NCBI RefSeq assembly: GCF_036669915.1
Contig: NC_089314.1
Coordinates: forward strand, 31,866,134 to 31,930,133
Reading direction: 5' to 3'
DNA length: 64,000 bases
Origin: Pocillopora verrucosa
Lineage: Eukaryota > Cnidaria > Anthozoa > Scleractinia > Pocilloporidae
Made by a program: the position numbers and the translations under genes. The first letter of the stretch is position 1; each line of letters starts with the position of its first letter. The notes beneath the pieces were generated by a model. It ran no database searches. It was given only the letters and a program-made list of their open reading frames with translations, and had not been told where the DNA came from. This document shows positions 1 to 64,000 of this stretch, one piece after another.

Positions 1-325
1 GTTAGAGTGATAATCAGAGTGAAGCCAGGGTATAGTTTTCGATTGGTCGGCACCCTCTTTGTTTCACTGATTTATAACTGTGCCTCAGTTGAAAGGCACA
101 AAATCAAATAGGTTCAAATTGGAATTTAGTGTTCTCTGTTCTCTCATTCAGCAGTTAATTCATCAAGATGTAGGACATTTAGACTTACACTGATCGAAAA
201 AATTTCTTCATGTAATAATCATTTCGCGAAAAGTTTTGAATGAATTCAATAATCTTAAATGAAATTTAAAGGTGCACTGCATCTCTTTAACTCGCAACCA
301 AGTCAGTGCAAGGTCTTACTAATAG

Positions 326-2981
<2,656 letters not shown>

Positions 2982-4526
2982 CAATGGTTGATGGCGTAAA
3001 GAAACAATTTTTATCAACGCTCGGACCCTGATGTGCTACGCTTTAGCGCGTGATCAGTAGTTGTTGAGACATGCTGTACTTAAGGCTGTAAAATTATGGT
3101 TATAGATTCATGATCGTTGCTCACTCAAAAATATGAGGCATAGTTTTAACATTAAATTATTTGACATTACAAAATTTTCAATTACATTTGGGTTTTTCCG
3201 AATATTGAATTATTGTGCATCATCAAGTGTCGGTTAGCTTTGCTGGTTTTCCATGTTAATTTGTTTGCTAGTTGGGTTATTTATCATTTTTTTGTTTGCA
3301 TATTGAAGGCTAACGAAACTTACCGGAACCTGTTGCAACTCGGATCAATGCTGAAAGCAAGCAGTTTTTATGTCGAATTGTGCAGAATGATGACAGAGTC
3401 TGATGTGCTGTTGCAAAAGTGTTTGAAAGTTTCATTTCTGGCATTGTAAGTTAATATTTGAATTCACAAAGAACTACAACGTCTCTGGATTATGCGATTC
3501 ACTTTTCGCTTAAAACCAATGCATAAACTGTATATGCTGATATTATTACCTTCCGTATATTTTTTGGCTAAAAAAAATCGTTGTTCGCATGCAGTACTGT
3601 CAAAGTGTTTTCGAGGGCTCATCAAATTTCTTTCATTTTATGGTAAATTGTCGAAGTGAAAAAAGTAGAACCTTTCGCTGGTTTCTTTTATTTGACTGAG
3701 CTGGAATTCTCCTCGCAAAAAACCCACTTCGGATGCTTTTGAGATATCTACTGAGGCATTCAGTTCTCAACAGTTGGTCAAACGTAAGCGTGGTTTTTGA
3801 ATGATTACTAGGATCGCGGAAATCGTAATGACTAGAATACAAATTTACTGACTTACAGTTGACATGTGAACTGATTTCAACTTTTCAGAGGACAGTTCCA
3901 CGTGGTCATAACCAAGGTCTCCTTTTTTCAGAGGTCGTATTTTAAAACCCTGTGTTTTTTTAAATAGACGGGAAAATTCTTATAGGTAATTCTAATAAAT
4001 CATCTTTTACGTTGTCGTTAGTTTTTTAGCGTTCTTTTCCTGGGAGAGATGCAGCTGTTCTCTGTAAGAGGTTGTGGTGTGTTTTGGGTTAGTATGGGGA
4101 AGGATGGGGGGGGGGGGGGCGGGGCGGTAAATACTGGAGACGATAGGAGAGGGACAGATGGAGTGCTCTGGAAACTTGATCTGGGTTTATATCACATTGA
4201 ACAACAACAAGAGTTAAAGTTTTCTAGATTAGTGGAATGAAAGACAGCAGACTCAGTTTGGTTCACTTGAAAAAACGTCGTGTAGCGGTAAATTTGCACT
4301 CGTCTGTTAGAAGTAGCCAAAGCCATTGCTCAATCCGGGCATGAAAATGGCCACTTTATTAAAACACATCGCGGTGTTCTCGTGTTGCATATTGCAATTA
4401 TGCGGAACTGCCCATACACCTTACAAAATAACAATAGTTTTTAATTGAAAGGGCTATCCAAACTTATCTAAAATTTTCGCTGAGCGTAATAAAATATTTT
4501 TACATCGAGAGGTTATAAGGAAAATA
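2982..4526. other. convergent intergenic region, RSPRY1 / left prolidase 3' ends
   Basis: No coding sequence is supported. The stretch should hold the 3' UTRs of both flanking genes. An AATAAA at 3994-3999 could serve RSPRY1, though it is 1 kb beyond the stop. A run of 14 G starts at 4106, followed by further G-rich sequence. Short open frames here lack family similarity or splice context. Confidence 0.6.
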
Positions 4527-7500
4527 TCAGTTTGATCCTTGAGATTCCTGAGCCATCAGAGCCTCGATTTCATCTACCGTACGAGGCACATCTGTCAACA
4601 GCTCCACGCCTTCGGACGTCACCACTATGTCGTCTTCGATATGGACCTGGAAACATCAACAAAAGTAAATTCGTTTCATTTGAAGCAGCTGAAAGTTAAA
4701 AGCATGAGTCAAAAAATAAAGACGTGGTTGTCACTAAAACACCCAGACTCGTAAACATTCGTTATCTACCTGTTTTGTGGGGAGAGAAGATTGGATACAA
4801 GAGTGTTGAGAGGGGTGTCTCAATCCATCCCCGTATCCAATCTTCTCTCCCCACAAAACACGTAAATAACGACTGGGTACGAGTCTGTAAAACACCTTCC
4901 TACAATGAATGATTAAGTCTCAAGAATATCTCACCCCTCCAAAATTCCAAAATCGGTTTAAGACTTCTCGGTTGAAGAAACACGCCGTCTCAGGATTTTC
5001 TAGTGCCTCCTCGATAACCTCGAAAAACATAAGCAGAGTTAGTGACAGTTGGTTAATCTGTGTTGCACACCAACATAACATGTCCAGCACACAATAGTGA
5101 CATCATCATCAATGAACTTGCGTCAAGTGCAGTTGTATTTCCGGCCTTAAATTGCATGTGCAACGAAAAATTTAAAGACGACTTGAACCAAACTGAACGT
5201 ACATTCTTATCAACAGTCGGCGACAAATATGCTGAACATTACCATGTCTGTCCCGCTTGAATAAAGCATCCCTTTCTCCGATCCCCCTTCTCTCTCCCCC
5301 AGAACAACGTTGTGAACTGTTTATCGTACGATAGTTCTAGTATTATTCTTGGTTTTTCCACAAATGGGATACTTCACATGAAATTCTGACTTACTCCACG
5401 AATGAAATGAATTCCTGGTTCAATGGTGAGCACCATGCCTTCCTCCAGGACACGGGTAGTTCTGAGCGAGCAGAGGCCTGGTTCATTAATTCTTTCGGTT
5501 CCCTGTAAAAAAACATTCGAACACTTATTTTTCGACCCAGGTTCTTTATAAGTGGATCACCAACTTTGTTTTGTCCTGACTATGATATATTGCGTTTGAA
5601 CCGCTAGATGAAACATTTCCTTTTTTAAGTTTGAAAGGAGTCATGGATATGTTATCTTAAATGGGAAAAAAATGTAACACGCAAGGATGCTTCGGATAAT
5701 TTCACATCATTATCAACTGGAAGATTTGCGAGTAAGGGTCAAAGTTACCGAAGCCGAGGGGGTCATAAATGCAACACACAAGGAGATACCTGGTTTAAAA
5801 CTTTCTTCGAGAAATATCCACCAACATCAGCATTAAACTGAACTCTCAAATAAATCAACTTCTCCTTCGTCAATTTCTTCTAAAACGTCTTCGAATTGTT
5901 CTTTAATTTCCGATATCTTAATTTTCAGCGCATAAAAGGTAAGCTATTCAATCTACATGCGCGTGCGCGTGCGTGCGTGGGTAAACCGTAGTTATTACGT
6001 CAACCATCATGTAACAAACAGCAAAACCGTTTATGTAACCATGGAGTTCCGTTATTCAGTTGCAGGATGGCTTCACTTGGTAACGGAGGAGGTTTACATG
6101 ATGTGTGCTGTATTCCGGACTGAACAGTGAAAAGCGCCTTGGGTGTTCTTCTTGGCAGCAGAGTACGTATCGATTACTTTGCTTTTTACTGAATCATGGA
6201 CAGGAAGAAATTATAACTGCAAAACAAAGCCGAGAGGGAAACCTCTCGGCTATGTTTTGCAAATGTTTTTCCGGCACAAAAAGTAAGGATAAGGCGCCCA
6301 ACCTTATTAACGATTTATCGCCGATTGCGGCGCGTTCGTCCGCCAGCAAATATCGCAGGCGATCTTCGCCATTGAGATGCGAAAAAGCTTGGCGTTTTTT
6401 TTTCGCCGATCGCCGTAAAGTGGTACTTCAGCTTTATGCATACTTCGCGCGCACCGATGAAAACGGACAAAATGATGACAGAGAAGCAAAAACGTTTTCT
6501 TTTTGTAACCGAAGCGCTTCAGAAAGCGATCTGCAAAGTGGGCTTTTCAAAACACTAGACGATTTAATTTACTCCTCTCATCTGTCCAAAACCAGGTTCC
6601 GCTTTCATCAGCCGTTTTGAAAAGTCGTACGATAAAGTCGCTTATTTTAATTGGTTGCTTTCACCAGCGATTAGCAGCGGTGAGAGAAGAAAATCGCGGG
6701 AACGAATGACAGCGAAAGGTAGTCGCCGATATCTGACTTGCCAGATGTCGGCGATTTTATACGCCAGTCGCCGCGACCAGCGTATAAAATCGCCTAACCC
6801 AAACCTTAACCCTAACCCTGGGAAAAAGTGTTTCTCCTTTCACAAAATCACTTCCATAAGAAGGCGAAGAGCTGTTTCTTATACTAGCAATATGTAGAAG
6901 AAGCGAGTTTTCATACCCGTTTGGATATGTCTTCTTGACGTCCTAAAGCAAAAACAAAGGTACAAGGAGCCTCTATAACCTCTCTTCTTCAAAAGCCATA
7001 TGATAAAAGTGGTTTATTCATAGTGATTTGAGTGAAACCAAGAAAAAAATGCTGGTGATTTTCAGGCCATTTTCTCTATTGTGTGGCGCGCGCTCCGCCA
7101 ATTAATTTTTAATTCTTAAGTCTTGACAAGTCCCGCTACGCGATGATCGAAAAAAAAAACAGAACGTGGAATCATTTAGTTCGTCATGTTGATTGCTATC
7201 CTTATTCATAGCAGCCTATCAAACTATGAATAGCAAGTAATTAATTCAAATGCAATCTTGTGATACATTCATCAAAACTTAGAGGTACACACGCCGATAT
7301 AAAAAAACAACAACAACAACAACATCAAGAGAGCTTAAGTATCGCTTCAACCATCTTCCTTGACATACCTTTGGATATCCTCCAACATCGTGTACATCAA
7401 GGCCCATCAAATGTCCCAAACCATAAGGCATAAAAACAGCACCCACATGTAACTTCATCATCTCATTTATGTCCCCTTGTAAGAGCCCTATGTCTCTGAG

Positions 7501-10500
7501 GCCCTCCAATTGAACACGGTCTGCTAAACGGTGCATATCAGCCCAGCTGACACCTAAACATTGAAAACAAATGTTTAGGCGACATGGCTGGTTTTCCATA
7601 CAGGAACTGAAAGATGATGGGACAATCGTAAAGGGAACAAGTGCCACAAAACAGGGATCTGAATAACACGTGACAAAGCTTACATTCTTAGCGATGACCA
7701 TTGATTATGCCAATTAAAAAGCAACGGCGAGTAATTTTGCAGAGCTACAAACATAGTTCTTACTCTACGACAGACAATGTTATTTACCAGGTTTTATTGC
7801 TATTATAACTGCTCGGTTTGCCCGCAGACAAATTTCATAAATCATTCTCTGATCGTCTGTAAACTTGCCATTGGCTGGAAATGAACACGTGATGTCTGAA
7901 GCATAGCAGTAATACTCACAACCCATGTCAAATAGACTACAGAAAAAAAGAAACGTTATGATATTTTACATATTTCGAGCCTCAGATACGCCAAGGAATC
8001 TCATAGGGAAGGATTTAGGAACTAAGTGAATTGATAAATCTTGCAACAGATTCTCTTAGGCTTGTAACGCAAATTCTCTTGCCATTATTTTCTGCTGGCC
8101 GGAGAAATTGCGTAACAAGCTTAATGATAACAAGTCATGGTACAGAGTTCCTCTATCAGTCAGGTGCCATCCTTCCTTAGCAATACGGTACGGCAAAAAC
8201 GTTTTTGTACATTTTATTTTCATTTTTTCAGTTTGAAAAACACTTTGCTCACAAAAATTACTTTCACACATTGAACCATGAAAAAAACACTTCACATACT
8301 TCAATCACTAGTATGGCTTTTCTTCCTGCTCTTATGCGGACTCCGTGATAAAATTACTTATTTATTCAACAAAGTTGAGATTTAGTAAGTTAACGTAAAT
8401 AACACGAGTAAATTTTCGCTTAATTTTTTTGGGTAAATCCGGGAAAATGACGGAAACAATATTCCGTTATAAAATTCATTCATATGGTAGTTAGTGATCA
8501 TGAGCTATAGTAAATTTCTCGGAAGTAGAGAGATTCAGATTGCCTAACTTACCACATGTCTCCATCCCGTATAACTTTACTATCCACTTCAACTGTATGA
8601 GAAGGACAAGCACAGTCGACACCACTAAGAAATATATATAAAAAAAAAGGACAACTATCTACAAATAATTTACGTACTAGTAAAAAAAAAAACGCTTTAG
8701 AAGCGGGCTTCTAAGAGGGCTGGATCAGTGCTGTCACTTATGTATCAGTTATTCGACTGTACCTTGCCATTAAGCAGTTGTAGGCTAAGTGGCGGCATCC
8801 CCCGTGATAAAAACAATAGTGCTGGAACAGACTGTGAGAAATTAATAGAAGGATCAAGGTAAATTTGACACTGAAACAAAATCAATCATATCACATATAC
8901 CAACCATTAACCTATTTTACTGATTCACTTTTATCCACCACTGAGTTTAGGATCAGCAAGATTGTGATAACATCTTTAAACACATACCTTTCTAATTGAT
9001 ATGTGGACATCCCTGGTCTTATACGTTTCATCACCTATGGATGAAAGGCAATTAGAGTACTCGGTTGGTTAAAGCTTACGATCAGGGTTAGGGTCAATAA
9101 GCTCTTCACTTAAACTAAATGATCAAAATACTCCCCAAACTTACATCTCAACCTCTTAAATCTTATTCTGATTCTGAGTATGAACATCATTTAACTGGGA
9201 TTGCATAAAAAAAATTCAGACAGAAATTGTAAAACACAGAATAGCTTTGGGTTTTAAAACATTATTTTGTGATAACCCAGTAGTGATGCACTCACCTCCT
9301 TGTGTGCTTTACTGCTGATTTTGTTAGCATAACGAATCACTTCCAGTTCCTGAGCTGTTTTGAATACACGACTAAGAAAATATACAGATATATAAATATG
9401 AACCTCACCTGGAGAATGATTTTATGTTATTGGGAGGGAATTTATCATAAACCAATTCTCCTACATAAAAACAGCAACACCAATTAATTTGAGTTACAAA
9501 ATTTTTGGAGGTATTTGTAAAGATCTTGTTAGCCTACACAATAGCCACTCCCCCCAGTAATTATCCAGAGGTATCAAAAGTAGACAGTCAACAAAACAGA
9601 GGAACATCACCTCACCATTCAGAAATCTCTGGATGTAAAATAGTATTGTCTACATGGAACCTAGCAGGAAAAACATTAATGTTGTGTAGTTAAGTTACTT
9701 TATAGCTTCCGTGGCTGATGTGAACTGGAGATAAGAAAAGAAAATGATGCCCTATACCAAGTGCTTCAGGCTTAAACACAATTCTTTTTCAAATTCATTA
9801 CCAGTACATTAACCCTTTAATTACTGATGGTGACTGGTATCAAATTTCTTCTTACAATATCACCTATGAATCAAACACTTTAGTCACAAGATTAAGGAAC
9901 TGATCACCAACTGAAAAAGCTCTTGATTGTTAAACAATTCTTTTTTTCAGCACCTTAAGAAATGTATAAAGAACAGTATGGACAATAGGATGTAAAGGGT
10001 CAACCATTGATAGTATTTGGTATTAGGAGGAAATTGTGAACCTCACAAAATCTCTATAACTAAAAGTTGATTAGAAAGTAGACCTTTGAGAGGTAAATTC
10101 TGAAATTTGAATTCCAACATTAATACCATAACATTATTGTCTTACATTACAATACAGTATCCAACACCTGATTGAATTCCAAAACTAATTACTTGTTAAT
10201 GTTTTCAAATGTAGCTTCTTTGCAAATGTGCCTTGAATCTGTGTTTACACCTTTCTAAAAAGCAAATATTAAAATGATTAATTTACTGTAGGTGCTCAAA
10301 ATGAAGGATGTGCTGATCAGGCTTGGTCAAATAAAGTTTAAGAAACTTTCTGAATTCTCCTACACATGACACCTTAGTGGGAGCATAATAAGTGTAACCT
10401 TAATGCAAATAAAATAAGTATATTAATGTATGTGATGTTAACCTTAAATTAAGGATGTATGCCATATGACCTTATATGGACAAATTAGAATAAAATTTGA

Positions 10501-13066
10501 TCCAATCTGATCCTCAACATGGCTCTTGTGTTTGGTGCTGTCACACATTTAATAAAATAAAAAACATTTTGGGTTCCTTGGTGCTCCACCCAGCTCCAAT
10601 GTTACTTACTAATGTGAGAATAACAGAGGGATTTTTCTTTTGCAACACATCAGCAATCTGAGTAACAAAGAAAAATTGAGGAGATATTTCATTCATTTGA
10701 TGAATTCTGAAGTAAAGTAGGCTTTCATAAATAACTTTTTTAGAATTGTACTGTAGTTTGCAGTGATCCAAGTAAGTTTTAGGCAATTTTACTCACTACA
10801 AAGTGATCCAGGTAAGTCCTAGTTGATTTTACCCAGTTGAGCAGTCCAAGTTAATCTGGTCCAACTTTTGTAACTGCCTAGCTAATGAAAATGTATGACT
10901 TATGTTCAGAGTACTGGGATGGATTACATTAGGCTATTTACAGACCTGGTTGGTGTAGTAGACTTCTTCTACTTCATAATGTTTCCTAAAGTGCTCTAAA
11001 CTGTTCCTCCTACAAATGAAATTTTTGAGAAATATCATACAGTCATGACATGTGTTACAAATGCAGAGCATGGGTTCAACAGAAACATTCCTCTGTATCA
11101 TTATTGCTTAAGTAGGTATGTATTTTGATGAAGGGTTGGTTTGATGTAACTTTTAACCAAAATTAAGTGTTTTTGTGAATTCTTCCCTAGTCATCCCAGA
11201 TAATTGTGGATGATCATAAATTGAAAATAAAGCAAATTTTGACTTACACCCCAATCCATTTATGATACCCTGGAGGAGGTTTGGGAAAAAACAAAATAGC
11301 ACAGGTGCTTTCAACCTCAACTGCACCAAGACAACCTGCTTCTAGTACACCAAATGTCCAGTGGAAAAATGACTCCTAAAGTGAGAGAAACAAATGACAT
11401 TAACTTCATTTCAAACATCAGCTTGGTCTTCTTAATCTTCTCCATGTGACCACCTTATGTAGATGGCCAGCTAGACTTCACCCTTTAACTCCCAGAAGTG
11501 ATAAGCATGTAACTTCTCCCAATCATATCTATACAATATCCAGCAAACAGGTAATGAGAATACTCAAACATATCAGGTAGAAGTTGTTGTCTTGATCTAA
11601 CACCAAATTCTCAAAACTAATTCTTAAGGAAATGGGTAACAACTAGAGGAGAGAATTAACACTTAGTCTGGCAGCACACCAGAAGTTTGAAAAGAACAAG
11701 TTAACAACACTCTCCTAAATACCAAACACTGGATTGTAAATAAACCAACCCCCACCATCGTTACATAAGTAATTAGTGCTGGAATTATGTGTGCTGTTGG
11801 TAACCACAGCCAATAAATCAGCTGATACATGCATTAATGGTCTATTCATACATCATTCAGTAGTTGATACATAGCCTATCATAGCTGATTGAAAGTTGGT
11901 CAAAAGTAGCATGGTAGTGAAGTGATATGTACAGTCAAGGTGCTGTTAGCAAATGTCTCTTCTAGACAGGAGGCACACATATTGACTGAGACATCCCCCC
12001 ACAAAGTTTCAAGTGTTGTTCAGCTACCAGGTGACTATCTAGCGATGTATTAACTGAACAACCAATGCTGCATATCACACACATGATCCAAATACTGTAT
12101 TCCTTTAACAATATTAAGGAGAGAAAATTGCAAAATCTCACTGTAAAGATGTTTAAGCAAGTAAGATGTAAATCAAACCTGTCGAAATACAGCATCTACA
12201 TCCGTGCAATATCTTTGATGCTGCTCCCCTCCTTGAAGTAATATCATTGCTCCTTTTGGAACAGCTTTGTTATCGGTAAGTCGCTCACAAAGTCGTCTTC
12301 GGTTGATAGTGTGAAGGCTCAAGGGAACAGCCAGGGAGCTGTTCCCAAACTGATAAAATGACCTTAAAATTTTCAAATTGATAATACGATCATGTATATA
12401 TAACTATTGGCTGATTACCTTTTTGAGAGACAAATTCCATACTGCTATGAGCCTGTTCATAATAGATCACAAATGACATCGAATTGTGGTCAAAACGAAA
12501 AAAGGCACATTTTGACATCTTTGATCTATTGCTGAACAGACGCGTGGAAATTTGGAATCTACTCGTTTTATATAAATAAAGAAGAAAAGTTGGCAATAAT
12601 AGCCATTAAGTTGATAATAAAAACTGTTAGGTAATACAGTAACTGCAATTCCATTTCACAAAGATCAGAAGATACCATCAATTTGCTCTTACAAACTAGA
12701 GTCTGAAGTGTTCTACTTTAGAGGGTAAATTTTTCAATACAAATTCTTAAATCAATATGTTACAAGTTGTGGATGCCTAAGGCTATTTCTAAACAATACC
12801 CCCATAATTTGTATGAATTCGTTAATGGTTCAATGTTAAAAATAATTTGATTGCTTAATATTATAGAACTATTACCTATCGTATTATATTGTAATATTTT
12901 GACGTCGACTGAGATGCTCCACATTGAAATTGAGAGAAAGAAACTCACGAATTCAAATGATGCTCCCAGTCATGAACACATCATTAAGGCCATACGGAAA
13001 TATCTGCATAACAGAAAAGCAAATTTAAATATGTTGTTTAACTTACTTTGTCTCGACTGTTGCCAT
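4527..13066 (-). CDS. prolidase (Xaa-Pro dipeptidase) paralogue A, divergent active site
   Basis: Sixteen exons, in transcript order: 13047-13066, 12179-12362, 11248-11375, 10946-11009, 10610-10657, 10193-10254, 9616-9660, 9296-9371, 8988-9034, 8763-8831, 8553-8624, 7788-7936, 7369-7553, 5395-5502, 4935-5018 and 4527-4646. They give 486 residues with no frameshift or stop. The pita-bread metallopeptidase fold is recognisable. All five expected metal ligands are present: Asp275 (LFDMG), Asp286 (SDITC), His369 (GLGH), Glu411 (TIEPG) and Glu451 (HIED). Other conserved residues have changed. The [11 protein letters not shown] segment is replaced by [11 protein letters not shown] and exon 11 is two codons shorter than in copy B. 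HGLGH reads YGLGH, VRIED reads VHIED, and GLRSLR reads GLCSLR. Normal prolidase splits Xaa-Pro dipeptides in the cytosol. This copy could have altered specificity or be a pseudo-enzyme; I therefore withhold the PEPD symbol. Confidence 0.9.
4744..4887. repeat. palindromic MITE-like element, family 2
   Basis: This inverted repeat lies in the last intron of prolidase A. It begins CAGACTCGTA and ends TACGAGTCTG. The inner arms (TGTTTTGTGGGGAGAGAAG with CTTCTCTCCCCACAAAACA) are perfectly complementary, and the arms span about 60 bp around a short loop. There is no coding capacity. It is typical of a non-autonomous DNA transposon, of a family distinct from family 1. Confidence 0.8.
6219..6260. repeat. 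perfect hairpin, GC-rich stem
   Basis: AGCCGAGAGG and CCTCTCGGCT pair around a GAAA loop, extended by GCAAAACA and TGTTTTGC. It lies in prolidase A intron 13 and overlaps the ATG of the small open frame that follows. It could be a transposon terminus or a structured RNA element. Confidence 0.6.
6252..6620 (+). CDS. possible nested small ORF, N-terminus MFCKCF, unknown
   Basis: An open frame of 122 codons runs on the strand opposite to prolidase A, inside its intron 13. From this ATG the product begins Met-Phe-Cys-Lys-Cys-Phe-Ser, a cysteine pattern that could in principle be acylated, and continues basic and Ser/Arg-rich. The stretch is visibly richer in CG dinucleotides than the surrounding intron. 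I recognise no domain. An upstream in-frame ATG at 6105 would lengthen it to 171 codons. It may be a fragment of a mobile element, a nested gene, or chance. Expression data or conservation would be needed to accept it. Confidence 0.2.
   Translation: MFCKCFSGTKSKDKAPNLINDLSPIAARSSASKYRRRSSPLRCEKAWRFFFADRRKVVLQLYAYFARTDENGQNDDREAKTFSFCNRSASESDLQSGLFKTLDDLIYSSHLSKTRFRFHQPF
6725..6822. repeat. two tandem hairpins followed by telomere-like repeats
   Basis: The first hairpin (6725-6752) pairs GCCGATATCTG with CAGATGTCGGC, one mismatch. The second (6751-6793) has 14-bp perfect arms, GCGATTTTATACGC and GCGTATAAAATCGC, and an inner GTCG/CGAC stem. Directly after come units of the CCCTAA type (TAACCC-AAACCT-TAACCC-TAACCC), the animal telomere motif. 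It lies in prolidase A intron 13. This may be a transposable-element end or a healed break. Confidence 0.65.
9811..10016. repeat. possible MITE with ACCCTTTAA ends
   Basis: The block opens with TAACCCTTTAATTAC and closes with GTAAAGGGTCAA, giving imperfect inverted ends like those of the clearer copy at 34046-34249. It lies in an intron of prolidase A. No coding capacity. Confidence 0.35.
11483..11640. repeat. truncated copy of the ACCCTTTAACTCCC MITE
   Basis: CACCCTTTAACTCCCAGAAGTGA at the left matches the terminus of the element at 34046-34249, and internal AT-rich sequence also resembles it. The right terminus is missing. It is intronic in prolidase A. Confidence 0.45.
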
Positions 13067-15044
13067 AATTGAAAGCTGCGATAGCTGCTACCGGATGTCT
13101 ACACGGAACCAAGATGGAGGTCCGCGATGGTTAGGTCACGATGTCACGCAAATGATCGAGGTCACACTAGGCAGTAAGTTGTCGGAACCCCCGATCGACT
13201 GTGTTCATCTGGTCAGATGACTTCCAGCATGTTTGGTGAAAGCGTGGTGGAAAAATAACCCAAGTGTGACCTCAATCTAAACAAAAAGTCCCGTATTTTC
13301 ATAGAAAGCAGAAGGAGTGCCCTGAAATTAACGCGGACTTTATTAAACATGCCGATGTGATATGTTTATTGACTATCAATGAAAACCTAAAGGTAATAAT
13401 ATCAACACTTTACCATGTCGCTCTATCCATGAAAATCTATTCTCAGTGGCTAACTCCTCTGTCAGATTATCTTTTAGAGTCTAAATGTAGGGAGTGTCCT
13501 CTTCCCAAAGCATTTCAAGCTCAAGTACTTTCTAAGTTTGAAGAGACATGAGACCCGGAAGTCTATGGTTCCTTTACTGTTTGCAAACGTTGCCCCAGAA
13601 TTGCTACTAATTTGAGACGATGAGAGTTTCAAGAAACTTTGAAAACCCCCTTGACTATCAATTTGCAATTTTACTGCGGGACAATTCTAAAGTGATAAAA
13701 ATCACTGCATGATCAAAAATTTGTGAATTAATTTAATACTTAGACGGAAGACAACAGAAAACTCCAAGAAGAATATTTACTCGTCCTATTTTTTCTTTTT
13801 TCGATGGGGGAAGGGGTAGGAGGAAACGGTGGATCTAGAGGAGTTGCATATCGACCATTAAGATCCATCAAATATTTTGGCTCGCGCGCGATTGATCTAG
13901 ACGCATTACGTGACCGAATATCCCCCGGGATATCTAAAGATATTACCCAAGTAATATTCCCCAATTTTCCAACCTTACGTCCGCTATGATAAGTCTTCGC
14001 CTAAATCTAATTCAAGAAAAGAGAACGTTTAATGTTTGTTTCAGAAGAAGGGAAATATCTGTTCGTTCATAAAAATTTTTACCAAGGAACACTCAAAAGA
14101 AAAAGCAGCAAATGAAGACCATTGTTTACAGCTTAAAGAAGACGCAGTACCAAGACAAATGGAGTTAAGCACACTTAATTTGATTTTACTAGTTAAGTTG
14201 ATAATGTGAATTGCCCACCGTAGAGCAATTCTAAAGCTCTTCGAGCATTAGCTCTACGTCAGAGGAAAGGTAAGGAAAAAGGAAAGAAAATCAGTGTTTA
14301 TTGTGACACCCAGGAATTAAAGGAGTCGGTTATAAGCTTTTAAAATCATATGTTATTTAATTTCAAAGTATTTCTAATTTATTCTGGCGAATTTTCTTAG
14401 TTAAAAAATTTTGTCAAATTTTCTTTCATGAAGACTTTCGAGGAATGCATAAAGTTATTGAATTGATGTAGGTATCTATTTCTTACTTTAGTAAACTTTC
14501 TATAGTTAATTTTCGATCTAACCAGCTAAACCAATTTTCAAACTTTTAGCTTGCACAGAATTGCATCTGTTGAGCTTAATATCTCTGGGTTACTTATTCG
14601 TTTGGTCATCAACAATGCTTGATCATTAACTTCTAAAATTGCGATTCTCCTTACTTTCTGCCATACACTTCTTACCATTTTAGCTAGGAGAATTTGGTAT
14701 CTAATCGAACTATGTTGCCAGGTTAATTTTTTCTTCCTTGTCCCATCTTTCTGTATGATACCGTGTAGATGATTCTTTGATTTTGCAAGGAGAAATTTAA
14801 CCCCTAAGAGGTTAAGAATTAACTTCTGTCAAATAAATGTAGTGTCTCTATTTCTCACACAATCATATCACTCACGACAGAAAAATGATTGATAAAACTG
14901 AAGGAATCGTCACAAACAGTTTTCACACAAAAGAGCATTAACATTTTAGCTTGTATGGATCACTTTGGTGGTAAAGTTCAAGTCACGCTTGATATTGCTT
15001 ATGATTCGGAAGTTACACATTTGTGCAAAGAGATCTAATCGAAC
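13067..15044. other. intergenic region between the two prolidase copies
   Basis: The region holds the promoter side of prolidase A and the 3' flank of prolidase B. No supported gene. It carries a family-1 repeat fragment near 14.2 kb and a degenerate MITE-like stretch near 14.65-14.82 kb (GAGAATTTGGTATC, AAGGAGAAATTTAACCCC). Short open frames here show no family similarity. Confidence 0.6.
14185..14270. repeat. family-1 repeat fragment
   Basis: AAGTTGATAATGTGAATTGCCCACCGTAGAGC followed by a CGAGCATTAGCTCTACGTCAGAGG block matches the copy at 30015-30170 in order and spacing. It is a half-element; the mirrored arm is missing. Confidence 0.6.
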
Positions 15045-18000
15045 TTAATTTGCTACTTGGGATGAAACTGAAGGGGAGAAATGGGGCGGGAGACTGGCTC
15101 CCTCTGCCATCAAAGCCTCGATTTCTTGCACAGTACGTGGAACACACGTCATCAGCTCCATTCCATCTGACGTCACCACAATACCATCTTCAATTCGAAC
15201 CTGGACAAAATCAAAACGGTATGTTAGGTTTTTAAATCTCAAGATTTTACCTGGTACTTCTTTGTGGAAATCTTACCATCTTTAGCATTTGGGGTAGAAT
15301 CATTGGTGACAAACATTTTTGGGACGAAAACAACACTAATTTGAAGTCAGGTAAAAATTCTCACCCCTCCAGAATTCCTGAATCGCTGTAGCATTTCTTG
15401 ATTGAAGAATCGCGCCGTCTCAGGGTTTTCCAAAGCAGGATTCAAAGTCTGAAAATAGAACAAATCTCCATTTCACTGGTAACTATCTTATTCCCTTCAA
15501 AAAATATTTGCAAGTAAAAAGGCCTCCGAGGTAATTACCAAGCAGTCGTTACTTACAGCATCAATAAAATAAAGTCCTGGCTCAATGGTCAGTACCATTC
15601 CCTCCTCTAATACACGAGTGGTTCGGAGCGAGCGGAGGCCTGGTTCTTTTAACCGTTCAGTACCCTGCAAATTTCAAATGGTAATGAACGGACTAGTCTC
15701 AAATTGTGTAAGATTTAAAGAAATTGGAGTTGACAAGACTCTGGCAGAGTACAAGGTCAGAACTTTCTTTGTTATAGTGCTAGGCGAAGAAATGAAATGA
15801 GTTTAACCGAAAGAAAAAAAACTACTAGAGCTTCAGGAAAAAGAAAAAACAGAGACGAGATAGAGATAGGGGAGAGGTGACAACAAAGGAGACACATACA
15901 TCAAATTCACAGAGACAACACCCTTCCTGGTTAAGTAGAATATTGAAAAAAAATCCTAGTGATATGCAGGAACCTATCATATGGCGAAGCATCGGTCACA
16001 TTGGGAAATTTTTCTTCCTTTGAACCAGTTTGCTGTAACTGAATTCACTATGTTAATGGTAAGATTTTTACCTCTGGGTATCCTCCAACATCGTGCACAT
16101 CCAGTCCCATTAAATGTCCCAGACCATGAGGCATAAAAACAGCCCCAAGATGAACCTTCATCATTTCATCCAGGTCTCCCTTCAGGAGCCCCATGTCTCT
16201 AAGACACTGTAGCTGGACACGCTCTGCCAAACGGTGCATATCAGGCCACTTTACACCTGTTGAGGGTAACGACCTATTTTTGAAAAATGCAATGCTATAA
16301 TGGCATAACACTCTTAACAGGCCACATACTTACAACGACCAATTTTCTCCGGAAGAACAGGCTAAAATGTGCCTGTCACAATGTCAGCAATAGCAAAAGA
16401 AAATTCTGAACAAAAAAATAAATCACTGTTTTCACTCGCTTTGCGTTGTTACCAGTCCTCCTTGTTTGGTTTATTCAGTTTTGTTGATACATTTAATTAA
16501 TTAAAACAAAACAAAACAAAAAAAAACAGGTGTCGCTAAATGTTTTTTTTCCACTATATATCGCGATTATTTCTCTGAATATATGACAAAGCGTCAGAAC
16601 CTGGAGCTTAGATAACTACAAAAAGGCACTTATAACAGCACTTACCAGGTTTAACGGCTGCCATGACTGCACGACTGGCTTTGTAGACGGCTTCATAAAT
16701 ATTACGCTGATCATCTGTGAACTTGCCATTGGCTGGAAAAGAACAAGTGATGTCTGACGTATAGCAATAGTATTCTCCTCCCATGTCAAACAAGCTGTAA
16801 AGTGGAGCAAAGGAAAATAAACAACAACGGCTACAAAATAATATTAGTAAAACAGCCATTACAGAGATCAATTTGAATAAATTGATTAACAACATGGCCA
16901 AAAGTCTATTTACGAGCATCACACTGAACTATCTTATACAAAACCAGAGTTGGTGCTGTCAGTTGATGGGCTATTACTTGGTGTAGAAGACACAGTATAC
17001 GTCACAATAGAATTTCATTACAACCGGGAATGAGAAAACAATGAAAACAACAGTGTGACGTATTCTGTGTCTTCTACACCATGTAAAAGCAAGTTGATGG
17101 TGAAGGCTTTAAAGGACTTTTCAACCGAGACAGCACCTGAGCAATTATCCTTGAAAGACACTTGCCTCAATAGCATTATCACACCCAAACAGAACTCTTT
17201 AATTGCTTTCTTTATTCTCAAACCGTTTTAGCTTGACTTCTCAATAAATGAATTATTCATTTGTTAGAATTATGTTCAACTCACCACAGATCTCCATCAT
17301 GGATCTTCTTGTCATTTGGTGCTCCTGCATGGCCATAATGGAGAGTAGCACAGTTATGACCACTGAAAGAGAATTATTAACACGATAAACCACTGAAGTT
17401 TTATTCTGCAAGGGGAAGGCTGAGATATTCCAATATCTCCTCTGTTTATATTCATAGGAAATAATATTGTCAGTATTCAAAATTGCCCTGAATTTGAGAC
17501 TCTTCAGTAGTGCAGTACTGAACTCTGCAGTAGAAATGTTAATTCTATGGACCTTGTCACCATTTGTTGATTAAAAACATATTTTTTCTTGGTTGAATGA
17601 CTTAAATGTTACCTTGCTCCAATACATGTGTAGGACATATGACGACATCCACCCTGAGAATAGCAGAAGTGCCGGAACAAGCTGCAATGTACAATTGACT
17701 TCAATCATCAGCTGACTCCATGATTTTTGATAAAATTTGAGTCAATGCTTCAACATTGTGGGTTAATTTACATTTATGGTATTAACCCTATTGGCTAAGA
17801 ATCACATTCTTGCACAAAATTCCATGCCACTTTTCTATATATGAATGAGAAAGTAACTGAAAATTCAATTTACCTTTCTATTTCAAATTCTGCCATCCCA
17901 GGTCTGATACGTTTCATCACCTAAGATAAACAACAATCATCATGGTCACACTTTCAATAAGATCTAGTCACAGTTATTAGAAAGCATGTTTTGGCTCAGA

Positions 18001-21000
18001 CGTTAAGTCTACAGAATGTTAAACTTTGCAAAGCCAGCTGATGATATAAAATGTTAGTTTACCTCTTTATGTGCCTCACTGCTGACCCTGTTAACATAGC
18101 GCATCACTTCTAATTCCTGAGGTGTCTTGAAAACTCGACTAGACCCAAAAACAAACAGGTAAACAGAAAGAAAAAACAAGGAAACTTTGATGTATTCTGT
18201 AAAGCTTGCTTGTTTACAAAAATTGTATTTTGCATAATTAAGATAGAAAGCCTAACACAAGCAAAATATGTACTTAATTCTTAACAACACTTACCATTCA
18301 GCAATCTCTGGATGCAAAAGCTTGCTATCCACATTAAACCTGGAGAGGAATTGATACAAAAAACACTCAGGGCACACCTTACTGGGGGTATCTAACAACA
18401 TATATAGAACTTTGAGATCCATAGGTGCAAGTTGACTGGTTTTGGCATAAAGCTTAGAGCTAAGGCATGTACAAGGATGTACTGTTAATAACACAGGGAA
18501 CTATATCTGGCTACTGAATCAAGGGGGTAAGTTTCTAAAGAAACTGTGGACCTGCTTTGGTGAGGGAATATATAACAAGATTATTTAGTTTACAAACTGA
18601 GTTGAAATGTAAATTAGCCACCTTCAGATTAGTCAGCTTCAAAACTCTTTATGGTGGCTAATTTACATTATCAACTCAGTTGATAAACCAAATTACCTTG
18701 ATATATCTAGCTAGACCTGACCACAAAATAACATAATAACAGCATCAAACCCACTTGCTAATGCCATCAAATGCTGCTTCTCTGCAATGATGACCTGAAT
18801 CAGAGTTGAGTCCTCGCTGCAAAGAACAAACAAATCAATTTATTACCTGAGGTCAGATGTATCCGAAAAGTAAAGAGTAAAATACTTGGGTACTACTACA
18901 AATTGATGCAATGAAGATTGCTCTTTGTTTGCAGAACGTCCTTTAAAAATCAGTTTTTACATGCATAAGCACTAACAAAATTGGAATTATACCAATGTAA
19001 GCCAAGTTATTTTAAGTTTTAGTATTGTAAATTCATTGAAATCTTTCTATAGAATTAAGCTGCAGGGCTAGGGGCATAACTCCTGTTGAATGGCAACTAC
19101 TTACAAGAGTCAAGAGAACAGATGGAGACTTCTTCTGTAGTACTTCAGCTATCTAAGTAAGAATCAGTAAATCATAAGTCAGACTGTATTGTTGTGAATT
19201 TATTCTACTCCATATTTATCTTATACAAGTATAGAAGAAGAACAGCATCAGAAGTCATGATTATAATAACAACAACAACAACAACAAAAACATCATAAAA
19301 CAATAATGATAATGCTAATAATAATCATAATTATCATCATCATCTCAAGCTAATATTTAAAATGCATAACTTACCTCATCTGTAAAAAAGACCTCACCCA
19401 CTTCGTACTTTTTCTGAAAATGCTCCTGGCTGTGGATCCTGAAAAACAAAAAGCACAAAACATTTCTTTCATGGACTACTGCCAATTTCAAAGGACAGTC
19501 AATAGGCCATTATAAGCCACTTTTAATATTTATTTAATAATGATCATCAGTCACAGAAAACTATCTATGCACAATACAACCATTCAGTTAGAGTCAATCA
19601 GGACAACTGGGCACTTCTGCACAGAGCTGTACAGAAGTAAATGGGTAAAGCAGCCAACACTACAAACAGTCATTCTAAGATGCTCACTTTCCCATCCATA
19701 TAGCATATTCTGGAGGCAGACGTGGAACAAACAAGATTGCACATGCTGTATCCACCTCTACAGCACCAAAACAATCAGCTTCTAGAACACCAAAGGTCCA
19801 ATGAAAATATGATTCCTGAAAATAGGAATTAACATGATCTGTAATATTGAGAGTCAAATATCAAATAATAAATTCCACAAATTTTTAGAAAAACAAAATA
19901 GCCCTCACTGAGAAATGTGATTGCCCAAGCAATTCTTCATGCACATATACTCATAAAAAGCTCTGTTAACCATGACAGTGATTGATGTGTAGAGTTGTTT
20001 GTTATTCAATAACAGACAACTCCTCACATTTTTTTTGTCTAAAAAATGAGTGCATTTTGTTAAGTTTGAAAGTAATTTGTGTTGTTAGGACCAGTTAATA
20101 GTTTGGTTCCGAAAGAAGTGATCCTCAGCAATGTGATTGTTGATATCCTCTTTTTTGTGTTCCTAGATGTGTGTTCAGTCAGCCTTGTTATGAAGTTCTT
20201 GCCAGTTTCTGAAATGCAAGTGGCCATGTTGGACAGCCCTGTTGAAAATTTTTATAAATAAGTAGAAAACAACTGAGCGAATAATCAAATTCAGAGTAAT
20301 TCTCCCCTGAAGTAGGCTTGGTTTTAAGTAAGGTCCTTGCAAGTGTAGTTTACCTGCCGAAAAACGACATCGGTATCAGTGCAGTATCGTTGACTTTGTT
20401 CTCCTCCCTGTAGCAAAACCATTGCTCCTGATGGTACACCTTCAATTTTTTTTAGACGCTCACATAACCGCTTCCTATTGGTTGCATGTAGACTAACTGG
20501 AATAGAGAGAGTGTGTGCTGCAAGCTGAAAGCAGGACCTAAGAAACAAAGGAATGCTTATGATTATGTTTTAAATTTCATATTAGCCGATGAAAAGTAAG
20601 TTGCCTGGAAATCAAAATATAAAATTGAGACATTCTTGTTTTAATTAAATTAATCTTCTCACCCCTCTAAAAGCAGATGACTGAAAATTTGGCAATCCTT
20701 TTTTAGCCAAACTACTCATTCCTGGTACAATTATCATATTGTTATCATTACTGGATGATCTCTAACATAAGGAAGAAATCAATAAAAGATCATTTTAGTT
20801 TTTCAGAAAAATTGAAATTAAAATATAATGTTAAAAGGAAAATTGATATTAAAACAACTGTACTATTCTATTTTATAGTGTGGTGGTTCAATTGCAATAT
20901 TTAGACTTTGCAAGTGAAAAATTACAAGCATGTATAAAGGAAGTTCTCTGCAAATTACCGAAAGGAAGAGAAAAGAAAAGAATTGAGGGCCAAACTCTCC

Positions 21001-23772
21001 CTGTTCTAGCATCTCAGAGAAGAATTTCGCCACTCTGACAAAGACCTAAAGGAAGAATGCTCCTTTCTGTGCTTTGTAACCATTCTGTGAATGCTGAACA
21101 TCCATCATAACAGTTTTTCAACAAAATAATGAAAAGCTGCCTTAACAAACTTTCACACCTAATTTCAAAGAACTTTGAAGTCAAGGAGCACATCAATGAC
21201 TAGTCTTCATGCTGCCTTTCTTTCTTTAAGAAACTCATGATCTGTTGGAGAATAAAGTTTTCTTTACCTCAAAAGGTCTCACTTATAGAAATCCATACAA
21301 GCTTTGAGAAGGTGTACTGGAAAATGGAGCCATTATTGAAAGATTCAGATTCTTTTCCTTAAGTTCTTCTATAAGGTTTATTTGTTGATAACAGAAATTT
21401 ATATAATTACCTTTGAGACTTCTAGAACATAGATTTATATAAATACATTGTAGACTACTACTACTACTACTAATTCTATAACTCCAGCACATATTATAAC
21501 TTCGATCAAGAGTATATAAGTATTACAAGAAACAAACGCTTGTATATTACCATATGAATAGACGCGTAAACTCATTGTGTTAAAACTTGTTAATTTTACC
21601 CTATTGTTCTAAATAAACCAATCCAATTGCTTGAAACTAACTGGTATGATATTTCAATCCCTCGAAGTGTATAAAACACACTGGCATGCGAAGAATGTTC
21701 ATTTCAATCATACGATTACGACACTCTACGACTCATAATGAATTATCTCGGAAACCTTTATCTCGGAATACTATTAATATCAGGATGGCTACTGCGCAGA
21801 TTTTAAACTGTAGTTTGTCACGAACTGGTACAGCCTCGGCAGCAAGCGGTTCAGTGCGAAGGATGTTTTCGCTGGAACCATCGAATGTGTAACACCGGTA
21901 AGTTATATTTACTTATAAATACTCTGATACTCTAAAAAGTAGAGACCTGGGCCAGGATTATAAGTTGATGGAGGATTACTTACTTAAAATTTACTTAAAA
22001 CATTATTGTCTAAAATGCGGTGTTACTGTATATTACACCTTAATTTTACTTAAGGTACAAAAGCTTGGCCTCCAAAGGGCGTACATGGACGACGATTCCG
22101 TTTACAAGTACATCAGGAAGCTAATGGCCCTCCCGTTCCTCCCGTATCCGGAAATCCAACCGATGTTCGACCTACTCGAGGAGCAGGCACAAACCGACCA
22201 GCTGGGGAGACTTGTCCAGTACATCTGACGACAGTGGATTGAGAGTGAAGTATTCACCCCAAGAAACTGGTGCGTGTACAAGGAGCCCGTCCGCACAAAT
22301 AACTACCTGGAAGGCTGGCATAACGCCCTCAATCGCAGACCTGGAGGACAATGCAGTTTGCCCTTATACCTTTTAATTGAGTTACTTGATCGGGAGGCAA
22401 AACTCACAGCTATTATTATTAGGCTGGTCTCTGACAACAAACTGAAACAAATTCAATGACGTACAACAAGAAACATTCAGGCAAAACTATTCGCAAGTTA
22501 GGAGAAGTATGAGAACAACGAGAAAACCGCTGCTCAACTACTCAGGACGTGCTCGCATTTGAATGGACCAGCGCGCTCTAACTGATCATGAACGAACTAA
22601 ACTAGCGTGAAGTAAGCTGAGAATCAGAAGGTTTTGTAAATAGGTTTTGACTAAAGCATTTTTTTGAATCAGAAGGTTTTGTAAATAAGTTTTGCATTGA
22701 AAATATTTTGTGAATCAGAAGGTTTTGTAAAAAGGTTTGACTAAAACATTTTTTTGAAACAGAAGGTTTTGTAAATAAGTTTTGCATTGAAAATATTTTG
22801 TGAATCAGAAGGTATTGTAAATAGGTTTTCCACTAAAATATTTTGCACTTGTAAATATTTCTAAAAGTACGTATTGTAATTAAAATGTTGTTGATATTAT
22901 ACTTGTTATATTTTATTTCTGACTCGTTTTGAAGGCTGGAAAACAAACTCTGATTGTTTCTGAAAACAATCAATTAACTCGTTAATTCACATCGTAACGC
23001 ATTTTTCAAGTAAAATTTTGAGTTATACATTTTTGGAACACATTTGGAAGCCATCGGAGTTTGTTATTCAACAGTTTTAAATTACCGCGATGTTAGTGCT
23101 CTGACCCAAGTATCAGCATTACATCCGAAGCATCAGTAAGCACCCTTTTTACTAAGCTATTACTAAGTTATTACTAGATATTTGGCGTTGGCGAAGTGAC
23201 CAGTAGGACGTTGGCCAAGCGACTCATCGCGTTGGCGAAGCGAACAAAGACGTTGGCGAACGTGACGTTGGCGAAATCACTCGTTGGCGATATCACCGCA
23301 ATTCAACCCTAGATTACCTGATATTACTATTCTTGATATGATTTTTGTATACATTTTTATTTCTAGGTATTTTCATTTTATTGTATATAGTCTAATTTAG
23401 TACTTTTAATCTAAGTTAAGACCTTTTCTGAAAACCTTAGTGATGTGATGAAAGTTTCCTAATAAAAGATTATGATAACTTTCGCCATTGTTTTCTTTAT
23501 CAAATACTTGTATACGTAATGAACAATTGGACTGTGCACAAATCGTGCCGAAAATGTCTCTTGTGTAAGCTCTGAATACGATTACAGAAAACTGAAGCAC
23601 AATCAACGTACATATACTGTTATTTGCGAAGGATCTGCGAGATCGTGAACAAGCTAGGCCACAAAAGGCTCAGGAGCAGTTATCTCATTGCCTTTATGAG
23701 ATTACGATAAATAAATAGTACAATAAGTAAAATATAAGCAAGAAGTACTTACGGAACAATAGCAGCAGTCAT
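15045..23772 (-). CDS. PEPD: prolidase (Xaa-Pro dipeptidase), canonical copy B
   Basis: Sixteen exons: 23753-23772, 20354-20537, 19688-19815, 19375-19438, 19105-19152, 18755-18816, 18295-18339, 18063-18138, 17874-17920, 17613-17681, 17285-17362, 16646-16794, 16072-16256, 15557-15664, 15365-15448 and 15045-15200. They give 500 residues. The enzyme releases proline from Xaa-Pro dipeptides, notably from collagen breakdown, as a cytosolic Mn-dependent homodimer (family knowledge). Metal ligands are Asp277, Asp288, His371, Glu413 and Glu453. The substrate-site block [11 protein letters not shown] (His256) and MPHGLGH (His367) are intact. The N-terminal domain carries RKRLCERL and [17 protein letters not shown]. 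Exon phases match copy A one for one, so the two arose by tandem duplication of an intron-containing gene. Intron 1 is 3.2 kb and hosts a MULE remnant and two minisatellites. The first coding exon has only 20 nt, deduced from phase and from the matching exon in copy A. Confidence 0.95.
16979..17081. repeat. palindromic MITE-like element, family 3
   Basis: TGGTGTAGAAGACACAG at the left is the reverse complement of CTGTGTCTTCTACACCA at the right. The arms are about 28 bp, including TACGTCACA/TGTGACGTA, around a loop of about 45 bp. It is intronic in prolidase B. No coding capacity. Confidence 0.75.
18523..18698. repeat. family-1 palindromic element (copy with flank)
   Basis: A flank (GGGGTAAGTTTCTAAAGAAA) precedes a palindrome (18581-18698) whose arms carry GTAAATTAGCCACC and GGTGGCTAATTTAC, then CAACTCAGTTGATAAAC. 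It matches the copies at 768, 30015, 37981 and 47330. It lies in an intron of prolidase B. Confidence 0.75.
19265..19346. repeat. trinucleotide-rich simple repeat
   Basis: An AAC/AAT/ATC-rich tract (CAACAACAACAACAAC, then AATGATAATGCTAATAATAATC) within an intron of prolidase B. Confidence 0.7.
22040..22580 (+). pseudogene. MULE-type transposase remnant
   Basis: Translation in successive segments gives [33 protein letters not shown], then after a stop [20 protein letters not shown] and [11 protein letters not shown]. The [14 protein letters not shown] region with the preceding helical part is typical of the C-terminal side of MULE-family transposases found in many invertebrates. There are stops after VQYI, after KQIQ and beyond, and the catalytic DDE part is not visible, so this is a decayed fragment. 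It lies in prolidase B intron 1, opposite to that gene. The GC-richer codons contrast with the AT-rich intron. Confidence 0.7.
22621..22850. repeat. minisatellite with alternating 45-bp units
   Basis: Five units begin GAATCAGAAGGTTTTGTAAA at 22621, 22666, 22712, 22756 and 22802, spaced 44-46 bp. Two tail types alternate: one carries CTAAAGCATTTTTTT, the other TTTTGCATTGAAAATATTTT. The higher-order unit is therefore a dimer of about 90 bp. It lies directly downstream of the MULE remnant and may be part of that transposon's subterminal region. Confidence 0.85.
23184..23296. repeat. GCGTTGGCGAAG short tandem repeat
   Basis: Six degenerate copies of CGTTGGCGAA followed by GTGAC, GCGAC or ATCAC, spaced roughly 17-27 bp. 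It is intronic in prolidase B. The CG-rich motif stands out from the AT-rich surroundings. Confidence 0.8.
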
Positions 23773-24030
23773 GTTCGAAGGCTCTGTTAGCTAACAGCTA
23801 GAGGAAATCTTAGCAAGAAGATGCCTTGTTTCAATCGCTCCAACGGTGGATTCGGAAGTGTCCGTGAATAATCGTAAACCATCGGGAATTATCGGTCTCG
23901 TACGGGCGAGCTTTTGAGGATTCTCCCCAGTACTCCTCGCTCTTATCACCCAGGCTCCATTTATAAGGGGGAAAAATTATCTTGTAGTTGAGTTGGAGGA
24001 ATTGGGAGTTTTTGTTTTGAATATTTTACT
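23773..24030. promoter_or_regulatory. bidirectional promoter, PEPD copy B / CFAP418
   Basis: The start codons of the two divergent genes are only 258 bp apart, so both 5' UTRs and core promoters must share this stretch. I see no clear TATA box, and the sequence is moderately CG-containing (TCTCGTACGGGCGAGC). Start sites cannot be fixed from sequence alone. Confidence 0.6.
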
Positions 24031-27000
24031 ATGGCAGACGATATCGATGATTTATTAGACGAATGTGAGACGAAGTTTTTCGACAGTGGAAAAAAACCTA
24101 AGCAGGAACCCACCACCAAATTGAACTCCAGCTTGAGCTCAGAAACGGGAAAGACATCAAGGTACAAGGACAGAAAACCGAAAAGGTAGAAACGTTTTTA
24201 CCCTCCCTCCCCAGTATAACACACTTATTTTCACTCTTTTATTTTGAATAAATTGGCGTGAATGACTCAATCTCAATGACTCTGTTTCTTAGTTCACATA
24301 TTAAAAATGCTGATCGAGATGAACTACATGATATGATCCAAGAATGTATGGATGATGGACCAGAAATACCTGAACTGAGACAACAGGTAAAACTAACCAG
24401 TAAACTATCTAATTTTCTTAGATTTCCAGAAACTAACCAAAAGACTAATCCCTTGATGAAGTTTCCCGCATAGATCGTGGTATTTTAAGCATTCATTTAC
24501 TAAGTGCGAACGAAAATTCGGTTTCCCTGCCAACGGGTGTGCATAGGTCACGTGAATGAAAACCAATCGGATTATGATTTTTATTAAGCCGGTTGGCTGT
24601 TTATCGAAGTAAGAAGAATATTGAGATTTGCTTTTCAAAGTTAATTTCGTACGATTTCTCCTTGTAAACTAATCTGATGATGATCCATATTGTCATCATT
24701 CTTACCATTATTATTGCCTGACATCCTCCAGTCCAAGCCTTCTTTAATGACTATTGTTACTAAAGAAAAGACTGGAGAAGTTGCAATGACCAATGATGAA
24801 AACTTCAACTATTATAAAGAATCAAGGAGAATTTAAATCTGGAACAGTTTGATTGAGAAAGTTAAGCACCTGATTGATTGATAAAGTTTCTTAACCATTA
24901 ACAGCAAAGCCCTTGCAATCTAAAATTACTTTTGTCACTCAGTTATAAACTGCTCCATGGGCTTCTCCAGCAGGATTTTGGTTATCATTCATTGAGCATA
25001 TGTTAAAAGAGAGAGAGATAGAGATCAGAGTAGCTAATGTTTATGTTTTATACTATACAACTAATACTCACATGTTGCAATCAGTATGACTATTATGGGC
25101 TATGAGCAGAGTATTAAACAAAGATATGAGCTATTGAATCAAGGAGTCTGTTTGAAAAATCTTCAAAAGATTGTTTCTTGTCTAACTTTTATGGGGACTG
25201 CTTTGAATTCTAAGCTTACTTACCATCAATGGTCTCCTGTCTCAACTTCATAAGTCAAGGGAAATAATGACTGCACCAAATTAATTATAAATTTATTTAT
25301 ATATCCTTATTTTTATTAATTTCTATTACAGCCAGCAAAATCTTTGTCCAACTCAAACACAACAGATTTAAGTTCAGCACGAAAGCGTTGTGTCAAAGTT
25401 TTTCTAGGCGGTTCTAAATTTGCAAAAGGGCTTTGCACTGGGTCAGAAGAGCGGTAAGTGTGTTATTGAATATAAGATATTTTTCATCACTAATTAGTAT
25501 TCTGCAACAAAAACTCCTCAGTGCCATAATTTTTACAAGAGCTTTGCAACCCTTCAAGTTGCCTTTACCCTTTAACCTTCAAGATTTAAATCTCAACTTT
25601 TTGGCAAAGTCCTTGTACATCTTACAAATTATTTCGTCATTGATATTTTGGTGTTAAATGAAACAGTGTCCCTCAGCTTTAATAACCTTTCCTCATTTCA
25701 CCTCTCTGCTAATAAAATATTGAAATTGGAAGGTGAAATTCCTTCTTGATCACTACTGGGATAGGGAGGTTTATTGAAAGTTTAAAATAGGAAGAGGAAA
25801 TTTCCTAAACCTAACTCTAACCACTGTCTGTCCCTTGCACTTCAAAAAGAATTTTTGTTCTAGAGTTTAAAATTATTACAATGAAATATAAACAGTGTTT
25901 TATCTGAAAACCATAACTCAACAGAAAAATCAAACCTAATTATTGCTTCTTGATTCTTACAGCCAATAATATTGATGCAAAGTTGATTAAAAATTTTCAG
26001 CAAGCTGAATTGCAGTGAATATTATTAATCTCTACTAATATTAATCTAGATATCGATAACTGAGAGGCCTGGACTGGGTACAGGCAAGGTGCATATTAGT
26101 GTTTTCACTTTCCTTATGATTAGGCAATTTGTTTGGCATACAAGTCATAAGACTCGGCTAGAATCAATGGCCGTTCACCACACTAACCCATTTTAATTGG
26201 GAAATTACTTATAATAAGTATATTACCACTTAGTTGTCTGTGCACAAGTTATTAGTGATCTAGCAAGCAAGCAAGCAACGATCTATTTCTAGCTTTGAGC
26301 AAGTCTTAGTGTCCCTCCCACCCACACCATCAATAGTTTTGATTGTGTATAAATCTCATTTGTGTTTGTAATTTATCCTTGATTACTGGACTGTTGGTGT
26401 AGTGTATTCATCAAATATCTCTCATGGAATAGTCTAGTGTGTTATTTACGTAGAATATACACATTTAATGAACTGTCTAGTTCCAAAACAAGCCTCTGTC
26501 TGTTGTGGTGTTTAGAACAAAGTGCAACACCTCTCAGGTTTCTAAAATGTCAGTCACAGTTACTACTAGGAGTCCTATTCTAGACAGACCTGGGTTCTTA
26601 CTTCAACAAAATGTGCATGATTTAAGGACAGGCATTTTATAGTAGGAGGCAAGAAAAGATTTATCAGTTGCATGAATTAGTGGTTTTAATCTTTGTTTTC
26701 ATATCTAGGGTGTGTGACAAGCTACGATGTACATCATGTGATTTCAATGTGGTCATCCTGAATGACTACGAGTGGCACAAAGATTGTGATTATTTATTCT
26801 TCAGAAATAATATACCAGATTTTGACAAGCTTATAAGCAAACTAACAAGGAAAAGAGGTGAGATTGTGGAGAGTTCATTTAAAAAATAGAGGTCACTTCC
26901 CAACACTGTGGCCCAGGCTCAATTTCTGAACCTGGCATCACATGTTCCATTGGTTCCCATCCTTACTCCAGGTCACCTAGCTTTCTTCCCTTTACAATGA

Positions 27001-27403
27001 ACATTACAAATTTTTAATTCAACTCAGAAACTTTGGACTGGAAGGACCATCTCATGGAATGTCTGTTACTTAATTATTACTATTATGACTATTATTAATA
27101 CTTTTTTTTTCTCCTTAAGAGAATGAAATTTTCAATCGAAGATTTTGTTGAGTGTCTGTTTTAGAGGTTTTTATTTCATAGTAGGTGAGGGGTAGAAGGG
27201 GAGAGGATAACCAAATGTAACCAAATGTAAACTGTACCAGTGTAACACAATCCCATCACCACATTTTTTGCAATTATTTGTGATATTTTTGGACAGGTTG
27301 CTGTGCTTATGCCTGCCAGTGTACATGGAAATCAGTTGTGAAACTGACAGAGCTCTGGTCTGGTGATCCACAGCTGAAATGGGTTTGTGGAAAACACAGT
27401 TGA
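24031..27403 (+). CDS. CFAP418: cilia- and flagella-associated protein 418 (C8orf37 homologue)
   Basis: Five exons, 24031-24185, 24293-24386, 25332-25453, 26709-26857 and 27297-27403, give 208 residues, about the length of the human protein. The N-terminus starts [17 protein letters not shown], as in vertebrate C8orf37. The conserved C-terminal cysteine-rich domain has [31 protein letters not shown] and ends WVCGKHS. In vertebrates it acts at the photoreceptor ciliary base, and loss causes retinal degeneration (family knowledge). In an animal without such photoreceptors a general ciliary role is likely, by inference. The middle is poorly conserved and Ser/Lys-rich. All four introns are GT-AG with consistent phases. 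It is divergent from PEPD copy B and converges on the galactosyltransferase 0.6 kb away. Confidence 0.93.
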
Positions 27404-27975
27404 CATGTCTATCAAGTCATTATGTGAACAGAGTTTCCTAGATACCTATTTAACACAGTTAATGTCAACTGTATAATACCAGCAACTGGATTGTTGTAAA
27501 TAGGCGTACAGTATGAATATGAAAAAATTGGAGTTGCTACTATTATGGAAAACTTTGCTGTGTAAGTAGGGCTCACAGATGGAAAGGTTGGAAAACCCAT
27601 TGGAATCTTGTGTGTAAAATAATTTTATGCCACCTGGCTCTTGATTTCTAAGCAAAGCACACCACTTACTTTACAAAGAGTTAAAATAAAGCGGAAGTTT
27701 AATGGTAACGGTGATCATCAAATACAATTAGAACAGGAAATATGATTACATAGTTTCTGAATGACTTTTTTGTGTGTGGGATGCCTCAAGCTTTTTCAAG
27801 CTATGGAGTTACGTGAGAAAAGCAGGATCACAGAAACTAAAAAACTGAGCAAGTTTTATTTTACCTAAATTAGAGTGCTATTACTATTACTGGGACTGTT
27901 TCCTGCTTTTGTGTAAGCAATTCAGGCAATAGTAGAAGCTGGTAGTTGCACTGTACAAGTCTTTTCCCTCAAACA
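27404..27975. other. convergent 3' intergenic region
   Basis: This separates the CFAP418 stop from the galactosyltransferase stop, so it holds the two 3' UTRs. I see no other gene or repeat. Confidence 0.6.
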
Positions 27976-28983
27976 TCAATAGTGCGACCCCAACCAAAAA
28001 GAATAAAAATCAACAGAGTGCATGTGTAACTGTTGAATTAAACACTGACCAAGTACCTGATGTTGAACAAGCACATTAGGTGTGAAAAAGCAATCATCAT
28101 AATTAGAATTTGGAAACAGGAACCAGCTGTGATGTACTGGTGTTAAACCCAATTCATGCGCTATTATCCCCACATAAACATCGTCGATTCGAAATGGATT
28201 AATCACCTCAAATGAAGGAACCATACACTCCACCACATCATAAGAAAGAATAAAACCGCCCCCGCTACAATAATCTGGAAAAGCTGAACCAGCATATTCT
28301 TTGTGACTAACGGAGAACTTGCCATAGCGACGAACTTCAGCGTTTCTGTTTATTTTCCCCATGTACAGACCATTTTTTGGTGTTGATGGGCGTTGTAAAC
28401 GAGTTATCAAATCGTTGGTGTTCACTAAAACATCATCATCTGCCTTCAAAAGATATGAAAATTTGCAGTATCTCGCGGCCCACTCAAATCCCATCGCTAC
28501 TTTCAAACTTTGATTCCAGTAGTGTTCAGAGTAATTAGCACGAATAATATCACCATGGATTTTATTTTCTGCCTTTAGTAGATCAGAATCAGTTTGATTC
28601 TTTGTTTGTCCAACTAAAAAATATGTCTTCCATTCAGGAACGCTGGTTTTGTCCGTTCCCCAAGTTTGACGAATTAAATCCCTTCTTCCGAAATGTGATG
28701 GTGCTGAAGATACCAAAACGAGAAGGAAATAATTCTGCAAACAAACAGTCTTGGATATCAGAGTGGTTTTGTGTTGTGACTGAGTTGCTTTCCAAGAGTT
28801 ACAGTTTTTGCGGAGACTAACTAATGACTTGGGTGAGAGATTAGCCAAAAACGAAGTTAACGCCGTCATCAAAGCGGCTGCCATCGTTAACTTGATGAGA
28901 AGCTTATATTTGCTTCCAGTGAACATTTTACTGCAAAGTGGAGCTGACATTTTCCATCTACCAGTCTGGAAAAACTTTATCAC
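27976..28983 (-). CDS. beta-1,3-galactosyltransferase-like enzyme (GT31), intronless
   Basis: A single uninterrupted frame of 335 residues. A hydrophobic segment at about 28-48, after a short basic N-terminus, fits a type II Golgi anchor. The catalytic domain has the family signatures in order: RRDLIRQTWG (100-109), FLVG (122-125), the metal-binding DDD in KADDDVLVN (180-188), DYCSGGGFILS (237-247) and DDVYVG (267-272). Family members transfer Gal or GlcNAc from UDP-sugar to glycans in the Golgi. Acceptor and donor cannot be told from sequence, so B3GALT, B3GNT or a lineage-specific member are all possible. The second Met (residue 12) is an alternative start that keeps the anchor. Lack of introns is common in this family and also compatible with retroposition. 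Confidence 0.9.
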   Translation of the reverse strand: MIKFFQTGRWKMSAPLCSKMFTGSKYKLLIKLTMAAALMTALTSFLANLSPKSLVSLRKNCNSWKATQSQHKTTLISKTVCLQNYFLLVLVSSAPSHFGRRDLIRQTWGTDKTSVPEWKTYFLVGQTKNQTDSDLLKAENKIHGDIIRANYSEHYWNQSLKVAMGFEWAARYCKFSYLLKADDDVLVNTNDLITRLQRPSTPKNGLYMGKINRNAEVRRYGKFSVSHKEYAGSAFPDYCSGGGFILSYDVVECMVPSFEVINPFRIDDVYVGIIAHELGLTPVHHSWFLFPNSNYDDCFFTPNVLVQHQVLGQCLIQQLHMHSVDFYSFWLGSHY

Positions 28984-29234
28984 TAATTATAACTTGGCAG
29001 GCAGCTGTGGACTGGGGATGAAAAAAATAATTATAACCTAAAAAAAGGCCAAACAATGAAATGTCCTTGGTGTGCCTCTCCTAACCGAGGTCGTGCAAAG
29101 CTAGAAACAGCTGAAACTCATGTGTCCTGATTGGCCAGATTTCGAGAGCACGCTTTGCTCTCGGAGCATGCGATTTTCCATACTTAGAGAAACCAGTTCA
29201 CGCTGTTACTACGGCGAGCAACAGCGAGATGTGT

Positions 29235-29480
29235 CCTGCGAAATTTCTGAAGAGTTTTAGATTCTGGTATGCAATTGTCAGGCGATTCCAAAAATTAATT
29301 TGGTTTAAGTGGACAATTTTTCCGAGCTTGAGCATACAAAAATATACATCGAAATTGTGCGCTTCTGATCAGACTTCAGAAATTTTTACCAAAAAACTGA
29401 GTTCCACTGAAAACTTTATACAAACCTCTTGAGTATATTCGATGTTTGTCTGGAAATGTTGGTTTTTCAGCAACACACTA
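29235..29480. repeat. fragment of the AGTAAATGCC-terminal element
   Basis: GCGATTCCAAAAATTAATTTGG and TAAGTGGACAATTTTTCCGAGC match the interior of the longer element at 36818-37509, as does GTTGGTTTTTCAG. Neither terminus is preserved here. Confidence 0.55.
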
Positions 29481-29796
29481 GAAAACACATAAACATAGTA
29501 TGCAAAAGCTCGTAGAATTTGTCCAATAAAAAACCAATATATATATATATTTCTTAATTGGGCTCAGTGTAAAGCTCTAATGCGCTCTAAAACGTTTAAA
29601 TTCTACATACACCATAAAGGAAATGGTCAGAAAAGCGTATCAATAGAACTGAACATAGGCATAGGTTAGAGACATCCTTGGCGCTTTAACTAAAAAAATT
29701 TTCCCAGGAAGGGTACTAACAAATTGTTAAAAATGACAGCTGAACTTCCCACCCCCAACCCTCTCCTCCATGCTAATCATAGCGTTTTTTGGTTTT

Positions 29797-29825
29797 GGTT
29801 TTTGTTTGTTTGTTTGTTTGTTTTT
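29797..29825. repeat. TTTG microsatellite
   Basis: A run of GTTT units (about five) next to T-rich sequence. Confidence 0.8.
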
Positions 29826-30014
29826 CTTTAATAAATAATGTTTTCAGCGCTAAGGGCGACGCAAACTGTACGCGAAACCAGTAGCACGCAAATCCAAGTG
29901 GTAGCGTCCTTCCTAGAATGTCCCCCTCAAAAGAATAACTGAAATGATTTACGGTCAAATCCCGCGAAAGTTGCCTCGCCGGAATTCACGCTAACCAAAC
30001 CTAGAGTTACGTTA

Positions 30015-30170
30015 AGGGGGGTAAGTTTCTGAAGAAACTGTGAAACTCCGTCGGTGGGGGAGTATAACAGATTAATTACGTATTATCATACGAGTTGATA
30101 ACGTGAACTGGCCACCGTAAGGAATTTAAAAGCTAACGTTTCGAGCGTTAGCCCTTCGTCAGAGCGATTG
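30015..30170. repeat. family-1 repeat, long copy with hammerhead-like core on the minus strand
   Basis: The copy starts GGGGGGTAAGTTTCTGAAG, continues GTCGGTGGGGGAGTATAACAG, then GAGTTGATAACGTGAACTGG, CCACCGTAAGG and the CGAGCGTTAGCCCTTCGTCAGAGC block. On the minus strand 30138-30162 reads CTGACGA, a GGGC/GCTC stem, then GAAAC, resembling a hammerhead core with one extra base before the stem. A Penelope coding remnant lies about 100 bp to the right, so family 1 may be the terminal repeat of that retroelement. Confidence 0.6.
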
Positions 30171-30269
30171 GAGGAATTGTGGATTGTGTGGGGTTCTACA
30201 GGGGAATATAATGACGAGAAACAATAATCAATTAGTTGAATGAAGAGCGTGTTGCACCTCCGCCAAGGT

Positions 30270-30570
30270 CATCCACTGCATAACTTGTTCTTAGTGCGAA
30301 AAGTTAGACATTTGTGAAACAGGAAGACGACTTGGTGACCGATTCCGAGAAGACCTTCACGACGTAAAAAGAAATGACAAGGACGCATCCAAACCAGTCA
30401 CTAGACACATTAATCTCCCTAATCACTCAAAGCAGCATATGGCAGTTTGCGGCCTTTCCCTACATCTAGGTTGTTCGGAAAGCCGCAAAACTCTAGAACA
30501 AAAATTTATCTTTCAAATTGGCACTCTTTATTACACGGTATCAACAAGCGCATTACATTCAATCAAATTA
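30270..30570 (+). pseudogene. Penelope-like element, GIY-YIG endonuclease remnant
   Basis: One frame reads CDKL-like CEKLDIC, then ETGRRLGDRFREDLHDVKRN, DASKPVTRHINLPNHS and LEQKFIFQIGTLY. This is the characteristic C-terminal GIY-YIG endonuclease region of Penelope-like retroelements, especially ETGR-L--RF--H and K-P---H. An in-frame stop precedes CEKL and the expected YIG reads DIC. The reverse transcriptase is absent, so it is a dead 3' fragment. Known Penelope elements carry hammerhead ribozymes in their terminal repeats, which fits the neighbouring motif. Confidence 0.75.
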
Positions 30571-31325
30571 CCTTAGAGTTACGTAGCTCGACTTTTATCA
30601 AATCTAAAAACACAAAAATCTAACATAAGATTTCATGCACCAACAGGACACCTATTGTTGATACAATTATTAACACCAAGCTAATGAGATAGATATAAAA
30701 CACTGGCGTACTTAATCAGATCATGTAAGAATGAGAGAAAGCTATCGCATTTTACAATTTCAAAATTTCTTTGATGCAATTATATTCACTGCTTAAAAAG
30801 GATTGTTCAGACAGACTGATAAGCCGTTTCCTCGTATTTTATTATTACAAAGCTGTTTTAAAGACTCAATAGCATCAACAGTTACAAGTGAAAGGCATTT
30901 CAAGAAATGACAGAAAAATAATCCTAAATAAAATTCAGGCATTGACGGGATTTGGTTAGGAGCCTCGAACATTCTGGCTACTTCAAAGTGAGCCGCAAAG
31001 CGACTTGTTGGACGAAAAATATGGCATGATTATACAACTGTTTTATTAAACTGACGCTTTCACAGTTTTTTAAAAAATATCCGTAGAGGACAAGACATAT
31101 GGCTGATATGCAATTAATTACCGACATAAGATATTAGTCATTTCATTCTTCGTGATTGGCACGTTTGACATCACATCATTTACACAGTCACTTCCTTCAT
31201 AGTTGGCATTATGTTCTCACTTGATCACGGAGAGGACTTGTGTCACACTCCTTTCCCTTTTATCTCTCCACCCTCTGAGCGAGAGTTTACTTTCTTGTGA
31301 GAGCTTACTGGGGCAGTGATCATTG

Positions 31326-31370
31326 TGAGTGTGTGTGTGTGTGTACGTGTGTGTACTGGGGGGGGGGGGA
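31326..31370. repeat. GT microsatellite followed by poly-G
   Basis: An alternating GT run, a TACGTGTGTGTAC interruption, then a run of G. It lies about 450 bp beyond the EIF6 stop. Confidence 0.85.
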
Positions 31371-31821
31371 GGAGTACATACATTCCTATGGCAACCACGA
31401 CATCTCTTCAGGAACCACCTCCTTGATGCTGATGTTCAAGAGGCGGGAAACTTATTAGCGTCATTAAATAGGAACTTGTACTAAACATATCCATGGAGAG
31501 AAAGTTGATTGTACAAATATGATGTGCTTCAATATGCTTCAATTTTCCTGCAGTTTATGTCATGCTGTAAAATAAAATATTACTTGTAAGCCTTAGATAT
31601 TAGACTATACACTACATGAAATGCAAAAACACATCATTCAACTTAGTTTATACAAAGGAGAAAACTTCCCCACTAAAAAATTTGCTTTGTCTACATTACA
31701 TAAGACTCTCTCCTAGAAAATTTGTGTTGTGGTCACGAAAGTTTTTCCAAAGAAATCATGAGATTTTTTTCTTTAATTCAAATGTCATCTTTTGTTTCTG
31801 AGTGGCCTACAATTAAATTAC

Positions 31822-34800
31822 TCACCTCTCAAACAGTGATGCTCTCATACTGCTGGTAATAGCTGATGGTTGAGCATCTCCTAACTTGAATACACTTTCT
31901 ATCACAGACAGTTCAGTACTTGTAGTGTCCAGTCCACAAAATGAAACCCAGTCATTTACAACCATTCCTGCTCCAACGACATCACTTCCTCTGTTGACTG
32001 TCCCAGCCTAAATAAATTTCAACCACTATCAAAGAATAACAAAACACTGCCTTGGACAAAGTATAAAACTTTGTCTCTTCACATCTGCACATTTATTGGT
32101 ATTAAGAATATTATCACCACAATCTTAATATGCCTGGAGCATCAAACTGTCTTTCATAGTTTGCTTCTAACATTGATACAGTTGAACTTTTAAATAAATG
32201 TAAGTTAAAGCATGAACTCACCACCAGAGGAACTTGTAATAGCGATGACAACTCATCTTGATCTTCAACAGCTGTTCTTGGATGGACCTACAAAAAAAGT
32301 TTAAATTCCCTTCCACCTGTAGCATACAATGATCACATTTATAAATATCAGAATATTTATTTTGACCGGGTGGATAGCACACTTTATTTTCAACAACCTT
32401 GTCCAAGAAATAATCATTTCTACATAGGCTGACACTTCTTTTGAAACTCTTGTAACATAAAATTGAGAAAAGAATATTAATGTGTATAGTGCATTTTATC
32501 ACTCAAAATTTTTGGTTTAACAAATAGACTGCAACAGTCAAAAGAAAAACAGAGTTTGATAATCCAACACTTACTAGGCCACCATTATTACTAAGAGCAC
32601 AATAGCTCCCAACTAAAACATTCCCTGCCACAGTCTGACGAAAGACCTCCACCTTCAGGGTATCTGCTAAAATTTCCTCAGTTTCCTGAAAAGTAAAAAT
32701 TATGTTCTTGTATCATTCCTATAAACATTCTTTTTCCAGGTGGAATGGACAGAGCTTTGTTTATGTTGTTCCAGGTGTGGGAAAGTCACGCAGAAATAGG
32801 AGTGGTCTGTTAGGGGGAAATATTCAAAAGTGTTTGGTTGTTCCTTTTAAAACTGTTTATTTGCAACAAGAAAGTAGATGTGCTGATGACTTATTGTTCA
32901 CACTTCTAGGTCTAACTCCCTACCACATTTTGTAAAACAAGTTTAAGCTAACCAGACTGTTTTTAAGAATAAAAGCTAGCTTGTTTACAACCTTAATTGA
33001 TTGTATAAGACTTACCCTGTCTAAATCAGGGTGCACAAGGGCAACATAGTCATTACAGACAATTACATTTCCTAACGCCGAAAGTCTCTCCTCCACTCTC
33101 GTTATCTTCACTGAATCAGGCAAGGCATTTCGAATATGCTGAAGTTCCTACATGAAAGCACAGCGAAAAAAATAAACAGTTTAGACACTTGCCAGATGTG
33201 ATAAATCCATAAAAATAAAAATACTATTCCTATAACAAGGTCTTTTGTTTGTGTGTTAACTAATTCAAAGTTGAATGTGTTGTTAAAAGTAAAGTATCAA
33301 ATTAAATGTAAGAATTTTACTTTCTCAGTGCTAGAAAGATGAAAGGTTTCTAACATATAAAGTAAAGTAAAGCAGAGTCAATACCTCTTCAGAAAGTTGT
33401 CAGTCAACAAGCCACCATCATGGAATTTTCTTTCTCATTTATGCTTGTTAGAGTGAAATAACAAAGAAAGAGGTTTTTAAAAGTTACCTGATCTGTTGTT
33501 GTATTTGGTACAAGAAGACCATTTCTGTTACCTGAAATATAACAAATTCCATGTGTTTAACAGTTCTTTTTCTATTTGACAACCAGACCTTGTGTGTGTG
33601 TATAGAAAGTACAAGTAAAGGAAGGCCGAGAGAAGTCTTAGACTACAGTAAAACCTCCATTTAACGAAGTGCCAAGGGATTAGGGAAATTGGTTTGTTGT
33701 ATCAAAAACCTCAATTTGACAAATTTGCAGAAAAAACAACCAAAATGTTTGTTATATTGAGGGCCAGTTAATAATAATTTTTTTTTATTTTTTTTTTGTT
33801 TTATGATGTGACATCATGCTACCCAGCATTTTGGGACTGAAATGATTACTGCTTTAACAACTATATGAAGCTACAGTACACTGCACAGGTCTATATGAAG
33901 CTATAGTATACAGTACAGGTCTGTACATAGCTACAGCACCTTGTTTGTAAAGAATGGACAACAAACTTCAGTGGAAGCTACAAATGGAGAAATAAAGGCA
34001 TTGCACTGGAAATTCCATCAAAAATAAAGAGGTTAAATTCAACTTAACCCTTTAACTCCCAGATCAAATTTGTAATTCTTTCTGTCAACCATACAATTGT
34101 TATCATGTTAGTTCAGAGAATTTGGTATTGAATCAACTAATTATCCCCCAATTGATATTTTTCTTAATTCTCATTACTCATCTGGTTGATATTGTATTGA
34201 TATTGTAAGGAGAAATTCTGTCTTGGTCACTCATGGGAGTTAAAGGGTAAATAGTACTAATAAGAGACAAAGAGGATAAAGCAGATCTGTAGAAGTGTCC
34301 ATAATATCAGTGTCTGCATTTACAATGAACTGTTAGCTGTAAAGTTGTTTTATTGTTATGAAATTGATGGATTTTGATTCTTGTCAGTCTTCTTGCATTT
34401 GCCTTTTGTCACGTGTTGACATTTGTTCATTATATCACGGTATATTGAAGTTTGGACCTCTAGATTCTGTTCATTATAATGAAGATTTCGTTATACAGAG
34501 GTTCATTATATCAAGGTTCTTTCCTGTACAATTTACTGTAACTTTTGCCAGGCTGAAGAGTATCGTTCATTATACTGAGGACTTTATTACATAGAGGTGT
34601 GTTAAATTGAGGTTCCACTGAAGTAATATGCAAAGAAAAAGGCAAGTACACATTACATCAACAATTCTTAACAGTGTAGATGTATGACAATGAATAATTT
34701 GGTCTTAGCACTTGAAATGAAGCTACATGGTATGTTTATAGTTATTTCCATAATTAAAAAATCTTCTATGCTAGTAGAGTAAACTTGAAGCAATAGACAA

Positions 34801-36227
34801 GGTCTCACCAACACACAGTCTCCCAACAATTCTAACGCCTGCAACTGATGTTCGAATTACAGGAATTACATCTGAGAGTTCACCTTCAAAAACACTACCA
34901 ACACAAAATAAATAAATAAACATTTCCAGTCCTGTGAAACAGATAAATTCACCTCGTTCTTTTTGTACTATAACTGGGTCAAAGACAGGGGATGACTATA
35001 TTCCTTCTATTCAAAAAAAAAAATTCAATGTATGAGATCTGATCACAAGTTGCTGTTGTGAACACAAATCATAACTCTCTTGCTGAAGAGGAGATGAAAA
35101 AGAATGAAAACCAAACTTAAGAGGGCAGTGGAAAGTAAGCCCATAAACTTTTAGGCAAAACGTGAACTTGGAAATAGTGCCTCAGAACACCAGACAAGAT
35201 ACAAGCATGATACAGTATGTACAGGTACAATGGTATTCATGGTAATACTAACTGCAAGTTGTTCAGATATCAAGTTCTTTTGGGTGACCATTCACTAACC
35301 CTTAATTCATGTATTTTATCAAAGAATCCTTCCACCTTTCTTTTTTATATTTGCAATTTATACAACACAAAAATATGTTAACATCTTGATCAGAAACTGA
35401 TCTTGTTCAACACTAGCCACCAAGTGCATTCTTACTGAGGAAGGCTTTCAAAGCTAAAGATTGACCTCAAACAAAGGAGGGAAAGTGCAAGAGGATCAAA
35501 TGGCCCAAAAAATTAGAATGTTTCTGTGGTTGACTCCCTTCCTATTTTACTCCACTGACCCCACTCCTCCCTTGAAGTTCACAATGAAAGGCGCACTTCA
35601 AGGCCAGGAAGTGCCCCTTTATTAATTTCAGTGTTAGTACTAAATTCATAAATGACAAAAAAGAAAACATGACAACAAAGTTTGGTCCTATTTATACGTA
35701 AAGTTTTCAAAAGAGTCGATGATCAGATACAAGACGAACCAAATAATAGGAATAATAACAAAACGATGTATCTCCCAACACTGTCTATTGCAGTGGGCAT
35801 GGCTGAAATAACAGAGAGATAAGCCACACAGCTTTACCCATGACCCTACGCACATAAACAATGATTAGGGATCAGTGGTTGTATAAATTTAAAGGATGTG
35901 CTTAAGAATGTGCTATTGCGGACTAGAAACAGAGCACTGTACAGACTTAAATGCTCTTGAACCATTTCTATCGTCTTTTTCACGTGAAGTGCGATTTCTG
36001 ATTCCCTTTTCCATTTCGCTCTTTCCCGTTTCTTGCAAAAGAATTCTATTCCGTAAAATTCAAATACCAAGCTACAAGCTTCTTCGACCAGTAAGCTTTC
36101 AAAGTACTTGTGCTACTTGCCTGTAGAAGTTCTCTGAGGCACCGATTCCCACGAGGCAATACGCGTTCGTCAACTTCGCGAAAACCCCAACTTCATTGCT
36201 GTTTTCAAATTTCGCTCTCACCGCCAT
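31822..36227 (-). CDS. EIF6: eukaryotic translation initiation factor 6
   Basis: Seven exons, 36121-36227, 34809-34894, 33488-33531, 33016-33147, 32575-32685, 32222-32287 and 31822-32007, give 243 residues. The human protein has 245. It opens [20 protein letters not shown] and carries [50 protein letters not shown] and [17 protein letters not shown], which are diagnostic. eIF6 binds the 60S subunit, is needed for its biogenesis in the nucleolus, and blocks premature joining to 40S (family knowledge). Intron 1 begins with GC rather than GT (exon ends at 36121, next bases GCAAGT); the phase requires this. The end FER-TGA overlaps a good donor consensus (AG/GTGAGT), so a spliced alternative C-terminus is possible, though the length fits stopping here. 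Confidence 0.95.
33646..34620. repeat. pogo/Tigger-like non-autonomous DNA transposon with nested MITE
   Basis: The left end reads CAGTAAAACCTCCATTTAA and the right end, reversed, CAGTGGAACCTCAATTTAA. These CAGT-AACCTC termini are typical of pogo/Tigger-type elements. Interior motifs such as TTCATTATA-CAAGG repeat. TA precedes the left end but a clean TA duplication is not seen at the right. It sits in EIF6 intron 2 and contains a second element at 34046-34249. No transposase remains. Confidence 0.6.
34046..34249. repeat. nested MITE with ACCCTTTAACTCCCA inverted ends
   Basis: AACCCTTTAACTCCCAGATCAA at the left pairs with the reverse complement of GTCACTCATGGGAGTTAAAGGGT at the right. The interior is AT-rich and non-coding. 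Related partial copies occur near 11.5 kb and perhaps 9.8 and 14.7 kb. It inserted into the larger pogo-like element. Confidence 0.75.
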
Positions 36228-36817
36228 GTTTGAAATGCCTGTTTTCTGTAGTTAGATTCCGAATCACGAAAATGACAAAACTGATTGAGAATTAGGGAAA
36301 ACTATTGAGGGTCAAAGGAAGTAAAGAACACGAAACCGCTTGCATTGCACAAGAAAGTGCAATAGGATGATGTAAGCGTTTACCAACTTGAAAGGAGGGC
36401 TTGTCATGTAAAACTTACTAAAGCGTCGCACTTATTTATCGTTTGCATCAAATTTCGTTGTTTTTATAAGAACAGATGCGTCCCCTTCTGTTCTGTTTTC
36501 CAGAAAATACTTTGGATAAAATTTTAAAATTTGGGCTGAAATGGCCCTCTGTACTGTGGTAGGCGGTAAAGAGGTAAAGGGAGTGAGGAATAGATGAACA
36601 AGAAGTTACCATGGGCACCCTTGACTCGTTGAAAAACAACAAACAACAACAAAATACTCCGAGAACCACTGAAATCTGACTTTTACTTCAAGTCCTTTCA
36701 GAGGAAATACTGTTGCTACAAGTGAAAAATAAGAAACATGGTTTATTTGTACAGGTGTACAAATATATATTGTGCACTGCAACAAAATGCACCACAGCCG
36801 CGTGCAGTTTCCAAAAG

Positions 36818-37509
36818 AGTAAATGCCTGACAGTCAAAACCTTTTAGAGACTTTTCACAGAAAGGTTATTTCTCAAAAATTGCACACCTCCAATCAGGTT
36901 GCTGGACATGGTCTTGAATGGACTAACTTCTTAGCAGTCAGAAATAATCAAAATGCCACTGAAGAGTTCCTAGTATCAGATTTTTGTTTAGAATGTCAAG
37001 TGATTCCAAAAATTGAGTTTTTGGTTCTTAAGTGGACAAATTTTCCGAGTTTTTGCATACTATAATGTAATATAATGTTAAGTCTGTTAATGGTTCAACT
37101 GGTTAAAATATTAATGTGTTTTAGTATGGTACGTTCCAGCTTGACCACTGAAAAACCAACATTTCTAAACAAACATCAAATTTACTCAATAAGTTTGTAT
37201 GAATTTTTCAGAGGCATTTTATTTAAAGTTTCTGACTTCTGGGCATTTATTCCATTTGAGACCCAAGCCCAGTAGTGTGATAAGAGGTGTGCAATTCCTT
37301 AGTGTTGAAAACTGAGCAATATTCTAGTATGCTTAAGCTAGGAGAGTTTGTCCACTGAAAATCCAAATTAATTTTTGGAATCATTTAACATTTCTGAAAA
37401 AGCTTCTGATATTCGAAAGAGGTTTGAGAGAACCTTTTTATGGAAAATCTGTGAAAATTTCTTTCTGCCGGGCATTTAGGAGACCATGGCCAGCTACTGG
37501 GCATTTACT
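36818..37509. repeat. DNA transposon-like element with AGTAAATGCC ends
   Basis: AGTAAATGCCTGACAG at the left is matched, inverted, by AGTAAATGCCCAGTAGC at the right. Internal inverted segments recur: CCAAAAATTGAG...GTGGACAAATTTTCC at the left, GAGTTTGTCCACTGAAAATCC...TTTTTGG at the right. The element is about 690 bp and has no long coding frame. A fragment lies at 29235-29480. Confidence 0.6.
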
Positions 37510-37980
37510 CACAATGTATTTCAAGAGTGCTACCTGCCAAAAGTAATAATCTTAAGAGTAACTCCACTTTGCCTCCACATTTAAAACTTTCAAATATATT
37601 ATTCACAAATTTCTACCCAATTTCTCCTTGAATATTCAAAAACTTCTGTATAAGTTATCAAACTTTAATATACATATTTACAAATAATACTTAACATAAA
37701 TTTATATTTCATCATCTACTAAGTCATGGAAATGTCAGAAAATCACTGAGACAAAAAATTGCCTCAGCCACAATGTACTAATTCTTTGGTACAATGTACA
37801 CTTAAATAATCCTCTTTAATGTATTTATAGAGTTTGTAGTCTTGGCAACTTAGGACTGCATTTAAGTGGTTCCATTAAGATGAGAGCTAATGAGCCGGCC
37901 ATTAGTGCTGAATAATGGTTCCTCCTACATTGAACTTTGATTGTGTGGTCTGATCATCCAAGTAAGAGAAGCTTTGAAAA

Positions 37981-38075
37981 GGTAATTTGGTTTTATCAAC
38001 TGAGTTAGTAATGTAAATTAGCCACTGTAAAGAGCTTCAAAAGGTGATGTTTGAGCATCAGCCTTCTGTCAGAGC
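37981..38075. repeat. family-1 repeat, half copy
   Basis: GGTAATTTGGTTTTATCAAC, TGAGTTAGTAATGTAAATTAG, CCACTGTAAAGAG, then GAGCATCAGCCTTCTGTCAGAGC, in the same order as other family-1 copies. The mirrored arm is lacking. Confidence 0.65.
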
Positions 38076-38302
38076 TTTGAAAAGGAATGTTATTCACAAC
38101 AGTGATTGTAGTTTCAAGTTATGAGATAATGTCTAAAACATGAAATATTTAGCTTGTATTTTAAAAAAAAACCCAGAAATAAATATCCATAAGTGTAACA
38201 ACACATCACTATGTCCTTACCCTTAATTAGTGATCTACTAGATCTAAATTTGCATTCATTTACCCCTTCCCAAATTGCTTCATTGTGAGACAAATGTGTA
38301 AT

Positions 38303-39528
38303 TTAGAGTTTGTTCTCTGCTTCATCTTCAGATGCCAAGTCACTGTGCACTTCACTGTATAACTGACTTGTTAAGCGCTGCATTTCTTCATGTGCATTGC
38401 GGACCTCCTGAAAGAACAATGCAGGAAAAAGAAGGGTAAGCACAACAGCAATCAGCTGTAGCAATAATGACCCAGCAGTGCTGTATTTTACCTGTCTTGT
38501 AAACTTTCTGGTGAAGAATGGAATGAAATACTTAGCATCAAGCCGAGAGAAGCCCTTCAAAGCTTTCCTGCTGCTTATTCTCCATTCATCATCAGTCAGT
38601 TGATCTGCATCCACTGCTTTACCCTGTGGATTAACAAATGTTGGCTTACTGCTCTGTAAGTATACTGGCTGGAGGAAAAGAGGAACAGCACACAATGGAG
38701 AAGAAAGGCAGTAGAGAGATGAGGGGTGCATGGTCATGCCCAAGTTGTAATCATTTCATGACTTACCTCTGTCTGTGTTTTACTAAGTGTTAAACTCTTT
38801 TCCAATCCTTGATCTGCTTTGAGTAACTACAATGTAAAATGTATGACAGGAAAAAAAATTAGGTTTTCTTTTATTCATTAAAACTATTTCCACCATTTCA
38901 GCTTTTCCAACCACACATACTGTGCATGAACTGAAAGCCTAATAGAATTGATTTAGACTATACAATCATCATTTACAATGTATTGAAGTTCAATTCACCT
39001 TTAACAATGGAAGAGTTGATCCGCCTAAACACAGAATTGTGAACATGATTATAATGAGTGTAGAGGTGATGAGGACATGTCGCTTTTCATCATCCAACTG
39101 AAGATGGAGCACAAGAGCAAAGGCCACAGCCCCCCGCAAACCTGAGGATAGTATCAAATGTCATCACATCTACTTTGCAGAAATAAGCACTGACAGTATC
39201 ATTTAGTCTGTTGATTCCATGATATCTCTTTGAGTGCTTGCTTTCAATCAGAGAACAATTACAAAAATACAGTTTGTGATTAAGGTTCTATAGATCTCTT
39301 TTACAGGAACTGTATGATAAAAGGAAAATTCCAGACCTTTTGCTATATTAAAGGGAAGGAGTCAACCAGACTTGATGCAACTTAACTGTACATAATTACA
39401 TTGGTTACAGGTTTGTGGTTTAGCCTGTGTCCTAATCTAAAATGTCATTGGTCATGTGGTCATGGACCACAATGAGAACTACTGGTTCAACCAGTAATTG
39501 TGTTATCCAATAAAGTCATTATTATTAC

Positions 39529-39559
<31 letters not shown>

Positions 39560-42500
39560 ACAGACAGTCACAAAATAATTCAGGTTACTTCAAGTTCTCT
39601 TAGTTTCACAGTGACATTATTTAGAAGGGAACATTCAGGGATGATAACACAAGATTAAGTTATGTGCATACTCTTTAACATTGTACATGTAACCAAACAA
39701 AAACTCATACAGACAAAGTATTTCTATTGCTTACATACGTACCACTAAACCACATTATGAACTGAGTTTTGCGAGAGATTCTAATATCTCTGAATTGGTT
39801 TACAAGGGAAGATAGTGGGTAAATATTCACTGCTCTTCCAAGTAAACAAAGAATCTAGTAAGTAACAATATAAAAGCAAGAAATAAGTATTTTAACAAAA
39901 TTTAAACATGGCAAAATGTAAAAATAAAAATAAATGTGAATGCATCAAAAAAGATTGAACACTGTCTTGTAAAATCTAGAAGGGTATGAATGGTTATGGG
40001 TTGACATAAAATAGCCTCAGTAACCAAATTCTTAGAAAACTATTTGTAAAACAATCAGGTAGAAATTTCTGCACATTTTTCCGTGGGAACAATCTTCCTT
40101 TCACAATACTTACTATAGTCCAAATAACAAATGCTGGTCTAAATTGATGTTTGAAACTAAAGATTGCCATTCCTAAATAAGCAAATACACATGTTTCTGA
40201 AATAAAAAAAAGGTTTAGTAAATTAACATTCAGGGCAATGACAAACAAATCAAAGCTTCTCAAAGTTCTTCATTAAAGTCAATATGAAAAAAAAGAATTT
40301 TATAATCACATGTTTCCTATAGAAATAATTTACAATAACTGTGTTCAGAGGCTTTATCTAGGTGCTGATATTCACACCAATCATCCCCCAAATAAGGCCA
40401 ATCAGGGTCAACGAGCATGATGTATACAATTATTTAACAACGTAATATCCCCTCTGTCTAGAGGCAAGCCATTTGGCTATGAACGGAGTGCAACTAGGAA
40501 GCTAAACTCAAGATCATCATGTGACAAGTTCAGCATCCCGACCACACAGCAATGCTCCCTTAGTATATAAACAACAGTAACCACATCATGGGTCCACAGA
40601 GTTCCAAACCTCAGGTTTACCTCTCATCTGAGTCATTACATCACTCATCCACTTTCTGTAAACCTTTTTTTTATCTCAGGAATATGAATTAAACATACCT
40701 GCCATAAAAGCTGTTGTACGAAAAATCTGTTGTACTGTAATTTGAGTCATGGGTGACAAATTAAAATGGGTGTAGTGAGACATAACAATGCCACAGAATA
40801 AAATAGCCATGATTCCTGCAGTCAAACAGAACATAAGAAATTGGTCACCTGGGTGCATGGTAGGTAATACATGCATGAGAGGGAAATTCACCTCAGGGGT
40901 CATTCATAACTGAATAACTCTTCCTCAAGTTATCTTCTTGCTTGAATAGTTGAGCTCCATGAATATTTTCTACTAAAATTATTACATGATCAATTGAACG
41001 GAAATGTGACACCTTTCTTTATATAAGGTGCAGTTTGGGAAGTCATTTTTATTCTATTTTATGGTCACTTAAACTAAAATCCCATGCAGTAGTTAATCAT
41101 GTTACAGGGCTTAAAATTAACTCCAGAGCTTGGTGGCCAGTCAGGCCAGTTTCCTTGAATTCTTAGAGGCCCATTCCAAAATGAAGTTGCCCTTAATTTC
41201 CTCTAGTTTAAAATGAAAAACTTGAATAAATGCCCCATGGCTTTTAACAGAGTGTTAACTAAAAGGAAAGAACCTCACGAAATCACTGTTAAAACGGCTT
41301 GGAATTTCCACTTCAGAACTACAAAATTCACTAAAATGGATGATCGTAGAGTCCAGGCAAAGAAATGAAGAGAAGGGTAGTCCAATTAAACTACATATTG
41401 AGTTTTATTTTTAACTTTGTACTTCACATAAGTTACATTGCAACTTTTTGAAATTCTGTAGCATAGTCACACATTGGGCATTCAAACCTTAACTTTCGGT
41501 GACCCTGGTCAGTTATAACTTGCCACTGGAAACTGTGCAACTGCCAATTTCGCCCTGATGTTAAATTGTATTTAAGAAATATCATCCAACATCTATAGAC
41601 TGAGTAAAATTAACTTACCTGATAGTTTTAGGCCCTCTGCCAAACCATAAGGTGCATAGGAAAATATTAACATGGTACCAAGTTCTAAAGAAGGAGTGGT
41701 TCGCAAATCAACATGCTTCAAAAGGTGACAGCATTGTCAAGGAAAAAACATTTTAGTAACTAGTTCTGTGTCTTCAAGGTATTGCTCTGAACAAATAATT
41801 TTCCTCAGAATAAAAATCAAACAACACTGCAAAACTAGAAGTCACAATTTTCAAGGATATAAATGCACTTATGAGAGCAAATAGGATCCCAATGCCTGCT
41901 GAACCACAGAACATTACAAGAAAATTCCCCACAGCTGAGAAGAATGTCTCAAAAGAACTACTATCAGCGTATTGTGCAGCTCCCATCTCTAAGATAGTAC
42001 TGAAAATAACAAGATAAATATTTCAATAAGGGTTTTACTTAAAGTTAAAGGAAAGGGTTTATGTATTTTCCTAAATGAAAAAGTGTAACTGAGACGATTC
42101 TGTGGTCATGATGAATAAACCATGCAAAATGCAATGGGTTCTTCTCCTGTATGTTCATTCCTCATATTCAATCCTCGTGTTCATTCCTCATGCAGCCTAG
42201 AAGCACCTGAATGCCAAAGGAAGGATTCTAGTCCTCACAATAACTTGAGATAACATGTGACCTACTTTCAAAAATAATTTCTCATTAAATTCAAACACAC
42301 AGCTCACTATAAGGAAAAAAGCATAGAATAGCACATCAAAGTTTAAAGAGAAATGAATAACATGACAAAGGAATATTGTATTGAATATAGAACACCCACT
42401 TACTTGGTCATGACGATAGAAACAGCATCATTAAGAATACTCTCGCCAAACACCAACATGTTTAATGTTGGATCAACATCCAATGCATGGAAGATTGCCA

Positions 42501-45500
42501 GTGTTGCTACAGGATCCACTGCTGAAATCAGGGAGCCAAAGGCAAAGCTGTGAAAAGAAAACTTGGGTAAACCTTGAAGTCACCTTCAAAAGCTTTTTCA
42601 ACATGTATAGTGGGAAACTTAAACTAAAAATCAAAGCATCACTGTCTATCATTACATTGTAACACTACAAGTTAGAACTACAGTAAGTACCATTACAGTT
42701 CACAAGCCCTGGAAACAGGGTCAGCATCAGAAAAAAGACCTAAATTGAGCTTATAAATGTACAGCAGCTCACATGTTTGCAGGTAAAAACCTAACCAAAC
42801 ATTATAAAACCTCACCTTTCTCTTAAATCAAGTTGAAATGCTACACCACCCTAAATGGACAAATAATAAAAGAGATATGTCTTGTAAGATGTCCATTAAT
42901 TGAAATGAACAAGGAAACAATATTTTATGCAGCTGCAGTCATATGGAAATATCACTTTTATCTTCACTAAAATACATGCAAATATAGAGCTCCAATTTAA
43001 TCTGATGAAAAAGATCATGATGTAAAGCACAGAGTACCAGTAATTATGATTGCCTCTTATATTCAAAAACTGAAAATCTGTTTTGTTTTGTAATGATCTA
43101 TTTGCTTTACGAATTGTTTTCTTCCTAAAGGACCACTTAGGTACAACAGATGGTCATAAAGATTCCTGAGATAAGAGCAGATTTCAGTTCCAACACTAAA
43201 GTACCACTTTTCAATTTATACAATTAAGCATAAAGCATGCCAATAAATTTATTATGATCAGTATTGTTGTAATTCTAACTGATCTTTCATCAGGTGGTTG
43301 CTGATCACCCAAAACTGGTTTTTCAGGAAGGTCCTTTTAAAGACAGAGAAACCACTTACCTTTCCCAATAAATAGATACCACCTCCAATAACAATAGCTG
43401 ATACAGCTGTTCCAAAAATAGCAAAAACAATAATCGAGCCTATGTTGGCAAAAAAATTACCCTGAAAAAGGAAAGGAACTGCTGAATTAAAATGTTCTAG
43501 GGAAAGTGAAGTGCTAAAATCATCCAATCCCTCATTTAGATGGTAAAGTTCATCTTTGGCTCTTCAAATGCTAAATTTGGATGTGAAATCAAGTTTTATA
43601 GAACATGAGGTACTTTACTTCACAACTGTGGAAGGGGCATATTTAACAGGAATAATTTGGCAGAGACATTGTGCCCATAAAAAATCCATGAATTTTATTT
43701 CCACAACTTGAAAAATACTTCATGTCTAGTGTGTTTTGTTTTCATAGCCATTTAAACAAATAATAAAATAAATTACAAAGACTTTGTTTCCAACATAGAA
43801 AAACAGCTTTCTGTACTGAAAGCTAAGAATTTGTAGCCTTCTTTTTTAAACCATATATATTGAAGGAACATATAGCCTAACAAAACAAATTCTAAGTACC
43901 ACTGAATGGGTGAGAAGTTGTCTTTCCGTGACGTAAGTTCAGAGTTCACTGATGACATTTCATAGTTAGTCATCTCATAATTACATAGTGCATGTACCAT
44001 TCAATGTCTTAATAACCAAGTGGCTCAGAATTCTACACAAAAAGTCAGATTTTAATGCAAACCTTTAGTGGTACACACCATAATAACCATAGTCTAACAT
44101 AAAGGAACACATACAGTGAACTGATTTGAAAAAGAAAATTCAAAACTTTGAAACTTTTTAAGATAATTTTATGTTAATTTTAAATGAAAAGTCTCTTCTT
44201 GTTATCTGGATGATACTCTTACCTTATGGAGTGAATACCCAGATTCAAAAATTATTGGTGGCAACAAAATCAGGAAAAATGCTGTAGGATTGAAGTGTTC
44301 CTCTTTCTATTTAAAGCCAAAAAAAGAAAGGAAGTAACAGAATATAAATATTCTGCCTGTGAAAAAAGTCTTCACTCAAATATAATAATTCAAAAGAAAG
44401 CAACAACTGTTTTGTTTTGAAGGGGTGGATTCCTGAATGTGATACTTCATAAGAATATTTAAAAACCAATCAATTTTTTGTCATGTTAAATGACACAAAA
44501 ATTATGCAGAACTGGCACTTAGGAAAATTTAGAAAAATGGATGAGCATACAACTGTGGTAAATGTTGTCACCTTTAATACAAACTTAATGGAACTTAGAA
44601 GTCATGCACAAGGTCTACATTGAGATATGAAGAAGAAGGAGAGAATTGAAAAGAAACAGGAGGACATTTTTCATGTCCAAATGAAAACTTGGCCAGAATG
44701 TTCAGGTTTAGCTGGACAATTCTGCCTAGATGCCAAACAATTGGTGAACTTGTTCCATATAGGGTGACTGAGGCAAGATACAAATAAATGTAATCCTCAG
44801 AAAATTAGAGCTGGCACCTGTAATGAGCAACTATAGTAGAATAATTTATCATTAACATCAGCAAAGCAGAAAACTGAAACAAACCCTCCAGTCTCCAAGA
44901 GCAAAATGACTTAAGGCTTTTATAACCAAACCAACTAGTGCACCTGCAATAGAACAACCAACAATTGTTCATTCAAGGTTTGATGTAAAGGGGAAAGATT
45001 AATTATATACATCTTCTGTATGAAAGTGTCAAGTTTCAAAAAGTAGATAAATATAGTACTGTCTCTAGAGTAGGTTGTGAGCATTGCATTCACTCCAAAA
45101 ACTATCTGAAATACTATCCAGAGATAATGCAACTTACCCAGGAAAACAACAGCTACACTTTCAGGAAGGTAGTGAAATTTAGTCTTCAGTAAAAAGTGGA
45201 TCAACAAAATACAAAGGGCTAAAATGAAACCAAATGCAAAGTAATCAAGAATTGATATTTTTATTTTAAAAAACTATTGAAATATAAGTATATACAATAT
45301 TTATACATAGATGTAAATATTTTAGCGGAGCTCGCAGAGCATAGCCCCATAATTATACAAAATAGTAGTAACCCATCAAGCCAAAAAAAGTTGGATGTAC
45401 AATCATACGACTGTATGACCATACGACCGTACAAGGTGCTACTATTAACATGCGTGGTCAACTATACCATGGGCACACCAATGCCACGGCTTTGTTCAAT

Positions 45501-46964
45501 AGCACAGTGGTCAGTGCACTGGGCTCCGATTTGGATGACCCGGGTTCTAGTCCTGGCTAGGGCAAGGCAATGTGCCCTTGAGACGTGCGGGAAAAAAAAA
45601 ATGCAAGCTCCACTTTTAGGCTTGGCTAAATCTATATATTAGGAGATGAGTTATCCTAATTCACATATCTTTTCAAAAAAGTTTTCTTTTCACCAAGCTT
45701 CACCTCAAATAGAAATGTACCAGAGCATAAATTGCTAAAGACAAAAGAAATGAGAAGGGAAAGATATTGCACTCAGACATTCTCAGTGCATTCACAATAT
45801 CACTTTCTTGAGAATGTAACATAAATAATGTATTATGTATTTGTGTGTAAAACAGTTAGTCACAGAAGAAAACACTGATCTGATAAATTGGAAAGGAAGG
45901 GTTTCACTAACTGTATAAACTGTATTTGTACCAAATAATATAGTTCCAGTGTAGGTATGTCTTTCTTTTGAATTTTTTCCCACTTTTCCTTGTAATAGGC
46001 AGATTCTTTATCCTAAAAGCTAACTTAGCTTTTTTTAAAGAGTGGAAACACTCTGCCTCTATCTATGCCAAAGCACAGTGGAAACTGGGCCAAATCATTC
46101 CAGATAAGTTTTAAATTCTGTTGCAGCTCAAGAAGTTATTGTTGAGACCAGTTTCAGCTGATAGCAAGGATCATTTCAGTGAGGTTTCAACAATTAAAAT
46201 AATATGCTGTTTTTGTTTGTACTACTAATGGGTGTAAGTAGGATTTTCATAAACATGTGACATTTAGTGATATCTTTTCTGTCGTGGTGTCACCAGCTGT
46301 TCTTATTGACCACTGAAAGTTATCTCTACTTAAATACAAAAATCACATCATCTTAAGAATTGGAGATTAGCAGCTGCTCAAATAATTTTAGAATATAAAA
46401 TATAACAACGACTACACAGTAAAAATGTGAATTAGTTGCCTCAAAGAATGACAGCTGACATTGACTGAAAATATTAGTAAAATGTGTACATCTCGCTCCA
46501 ACAACCACACACAGATAACTGTGGATAAGAAGATTTAAGTATCATACCTACAACGAGAAGAATGAAAAAAATTGTCATCGAACTGTGTTGTTCGACCTCA
46601 GGTGGTTCGGGTATTTCCTCGATCGGCGCCTCGGTGGTTGTTGGAGGTTGTGTTGTAGTAACTGGTGTAGTTTTTGTCGCATTTACTTCCCCCTCTGTGT
46701 TGTTCATGCTAAAAAATGAATTAAACAATGAAGTGTTGATAACTGTGATCACAATCAATGGGTGTAAAAATACTTCAGATGAATAAGTGACCCGTGTAAA
46801 CATTTAATATTTTCGACTGGTACAAGAGTCATATTCCAAGTGGCTCACCCAATTGAACTGTTCGTTCGTGACGGAGTTTCTGATGGAATATCCTCACACC
46901 ATGAAACGCTGGCGTAGACAACTAGGACAACGACCACGGCTTTCCGTAGCGGTGATTTCATCAT
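38303..46964 (-). CDS. SLC9A8: sodium/hydrogen exchanger 8
   Basis: Seventeen exons: 46849-46964, 46548-46708, 45138-45218, 44885-44943, 44223-44306, 43360-43461, 42816-42850, 42404-42547, 41861-41999, 41619-41724, 40699-40815, 40114-40196, 39743-39854, 38999-39141, 38767-38826, 38492-38668 and 38303-38407. They give 607 residues. A hydrophobic leader (residues 9-22) resembles a signal peptide, followed by a Thr/Pro-rich stretch with NNT and NAT glycosylation sites. The transport core has [62 protein letters not shown] (ion site) and [14 protein letters not shown]. The tail has [15 protein letters not shown], specific to the NHE8 type, and an acidic end. NHE8 exchanges Na+ for H+ in Golgi and endosomal membranes and the plasma membrane (family knowledge). 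Intron 9 (41725-41860) is an AT-AC U12-type intron. Confidence 0.95.
39519..39558. repeat. ATT microsatellite
   Basis: About twelve ATT units with one interruption, in an SLC9A8 intron. Confidence 0.85.
41725..41860 (-). other. U12-type AT-AC intron in SLC9A8
   Basis: Read on the minus strand the intron begins ATATCCTT, the exact minor-spliceosome 5' consensus. It ends with a TTCCTTGAC branch-point match 12 nt before a terminal CAC. Splicing at these sites joins LISAF to LLKHVDLR in frame and matches vertebrate NHE8. No GT-AG alternative gives a clean join: the nearest GT adds a residue and changes the aligned LKH. AT-AC introns are known in related exchanger genes. Confidence 0.9.
45324..45650 (+). 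repeat. tRNA-like SINE
   Basis: The polymerase III promoter boxes are recognisable: TAGCACAGTGG (A box, 45500-45510) and GGTTCTAGTCC (B box, 45542-45552), at typical spacing and embedded in a partial cloverleaf. Upstream sequence from AGCGGAGCTCGCAGAGC to the A box may be a fused head, and an A-rich stretch follows. The cloverleaf is not good enough for a functional tRNA. It is intronic in SLC9A8, antisense. Confidence 0.6.
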
Positions 46965-48402
46965 GAAAGGGGAGAATTCGACGTCTCAGTAGAAAATTTT
47001 CATGGATAGGTAAACGTCACCCTCTTTGCAGACATTGAAAAACATTAGAAATGTGGCTGCGCGCGCATACTTTACCAAGTGTTCCACCACAAATAATCAC
47101 TGACAGGCTCACTTTGCGACTTCCTGATCCACTAAAGACACTCATTTGGGTCTTCGTTGGTATTTGCAAATATCATTTTTGGATTTCAGAAATATAATAA
47201 ATCTATAAAAGAATGTCAGGAACAAGAATAGCTGTGCTCTGGGTAAGATAGACAGAAATAAAGCACAAATGAATAAAAGGTATGTTTTAAAAGAAACTTT
47301 TGTGCTGCGCTGGTAAGAGAGTGTAACAGGGTAATTAAGAGTTATCAACTGAGTTGATGACGTAAATTGGCTAAAGTAAAGAGTTTAAAGGTTGACATTT
47401 CGAGCGTTAGCCCTCCGTCAATCGCTCTGACGAAATGTCAGCCTTTAAACTCTTTACAGTGGCCAATTTACGTTATCAACTCAACTGATAGCACTTAATT
47501 ACCCAGAAATAAACTGCAGACTGGACTGGCCCCACCGACAAAGCAGAAATTTCACAGTCATTAATTTGAGGAGTGAAGAAAATCGGAAGGGGGGACTAAA
47601 GACATGGAATAAAGGACAAAGAGCGCGATAATTTTTTTTCTCCCTTACTCATTTGCTTGGCCAGCTGAGAGCCTGACACAGGCTAGTCTGTTCCGCGGCC
47701 CCCGGGACAAATCAAGGTTACCGTCACCACGTGCTTCCAATGCAAGATAATTGATGGTGACCGAGTACGTTCGTTAACTAATGTCAGTCCAATGCAATCT
47801 GGGAAATACTTCCTTTGGTTTCATTTTAGTCAGGGAAAAAGGCATCCTTGTAAGAATTATTTTACCTCTTTTGATCTTGAATGGGATATTGAACGGCGGG
47901 AAACATGAACCAGTTTTGCTGCGATCATGGGTTCACAAAGCAGTGGGCGGAGCAGTCACCAAGAGATCAAGGCGCGGGGTCTAGAACTAGTTATAGAAGC
48001 AAATGGGGGCATCCACGTTGAATAAAATTAAAGACGACAAAAATCTCTGAGCGAAAGCAAATGGCTTCTTTTAAAATTTTCATTCCGAGTCAGTTGTAGA
48101 GAGGATGAACAGGCCTTCTCCAAAATCACGTTGAAACGAAACCGAACGTTGACGTTCTTGCAGAGAGCGCACAAAATCTCAACTATCATATTATTTGGGA
48201 ACACTACAAGCTACAGCCTCTTTGATTGTTTGCTCGTTTGCTTGATCGTTCGTTCAACGTAAGTTGCATCAAACACATTTGCAAATCAGTCTGTAAACGC
48301 CTAAATACAGAGAGAATAATCAGGCTATCTGCTTTCATCTAAATCTATTGATTTCCTCACAATCTTGGCACGCTAGAGTCTAACATGACGAACTGATTTC
48401 TC
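46965..48402. other. intergenic region between SLC9A8 promoter and membrane-protein 3' end
   Basis: The SLC9A8 promoter should lie at its left. It carries one complete family-1 palindrome. No gene is supported in the rest. Confidence 0.6.
47330..47503. repeat. family-1 palindromic element (complete copy)
   Basis: The left arm GGTAATTAAGAGTTATCAAC...GAGTTTAAAGGTTGACATTTCG is mirrored by the right arm CGAAATGTCAGCCTTTAAACTC...GTTATCAACTCAACTGATAGC ending TTAATTACC. The arms are about 75 bp. The centre carries the CGAGCGTTAGCCCTCCGTCA motif seen beside the Penelope remnant. Confidence 0.85.
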
Positions 48403-50502
48403 TTAAGCCTCAGAGACGATGGACAATCTCGGAGTCCATCCCATGTCCCGTCGTCGCCCGGAACTTGTCCGTAATTTGATCTTCTGAGGCTCCAAGACGT
48501 CACTGTCTTCCTCTCGAGGTGGGATAAACGACAGCTCAGAGCGAGCTTTTTGTTGGGATTCAGGTATCAAATCCAAAGGGAGTCCCCACGCACCATCAGG
48601 GCACTGCAAAGATGGAAGAGAGGCGGGTCTATCGTGTTCAGGCTCAAGATGACTGTTAAAGTGGCTAGTGGGTACTGTATTGCCCCGGTTACGCGGCAAT
48701 GTTATAGCTGCGTCGTTATATAACTTATCACTTAAGTGTCTACGAGTTGAGGTCCCCTTGGATTTATCATTGTCAGGTTTACTGATCGGGCTTTCAATCT
48801 CAGTCTGTGGTTGACGATCAAATCGGCCACTAGCTGCTGAGTAGTTACCGTTAGGTGGCAATGCGTGGTCAAGTAATTCTTCACTGGAATATCGCCGAGA
48901 TGACGAGTTCCTAGGTTTGTGTAGCAGCTCAAGTTCAAGGTGACTGTCAGAGTGTCCAGCCCGTGGGGTGTTGCTTCGGTCGAATGGCAACGTGCGAATT
49001 GTGTGCTCAATCAATTTCTCGTTGGAGTTTCGCCGAGTTGAATGGTTTCTAGGAACAGTGCCATCAGGAATTTTCTCCAGCATTTCACGACGATCTGATC
49101 TTTTCTTACGTGCTCTGTCATCAGTGAGCCCTTTGCGCGCTGATTCACTTTGCCGCATATGATTTCCAACGGCATTTGTGCGTTCATCCTCACTCCCTTG
49201 GAATGTGCTGAAGCTGGGTCTTCTAGAAACACTTTCTTGAGACACTAAAGACGCTCCGTCAACTGAAGATGTTCGCCTTTTAGAGCGACGACAAGTGCTG
49301 CTGATCCTTTTGTTATCGTCATCAGTGTCGTGGCCGCTGTCTTCGCTTGCTGCGTTTCCAGTATACATAGTTGTCACAACAGGCTGCAGAGAAGCGGTGC
49401 GTGACACGTCAGTTTGATTGCCCAGACTACGTATACTTGAGGTTCGACTTGTTGGCCTCAGCGAACCGTTTAAGCTCTTATTGCCAAGGGTGTTACATCG
49501 GTCACAACCACTACCACTTGCTCGCCTAAGTGCGTTCTGTCTGTGAAACGCAAGTCTCTGAATAATGCTGTCTCTCTTTCGGTTGATAAATACAAAATAA
49601 AACAAAAAGCTTCCAACAGTGAAAAGCAAAACAGGTCCACCAAAGACCGCCAAGTAAAACCAAATACGGGGCTCACAACGCCAAGTTGTTACAAGGTCAC
49701 TACTGTGATAATCAAGGTTCTGTGTTACTTCAAGCACGCCGACCTCGGATGACCCAAACAGTAATCTCGCCGAACATGCTTCGTCCGCACCCGCGCTACA
49801 ACTGAAAACTGAAGAATCCACATCGTACACTTTGCGGCTTATAATCATACCAAGGTTCATTTTTGAAACTTCATTCTCTTTTTTGGAGTATTTAAAAAGA
49901 ATAAAGAAGTAGCCTGTTTCTTTTGCGGAAAGAGTGTAAGATATTCTGGAAGGCTGCGAGAAGGATTCCTCCTCAGAGAGGCCGCTTTCCTCCGAAGAAT
50001 CCCCATTTTGAAGGATCCATTCATCAAGTCTTTTTCTGTCCTTGAAAATAAAAAGCTTCAACAGTCTATTAGACTCGGCATTTATAACGACGGAAGATCC
50101 TTCTAGTAAATAGAAACTCTTGTACCAATAATTAAATTTTGACACTAATACATCTGTGGAAATATTTGTTCTTCGCAGTTGGGGACTTACGCGTGAAGAC
50201 GGCAGAATCCACAATTTCCGTTTCGACGAATCTTGTCCAAGCGATATGTCTTCACAGAAAGCCGTAGATACCGATATCAGCCTCATATCGCCTTGAGTGA
50301 GATCATAAGTTTGCGACAGAAAAGCTGAGAAGTTCAAAATAAGAATAATAAATGCCAATGCTGCTGATAACACGACCAAACTAGATATTCCAGCGCAAAT
50401 CCAAATTCGAAGCCGCCATTGTTGGTTTTTCATGTATTTCTTCCCATCAAGGTTGTCTGGTACATAGATGGCCTCAACTGTTGTGGTCGCTGCCATATCC
50501 AT
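48403..50502 (-). CDS. two-pass membrane protein with APD1-4-like luminal domain and repeated Arg/Ser-rich tail
   Basis: An intronless frame of 699 residues. TM1 spans about 33-58 and TM2 about 281-306. The 220-residue segment between them has NIS, and its order KVYDVDSSVFSCS...ACSARLLF followed by a hydrophobic VGVLEV strand resembles the middle domain of plant and animal APD1-4-type proteins (an E3 ligase family). This assignment is from pattern only. The cytosolic tail (307-699) is hydrophilic, rich in Arg, Ser and acidic patches, and contains three imperfect repeats of about 50 residues. Each starts S-RR--S-E/D-L near residues 486, 532 and 582. RRxS motifs suggest basophilic kinase sites. 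No RING finger is present, so if it is an APD relative it has lost or never had ligase activity. The single-exon structure is unusual in this intron-rich locus. Confidence 0.8.
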   Translation of the reverse strand: MDMAATTTVEAIYVPDNLDGKKYMKNQQWRLRIWICAGISSLVVLSAALAFIILILNFSAFLSQTYDLTQGDMRLISVSTAFCEDISLGQDSSKRKLWILPSSRVSPQLRRTNISTDVLVSKFNYWYKSFYLLEGSSVVINAESNRLLKLFIFKDRKRLDEWILQNGDSSEESGLSEEESFSQPSRISYTLSAKETGYFFILFKYSKKENEVSKMNLGMIISRKVYDVDSSVFSCSAGADEACSARLLFGSSEVGVLEVTQNLDYHSSDLVTTWRCEPRIWFYLAVFGGPVLLFTVGSFLFYFVFINRKRDSIIQRLAFHRQNALRRASGSGCDRCNTLGNKSLNGSLRPTSRTSSIRSLGNQTDVSRTASLQPVVTTMYTGNAASEDSGHDTDDDNKRISSTCRRSKRRTSSVDGASLVSQESVSRRPSFSTFQGSEDERTNAVGNHMRQSESARKGLTDDRARKKRSDRREMLEKIPDGTVPRNHSTRRNSNEKLIEHTIRTLPFDRSNTPRAGHSDSHLELELLHKPRNSSSRRYSSEELLDHALPPNGNYSAASGRFDRQPQTEIESPISKPDNDKSKGTSTRRHLSDKLYNDAAITLPRNRGNTVPTSHFNSHLEPEHDRPASLPSLQCPDGAWGLPLDLIPESQQKARSELSFIPPREEDSDVLEPQKIKLRTSSGRRRDMGWTPRLSIVSEA

Positions 50503-53500
50503 AGCGTTCTTTTCATTCGTTACTGTGTAAATAACATCAGAAGAACTTACGATCGACTCACTGGCCTCAAACGACCCGTAACAACGGATGGAAACGTGAT
50601 ACGACTTTGGAAGTCAAAGGGGTTTAAACTGTCACACGCTTGTCAACACGAATATAGACAGCTGGTAGCTGTGGTCGGTATTCCATTTGTTTTCTTTTGC
50701 AAATATTTTTTTCCAGCCAACTTATCAGGCTGGATTTAATTTTAATTTTCAACGTATATTACTTAAATCACATCTTCTGTTAACAATATTGATCTGTACA
50801 AGTGAGCTGCTCTTTGCCTGGTAACTGTACAGGAAACTGCGCCCTTGCCACACCTATCCCAAACAAATAAAAGTCAAAAGTACCGCCAGGCTAAACAACC
50901 TTGATAAACAAAATTCTTAAACGTTCGAAAGGTTTTCAGACTTTACTGCGGTATATGCTTCTCTCTTCTCGTAAATTCTTGAAAATAACTCGTGGGAATT
51001 ATTTTGCTCTCGCAAAAGTGTATTCGCTTATCACTTCAGGACTTTCTCGCAGCGACCAAAAAGTTAAATGAAAAAACACGCTGGAGTATGACCGTTAAAG
51101 CGTTTTTCCTTCCCGCTAGCCTGCAGTATTATCTGAAGCTATTTATGATGAAGAAAATCATTTTTATTATTACACACCCAAACTTTTCAACAGCTCTTAA
51201 TTTTTGGGTTTGTTGTTTGCAGTATGTCTTTTTCGTAGACCATTCTATCAGTAACAAATAGCTTCAACTGATTATTTAGCCTGTAGTTAGCTTGGAGTAG
51301 AGTGAGGGGACAACTGAATGAATTTGTAGGATAGCGTGCGACCAAGGCTCTTTAACTGTGGTAAACCTTGGTCCGGTTAAAATTACATTATTGTAAATTG
51401 AGGCACAGCGACCCCAGAAGGCCACTTCACACATATTTAGACAGACACGTGAACACCGCTGATCCTTCAAACCCGGTTGAAAAGAAAAACACTGTTTACA
51501 AGGCAATAGATAACACCTATTGGTTAAAGGAGTACCAACCCCCACTCCCCGAAGTATCTAGCCCATTGAATATCTGTTGCCATAGGCCATTCAGGTTGAT
51601 GCTTCATTAAGAAACAGGTTGCGGGCGGCCTGATGCCTAACCAGTTCCAGACTCTCAGTCGGTGTAGGCGAGTGAAAAAACGGACGCTGAACGACGAATA
51701 GAGGATGTGGCTGTCGAAACTACGGCTGCGAATTGAAGTAAGCGACTAAAAAAGCGAATTACGAAATTACAGTTAAATGTATATGCAACAATTATTGCAA
51801 ATCCTGTCTTTTAATAAATCGGAATTTTACCGGCCAATTCATTTAAGACTTCCATATAGCTTAAGCTGCTGAGTGAAATTAAAAAAAAAGAGAGAGCTGT
51901 TGGAGTTCTTGTAATACCGGTGTTCACAGTCGTGAATGCCTCACAGCACAATGTAAGCTTGTACAAATAGATATTGCGTGATCATAAGCGGAAATTGTCT
52001 ATATTAGAAGAAGTAGGTCAATGGAAACCACCATTTCCTTTCAGTGTAGATGCCTTTAAATAACTTGTTTTGGTTCGGTAGTTTCCAAAACAATTTCACA
52101 ACCAGCTCTCAGCATGATACATCCTTTCTCATTTTGCGGAGAGGAACTTGCGCTTCCAGTAACAATCGTCAATTTAGACTTTTATTTTCTAATTTGCTTC
52201 TTCACTAAATGTGTGTTTGGATCAACAAGTCTGGGTTGATCTCTCGTGGGCACTATTAGGCGGATAGGATAACTGCACCGAGTAGTTACCGCTTATTTAT
52301 TTCTTTACACATGGTACAGCCATACGTCAGTACATGAGCCCACTCAATCAGGGTTGTTCGGTGCTCTGCTCATTTAGCGGCAAAGTCTATCTTAAATGTC
52401 GATGTCTCTTTGCAGTCCCCTGTTTTATCAGTTACTTTCACTGACAGCTTAAGGCTCCCAGCGAACGCTGAATAACCCAGACCTTAACGCGTATTTAGGA
52501 AAACATGGGGCAATAAATGATCAGATTCCAAACTTTTCACATCGCTTTTCTACCTTTTGCTCATGGGAAGAATACCATCGTTGCCTTTTTTGCTCGATTT
52601 ACCAGAGAAGATTAGCGGTGTTCGAGTTACATGGCGTGGACTGATCTAACACGTCATGTCAAAAAGGCTTTCAGTTCGCGACAGTTACATTTTACCATTC
52701 TTACTTTCCTTTTACAATTTGATTAATATATTGCCAATTATCATATTCACTTCTGACTATCACTGATAGAACTCTGTTTCATCAGTCATTACGAATCTTT
52801 TTGTTGTCCTCCATTAATAGAGATTTGTCTGATTTTAAGGCTCTCAACTGGTTTGCAGCCTTTTAAAAACAGACTAATGGATGTGAGAGAAAATACGAAC
52901 TACAAATACAGAGGGCTGAAGAGGTCAAGGTGGAGTTGGCCAAAGTCACGCGAAGATGGCTTAGACAACACCCAGTAATTATGGAACTTTTTTTTTGTTT
53001 GTTTTTTTTTTGTTTACTGTCTTTTCTCTTTTTAGCCTTTTGTAGGTTGCAATGAATTGACAGAGGTGTACTCTCGGCAGCTTACAGAGGAAATAACAAC
53101 TTTTAGGTAAACTGATAGTAAAGTTAAAAGAAACACAGTAGAGTCATGATGGTCTCCATGGTATGTGAAGTAAACAAACTCGTTAGAAACTCATATTTAG
53201 TGTTGAATATATGTACGTGAGTGAACGGAGACGATATTGGCCTGATACTCATTAACAAGCCATTCTGTCTGAGTGATATGTAGGCCATGCTGTGTAATCC
53301 ACTACTGCGTGCAAACTTTAGTTTAGGAAATATGACACTGACAGAAGATAAGATTGGCAGAAACACCTATCTGTTTTCCCAAAAAAACTGCGTCGAAGTA
53401 AGACAAAAAAAAAAATTTTTTATCTTCAGAGCATGTCAAGTTGAAAGTTTATATTAGCTGTAAGTGGCCGGATTTTAAGACCTCATCTGATGTCACCGCT

Positions 53501-56500
53501 GACTTCAATATTGTCTACAACCAAATACAACGAAAGTTAATCGCTGTTTAGTTCCTGTATGTATTGCCTCTGTGCCGTAAAAAAATGTTTCCTTTTTGAC
53601 CGACAAGAACTCACCTCCACACGTTTACAATATATATATTTTTTGTTAAAAAAAATACCGTAATACTATTCAAACGGTCTATTTGACTTTGTTTTTGTTA
53701 TTTATCCTCGTGTCTTTGGCGACAGACAAGACGAAATCAACAGACGGAACGACTGGGCTTTGTTAAATGTTAGAAGTATTGTTCTACTTAAGAGTTAATG
53801 ATAGAACAAAGTGGATGATAGAAAAGATTATTTCACCTCCTGGTCATTCCTTAGTAGTCTGTTCATATTTAATTAGTTAGCGGGTACGTTTGTAGTGCAG
53901 CGCAAAAAATACGAGAGAGGTTTAGGCCGGCTGAAGATTCCCTTCTTCATACGCTCTGCACATCTGATGCCGCCTCGTTTCCGATCTGAACGTCTGGAAT
54001 TCGAACAGTTTAGTCCACTGTAATAGTGATAGTCAGACTTTCCCCAAGCCAGCCATAATTCAGCTTAGAGTACATTAAGATGTACATCCTTCAATTTAAT
54101 TTAGACGCAGGTCTATCACCAGATATCCCTTGTATTCTATCAGGCCTATAGCCCCTTTCTTATTGTAATTGGACTCCGCCCTCAAAAGAGACTGTGGTGA
54201 AAGATTTAAAGGTTTTTTCAAAACTCCGAAATGGAACCTTGCATGTGCTTTAAGGTAAGACACGCGCGGGAATAAATTGTGGAGGATGAGCGAATCACTC
54301 CTGTCAATGACATTTCGATTAAGTGCCACGTCAAATCAATATGGCTGTCCTGTGGGACTCTTCATGTATCAAACTACTTTTCACCATTCTTGTTAATTGA
54401 TCTGCGATGTCATGTCTCAGCAAACGATGGTAATTATGATCTGAAGTGTCTTCAAACTATCGAGGTTGGCACTGCCTGAGCCATGTGGCAAAGATAACTT
54501 TTTCGTCTCCATATTAAGTGGCTCTGATTAAATAAACAGATGCAAGATTATTTTGACTAAAGGTTTTTATCACCCTAGTGTCACGGTTGCATTTGAATTG
54601 CCCCAAGACAAAAAAATCGCCTCAAGCCATTTGAATATCATTGAATAATATTCTTAAAGGGCTGTCTGCCGTTCAGCTTAACCTAGCCGGTTAGTGTTCA
54701 GTTTACACCCAGTCAATGGCGTTGTTGTACTAGCTGTAGTGCATCCTTTTCATGAGTATGTGAGAGTCACGTGTTTACATGAAAATAGATTAGGAAGTGT
54801 GCTCTAGTCAGTTGAGGTTATTTTTCAACATAAAGACAGCCTTAACGTAATATTTGTCGTGATCTGCTGATGTAATGAGCTATATCGGAGCAAATGGCTC
54901 GAGGGTCAACTCTTTTCTGGGAAGCAGTACTACTTTGGCACGTTGATCGTCGTTTTTTCCATTTTGGGCGTTTGGAGTTAAGAAACGAAAAATTGGAGCT
55001 TATAACAACTTACATTTACATGATTTCCCAATTTGCATTCATTTTTGATTGCGTGCAGTTCACTGAAGTGAAGTTTTTGACTCTTATCGAGAGAAGGAAG
55101 CTAGGAAAACCACTTAATCTCATTAAATTCTTTTCTCTAATAGTTTCTTTGTTTGTGGATTGACAACTTTGTATAGCATAAGTGGTTGAGGAGAAAGAAC
55201 GCACGAAACACGGGAGAACTTTACATCAAACATTTTTTAACGCCAGAGAAGAACATTTTTAGCCTAAGAGCGAAAAGAGAAAGGCGTAAAATGATGTTTG
55301 AAATAATATTTGGTATCTCACGGATCACAAGGTTTCAAGTGTGCACTTATATTAAAATTATTATTCATTAATGCCTCGAGAACCTTGCACGAAACCTTGA
55401 ACTCGTGCTGCAGACACCCGCAAAATCCGCCAGACCCCCCCAAAAAATAGCTCAGTCCATAACGATACAGTAATGTGTTTATACCGATAAGACAGGGTTC
55501 CCTTGATTAACAGTAATGTATAGATTTGCAGCTTACCTGGGGCATGGAATTTTTCACAAAATAACTTGGCACTTACTTACTTTGTTGTAAATCTGTTCTC
55601 CGAAAACCCAGAAAGCGGAATTCCTGTTTTAACTCATTTATTTTTTCAACGACATGATTGATCACGGAGGATGTCGTCTTTTTTAACTTTCATTACATCT
55701 TTCAACAATTGAAAGAAATATGACCCCAGGTGGTAAAATAAAATCACGATTCTTGATTCAAAAATACTACAATTTTTTAAAAATAGAATCAAGCTTCGAA
55801 TCGGAAACCCTGGCGACGATATATTTGATTCTGCAAAGTCAACAGTCTTCTAGTTTGATTCAGTGTCGACGGAGGTGACAAAAGGGTCTTCTGGTTTACT
55901 TTTATTTCTTTTGCTAAACAATATGAACCACTGCCCGGTCTATGCGTCCAAGGATTTCAAGTTCATCAGACTGTATGGAAAATAGCTAACAATGGGTGTG
56001 ACTTTTGTTTGCTTTGGCCGCTGTTTAACTTAAAAGCGGCAGGGGATTATCAAATAATATTTTAGTAATTCCCTTAATTATTTACCTTAGTGTCCGTGAA
56101 CCGAGTGGTGCGCCGAAAACTCTGCGTTTCGTAGATAATTGCCGTATTCAGTCGTGTATAAATTGAATTTGAAATTATATACTACATGCAATTTCAATTA
56201 ATAACCGCGAAATTTTTCCGCTAAATCTGGCGATCTATTAGCAAAGTGTGATATCTTACGTCTTCCGTTCTGTTTTCTTTATTTTCCGGTTGTATCTTGA
56301 AACCGAGCAGAGAGCATAAACACTGTCGCTTCAACAACATTAACACTTAAAAAAAAAAACTTAAAATGAGAGATCAGTAATTGATCAAACTAAATCTTGC
56401 AACAGAACAAGTACACCTCTGTAGCACAGAGGATGAGGAGCCCAAGAACGAAAAGAAAAAAAAAGCATCGATTTGTTTGAATTAGTAACTTATCCCAGTT

Positions 56501-59056
56501 TCTTTTTACACATTTAATTTTTTTCTAATTGAATCTAGCAGATTACAGAAAAGTCACAACTATTCTCGTCTATAAAACTACAAAACGGACATTTTCTTCC
56601 TGTCGTTCTTTTAAAGTCAGTTAAGCAACTGATGGCCCGGTTTTCCAAGCATTTTAACAGACTTTTTAAGAAAACTAAACCTTCGATCGATATTCACAGA
56701 AGATAAACAATCAGCAGTCATATTCACTAGGACGGTTAATTTACTAATGAAACTCAACTAATAATCCAATGAGTGTAAAGTTTTCAGTACCGCACGCACG
56801 AGAAGTATCTCTGCATCAGTTTCCTCTCTTTAACTTTTGATATTTACGTTAAAATTTCTTTAACAACAGTACTAAAATCACTAACAGATTTTTCGTGTTA
56901 ATGTTATTCTGACAGCTTGCTTTGAAAGTAAATAGAAAAAGCAAGTTCTCCGGCCGAGCATAACCCTTACAAAGGTACATCCAGCAATCAATTCTAGAAT
57001 ATGACAACACTCTTCTCTGGTAAAGAAAAGATAATCACTACTGACAAATTTTATCGATATGCATTGAAATTCTCGTAAGCCTCATGAAGGGAGGTATCTT
57101 CGAGTTGTTTTATCTCTACGCGCCAAAGACACGCTCATTCTGAAACGACTGAGACCGTTTATTTGCCCCGGGGCGGTGGGGGACTAAAGATTGTTAATTT
57201 TATATGCATGTTTTCAAACCAAATGAAAGTTAAGCCGGTGCTAGAATAGGTTAAAACTCTTCCTTCCTACCCCGATTGCCGACGGATTATTTCAGTAAAC
57301 AGTTAATCGGTGCGATGGTCCCTTGAAAACCCACATGGTTAGAGAATTCTCTTTTATTGTCAACGAAAAGAAAAGGAGGTAGAAACAGTTGCGTTCACCT
57401 ACCTCGAAATTTTTTAAGGTTTAACAAATAAAGAATGATAAAACTTATCGGAGAATATCATAATGACTACATGTAATCCGACTGAGACTAAAACGTGGGT
57501 ACGGTCAGCCGCTGAATCTCAAGTATTAAGAAACTATACATGTCATTATTTCTTTCATTTTCATTTTTTACACACGTTCTTTTTATTTCTTTTTTTCAAT
57601 CCAGAATATAGAGGACACTATGTCAAAACGATGAACTTTTTGTGAATGGATATGTTGCCATATGATCGGTTTTTTTCTTATTTTGATCGCTACAGATATA
57701 GCTCTATCCTACAAAATATTTGTACTAACAGCGAGTTTTATCGGCTTGTATACGAAAGTCATTATCCTTTCATTTCAAAATGTTTAGCATCAATCTGCTT
57801 TTATCAAGTTTTTCTTTCTAGTTCAGCAGCTCAATATATTCTTTCAATTTCTATGGCGGTAATTTAGGCGCTCTCTGAATTGTCTGTTCAAGTGTCTATT
57901 CATTGGGTCGCGGATGTCTATGACAGTCTCCATTTTCTTTTTCAAAGCCATCAACTTGTTGTTAACGAGATCCTACCTTGATAGCTTTAGGGTCCTCAAA
58001 AAAACCTTGGGCGATGGGCAGACGCACGTAAGGTACGGAGACTCTGAATAAACATCCAAAAATTTTACCATTCTGTTTTTCGAGTGAAGGTTATGGTAAT
58101 TTATATATCAAAAACCTTTTCTGAAATTCAGTTAATTAATCCTTGTATCCCAATCTTTATTCTGTTTAAATCAATCATGTGAACAGTTTTTCCAGTGACA
58201 ACTCTTGCGACGAAGGGCAAATTTCGTGTGTGGGTGAAATGTGATGCTCTCGTTGGTTTATTTTCATATTTCGTTTACAAAAACTGAGCAATGTTTTGAA
58301 TTGACAACGCATGCATGGGCAAATCTCTTGTAAAAGAGGAAGGAAATAAATCCTGCATTGCGTGCAGATCGACGAGGAACTCCCGATATGGCTGTGAATT
58401 ATTCACAGCTGTCTTGGGCCACAACGATTAACAGAGAAAAAGGGAACAAAAGCCAGTCATTATTGTTTACTCTGTGCTCCTCAGGTTTTTTCACTTTTCC
58501 CTCGCACTTTAAAAAAGCAAACACTTTGATAAATCCACTTCATTTTCGCACGAACTCGTTGCTTTTGCTTGTGTTCCTGGTACAAAAAGTCACGCGTCAA
58601 ACTGATTAAATAAGAATCCTACAAATAAATATATTTTCGGAGTTTTCGCAGAAAAAAGGATCGTGAGACGCGAACTAGTATTTACTAATGGGATTTCTCC
58701 GGCCAAATCGACATTTAGAAAGCATTGAGACTTCGATGATGTATTCAGAATTGTCAACATGGCGCTAAAAGCTATACAAGCAGCACGAAACTAAAAATTA
58801 GAGTAAAGACGAGAAAAATCATCAGATCAAACAGTTCAAAGGATAAACGAGATCTTACAGGAAACACCTTTGTGTGTTTTTCAGTGCTTTCGTATATTTC
58901 ACGTCTCAAAATTTCTTTTCGTGACTTCCTCCCTCATCCATCCTCGACACACACGATATTTACATCGTCTACCGTGCTTACCTGGGTACGAGCACGTGCA
59001 TTATTACGTCATCACATGGTCGCTAGTCACACAACAGTTGCCTTTTATTGCCCAAT
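50503..59056. other. 8.5-kb region without a recognised gene
   Basis: This lies between two divergent genes. I looked on both strands for exons with family similarity and found none. Open frames are short and lack coding-like composition. The sequence has several poly-A/poly-T tracts (e.g. 52988-53018) and few of the repeat families common elsewhere in the window. It may hold untranslated exons, non-coding RNA or distal regulatory elements. Confidence 0.5.
58992..59012. promoter_or_regulatory. E-box and CRE/ATF-like sites upstream of DNAJA2
   Basis: GCACGTGC at 58992-58999 is an E-box core and TTACGTCAT at 59004-59012 matches a CRE/ATF half-palindrome, 45-65 bp before the start codon. Such sites suit a chaperone promoter, but both motifs are short and could be chance. 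No heat-shock element triplet was noticed here. Confidence 0.3.
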
Positions 59057-62000
59057 ATGGCGGACACGCGGCTCTATGAAATTCTCGGTGTTTCGCCGAG
59101 TGCGAGCGATGTGGAGATAAAAAAGGTAAACTAGGAAGATTTATGAAATCAAGAATAGTACTTGGGGGCTTCATAAACGATTTATCTGACGTTAACTTTG
59201 TCAAAATCGTCTAATTTGTTAGGCTTACAGGAAGCTCGCGAAAGAGTATCACCCCGACAAAAACCCTGACGCAGGCGATAGAGTAAGTTAGTTGTCTTTG
59301 AATTTGTTAATGTTTTGAACTCGTTATTTGCCTTCTTGTCCTTCTAACGTCAACTTCTTGTCTCTAGTTTAAGGAAATAAGCTTCGCTCACGAGGTACTT
59401 TCGAACCCTGAGAAACGCGAACTTTATGACAAATACGGAGAGAAGGGATTACGCGAAGGCGCTGGTATGGGTAAGTAATTTTGACACCGCTCGGTTCCTT
59501 ATTTTAGCTGCATTTGGACTGATCTTTTCATGCTCAGAAACTGAAATTGCTCATTATTAAATCTCCACTTGAAACGTGACGTGATGTGTTTTACTTTGGC
59601 TGAAACGAACCTTGAATTGTCTCCGATTTGCATCAGCATGCTTCTCTTCTTATAATATCATGAACCTTTTTCCCTTTTCATTTCCTCAGGTGGGGGTATG
59701 GACGATCTTTTGTCGCATATTTTCGGCGGTTTTGGCGGTGGAATGTTCGGTAAGTCGATATTTTGATCGTGTTGGCGCCGTAACATTTACTGCTCTAAGC
59801 ATGTTTAGAATGGACGAAAATGCCAAAAAACCAACTTTACCGGAAGTGGATTAAAGCTAAGAACTGAAGAAACTGACATTTCTTGTGGACATTTCATGAC
59901 TCTAGTAGGTCGTAAATATAAAATTGGTAACAATTTGGAAACATTTTCCCGTATAAATTCGTGTTTATTGAAAGATGGTTCGGCCATGCCTTGCTAAAGC
60001 CACTCAATTGACAGTATGAAGTCGTCTTTTAGAGAGATATTGTTGTCGAGAGTTCGATATCAGCCCAAGTTTTGAAAGTCGGTGATGTATTAAGAACATT
60101 CCATCCAAATTTTCGGCTCCTTTGGGTTGCTACGTCATTGAATAATCCTTTTATCTTGTTTAGCTGGGGGAATTTCTGTAATGCTTAGTTATCGCGAAAT
60201 TTCTACCCTTTAATGGGCTAAAAATCGGTATGATATAAGTATAGATGAGCTCACATTATGGATAGAATTTTGGCTTTAAATGAATTCGTTGTGCAACCAC
60301 GGTTACTAAAAATAACCTTATTTTATGGAATCGTAATATAGCTGTAAGTGTCATTATTTATAATGTATACATTCAGAAAGTAGACTTTATTGTGTTGTCT
60401 ATCTGTAGAAAATTGATGACCATGGCCTTTACAAATGTATTTTGTTTCTCTATGCTGAAAAATAACACGCTCTTCTTAATGTAACAAATATGTCTTGTCT
60501 CCAAGGTAACTGGTGCTATGAAGGTGTCATGATTTTGAGGTCTCCTAAACAAAGCCTAGTTTACATGATCTCTGTTAAATTTGATTAGATTTAGTCAAAT
60601 ATTAGTTGTAATAACTGTACTTCAGTTATGCTCAGTCATGTTGAGATAACAACACTCCTTTGAACTTTCTCACTGATCATATAGTCTTCCCATTATGTTT
60701 TAAGTAGATCTTTGTTGATCAGTTCTTCTGTGAAAGTTTAATCATGTATAGCGTTTCATTATTTTTAGCAACAGTTTTGTTCTAACCCTTTGACACTTTA
60801 TATTTAATTCTGCAAAATCAGGGATCAAATTAAATTTATGTTGAAGAAGCCCAACTTTTAATCACTAATCTTTAGTTACAAACATTCAAAGCCAAAATGA
60901 GTTCTCTTATTCAAATATTGTTCTGCATCAAAAGTGCAATTTTAATGGAACATATTTGTTACACTTGCACATGTACTGTTAACCATGCAGCTGTGCGAGA
61001 TTTCTAAAAGATTAAGCAATATCATGCCTGTCTGAACATCCAGGGAATTTTTAAATTGGTTTTGCTGGATGAAAGCTGTCTCTGAATTTAATTATTTTTT
61101 AATATTTAGCTGTGTCCACCATTTTATCTTCTGAAGAATTTCAGAATTATGTTGTAATTAAACCTTGAGGGGTCTAGATCTTAATACAATTGAGCTATAT
61201 GAAACTGCCAAATTTGGAAGGCCAGGTTTTTCAAGTCCTCTTTTAATGTACCTGTGTATTTGCAATTTGTAAATGAATTGAGTTAGTGGGAGCTTTTTGA
61301 TTCCTTTTGGTTTTTAATAGGAATTTGTCATTTGTTGTCATTGTTCACCGGTATTCATTTACACCATGCCATGGCTGTGTAACCGCCCAATTTTTTGTAT
61401 AGTAGGATTTGCCCATAAGTTATCTTTCCTCAATGGTTACTACTTTAATGAAAACCCTTTCAAATGGTCTATCAACCAATCATAAGGCTGAGAAGAATGT
61501 GAACAATATCAAGAAACCATTTTAAATGTATTATTTTACATCAGTTCATTTTAAACTTCTGAAGTATGATTATACAACAAGTATATATTTTCTTACTTAT
61601 TACTCGTATTAGTGTTGTAAATATCTCTTTGAAGTTCTTTGATTTAACTTAGTATGGTGGGGGTATTGCATTTGATCATATCTAGTCACATTTTTGATCA
61701 TATCTAGTCATATTTTTGATCATATCTGTCAATATTTTGCATTATGTATTAAGCAGCAGTTATGTGAAAAGCTATGGCAACAGCCCTGAAAGTAATTCTA
61801 AACAATGAGTGGCCACTAAGTCACTGATAGATGAATAGTGTAGAAAAGTTCAAGACTTTTGTCTTCAGGAATAAGAACAATCTTGTTCTTACTTTTGGGT
61901 TAGATTTTTTACTTTTAAAAACAAGCATTTTATTATACCCTAAACCCTGTAGCATCCTATATTTGATAGCCAGCTCTTTACATTGGCCTCTTTCATCTGT

Positions 62001-63896
62001 TCCCAAGGTGCATGACTTAAGATTGTGACTGATACTGGAACCATTGCAAATAACATTTCCTTGCTAGCAACTAAAAGTTTTGGTCTGGTCACCACCTTGG
62101 CAACTGAATTTTTGTCAGTTTGAAATTAAAAGTTATATAATTTAAGTTCGGAGGAGCCTCGTATTGTTGTTAAGGAAATTTGCTTAAATTCCTACTCCTT
62201 TTTCCTCACACTTTTGCACAAGTGATCACTGTTCCTCCTTTTTACATGGGTGCAGAATTTCAAGTAGGTCATAACAGTACAACTTGTATTTTAAATCTGG
62301 CCCCTTTGGTTGTTACAAGATGTCTGTCAAAAGAGAACTTTTAAAGTACCATAAATCATAACAGTAGTGAATTACTTTTGTTCAATTTGTTGTATTTTTA
62401 AGGTGGTGGAGGACTCAGACAAAGAAGAAGGCGAGGAGAAGATCTCTTCCATCCTCTAAAGTAAAGATAATTCTTTTCTGTTTTTCTCATTGGGTATTAC
62501 CATATTGTTACTTACTTTTGCTGGACTTAATTATTGTAATTTTTTACAATTGTCAAAAAAATCACAGAATTAAAGACCTGTATAAAGAGCTTTGGCTCTT
62601 TATTGAACCCCCTACTTTCCCAGAGAACATGGATGCAAAATTGGATGTACAGTACAATCAGAGAAATTGCCAGCACAAATTGCATGTTTTATGTAGTAAT
62701 CCCTACAGCACTGTATCTGAGTTATGTTGTGTACTGTATAATTTGAGCAATAATTTTTTAGTATGTGTTTCAATCAAATTTAGCTTTTTGTATTTGATTC
62801 TGTAGGGTTACATTAGAAGATCTTTACAATGGAAAGTCAACCAAATTACAACTCAGTAAGAATGTGATCTGTGCAGTATGTAAGGGGTAAGGTTACTCAT
62901 TGTTTAACTTTGGTCATACACTATCAACAGTTCATCGGTAATTGTCATTTATTTGCAGTAACTGAAATGTTTTTAATTACCATCAACAACTATCAATTTC
63001 TGAAGAACAATGAAGTTTTTGACAAGCTTTTGAGATTTTCAGAATGCCACATTATATATCATTCAGCATGTGAAACATATTTAAGCAATGTGTTCATACT
63101 TCAAGTTTTTTCTTAATGTGAGATGACTACCCACAGGCTTACTTTTAAAAACACAAATGTCTGTGAGTCAATGGAAATGGCTCGAAACACACATTTTTTT
63201 TGATTATTGCCGCAATAATCCAATGTTTACAACCATGCATGTATTGCAGGGTTGGTGGAAAAGCTGGAGCTGTGCGGACATGTCAGGGGTGTAAAGGGAG
63301 GGGAATAAAAGTGACTATTCGCCAAATTGGTCCTGGAATGGTTCAGCAGATGCAGTCTACCTGTAATGAATGCAGTGGGGAAGGTAAGGGGAATGGTGAG
63401 ACTGAGGATATGCCTTAGGTACTTTGATTTGTTGTAAGAATGTGCAAAATGATGAAGAACCATGGGCTAAATTAAAAGTCTGACAGCCTTGTTTGACGAA
63501 ATTTCCATGCTGCCTTCCTGCTGATTGCACACAGGTCACCCTCAATACCACACAAGACCATGGAAAAATTGGATGGTGGTAATTTATGATGACCTTGAAT
63601 GAGTAGATGGAATGCTCATTCCCATATGGAGAGCCAGTTAATTGTGAATTGTTTGATCAATTTAAATTCATTCCTTAATCAAATGCACTTTGCTATTCAA
63701 GTTGATTGTGTGACTAGGATTTAGTAAGAGAAATGAAATGCATTCATGTAGATGTTATGTGATGTTTTGATTACTTCTGTACAAACTTTGTTCCTGTTGC
63801 TCTATTAATAACTTTTCAGGTGAAGTACTCAATCCCAAGGACAGGTGTAAAAAATGCCAGGGGAAAAAAGTTGTTAAAGAAAGCAAGATATTAGAG
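59057..63896 (+). CDS. DNAJA2: DnaJ homolog subfamily A member 2-like (5' part, eight exons)
   Basis: Eight exons, 59057-59125, 59223-59282, 59368-59470, 59690-59749, 62403-62460, 62806-62886, 63250-63383 and 63820-63896, give the first 214 residues; the gene runs past the right edge. The J domain (about 5-67) has [11 protein letters not shown], the HPD tripeptide in KEYHPDKNP, and [20 protein letters not shown] Gly/Phe-rich linker follows ([19 protein letters not shown]), then an Arg cluster. The cysteine-rich zinc domain has four repeats: [24 protein letters not shown] and CKKCQGKK. Type I Hsp40s deliver clients to Hsp70 and stimulate its ATPase in the cytosol (family knowledge). MHPLK-like [20 protein letters not shown] and MIRQ-like [16 protein letters not shown] favour DNAJA2 over DNAJA1. 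Intron 4 is 2.65 kb. Confidence 0.94.
61672..61735. repeat. short tandem repeat, GATCATATCTAGTCATATTTTT
   Basis: Three copies of a unit of about 22 bp (GATCATATCTAGTCA-ATTTTT), the last diverged, in DNAJA2 intron 4. Confidence 0.8.
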
Positions 63897-64000
63897 GTAA
63901 ATTACTGAGTTATGGTTCACCACTTACTAGAAAAAAATAATTGGATGGGTGAGAGTTGTAAATGGTAAATCGAAAAACTGTGATCATTGGTTGGAGATGC

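Follow-up and report, generated by a model that had tools for sequence, protein, structure and literature searches.

Can a metallopeptidase paralogue that has kept its entire metal centre, while conserved residues around it have been replaced, still be a peptidase? The question is posed by a locus of the coral Pocillopora verrucosa (genome of 353.4 Mb in 52 contigs), within a 64-kb stretch of DNA (G000:C3:31866134-31930133; here called the window) whose minus strand carries two prolidase genes arranged head to tail, copy B upstream and copy A downstream, 1978 bp apart. An earlier note had seen in copy A either a peptidase of new specificity or a regulatory pseudo-enzyme. Copy A is both a maintained gene and one that has lost conserved catalytic residues, and the reading favoured here, as the probable one, is that of an old tandem duplicate of PEPD turned pseudo-prolidase, a protein that would lack efficient catalysis.

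Gene structure and genomic setting

Exon models rebuilt from the DNA, based on homology and splice signals, give both copies 16 exons, with GT-AG borders at 15 of 15 introns in each and every phase equal, and 14 of the 16 exons have the same length in A and B, as the earlier note had described. The unequal ones are exon 11 (72 nt in A versus 78 in B) and exon 16 (120 versus 156). The reading frames of both copies are open throughout, and that of A, as had been claimed, contains no internal stop. A model of A lacking exon 6, whose frame would shift, was rejected: a lenient search located the exon (Table 1), equal in length to that of B. The Pfam domains AMP_N and Peptidase_M24 are found in both copies (in A at 80.4 and 198.1 bits, each above the Pfam cut-off), and the best PDB match of both is human prolidase 2iw2, at 669.7 bits for A and 768.1 for B. 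A protein search of the coral's own genome gave 22 matches, 21 within the tandem and one on contig C4 (39% identity), and no further prolidase copy was found among its best-scoring candidates; the general M24 family occupies nine places in the genome, including seven beyond the tandem, on C3, C4, C5 and C10. Tandem duplicates are described as common in corals (PMC10236652); the main text of that paper holds no word starting with prolidase, PEPD, dipeptidase or peptidase.

Table 1. The two prolidase genes and selected exons, in positions of the window
Feature	Position	Strand	Basis
Copy A, pseudo-prolidase-like gene, 16 exons, 486 aa	4527..13066	-	exon model; Pfam; PDB match
Copy B, canonical prolidase (PEPD), 16 exons, 500 aa	15045..23772	-	exon model; Pfam; PDB match
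Copy A exon 6, 62 nt, frame-essential, Cys158 equivalent	10193..10254	-	exon model, alignment
Copy A exon 11, substrate loop, 72 nt, H255 unaligned, His257 nearby	8553..8624	-	exon model, alignment
Copy B exon 11, 11-residue loop intact	17285..17362	-	exon model
Copy A exon 12, D275 and D286 (metal ligands) kept	7788..7936	-	exon model, alignment
Copy A exon 13, Y365 replaces H366; H369 ligand and H376 (human H377) kept	7369..7553	-	
Copy A exon 14, R397 (human R398) and E411 ligand kept; H415 replaces Y416	5395..5502	-	
Copy A exon 16, H449 replaces R450; E451 ligand kept; C terminus shortened	4527..4646	-	

Some further features of the window may be recorded here. Intron 13 measures 1866 nt in A versus 407 in B and contains a repeat-like stretch (6280-6830) whose 551 bases match 57 times in the genome when the stretch itself is counted, the other matches being partial, at 67-91% identity and mostly on C5 and C4; an imperfect telomere-like CCCTAA run lies in the same intron at about 6793-6819. 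Intron 15 of A holds an inverted repeat (4744-4887) with 55-nt arms, 91% complementary and separated by 34 nt, which resembles a small foldback element. Elsewhere, the minus strand carries a 336-aa open frame matching Pfam Galactosyl_T at 140.5 bits (27979-28986) and a 736-aa open frame matching the APD1-4 middle domain at 53.2 bits, against a cut-off of 25 (48406-50613), and a short frame on the plus strand (1176-1355) matches SPRY weakly, its 16.6 bits falling short of the Pfam cut-off of 26.3.

Age and constraint of copy A

How long has A been maintained, and under what constraint? The multiple alignment shows the two proteins identical at 326 of 486 aligned residues, and the pairwise alignment at 328; the codon fit gives a dS of 1.59, itself near saturation, a dN of 0.215 and an omega of 0.136. 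The dN/dS near 1 that the earlier note had named as speaking against its proposal is a much poorer fit (2dlnL 215.8). Restricting the fit to the C domain yields an omega of 0.164, and to exons 10-14 one of 0.144; the N-domain ratio is unusable through saturation (dS 20), and the whole-gene value was used. If all amino-acid change is assigned to A and dS is halved equally, the omega of A becomes 0.27; with the split seen against human the branch values are about 0.18 for A and 0.09 for B, assuming an equal division of dS and human-polarised amino-acid counts. An omega of 0.136 at such a dS means that A is old and constrained, and its 15 retained introns and stop-free frame are likewise those of neither a processed nor a decaying pseudogene. 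In 2000 runs of a neutral simulation the frame stayed free of stops in 4.5% at d = 0.05, in 0.4% at 0.1 and in none at 0.2, 0.4 or 0.8.

In a tree of 35 sequences A and B cluster apart from human PEPD (support 95.3/98), on branches of 0.324 and 0.145, and the duplication seems to postdate the separation from the human lineage, human being the sole other animal in the tree. Against human, A has 64 unique changes and B 33, in proportions of 28:14 in the N domain and 36:19 in the C domain, so that A has evolved about twice as fast as B. Copy A is thus an old gene, not a decaying pseudogene, which purifying selection has long maintained and which has changed faster than its twin. CpG observed/expected ratios are 0.56 (A) and 0.49 (B) in coding sequence and 0.69 and 0.54 over the whole genes, with 0.62 for the window; gene-body methylation is hinted at by the low coding value of A but not by its higher whole-gene value, and this conflict says nothing firm about transcription.

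Active-site residues kept and changed

The residues of A were set against a panel of 33 sequences, comprising human prolidase, E. coli PepP and 31 bacterial relatives (L009, L010 and 29 loci of the class of G001; L024 and L025, the same places as L009 and L010, were dropped before counting). The panel is biased in that 29 of its 33 rows are the best-scoring loci from the 86 matching genomes among 146 searched. As an observation in its own right, bacteria of that class often encode a relative over most of the length of the animal enzyme (L026-L054): 86 of the 146 genomes matched at 1e-50 or better, and of 87 match rows 70 lie at 38-44% identity and 17 at 31-39%.

Fifty-four columns are invariant in the panel, and A retains 49 of them. 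Its five departures, in human numbering, are E219T (T220 of A), H255 (a gap), H366Y, Y416H and R450H. B too departs at two, A285T and I389L. If the criterion is relaxed to conservation in 31 or more of the 33 rows, 134 columns qualify, of which 31 differ in A and 23 in B, with many of these differences common to both copies. Both results for B count against the pseudo-prolidase reading. Human H255, H366, Y416 and R450 correspond to H243, H350, Y387 and R404 of E. coli PepP, once the 24 residues preceding its start in the panel row are subtracted. The Tyr reported for the first His of HGLGH is confirmed as Y365 and the His reported for the Arg of VRIED as H449; a third exchange, which puts H415 where EPG-[IL]-Y has its Tyr (human Y416), had been overlooked. 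H366, Y416 and R450 are invariant in all 33 rows, and the changes H366Y and Y416H are reciprocal Tyr/His exchanges, each one base away between A and B. Together with the H255 loop the changes are spread over four exons (11, 13, 14 and 16). Four of the five departures hit the six non-ligand active-site residues considered (H255, H366, H377, Y416, R450 and W107), a coincidence with a hypergeometric probability of 2.3e-4 over the 54 columns, or 1.7e-3 without H255 and its ambiguous loop, for residues picked post hoc from the prolidase and aminopeptidase P literature. As the earlier note held, all five metal ligands are in place in A (D275, D286, H369, E411 and E451; human D276, D287, H370, E412 and E452), and so are the equivalents of human H377, R398, W107, Y241, C58 and C158; in the panel, H377 is found in 33 of 33 rows and R398 in 32, with a gap in E. 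coli PepP.

The loop encoded by exon 11 calls for separate treatment. The substituted block noticed earlier is real, 13 residues in A against 15 in B, two fewer, and the gap at H255 falls in a loop of different length whose alignment is ambiguous; a neighbouring residue of A, His257, could substitute for H255. An alternative exon 11 with the 11-residue motif intact was not found on the gene strand of A by tblastn with both proteins (E up to 20). An acceptor within the exon (the CAG before TTGAAG) was dismissed on inspection, as its use would shift the frame.

What do these residues do in characterised relatives? In human prolidase, H255 is described as essential in substrate binding, Gly-Pro as held by H377, R398 and H255, the transition state as stabilised by H377 and proline release as involving H255 and W107, while an inter-subunit disulfide joins C58 of one subunit to C158 of the other (PMC8438212). 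The part of the substrate that H255 binds is the proline carboxylate. The roles of H243, H350 and H361 in E. coli aminopeptidase P are reported to be essential, and R404 to bond D260 and Y387 and govern proton transfer; in human cytosolic aminopeptidase P, kcat is given as down 12-fold in R535A (the R404 equivalent) and 6-fold in Y527F (the Y387 equivalent) (PMC5774706). R370 of E. coli PepQ, equivalent to R398, is said to touch the substrate carboxylate (PMC4213023). Three accounts of H243A differ in force: activity is reported as removed in P. aeruginosa PepP, the mutant being expressed and stable to a comparable degree (PMC5723419), as abolished in E. coli PepP, as cited in PMC10377022, and as significantly decreased in efficiency, not abolished, in the E. 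coli enzyme according to PMC4404410. With these published roles, A would have an altered proton relay and a partly altered substrate shell around a retained metal site.

Competing readings and known relatives

Because the residues lost belong to a proton relay and substrate shell common to prolidase and aminopeptidase P, including the Arg-Tyr pair that assists proton transfer, their loss favours lost catalysis over a mere change of dipeptide, and of the two options in the earlier note the pseudo-enzyme gains and the new dipeptide specificity is less favoured. Such a protein would fold as a prolidase and bind Mn2+, would probably retain its dimer surface, to judge from both disulfide cysteines and W107, and would show at best very poor cleavage of Xaa-Pro dipeptides. 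Its role would lie in binding, either as a homodimer holding Pro-containing ligands or as an A-B heterodimer in which the activity or cellular place of B would be altered. A binding role has been reported for human PEPD, which attaches to p53 through the proline-rich domain of the latter (PMC8655031), and the enzymatically inactive mutant PEPD G278D is described as an inhibitory ErbB2 ligand (PMC5173139).

Several points count against this pseudo-prolidase reading. H377 and R398, which serve transition state and dipeptide holding, are retained, and the intact metal ligands are what catalysis would need kept; by analogy with aminopeptidase P, single loss of the Tyr or Arg equivalent might cost only the 6- or 12-fold cited above, and the softer account of H243A (PMC4404410) would point the same way. 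The main doubt is the ambiguous H255 loop with its His257.

Could A instead be an active enzyme, of new specificity or with a rewired proton relay, in which Y365, H415, H449 and the changed H255 loop accompany the intact dinuclear metal site? This is the most serious of the alternatives, though an unlikely one. The five ligands, H377 and R398 are all kept, the H366Y/Y416H exchange is reciprocal and takes a single base at each position, and A is under purifying selection, all of which would suit a working enzyme. However, the equivalents of PepP H243, H350, Y387 and R404 are invariant in 33 of 33 rows, among them the human dipeptidase and the E. coli aminopeptidase PepP, and loss of H243 alone is reported to abolish bacterial PepP activity in two of the three accounts, the third being softer. 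A more specific and rather speculative proposal is that A may have swapped the M24 Arg-Tyr relay for a His-based one (H415 and H449, with Y365) around the intact dinuclear centre, which would make it either a novel hydrolase or a binding protein that senses metal, perhaps as a partner of the active copy.

It is improbable that A is a slow prolidase used in another tissue or stage than B, a case of subfunctionalisation with no new role. The modest kcat losses reported for the single Arg or Tyr equivalent in human cytosolic aminopeptidase P would allow it, and the first exon of A's own together with the intergenic 1978 bp could hold a separate promoter, but a much heavier loss would be expected from four changes in combination, H255 being among the positions affected. 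That A is a pseudogene or a product of faulty assembly is very improbable, as the unusual exon 2 donor (GTTTGA), the diverged exon 1 and a whole-gene CpG ratio above those of the window and of B are outweighed by a stop-free frame with regular splice borders and low omega, by the many stops that neutral decay across the A-B divergence would yield, and by active-site changes lying in four separate exons.

If the pseudo-prolidase reading is true, a long-kept paralogue with its metal site and a reduced catalytic shell would allow evolution to part the catalytic from the binding role, and A would make a simple test case of whether an inactive M24 subunit tunes an active partner. The closest characterised relative is human PEPD (2iw2), an M24B member. 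It shares with A 60% identity (283 of 471 aligned residues), the same two domains, the five metal ligands, H377, R398, W107, C58 and C158; A differs from it in a gap opposite H255 and in Tyr, His and His at H366, Y416 and R450.

Within the fold, the nearest precedent is the pseudo-APP (aminopeptidase P-related) domain of C. elegans PID-5, an M24 relative predicted to be inactive, with Ala reported at the H243 equivalent and heterodimer formation with active APP-1 proposed (PMC10377022). PID-5 has lost its metal ligands and has an eTudor domain, whereas A keeps all five, has no extra Pfam domain and adjoins its parent gene. EBP1/PA2G4 is described as an M24 non-peptidase that acts by binding (PMC11266112), as is proposed for A, but it has only two of the five metal ligands and derives from a methionine aminopeptidase. 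Outside the family, the M14 pseudo-carboxypeptidase CPXM1 has, like A, an active site that resembles that of active members save for a substrate-binding Arg replaced by His, and is reported as inactive on the substrates tried (PMC11266112), suggesting that such a change in an otherwise similar site can accompany inactivity; unlike A, it is secreted and has a discoidin domain. In an open-access library, with most subscription papers outside it, the titles and beginnings of abstracts listed by the searches showed no report of a prolidase-derived pseudo-enzyme. As PID-5, EBP1 and CPXM1 illustrate, inactive metallopeptidase paralogues are already known, and A is an inactive-looking M24 paralogue rather than a new class, one that its full set of metal ligands separates from PID-5 and EBP1.
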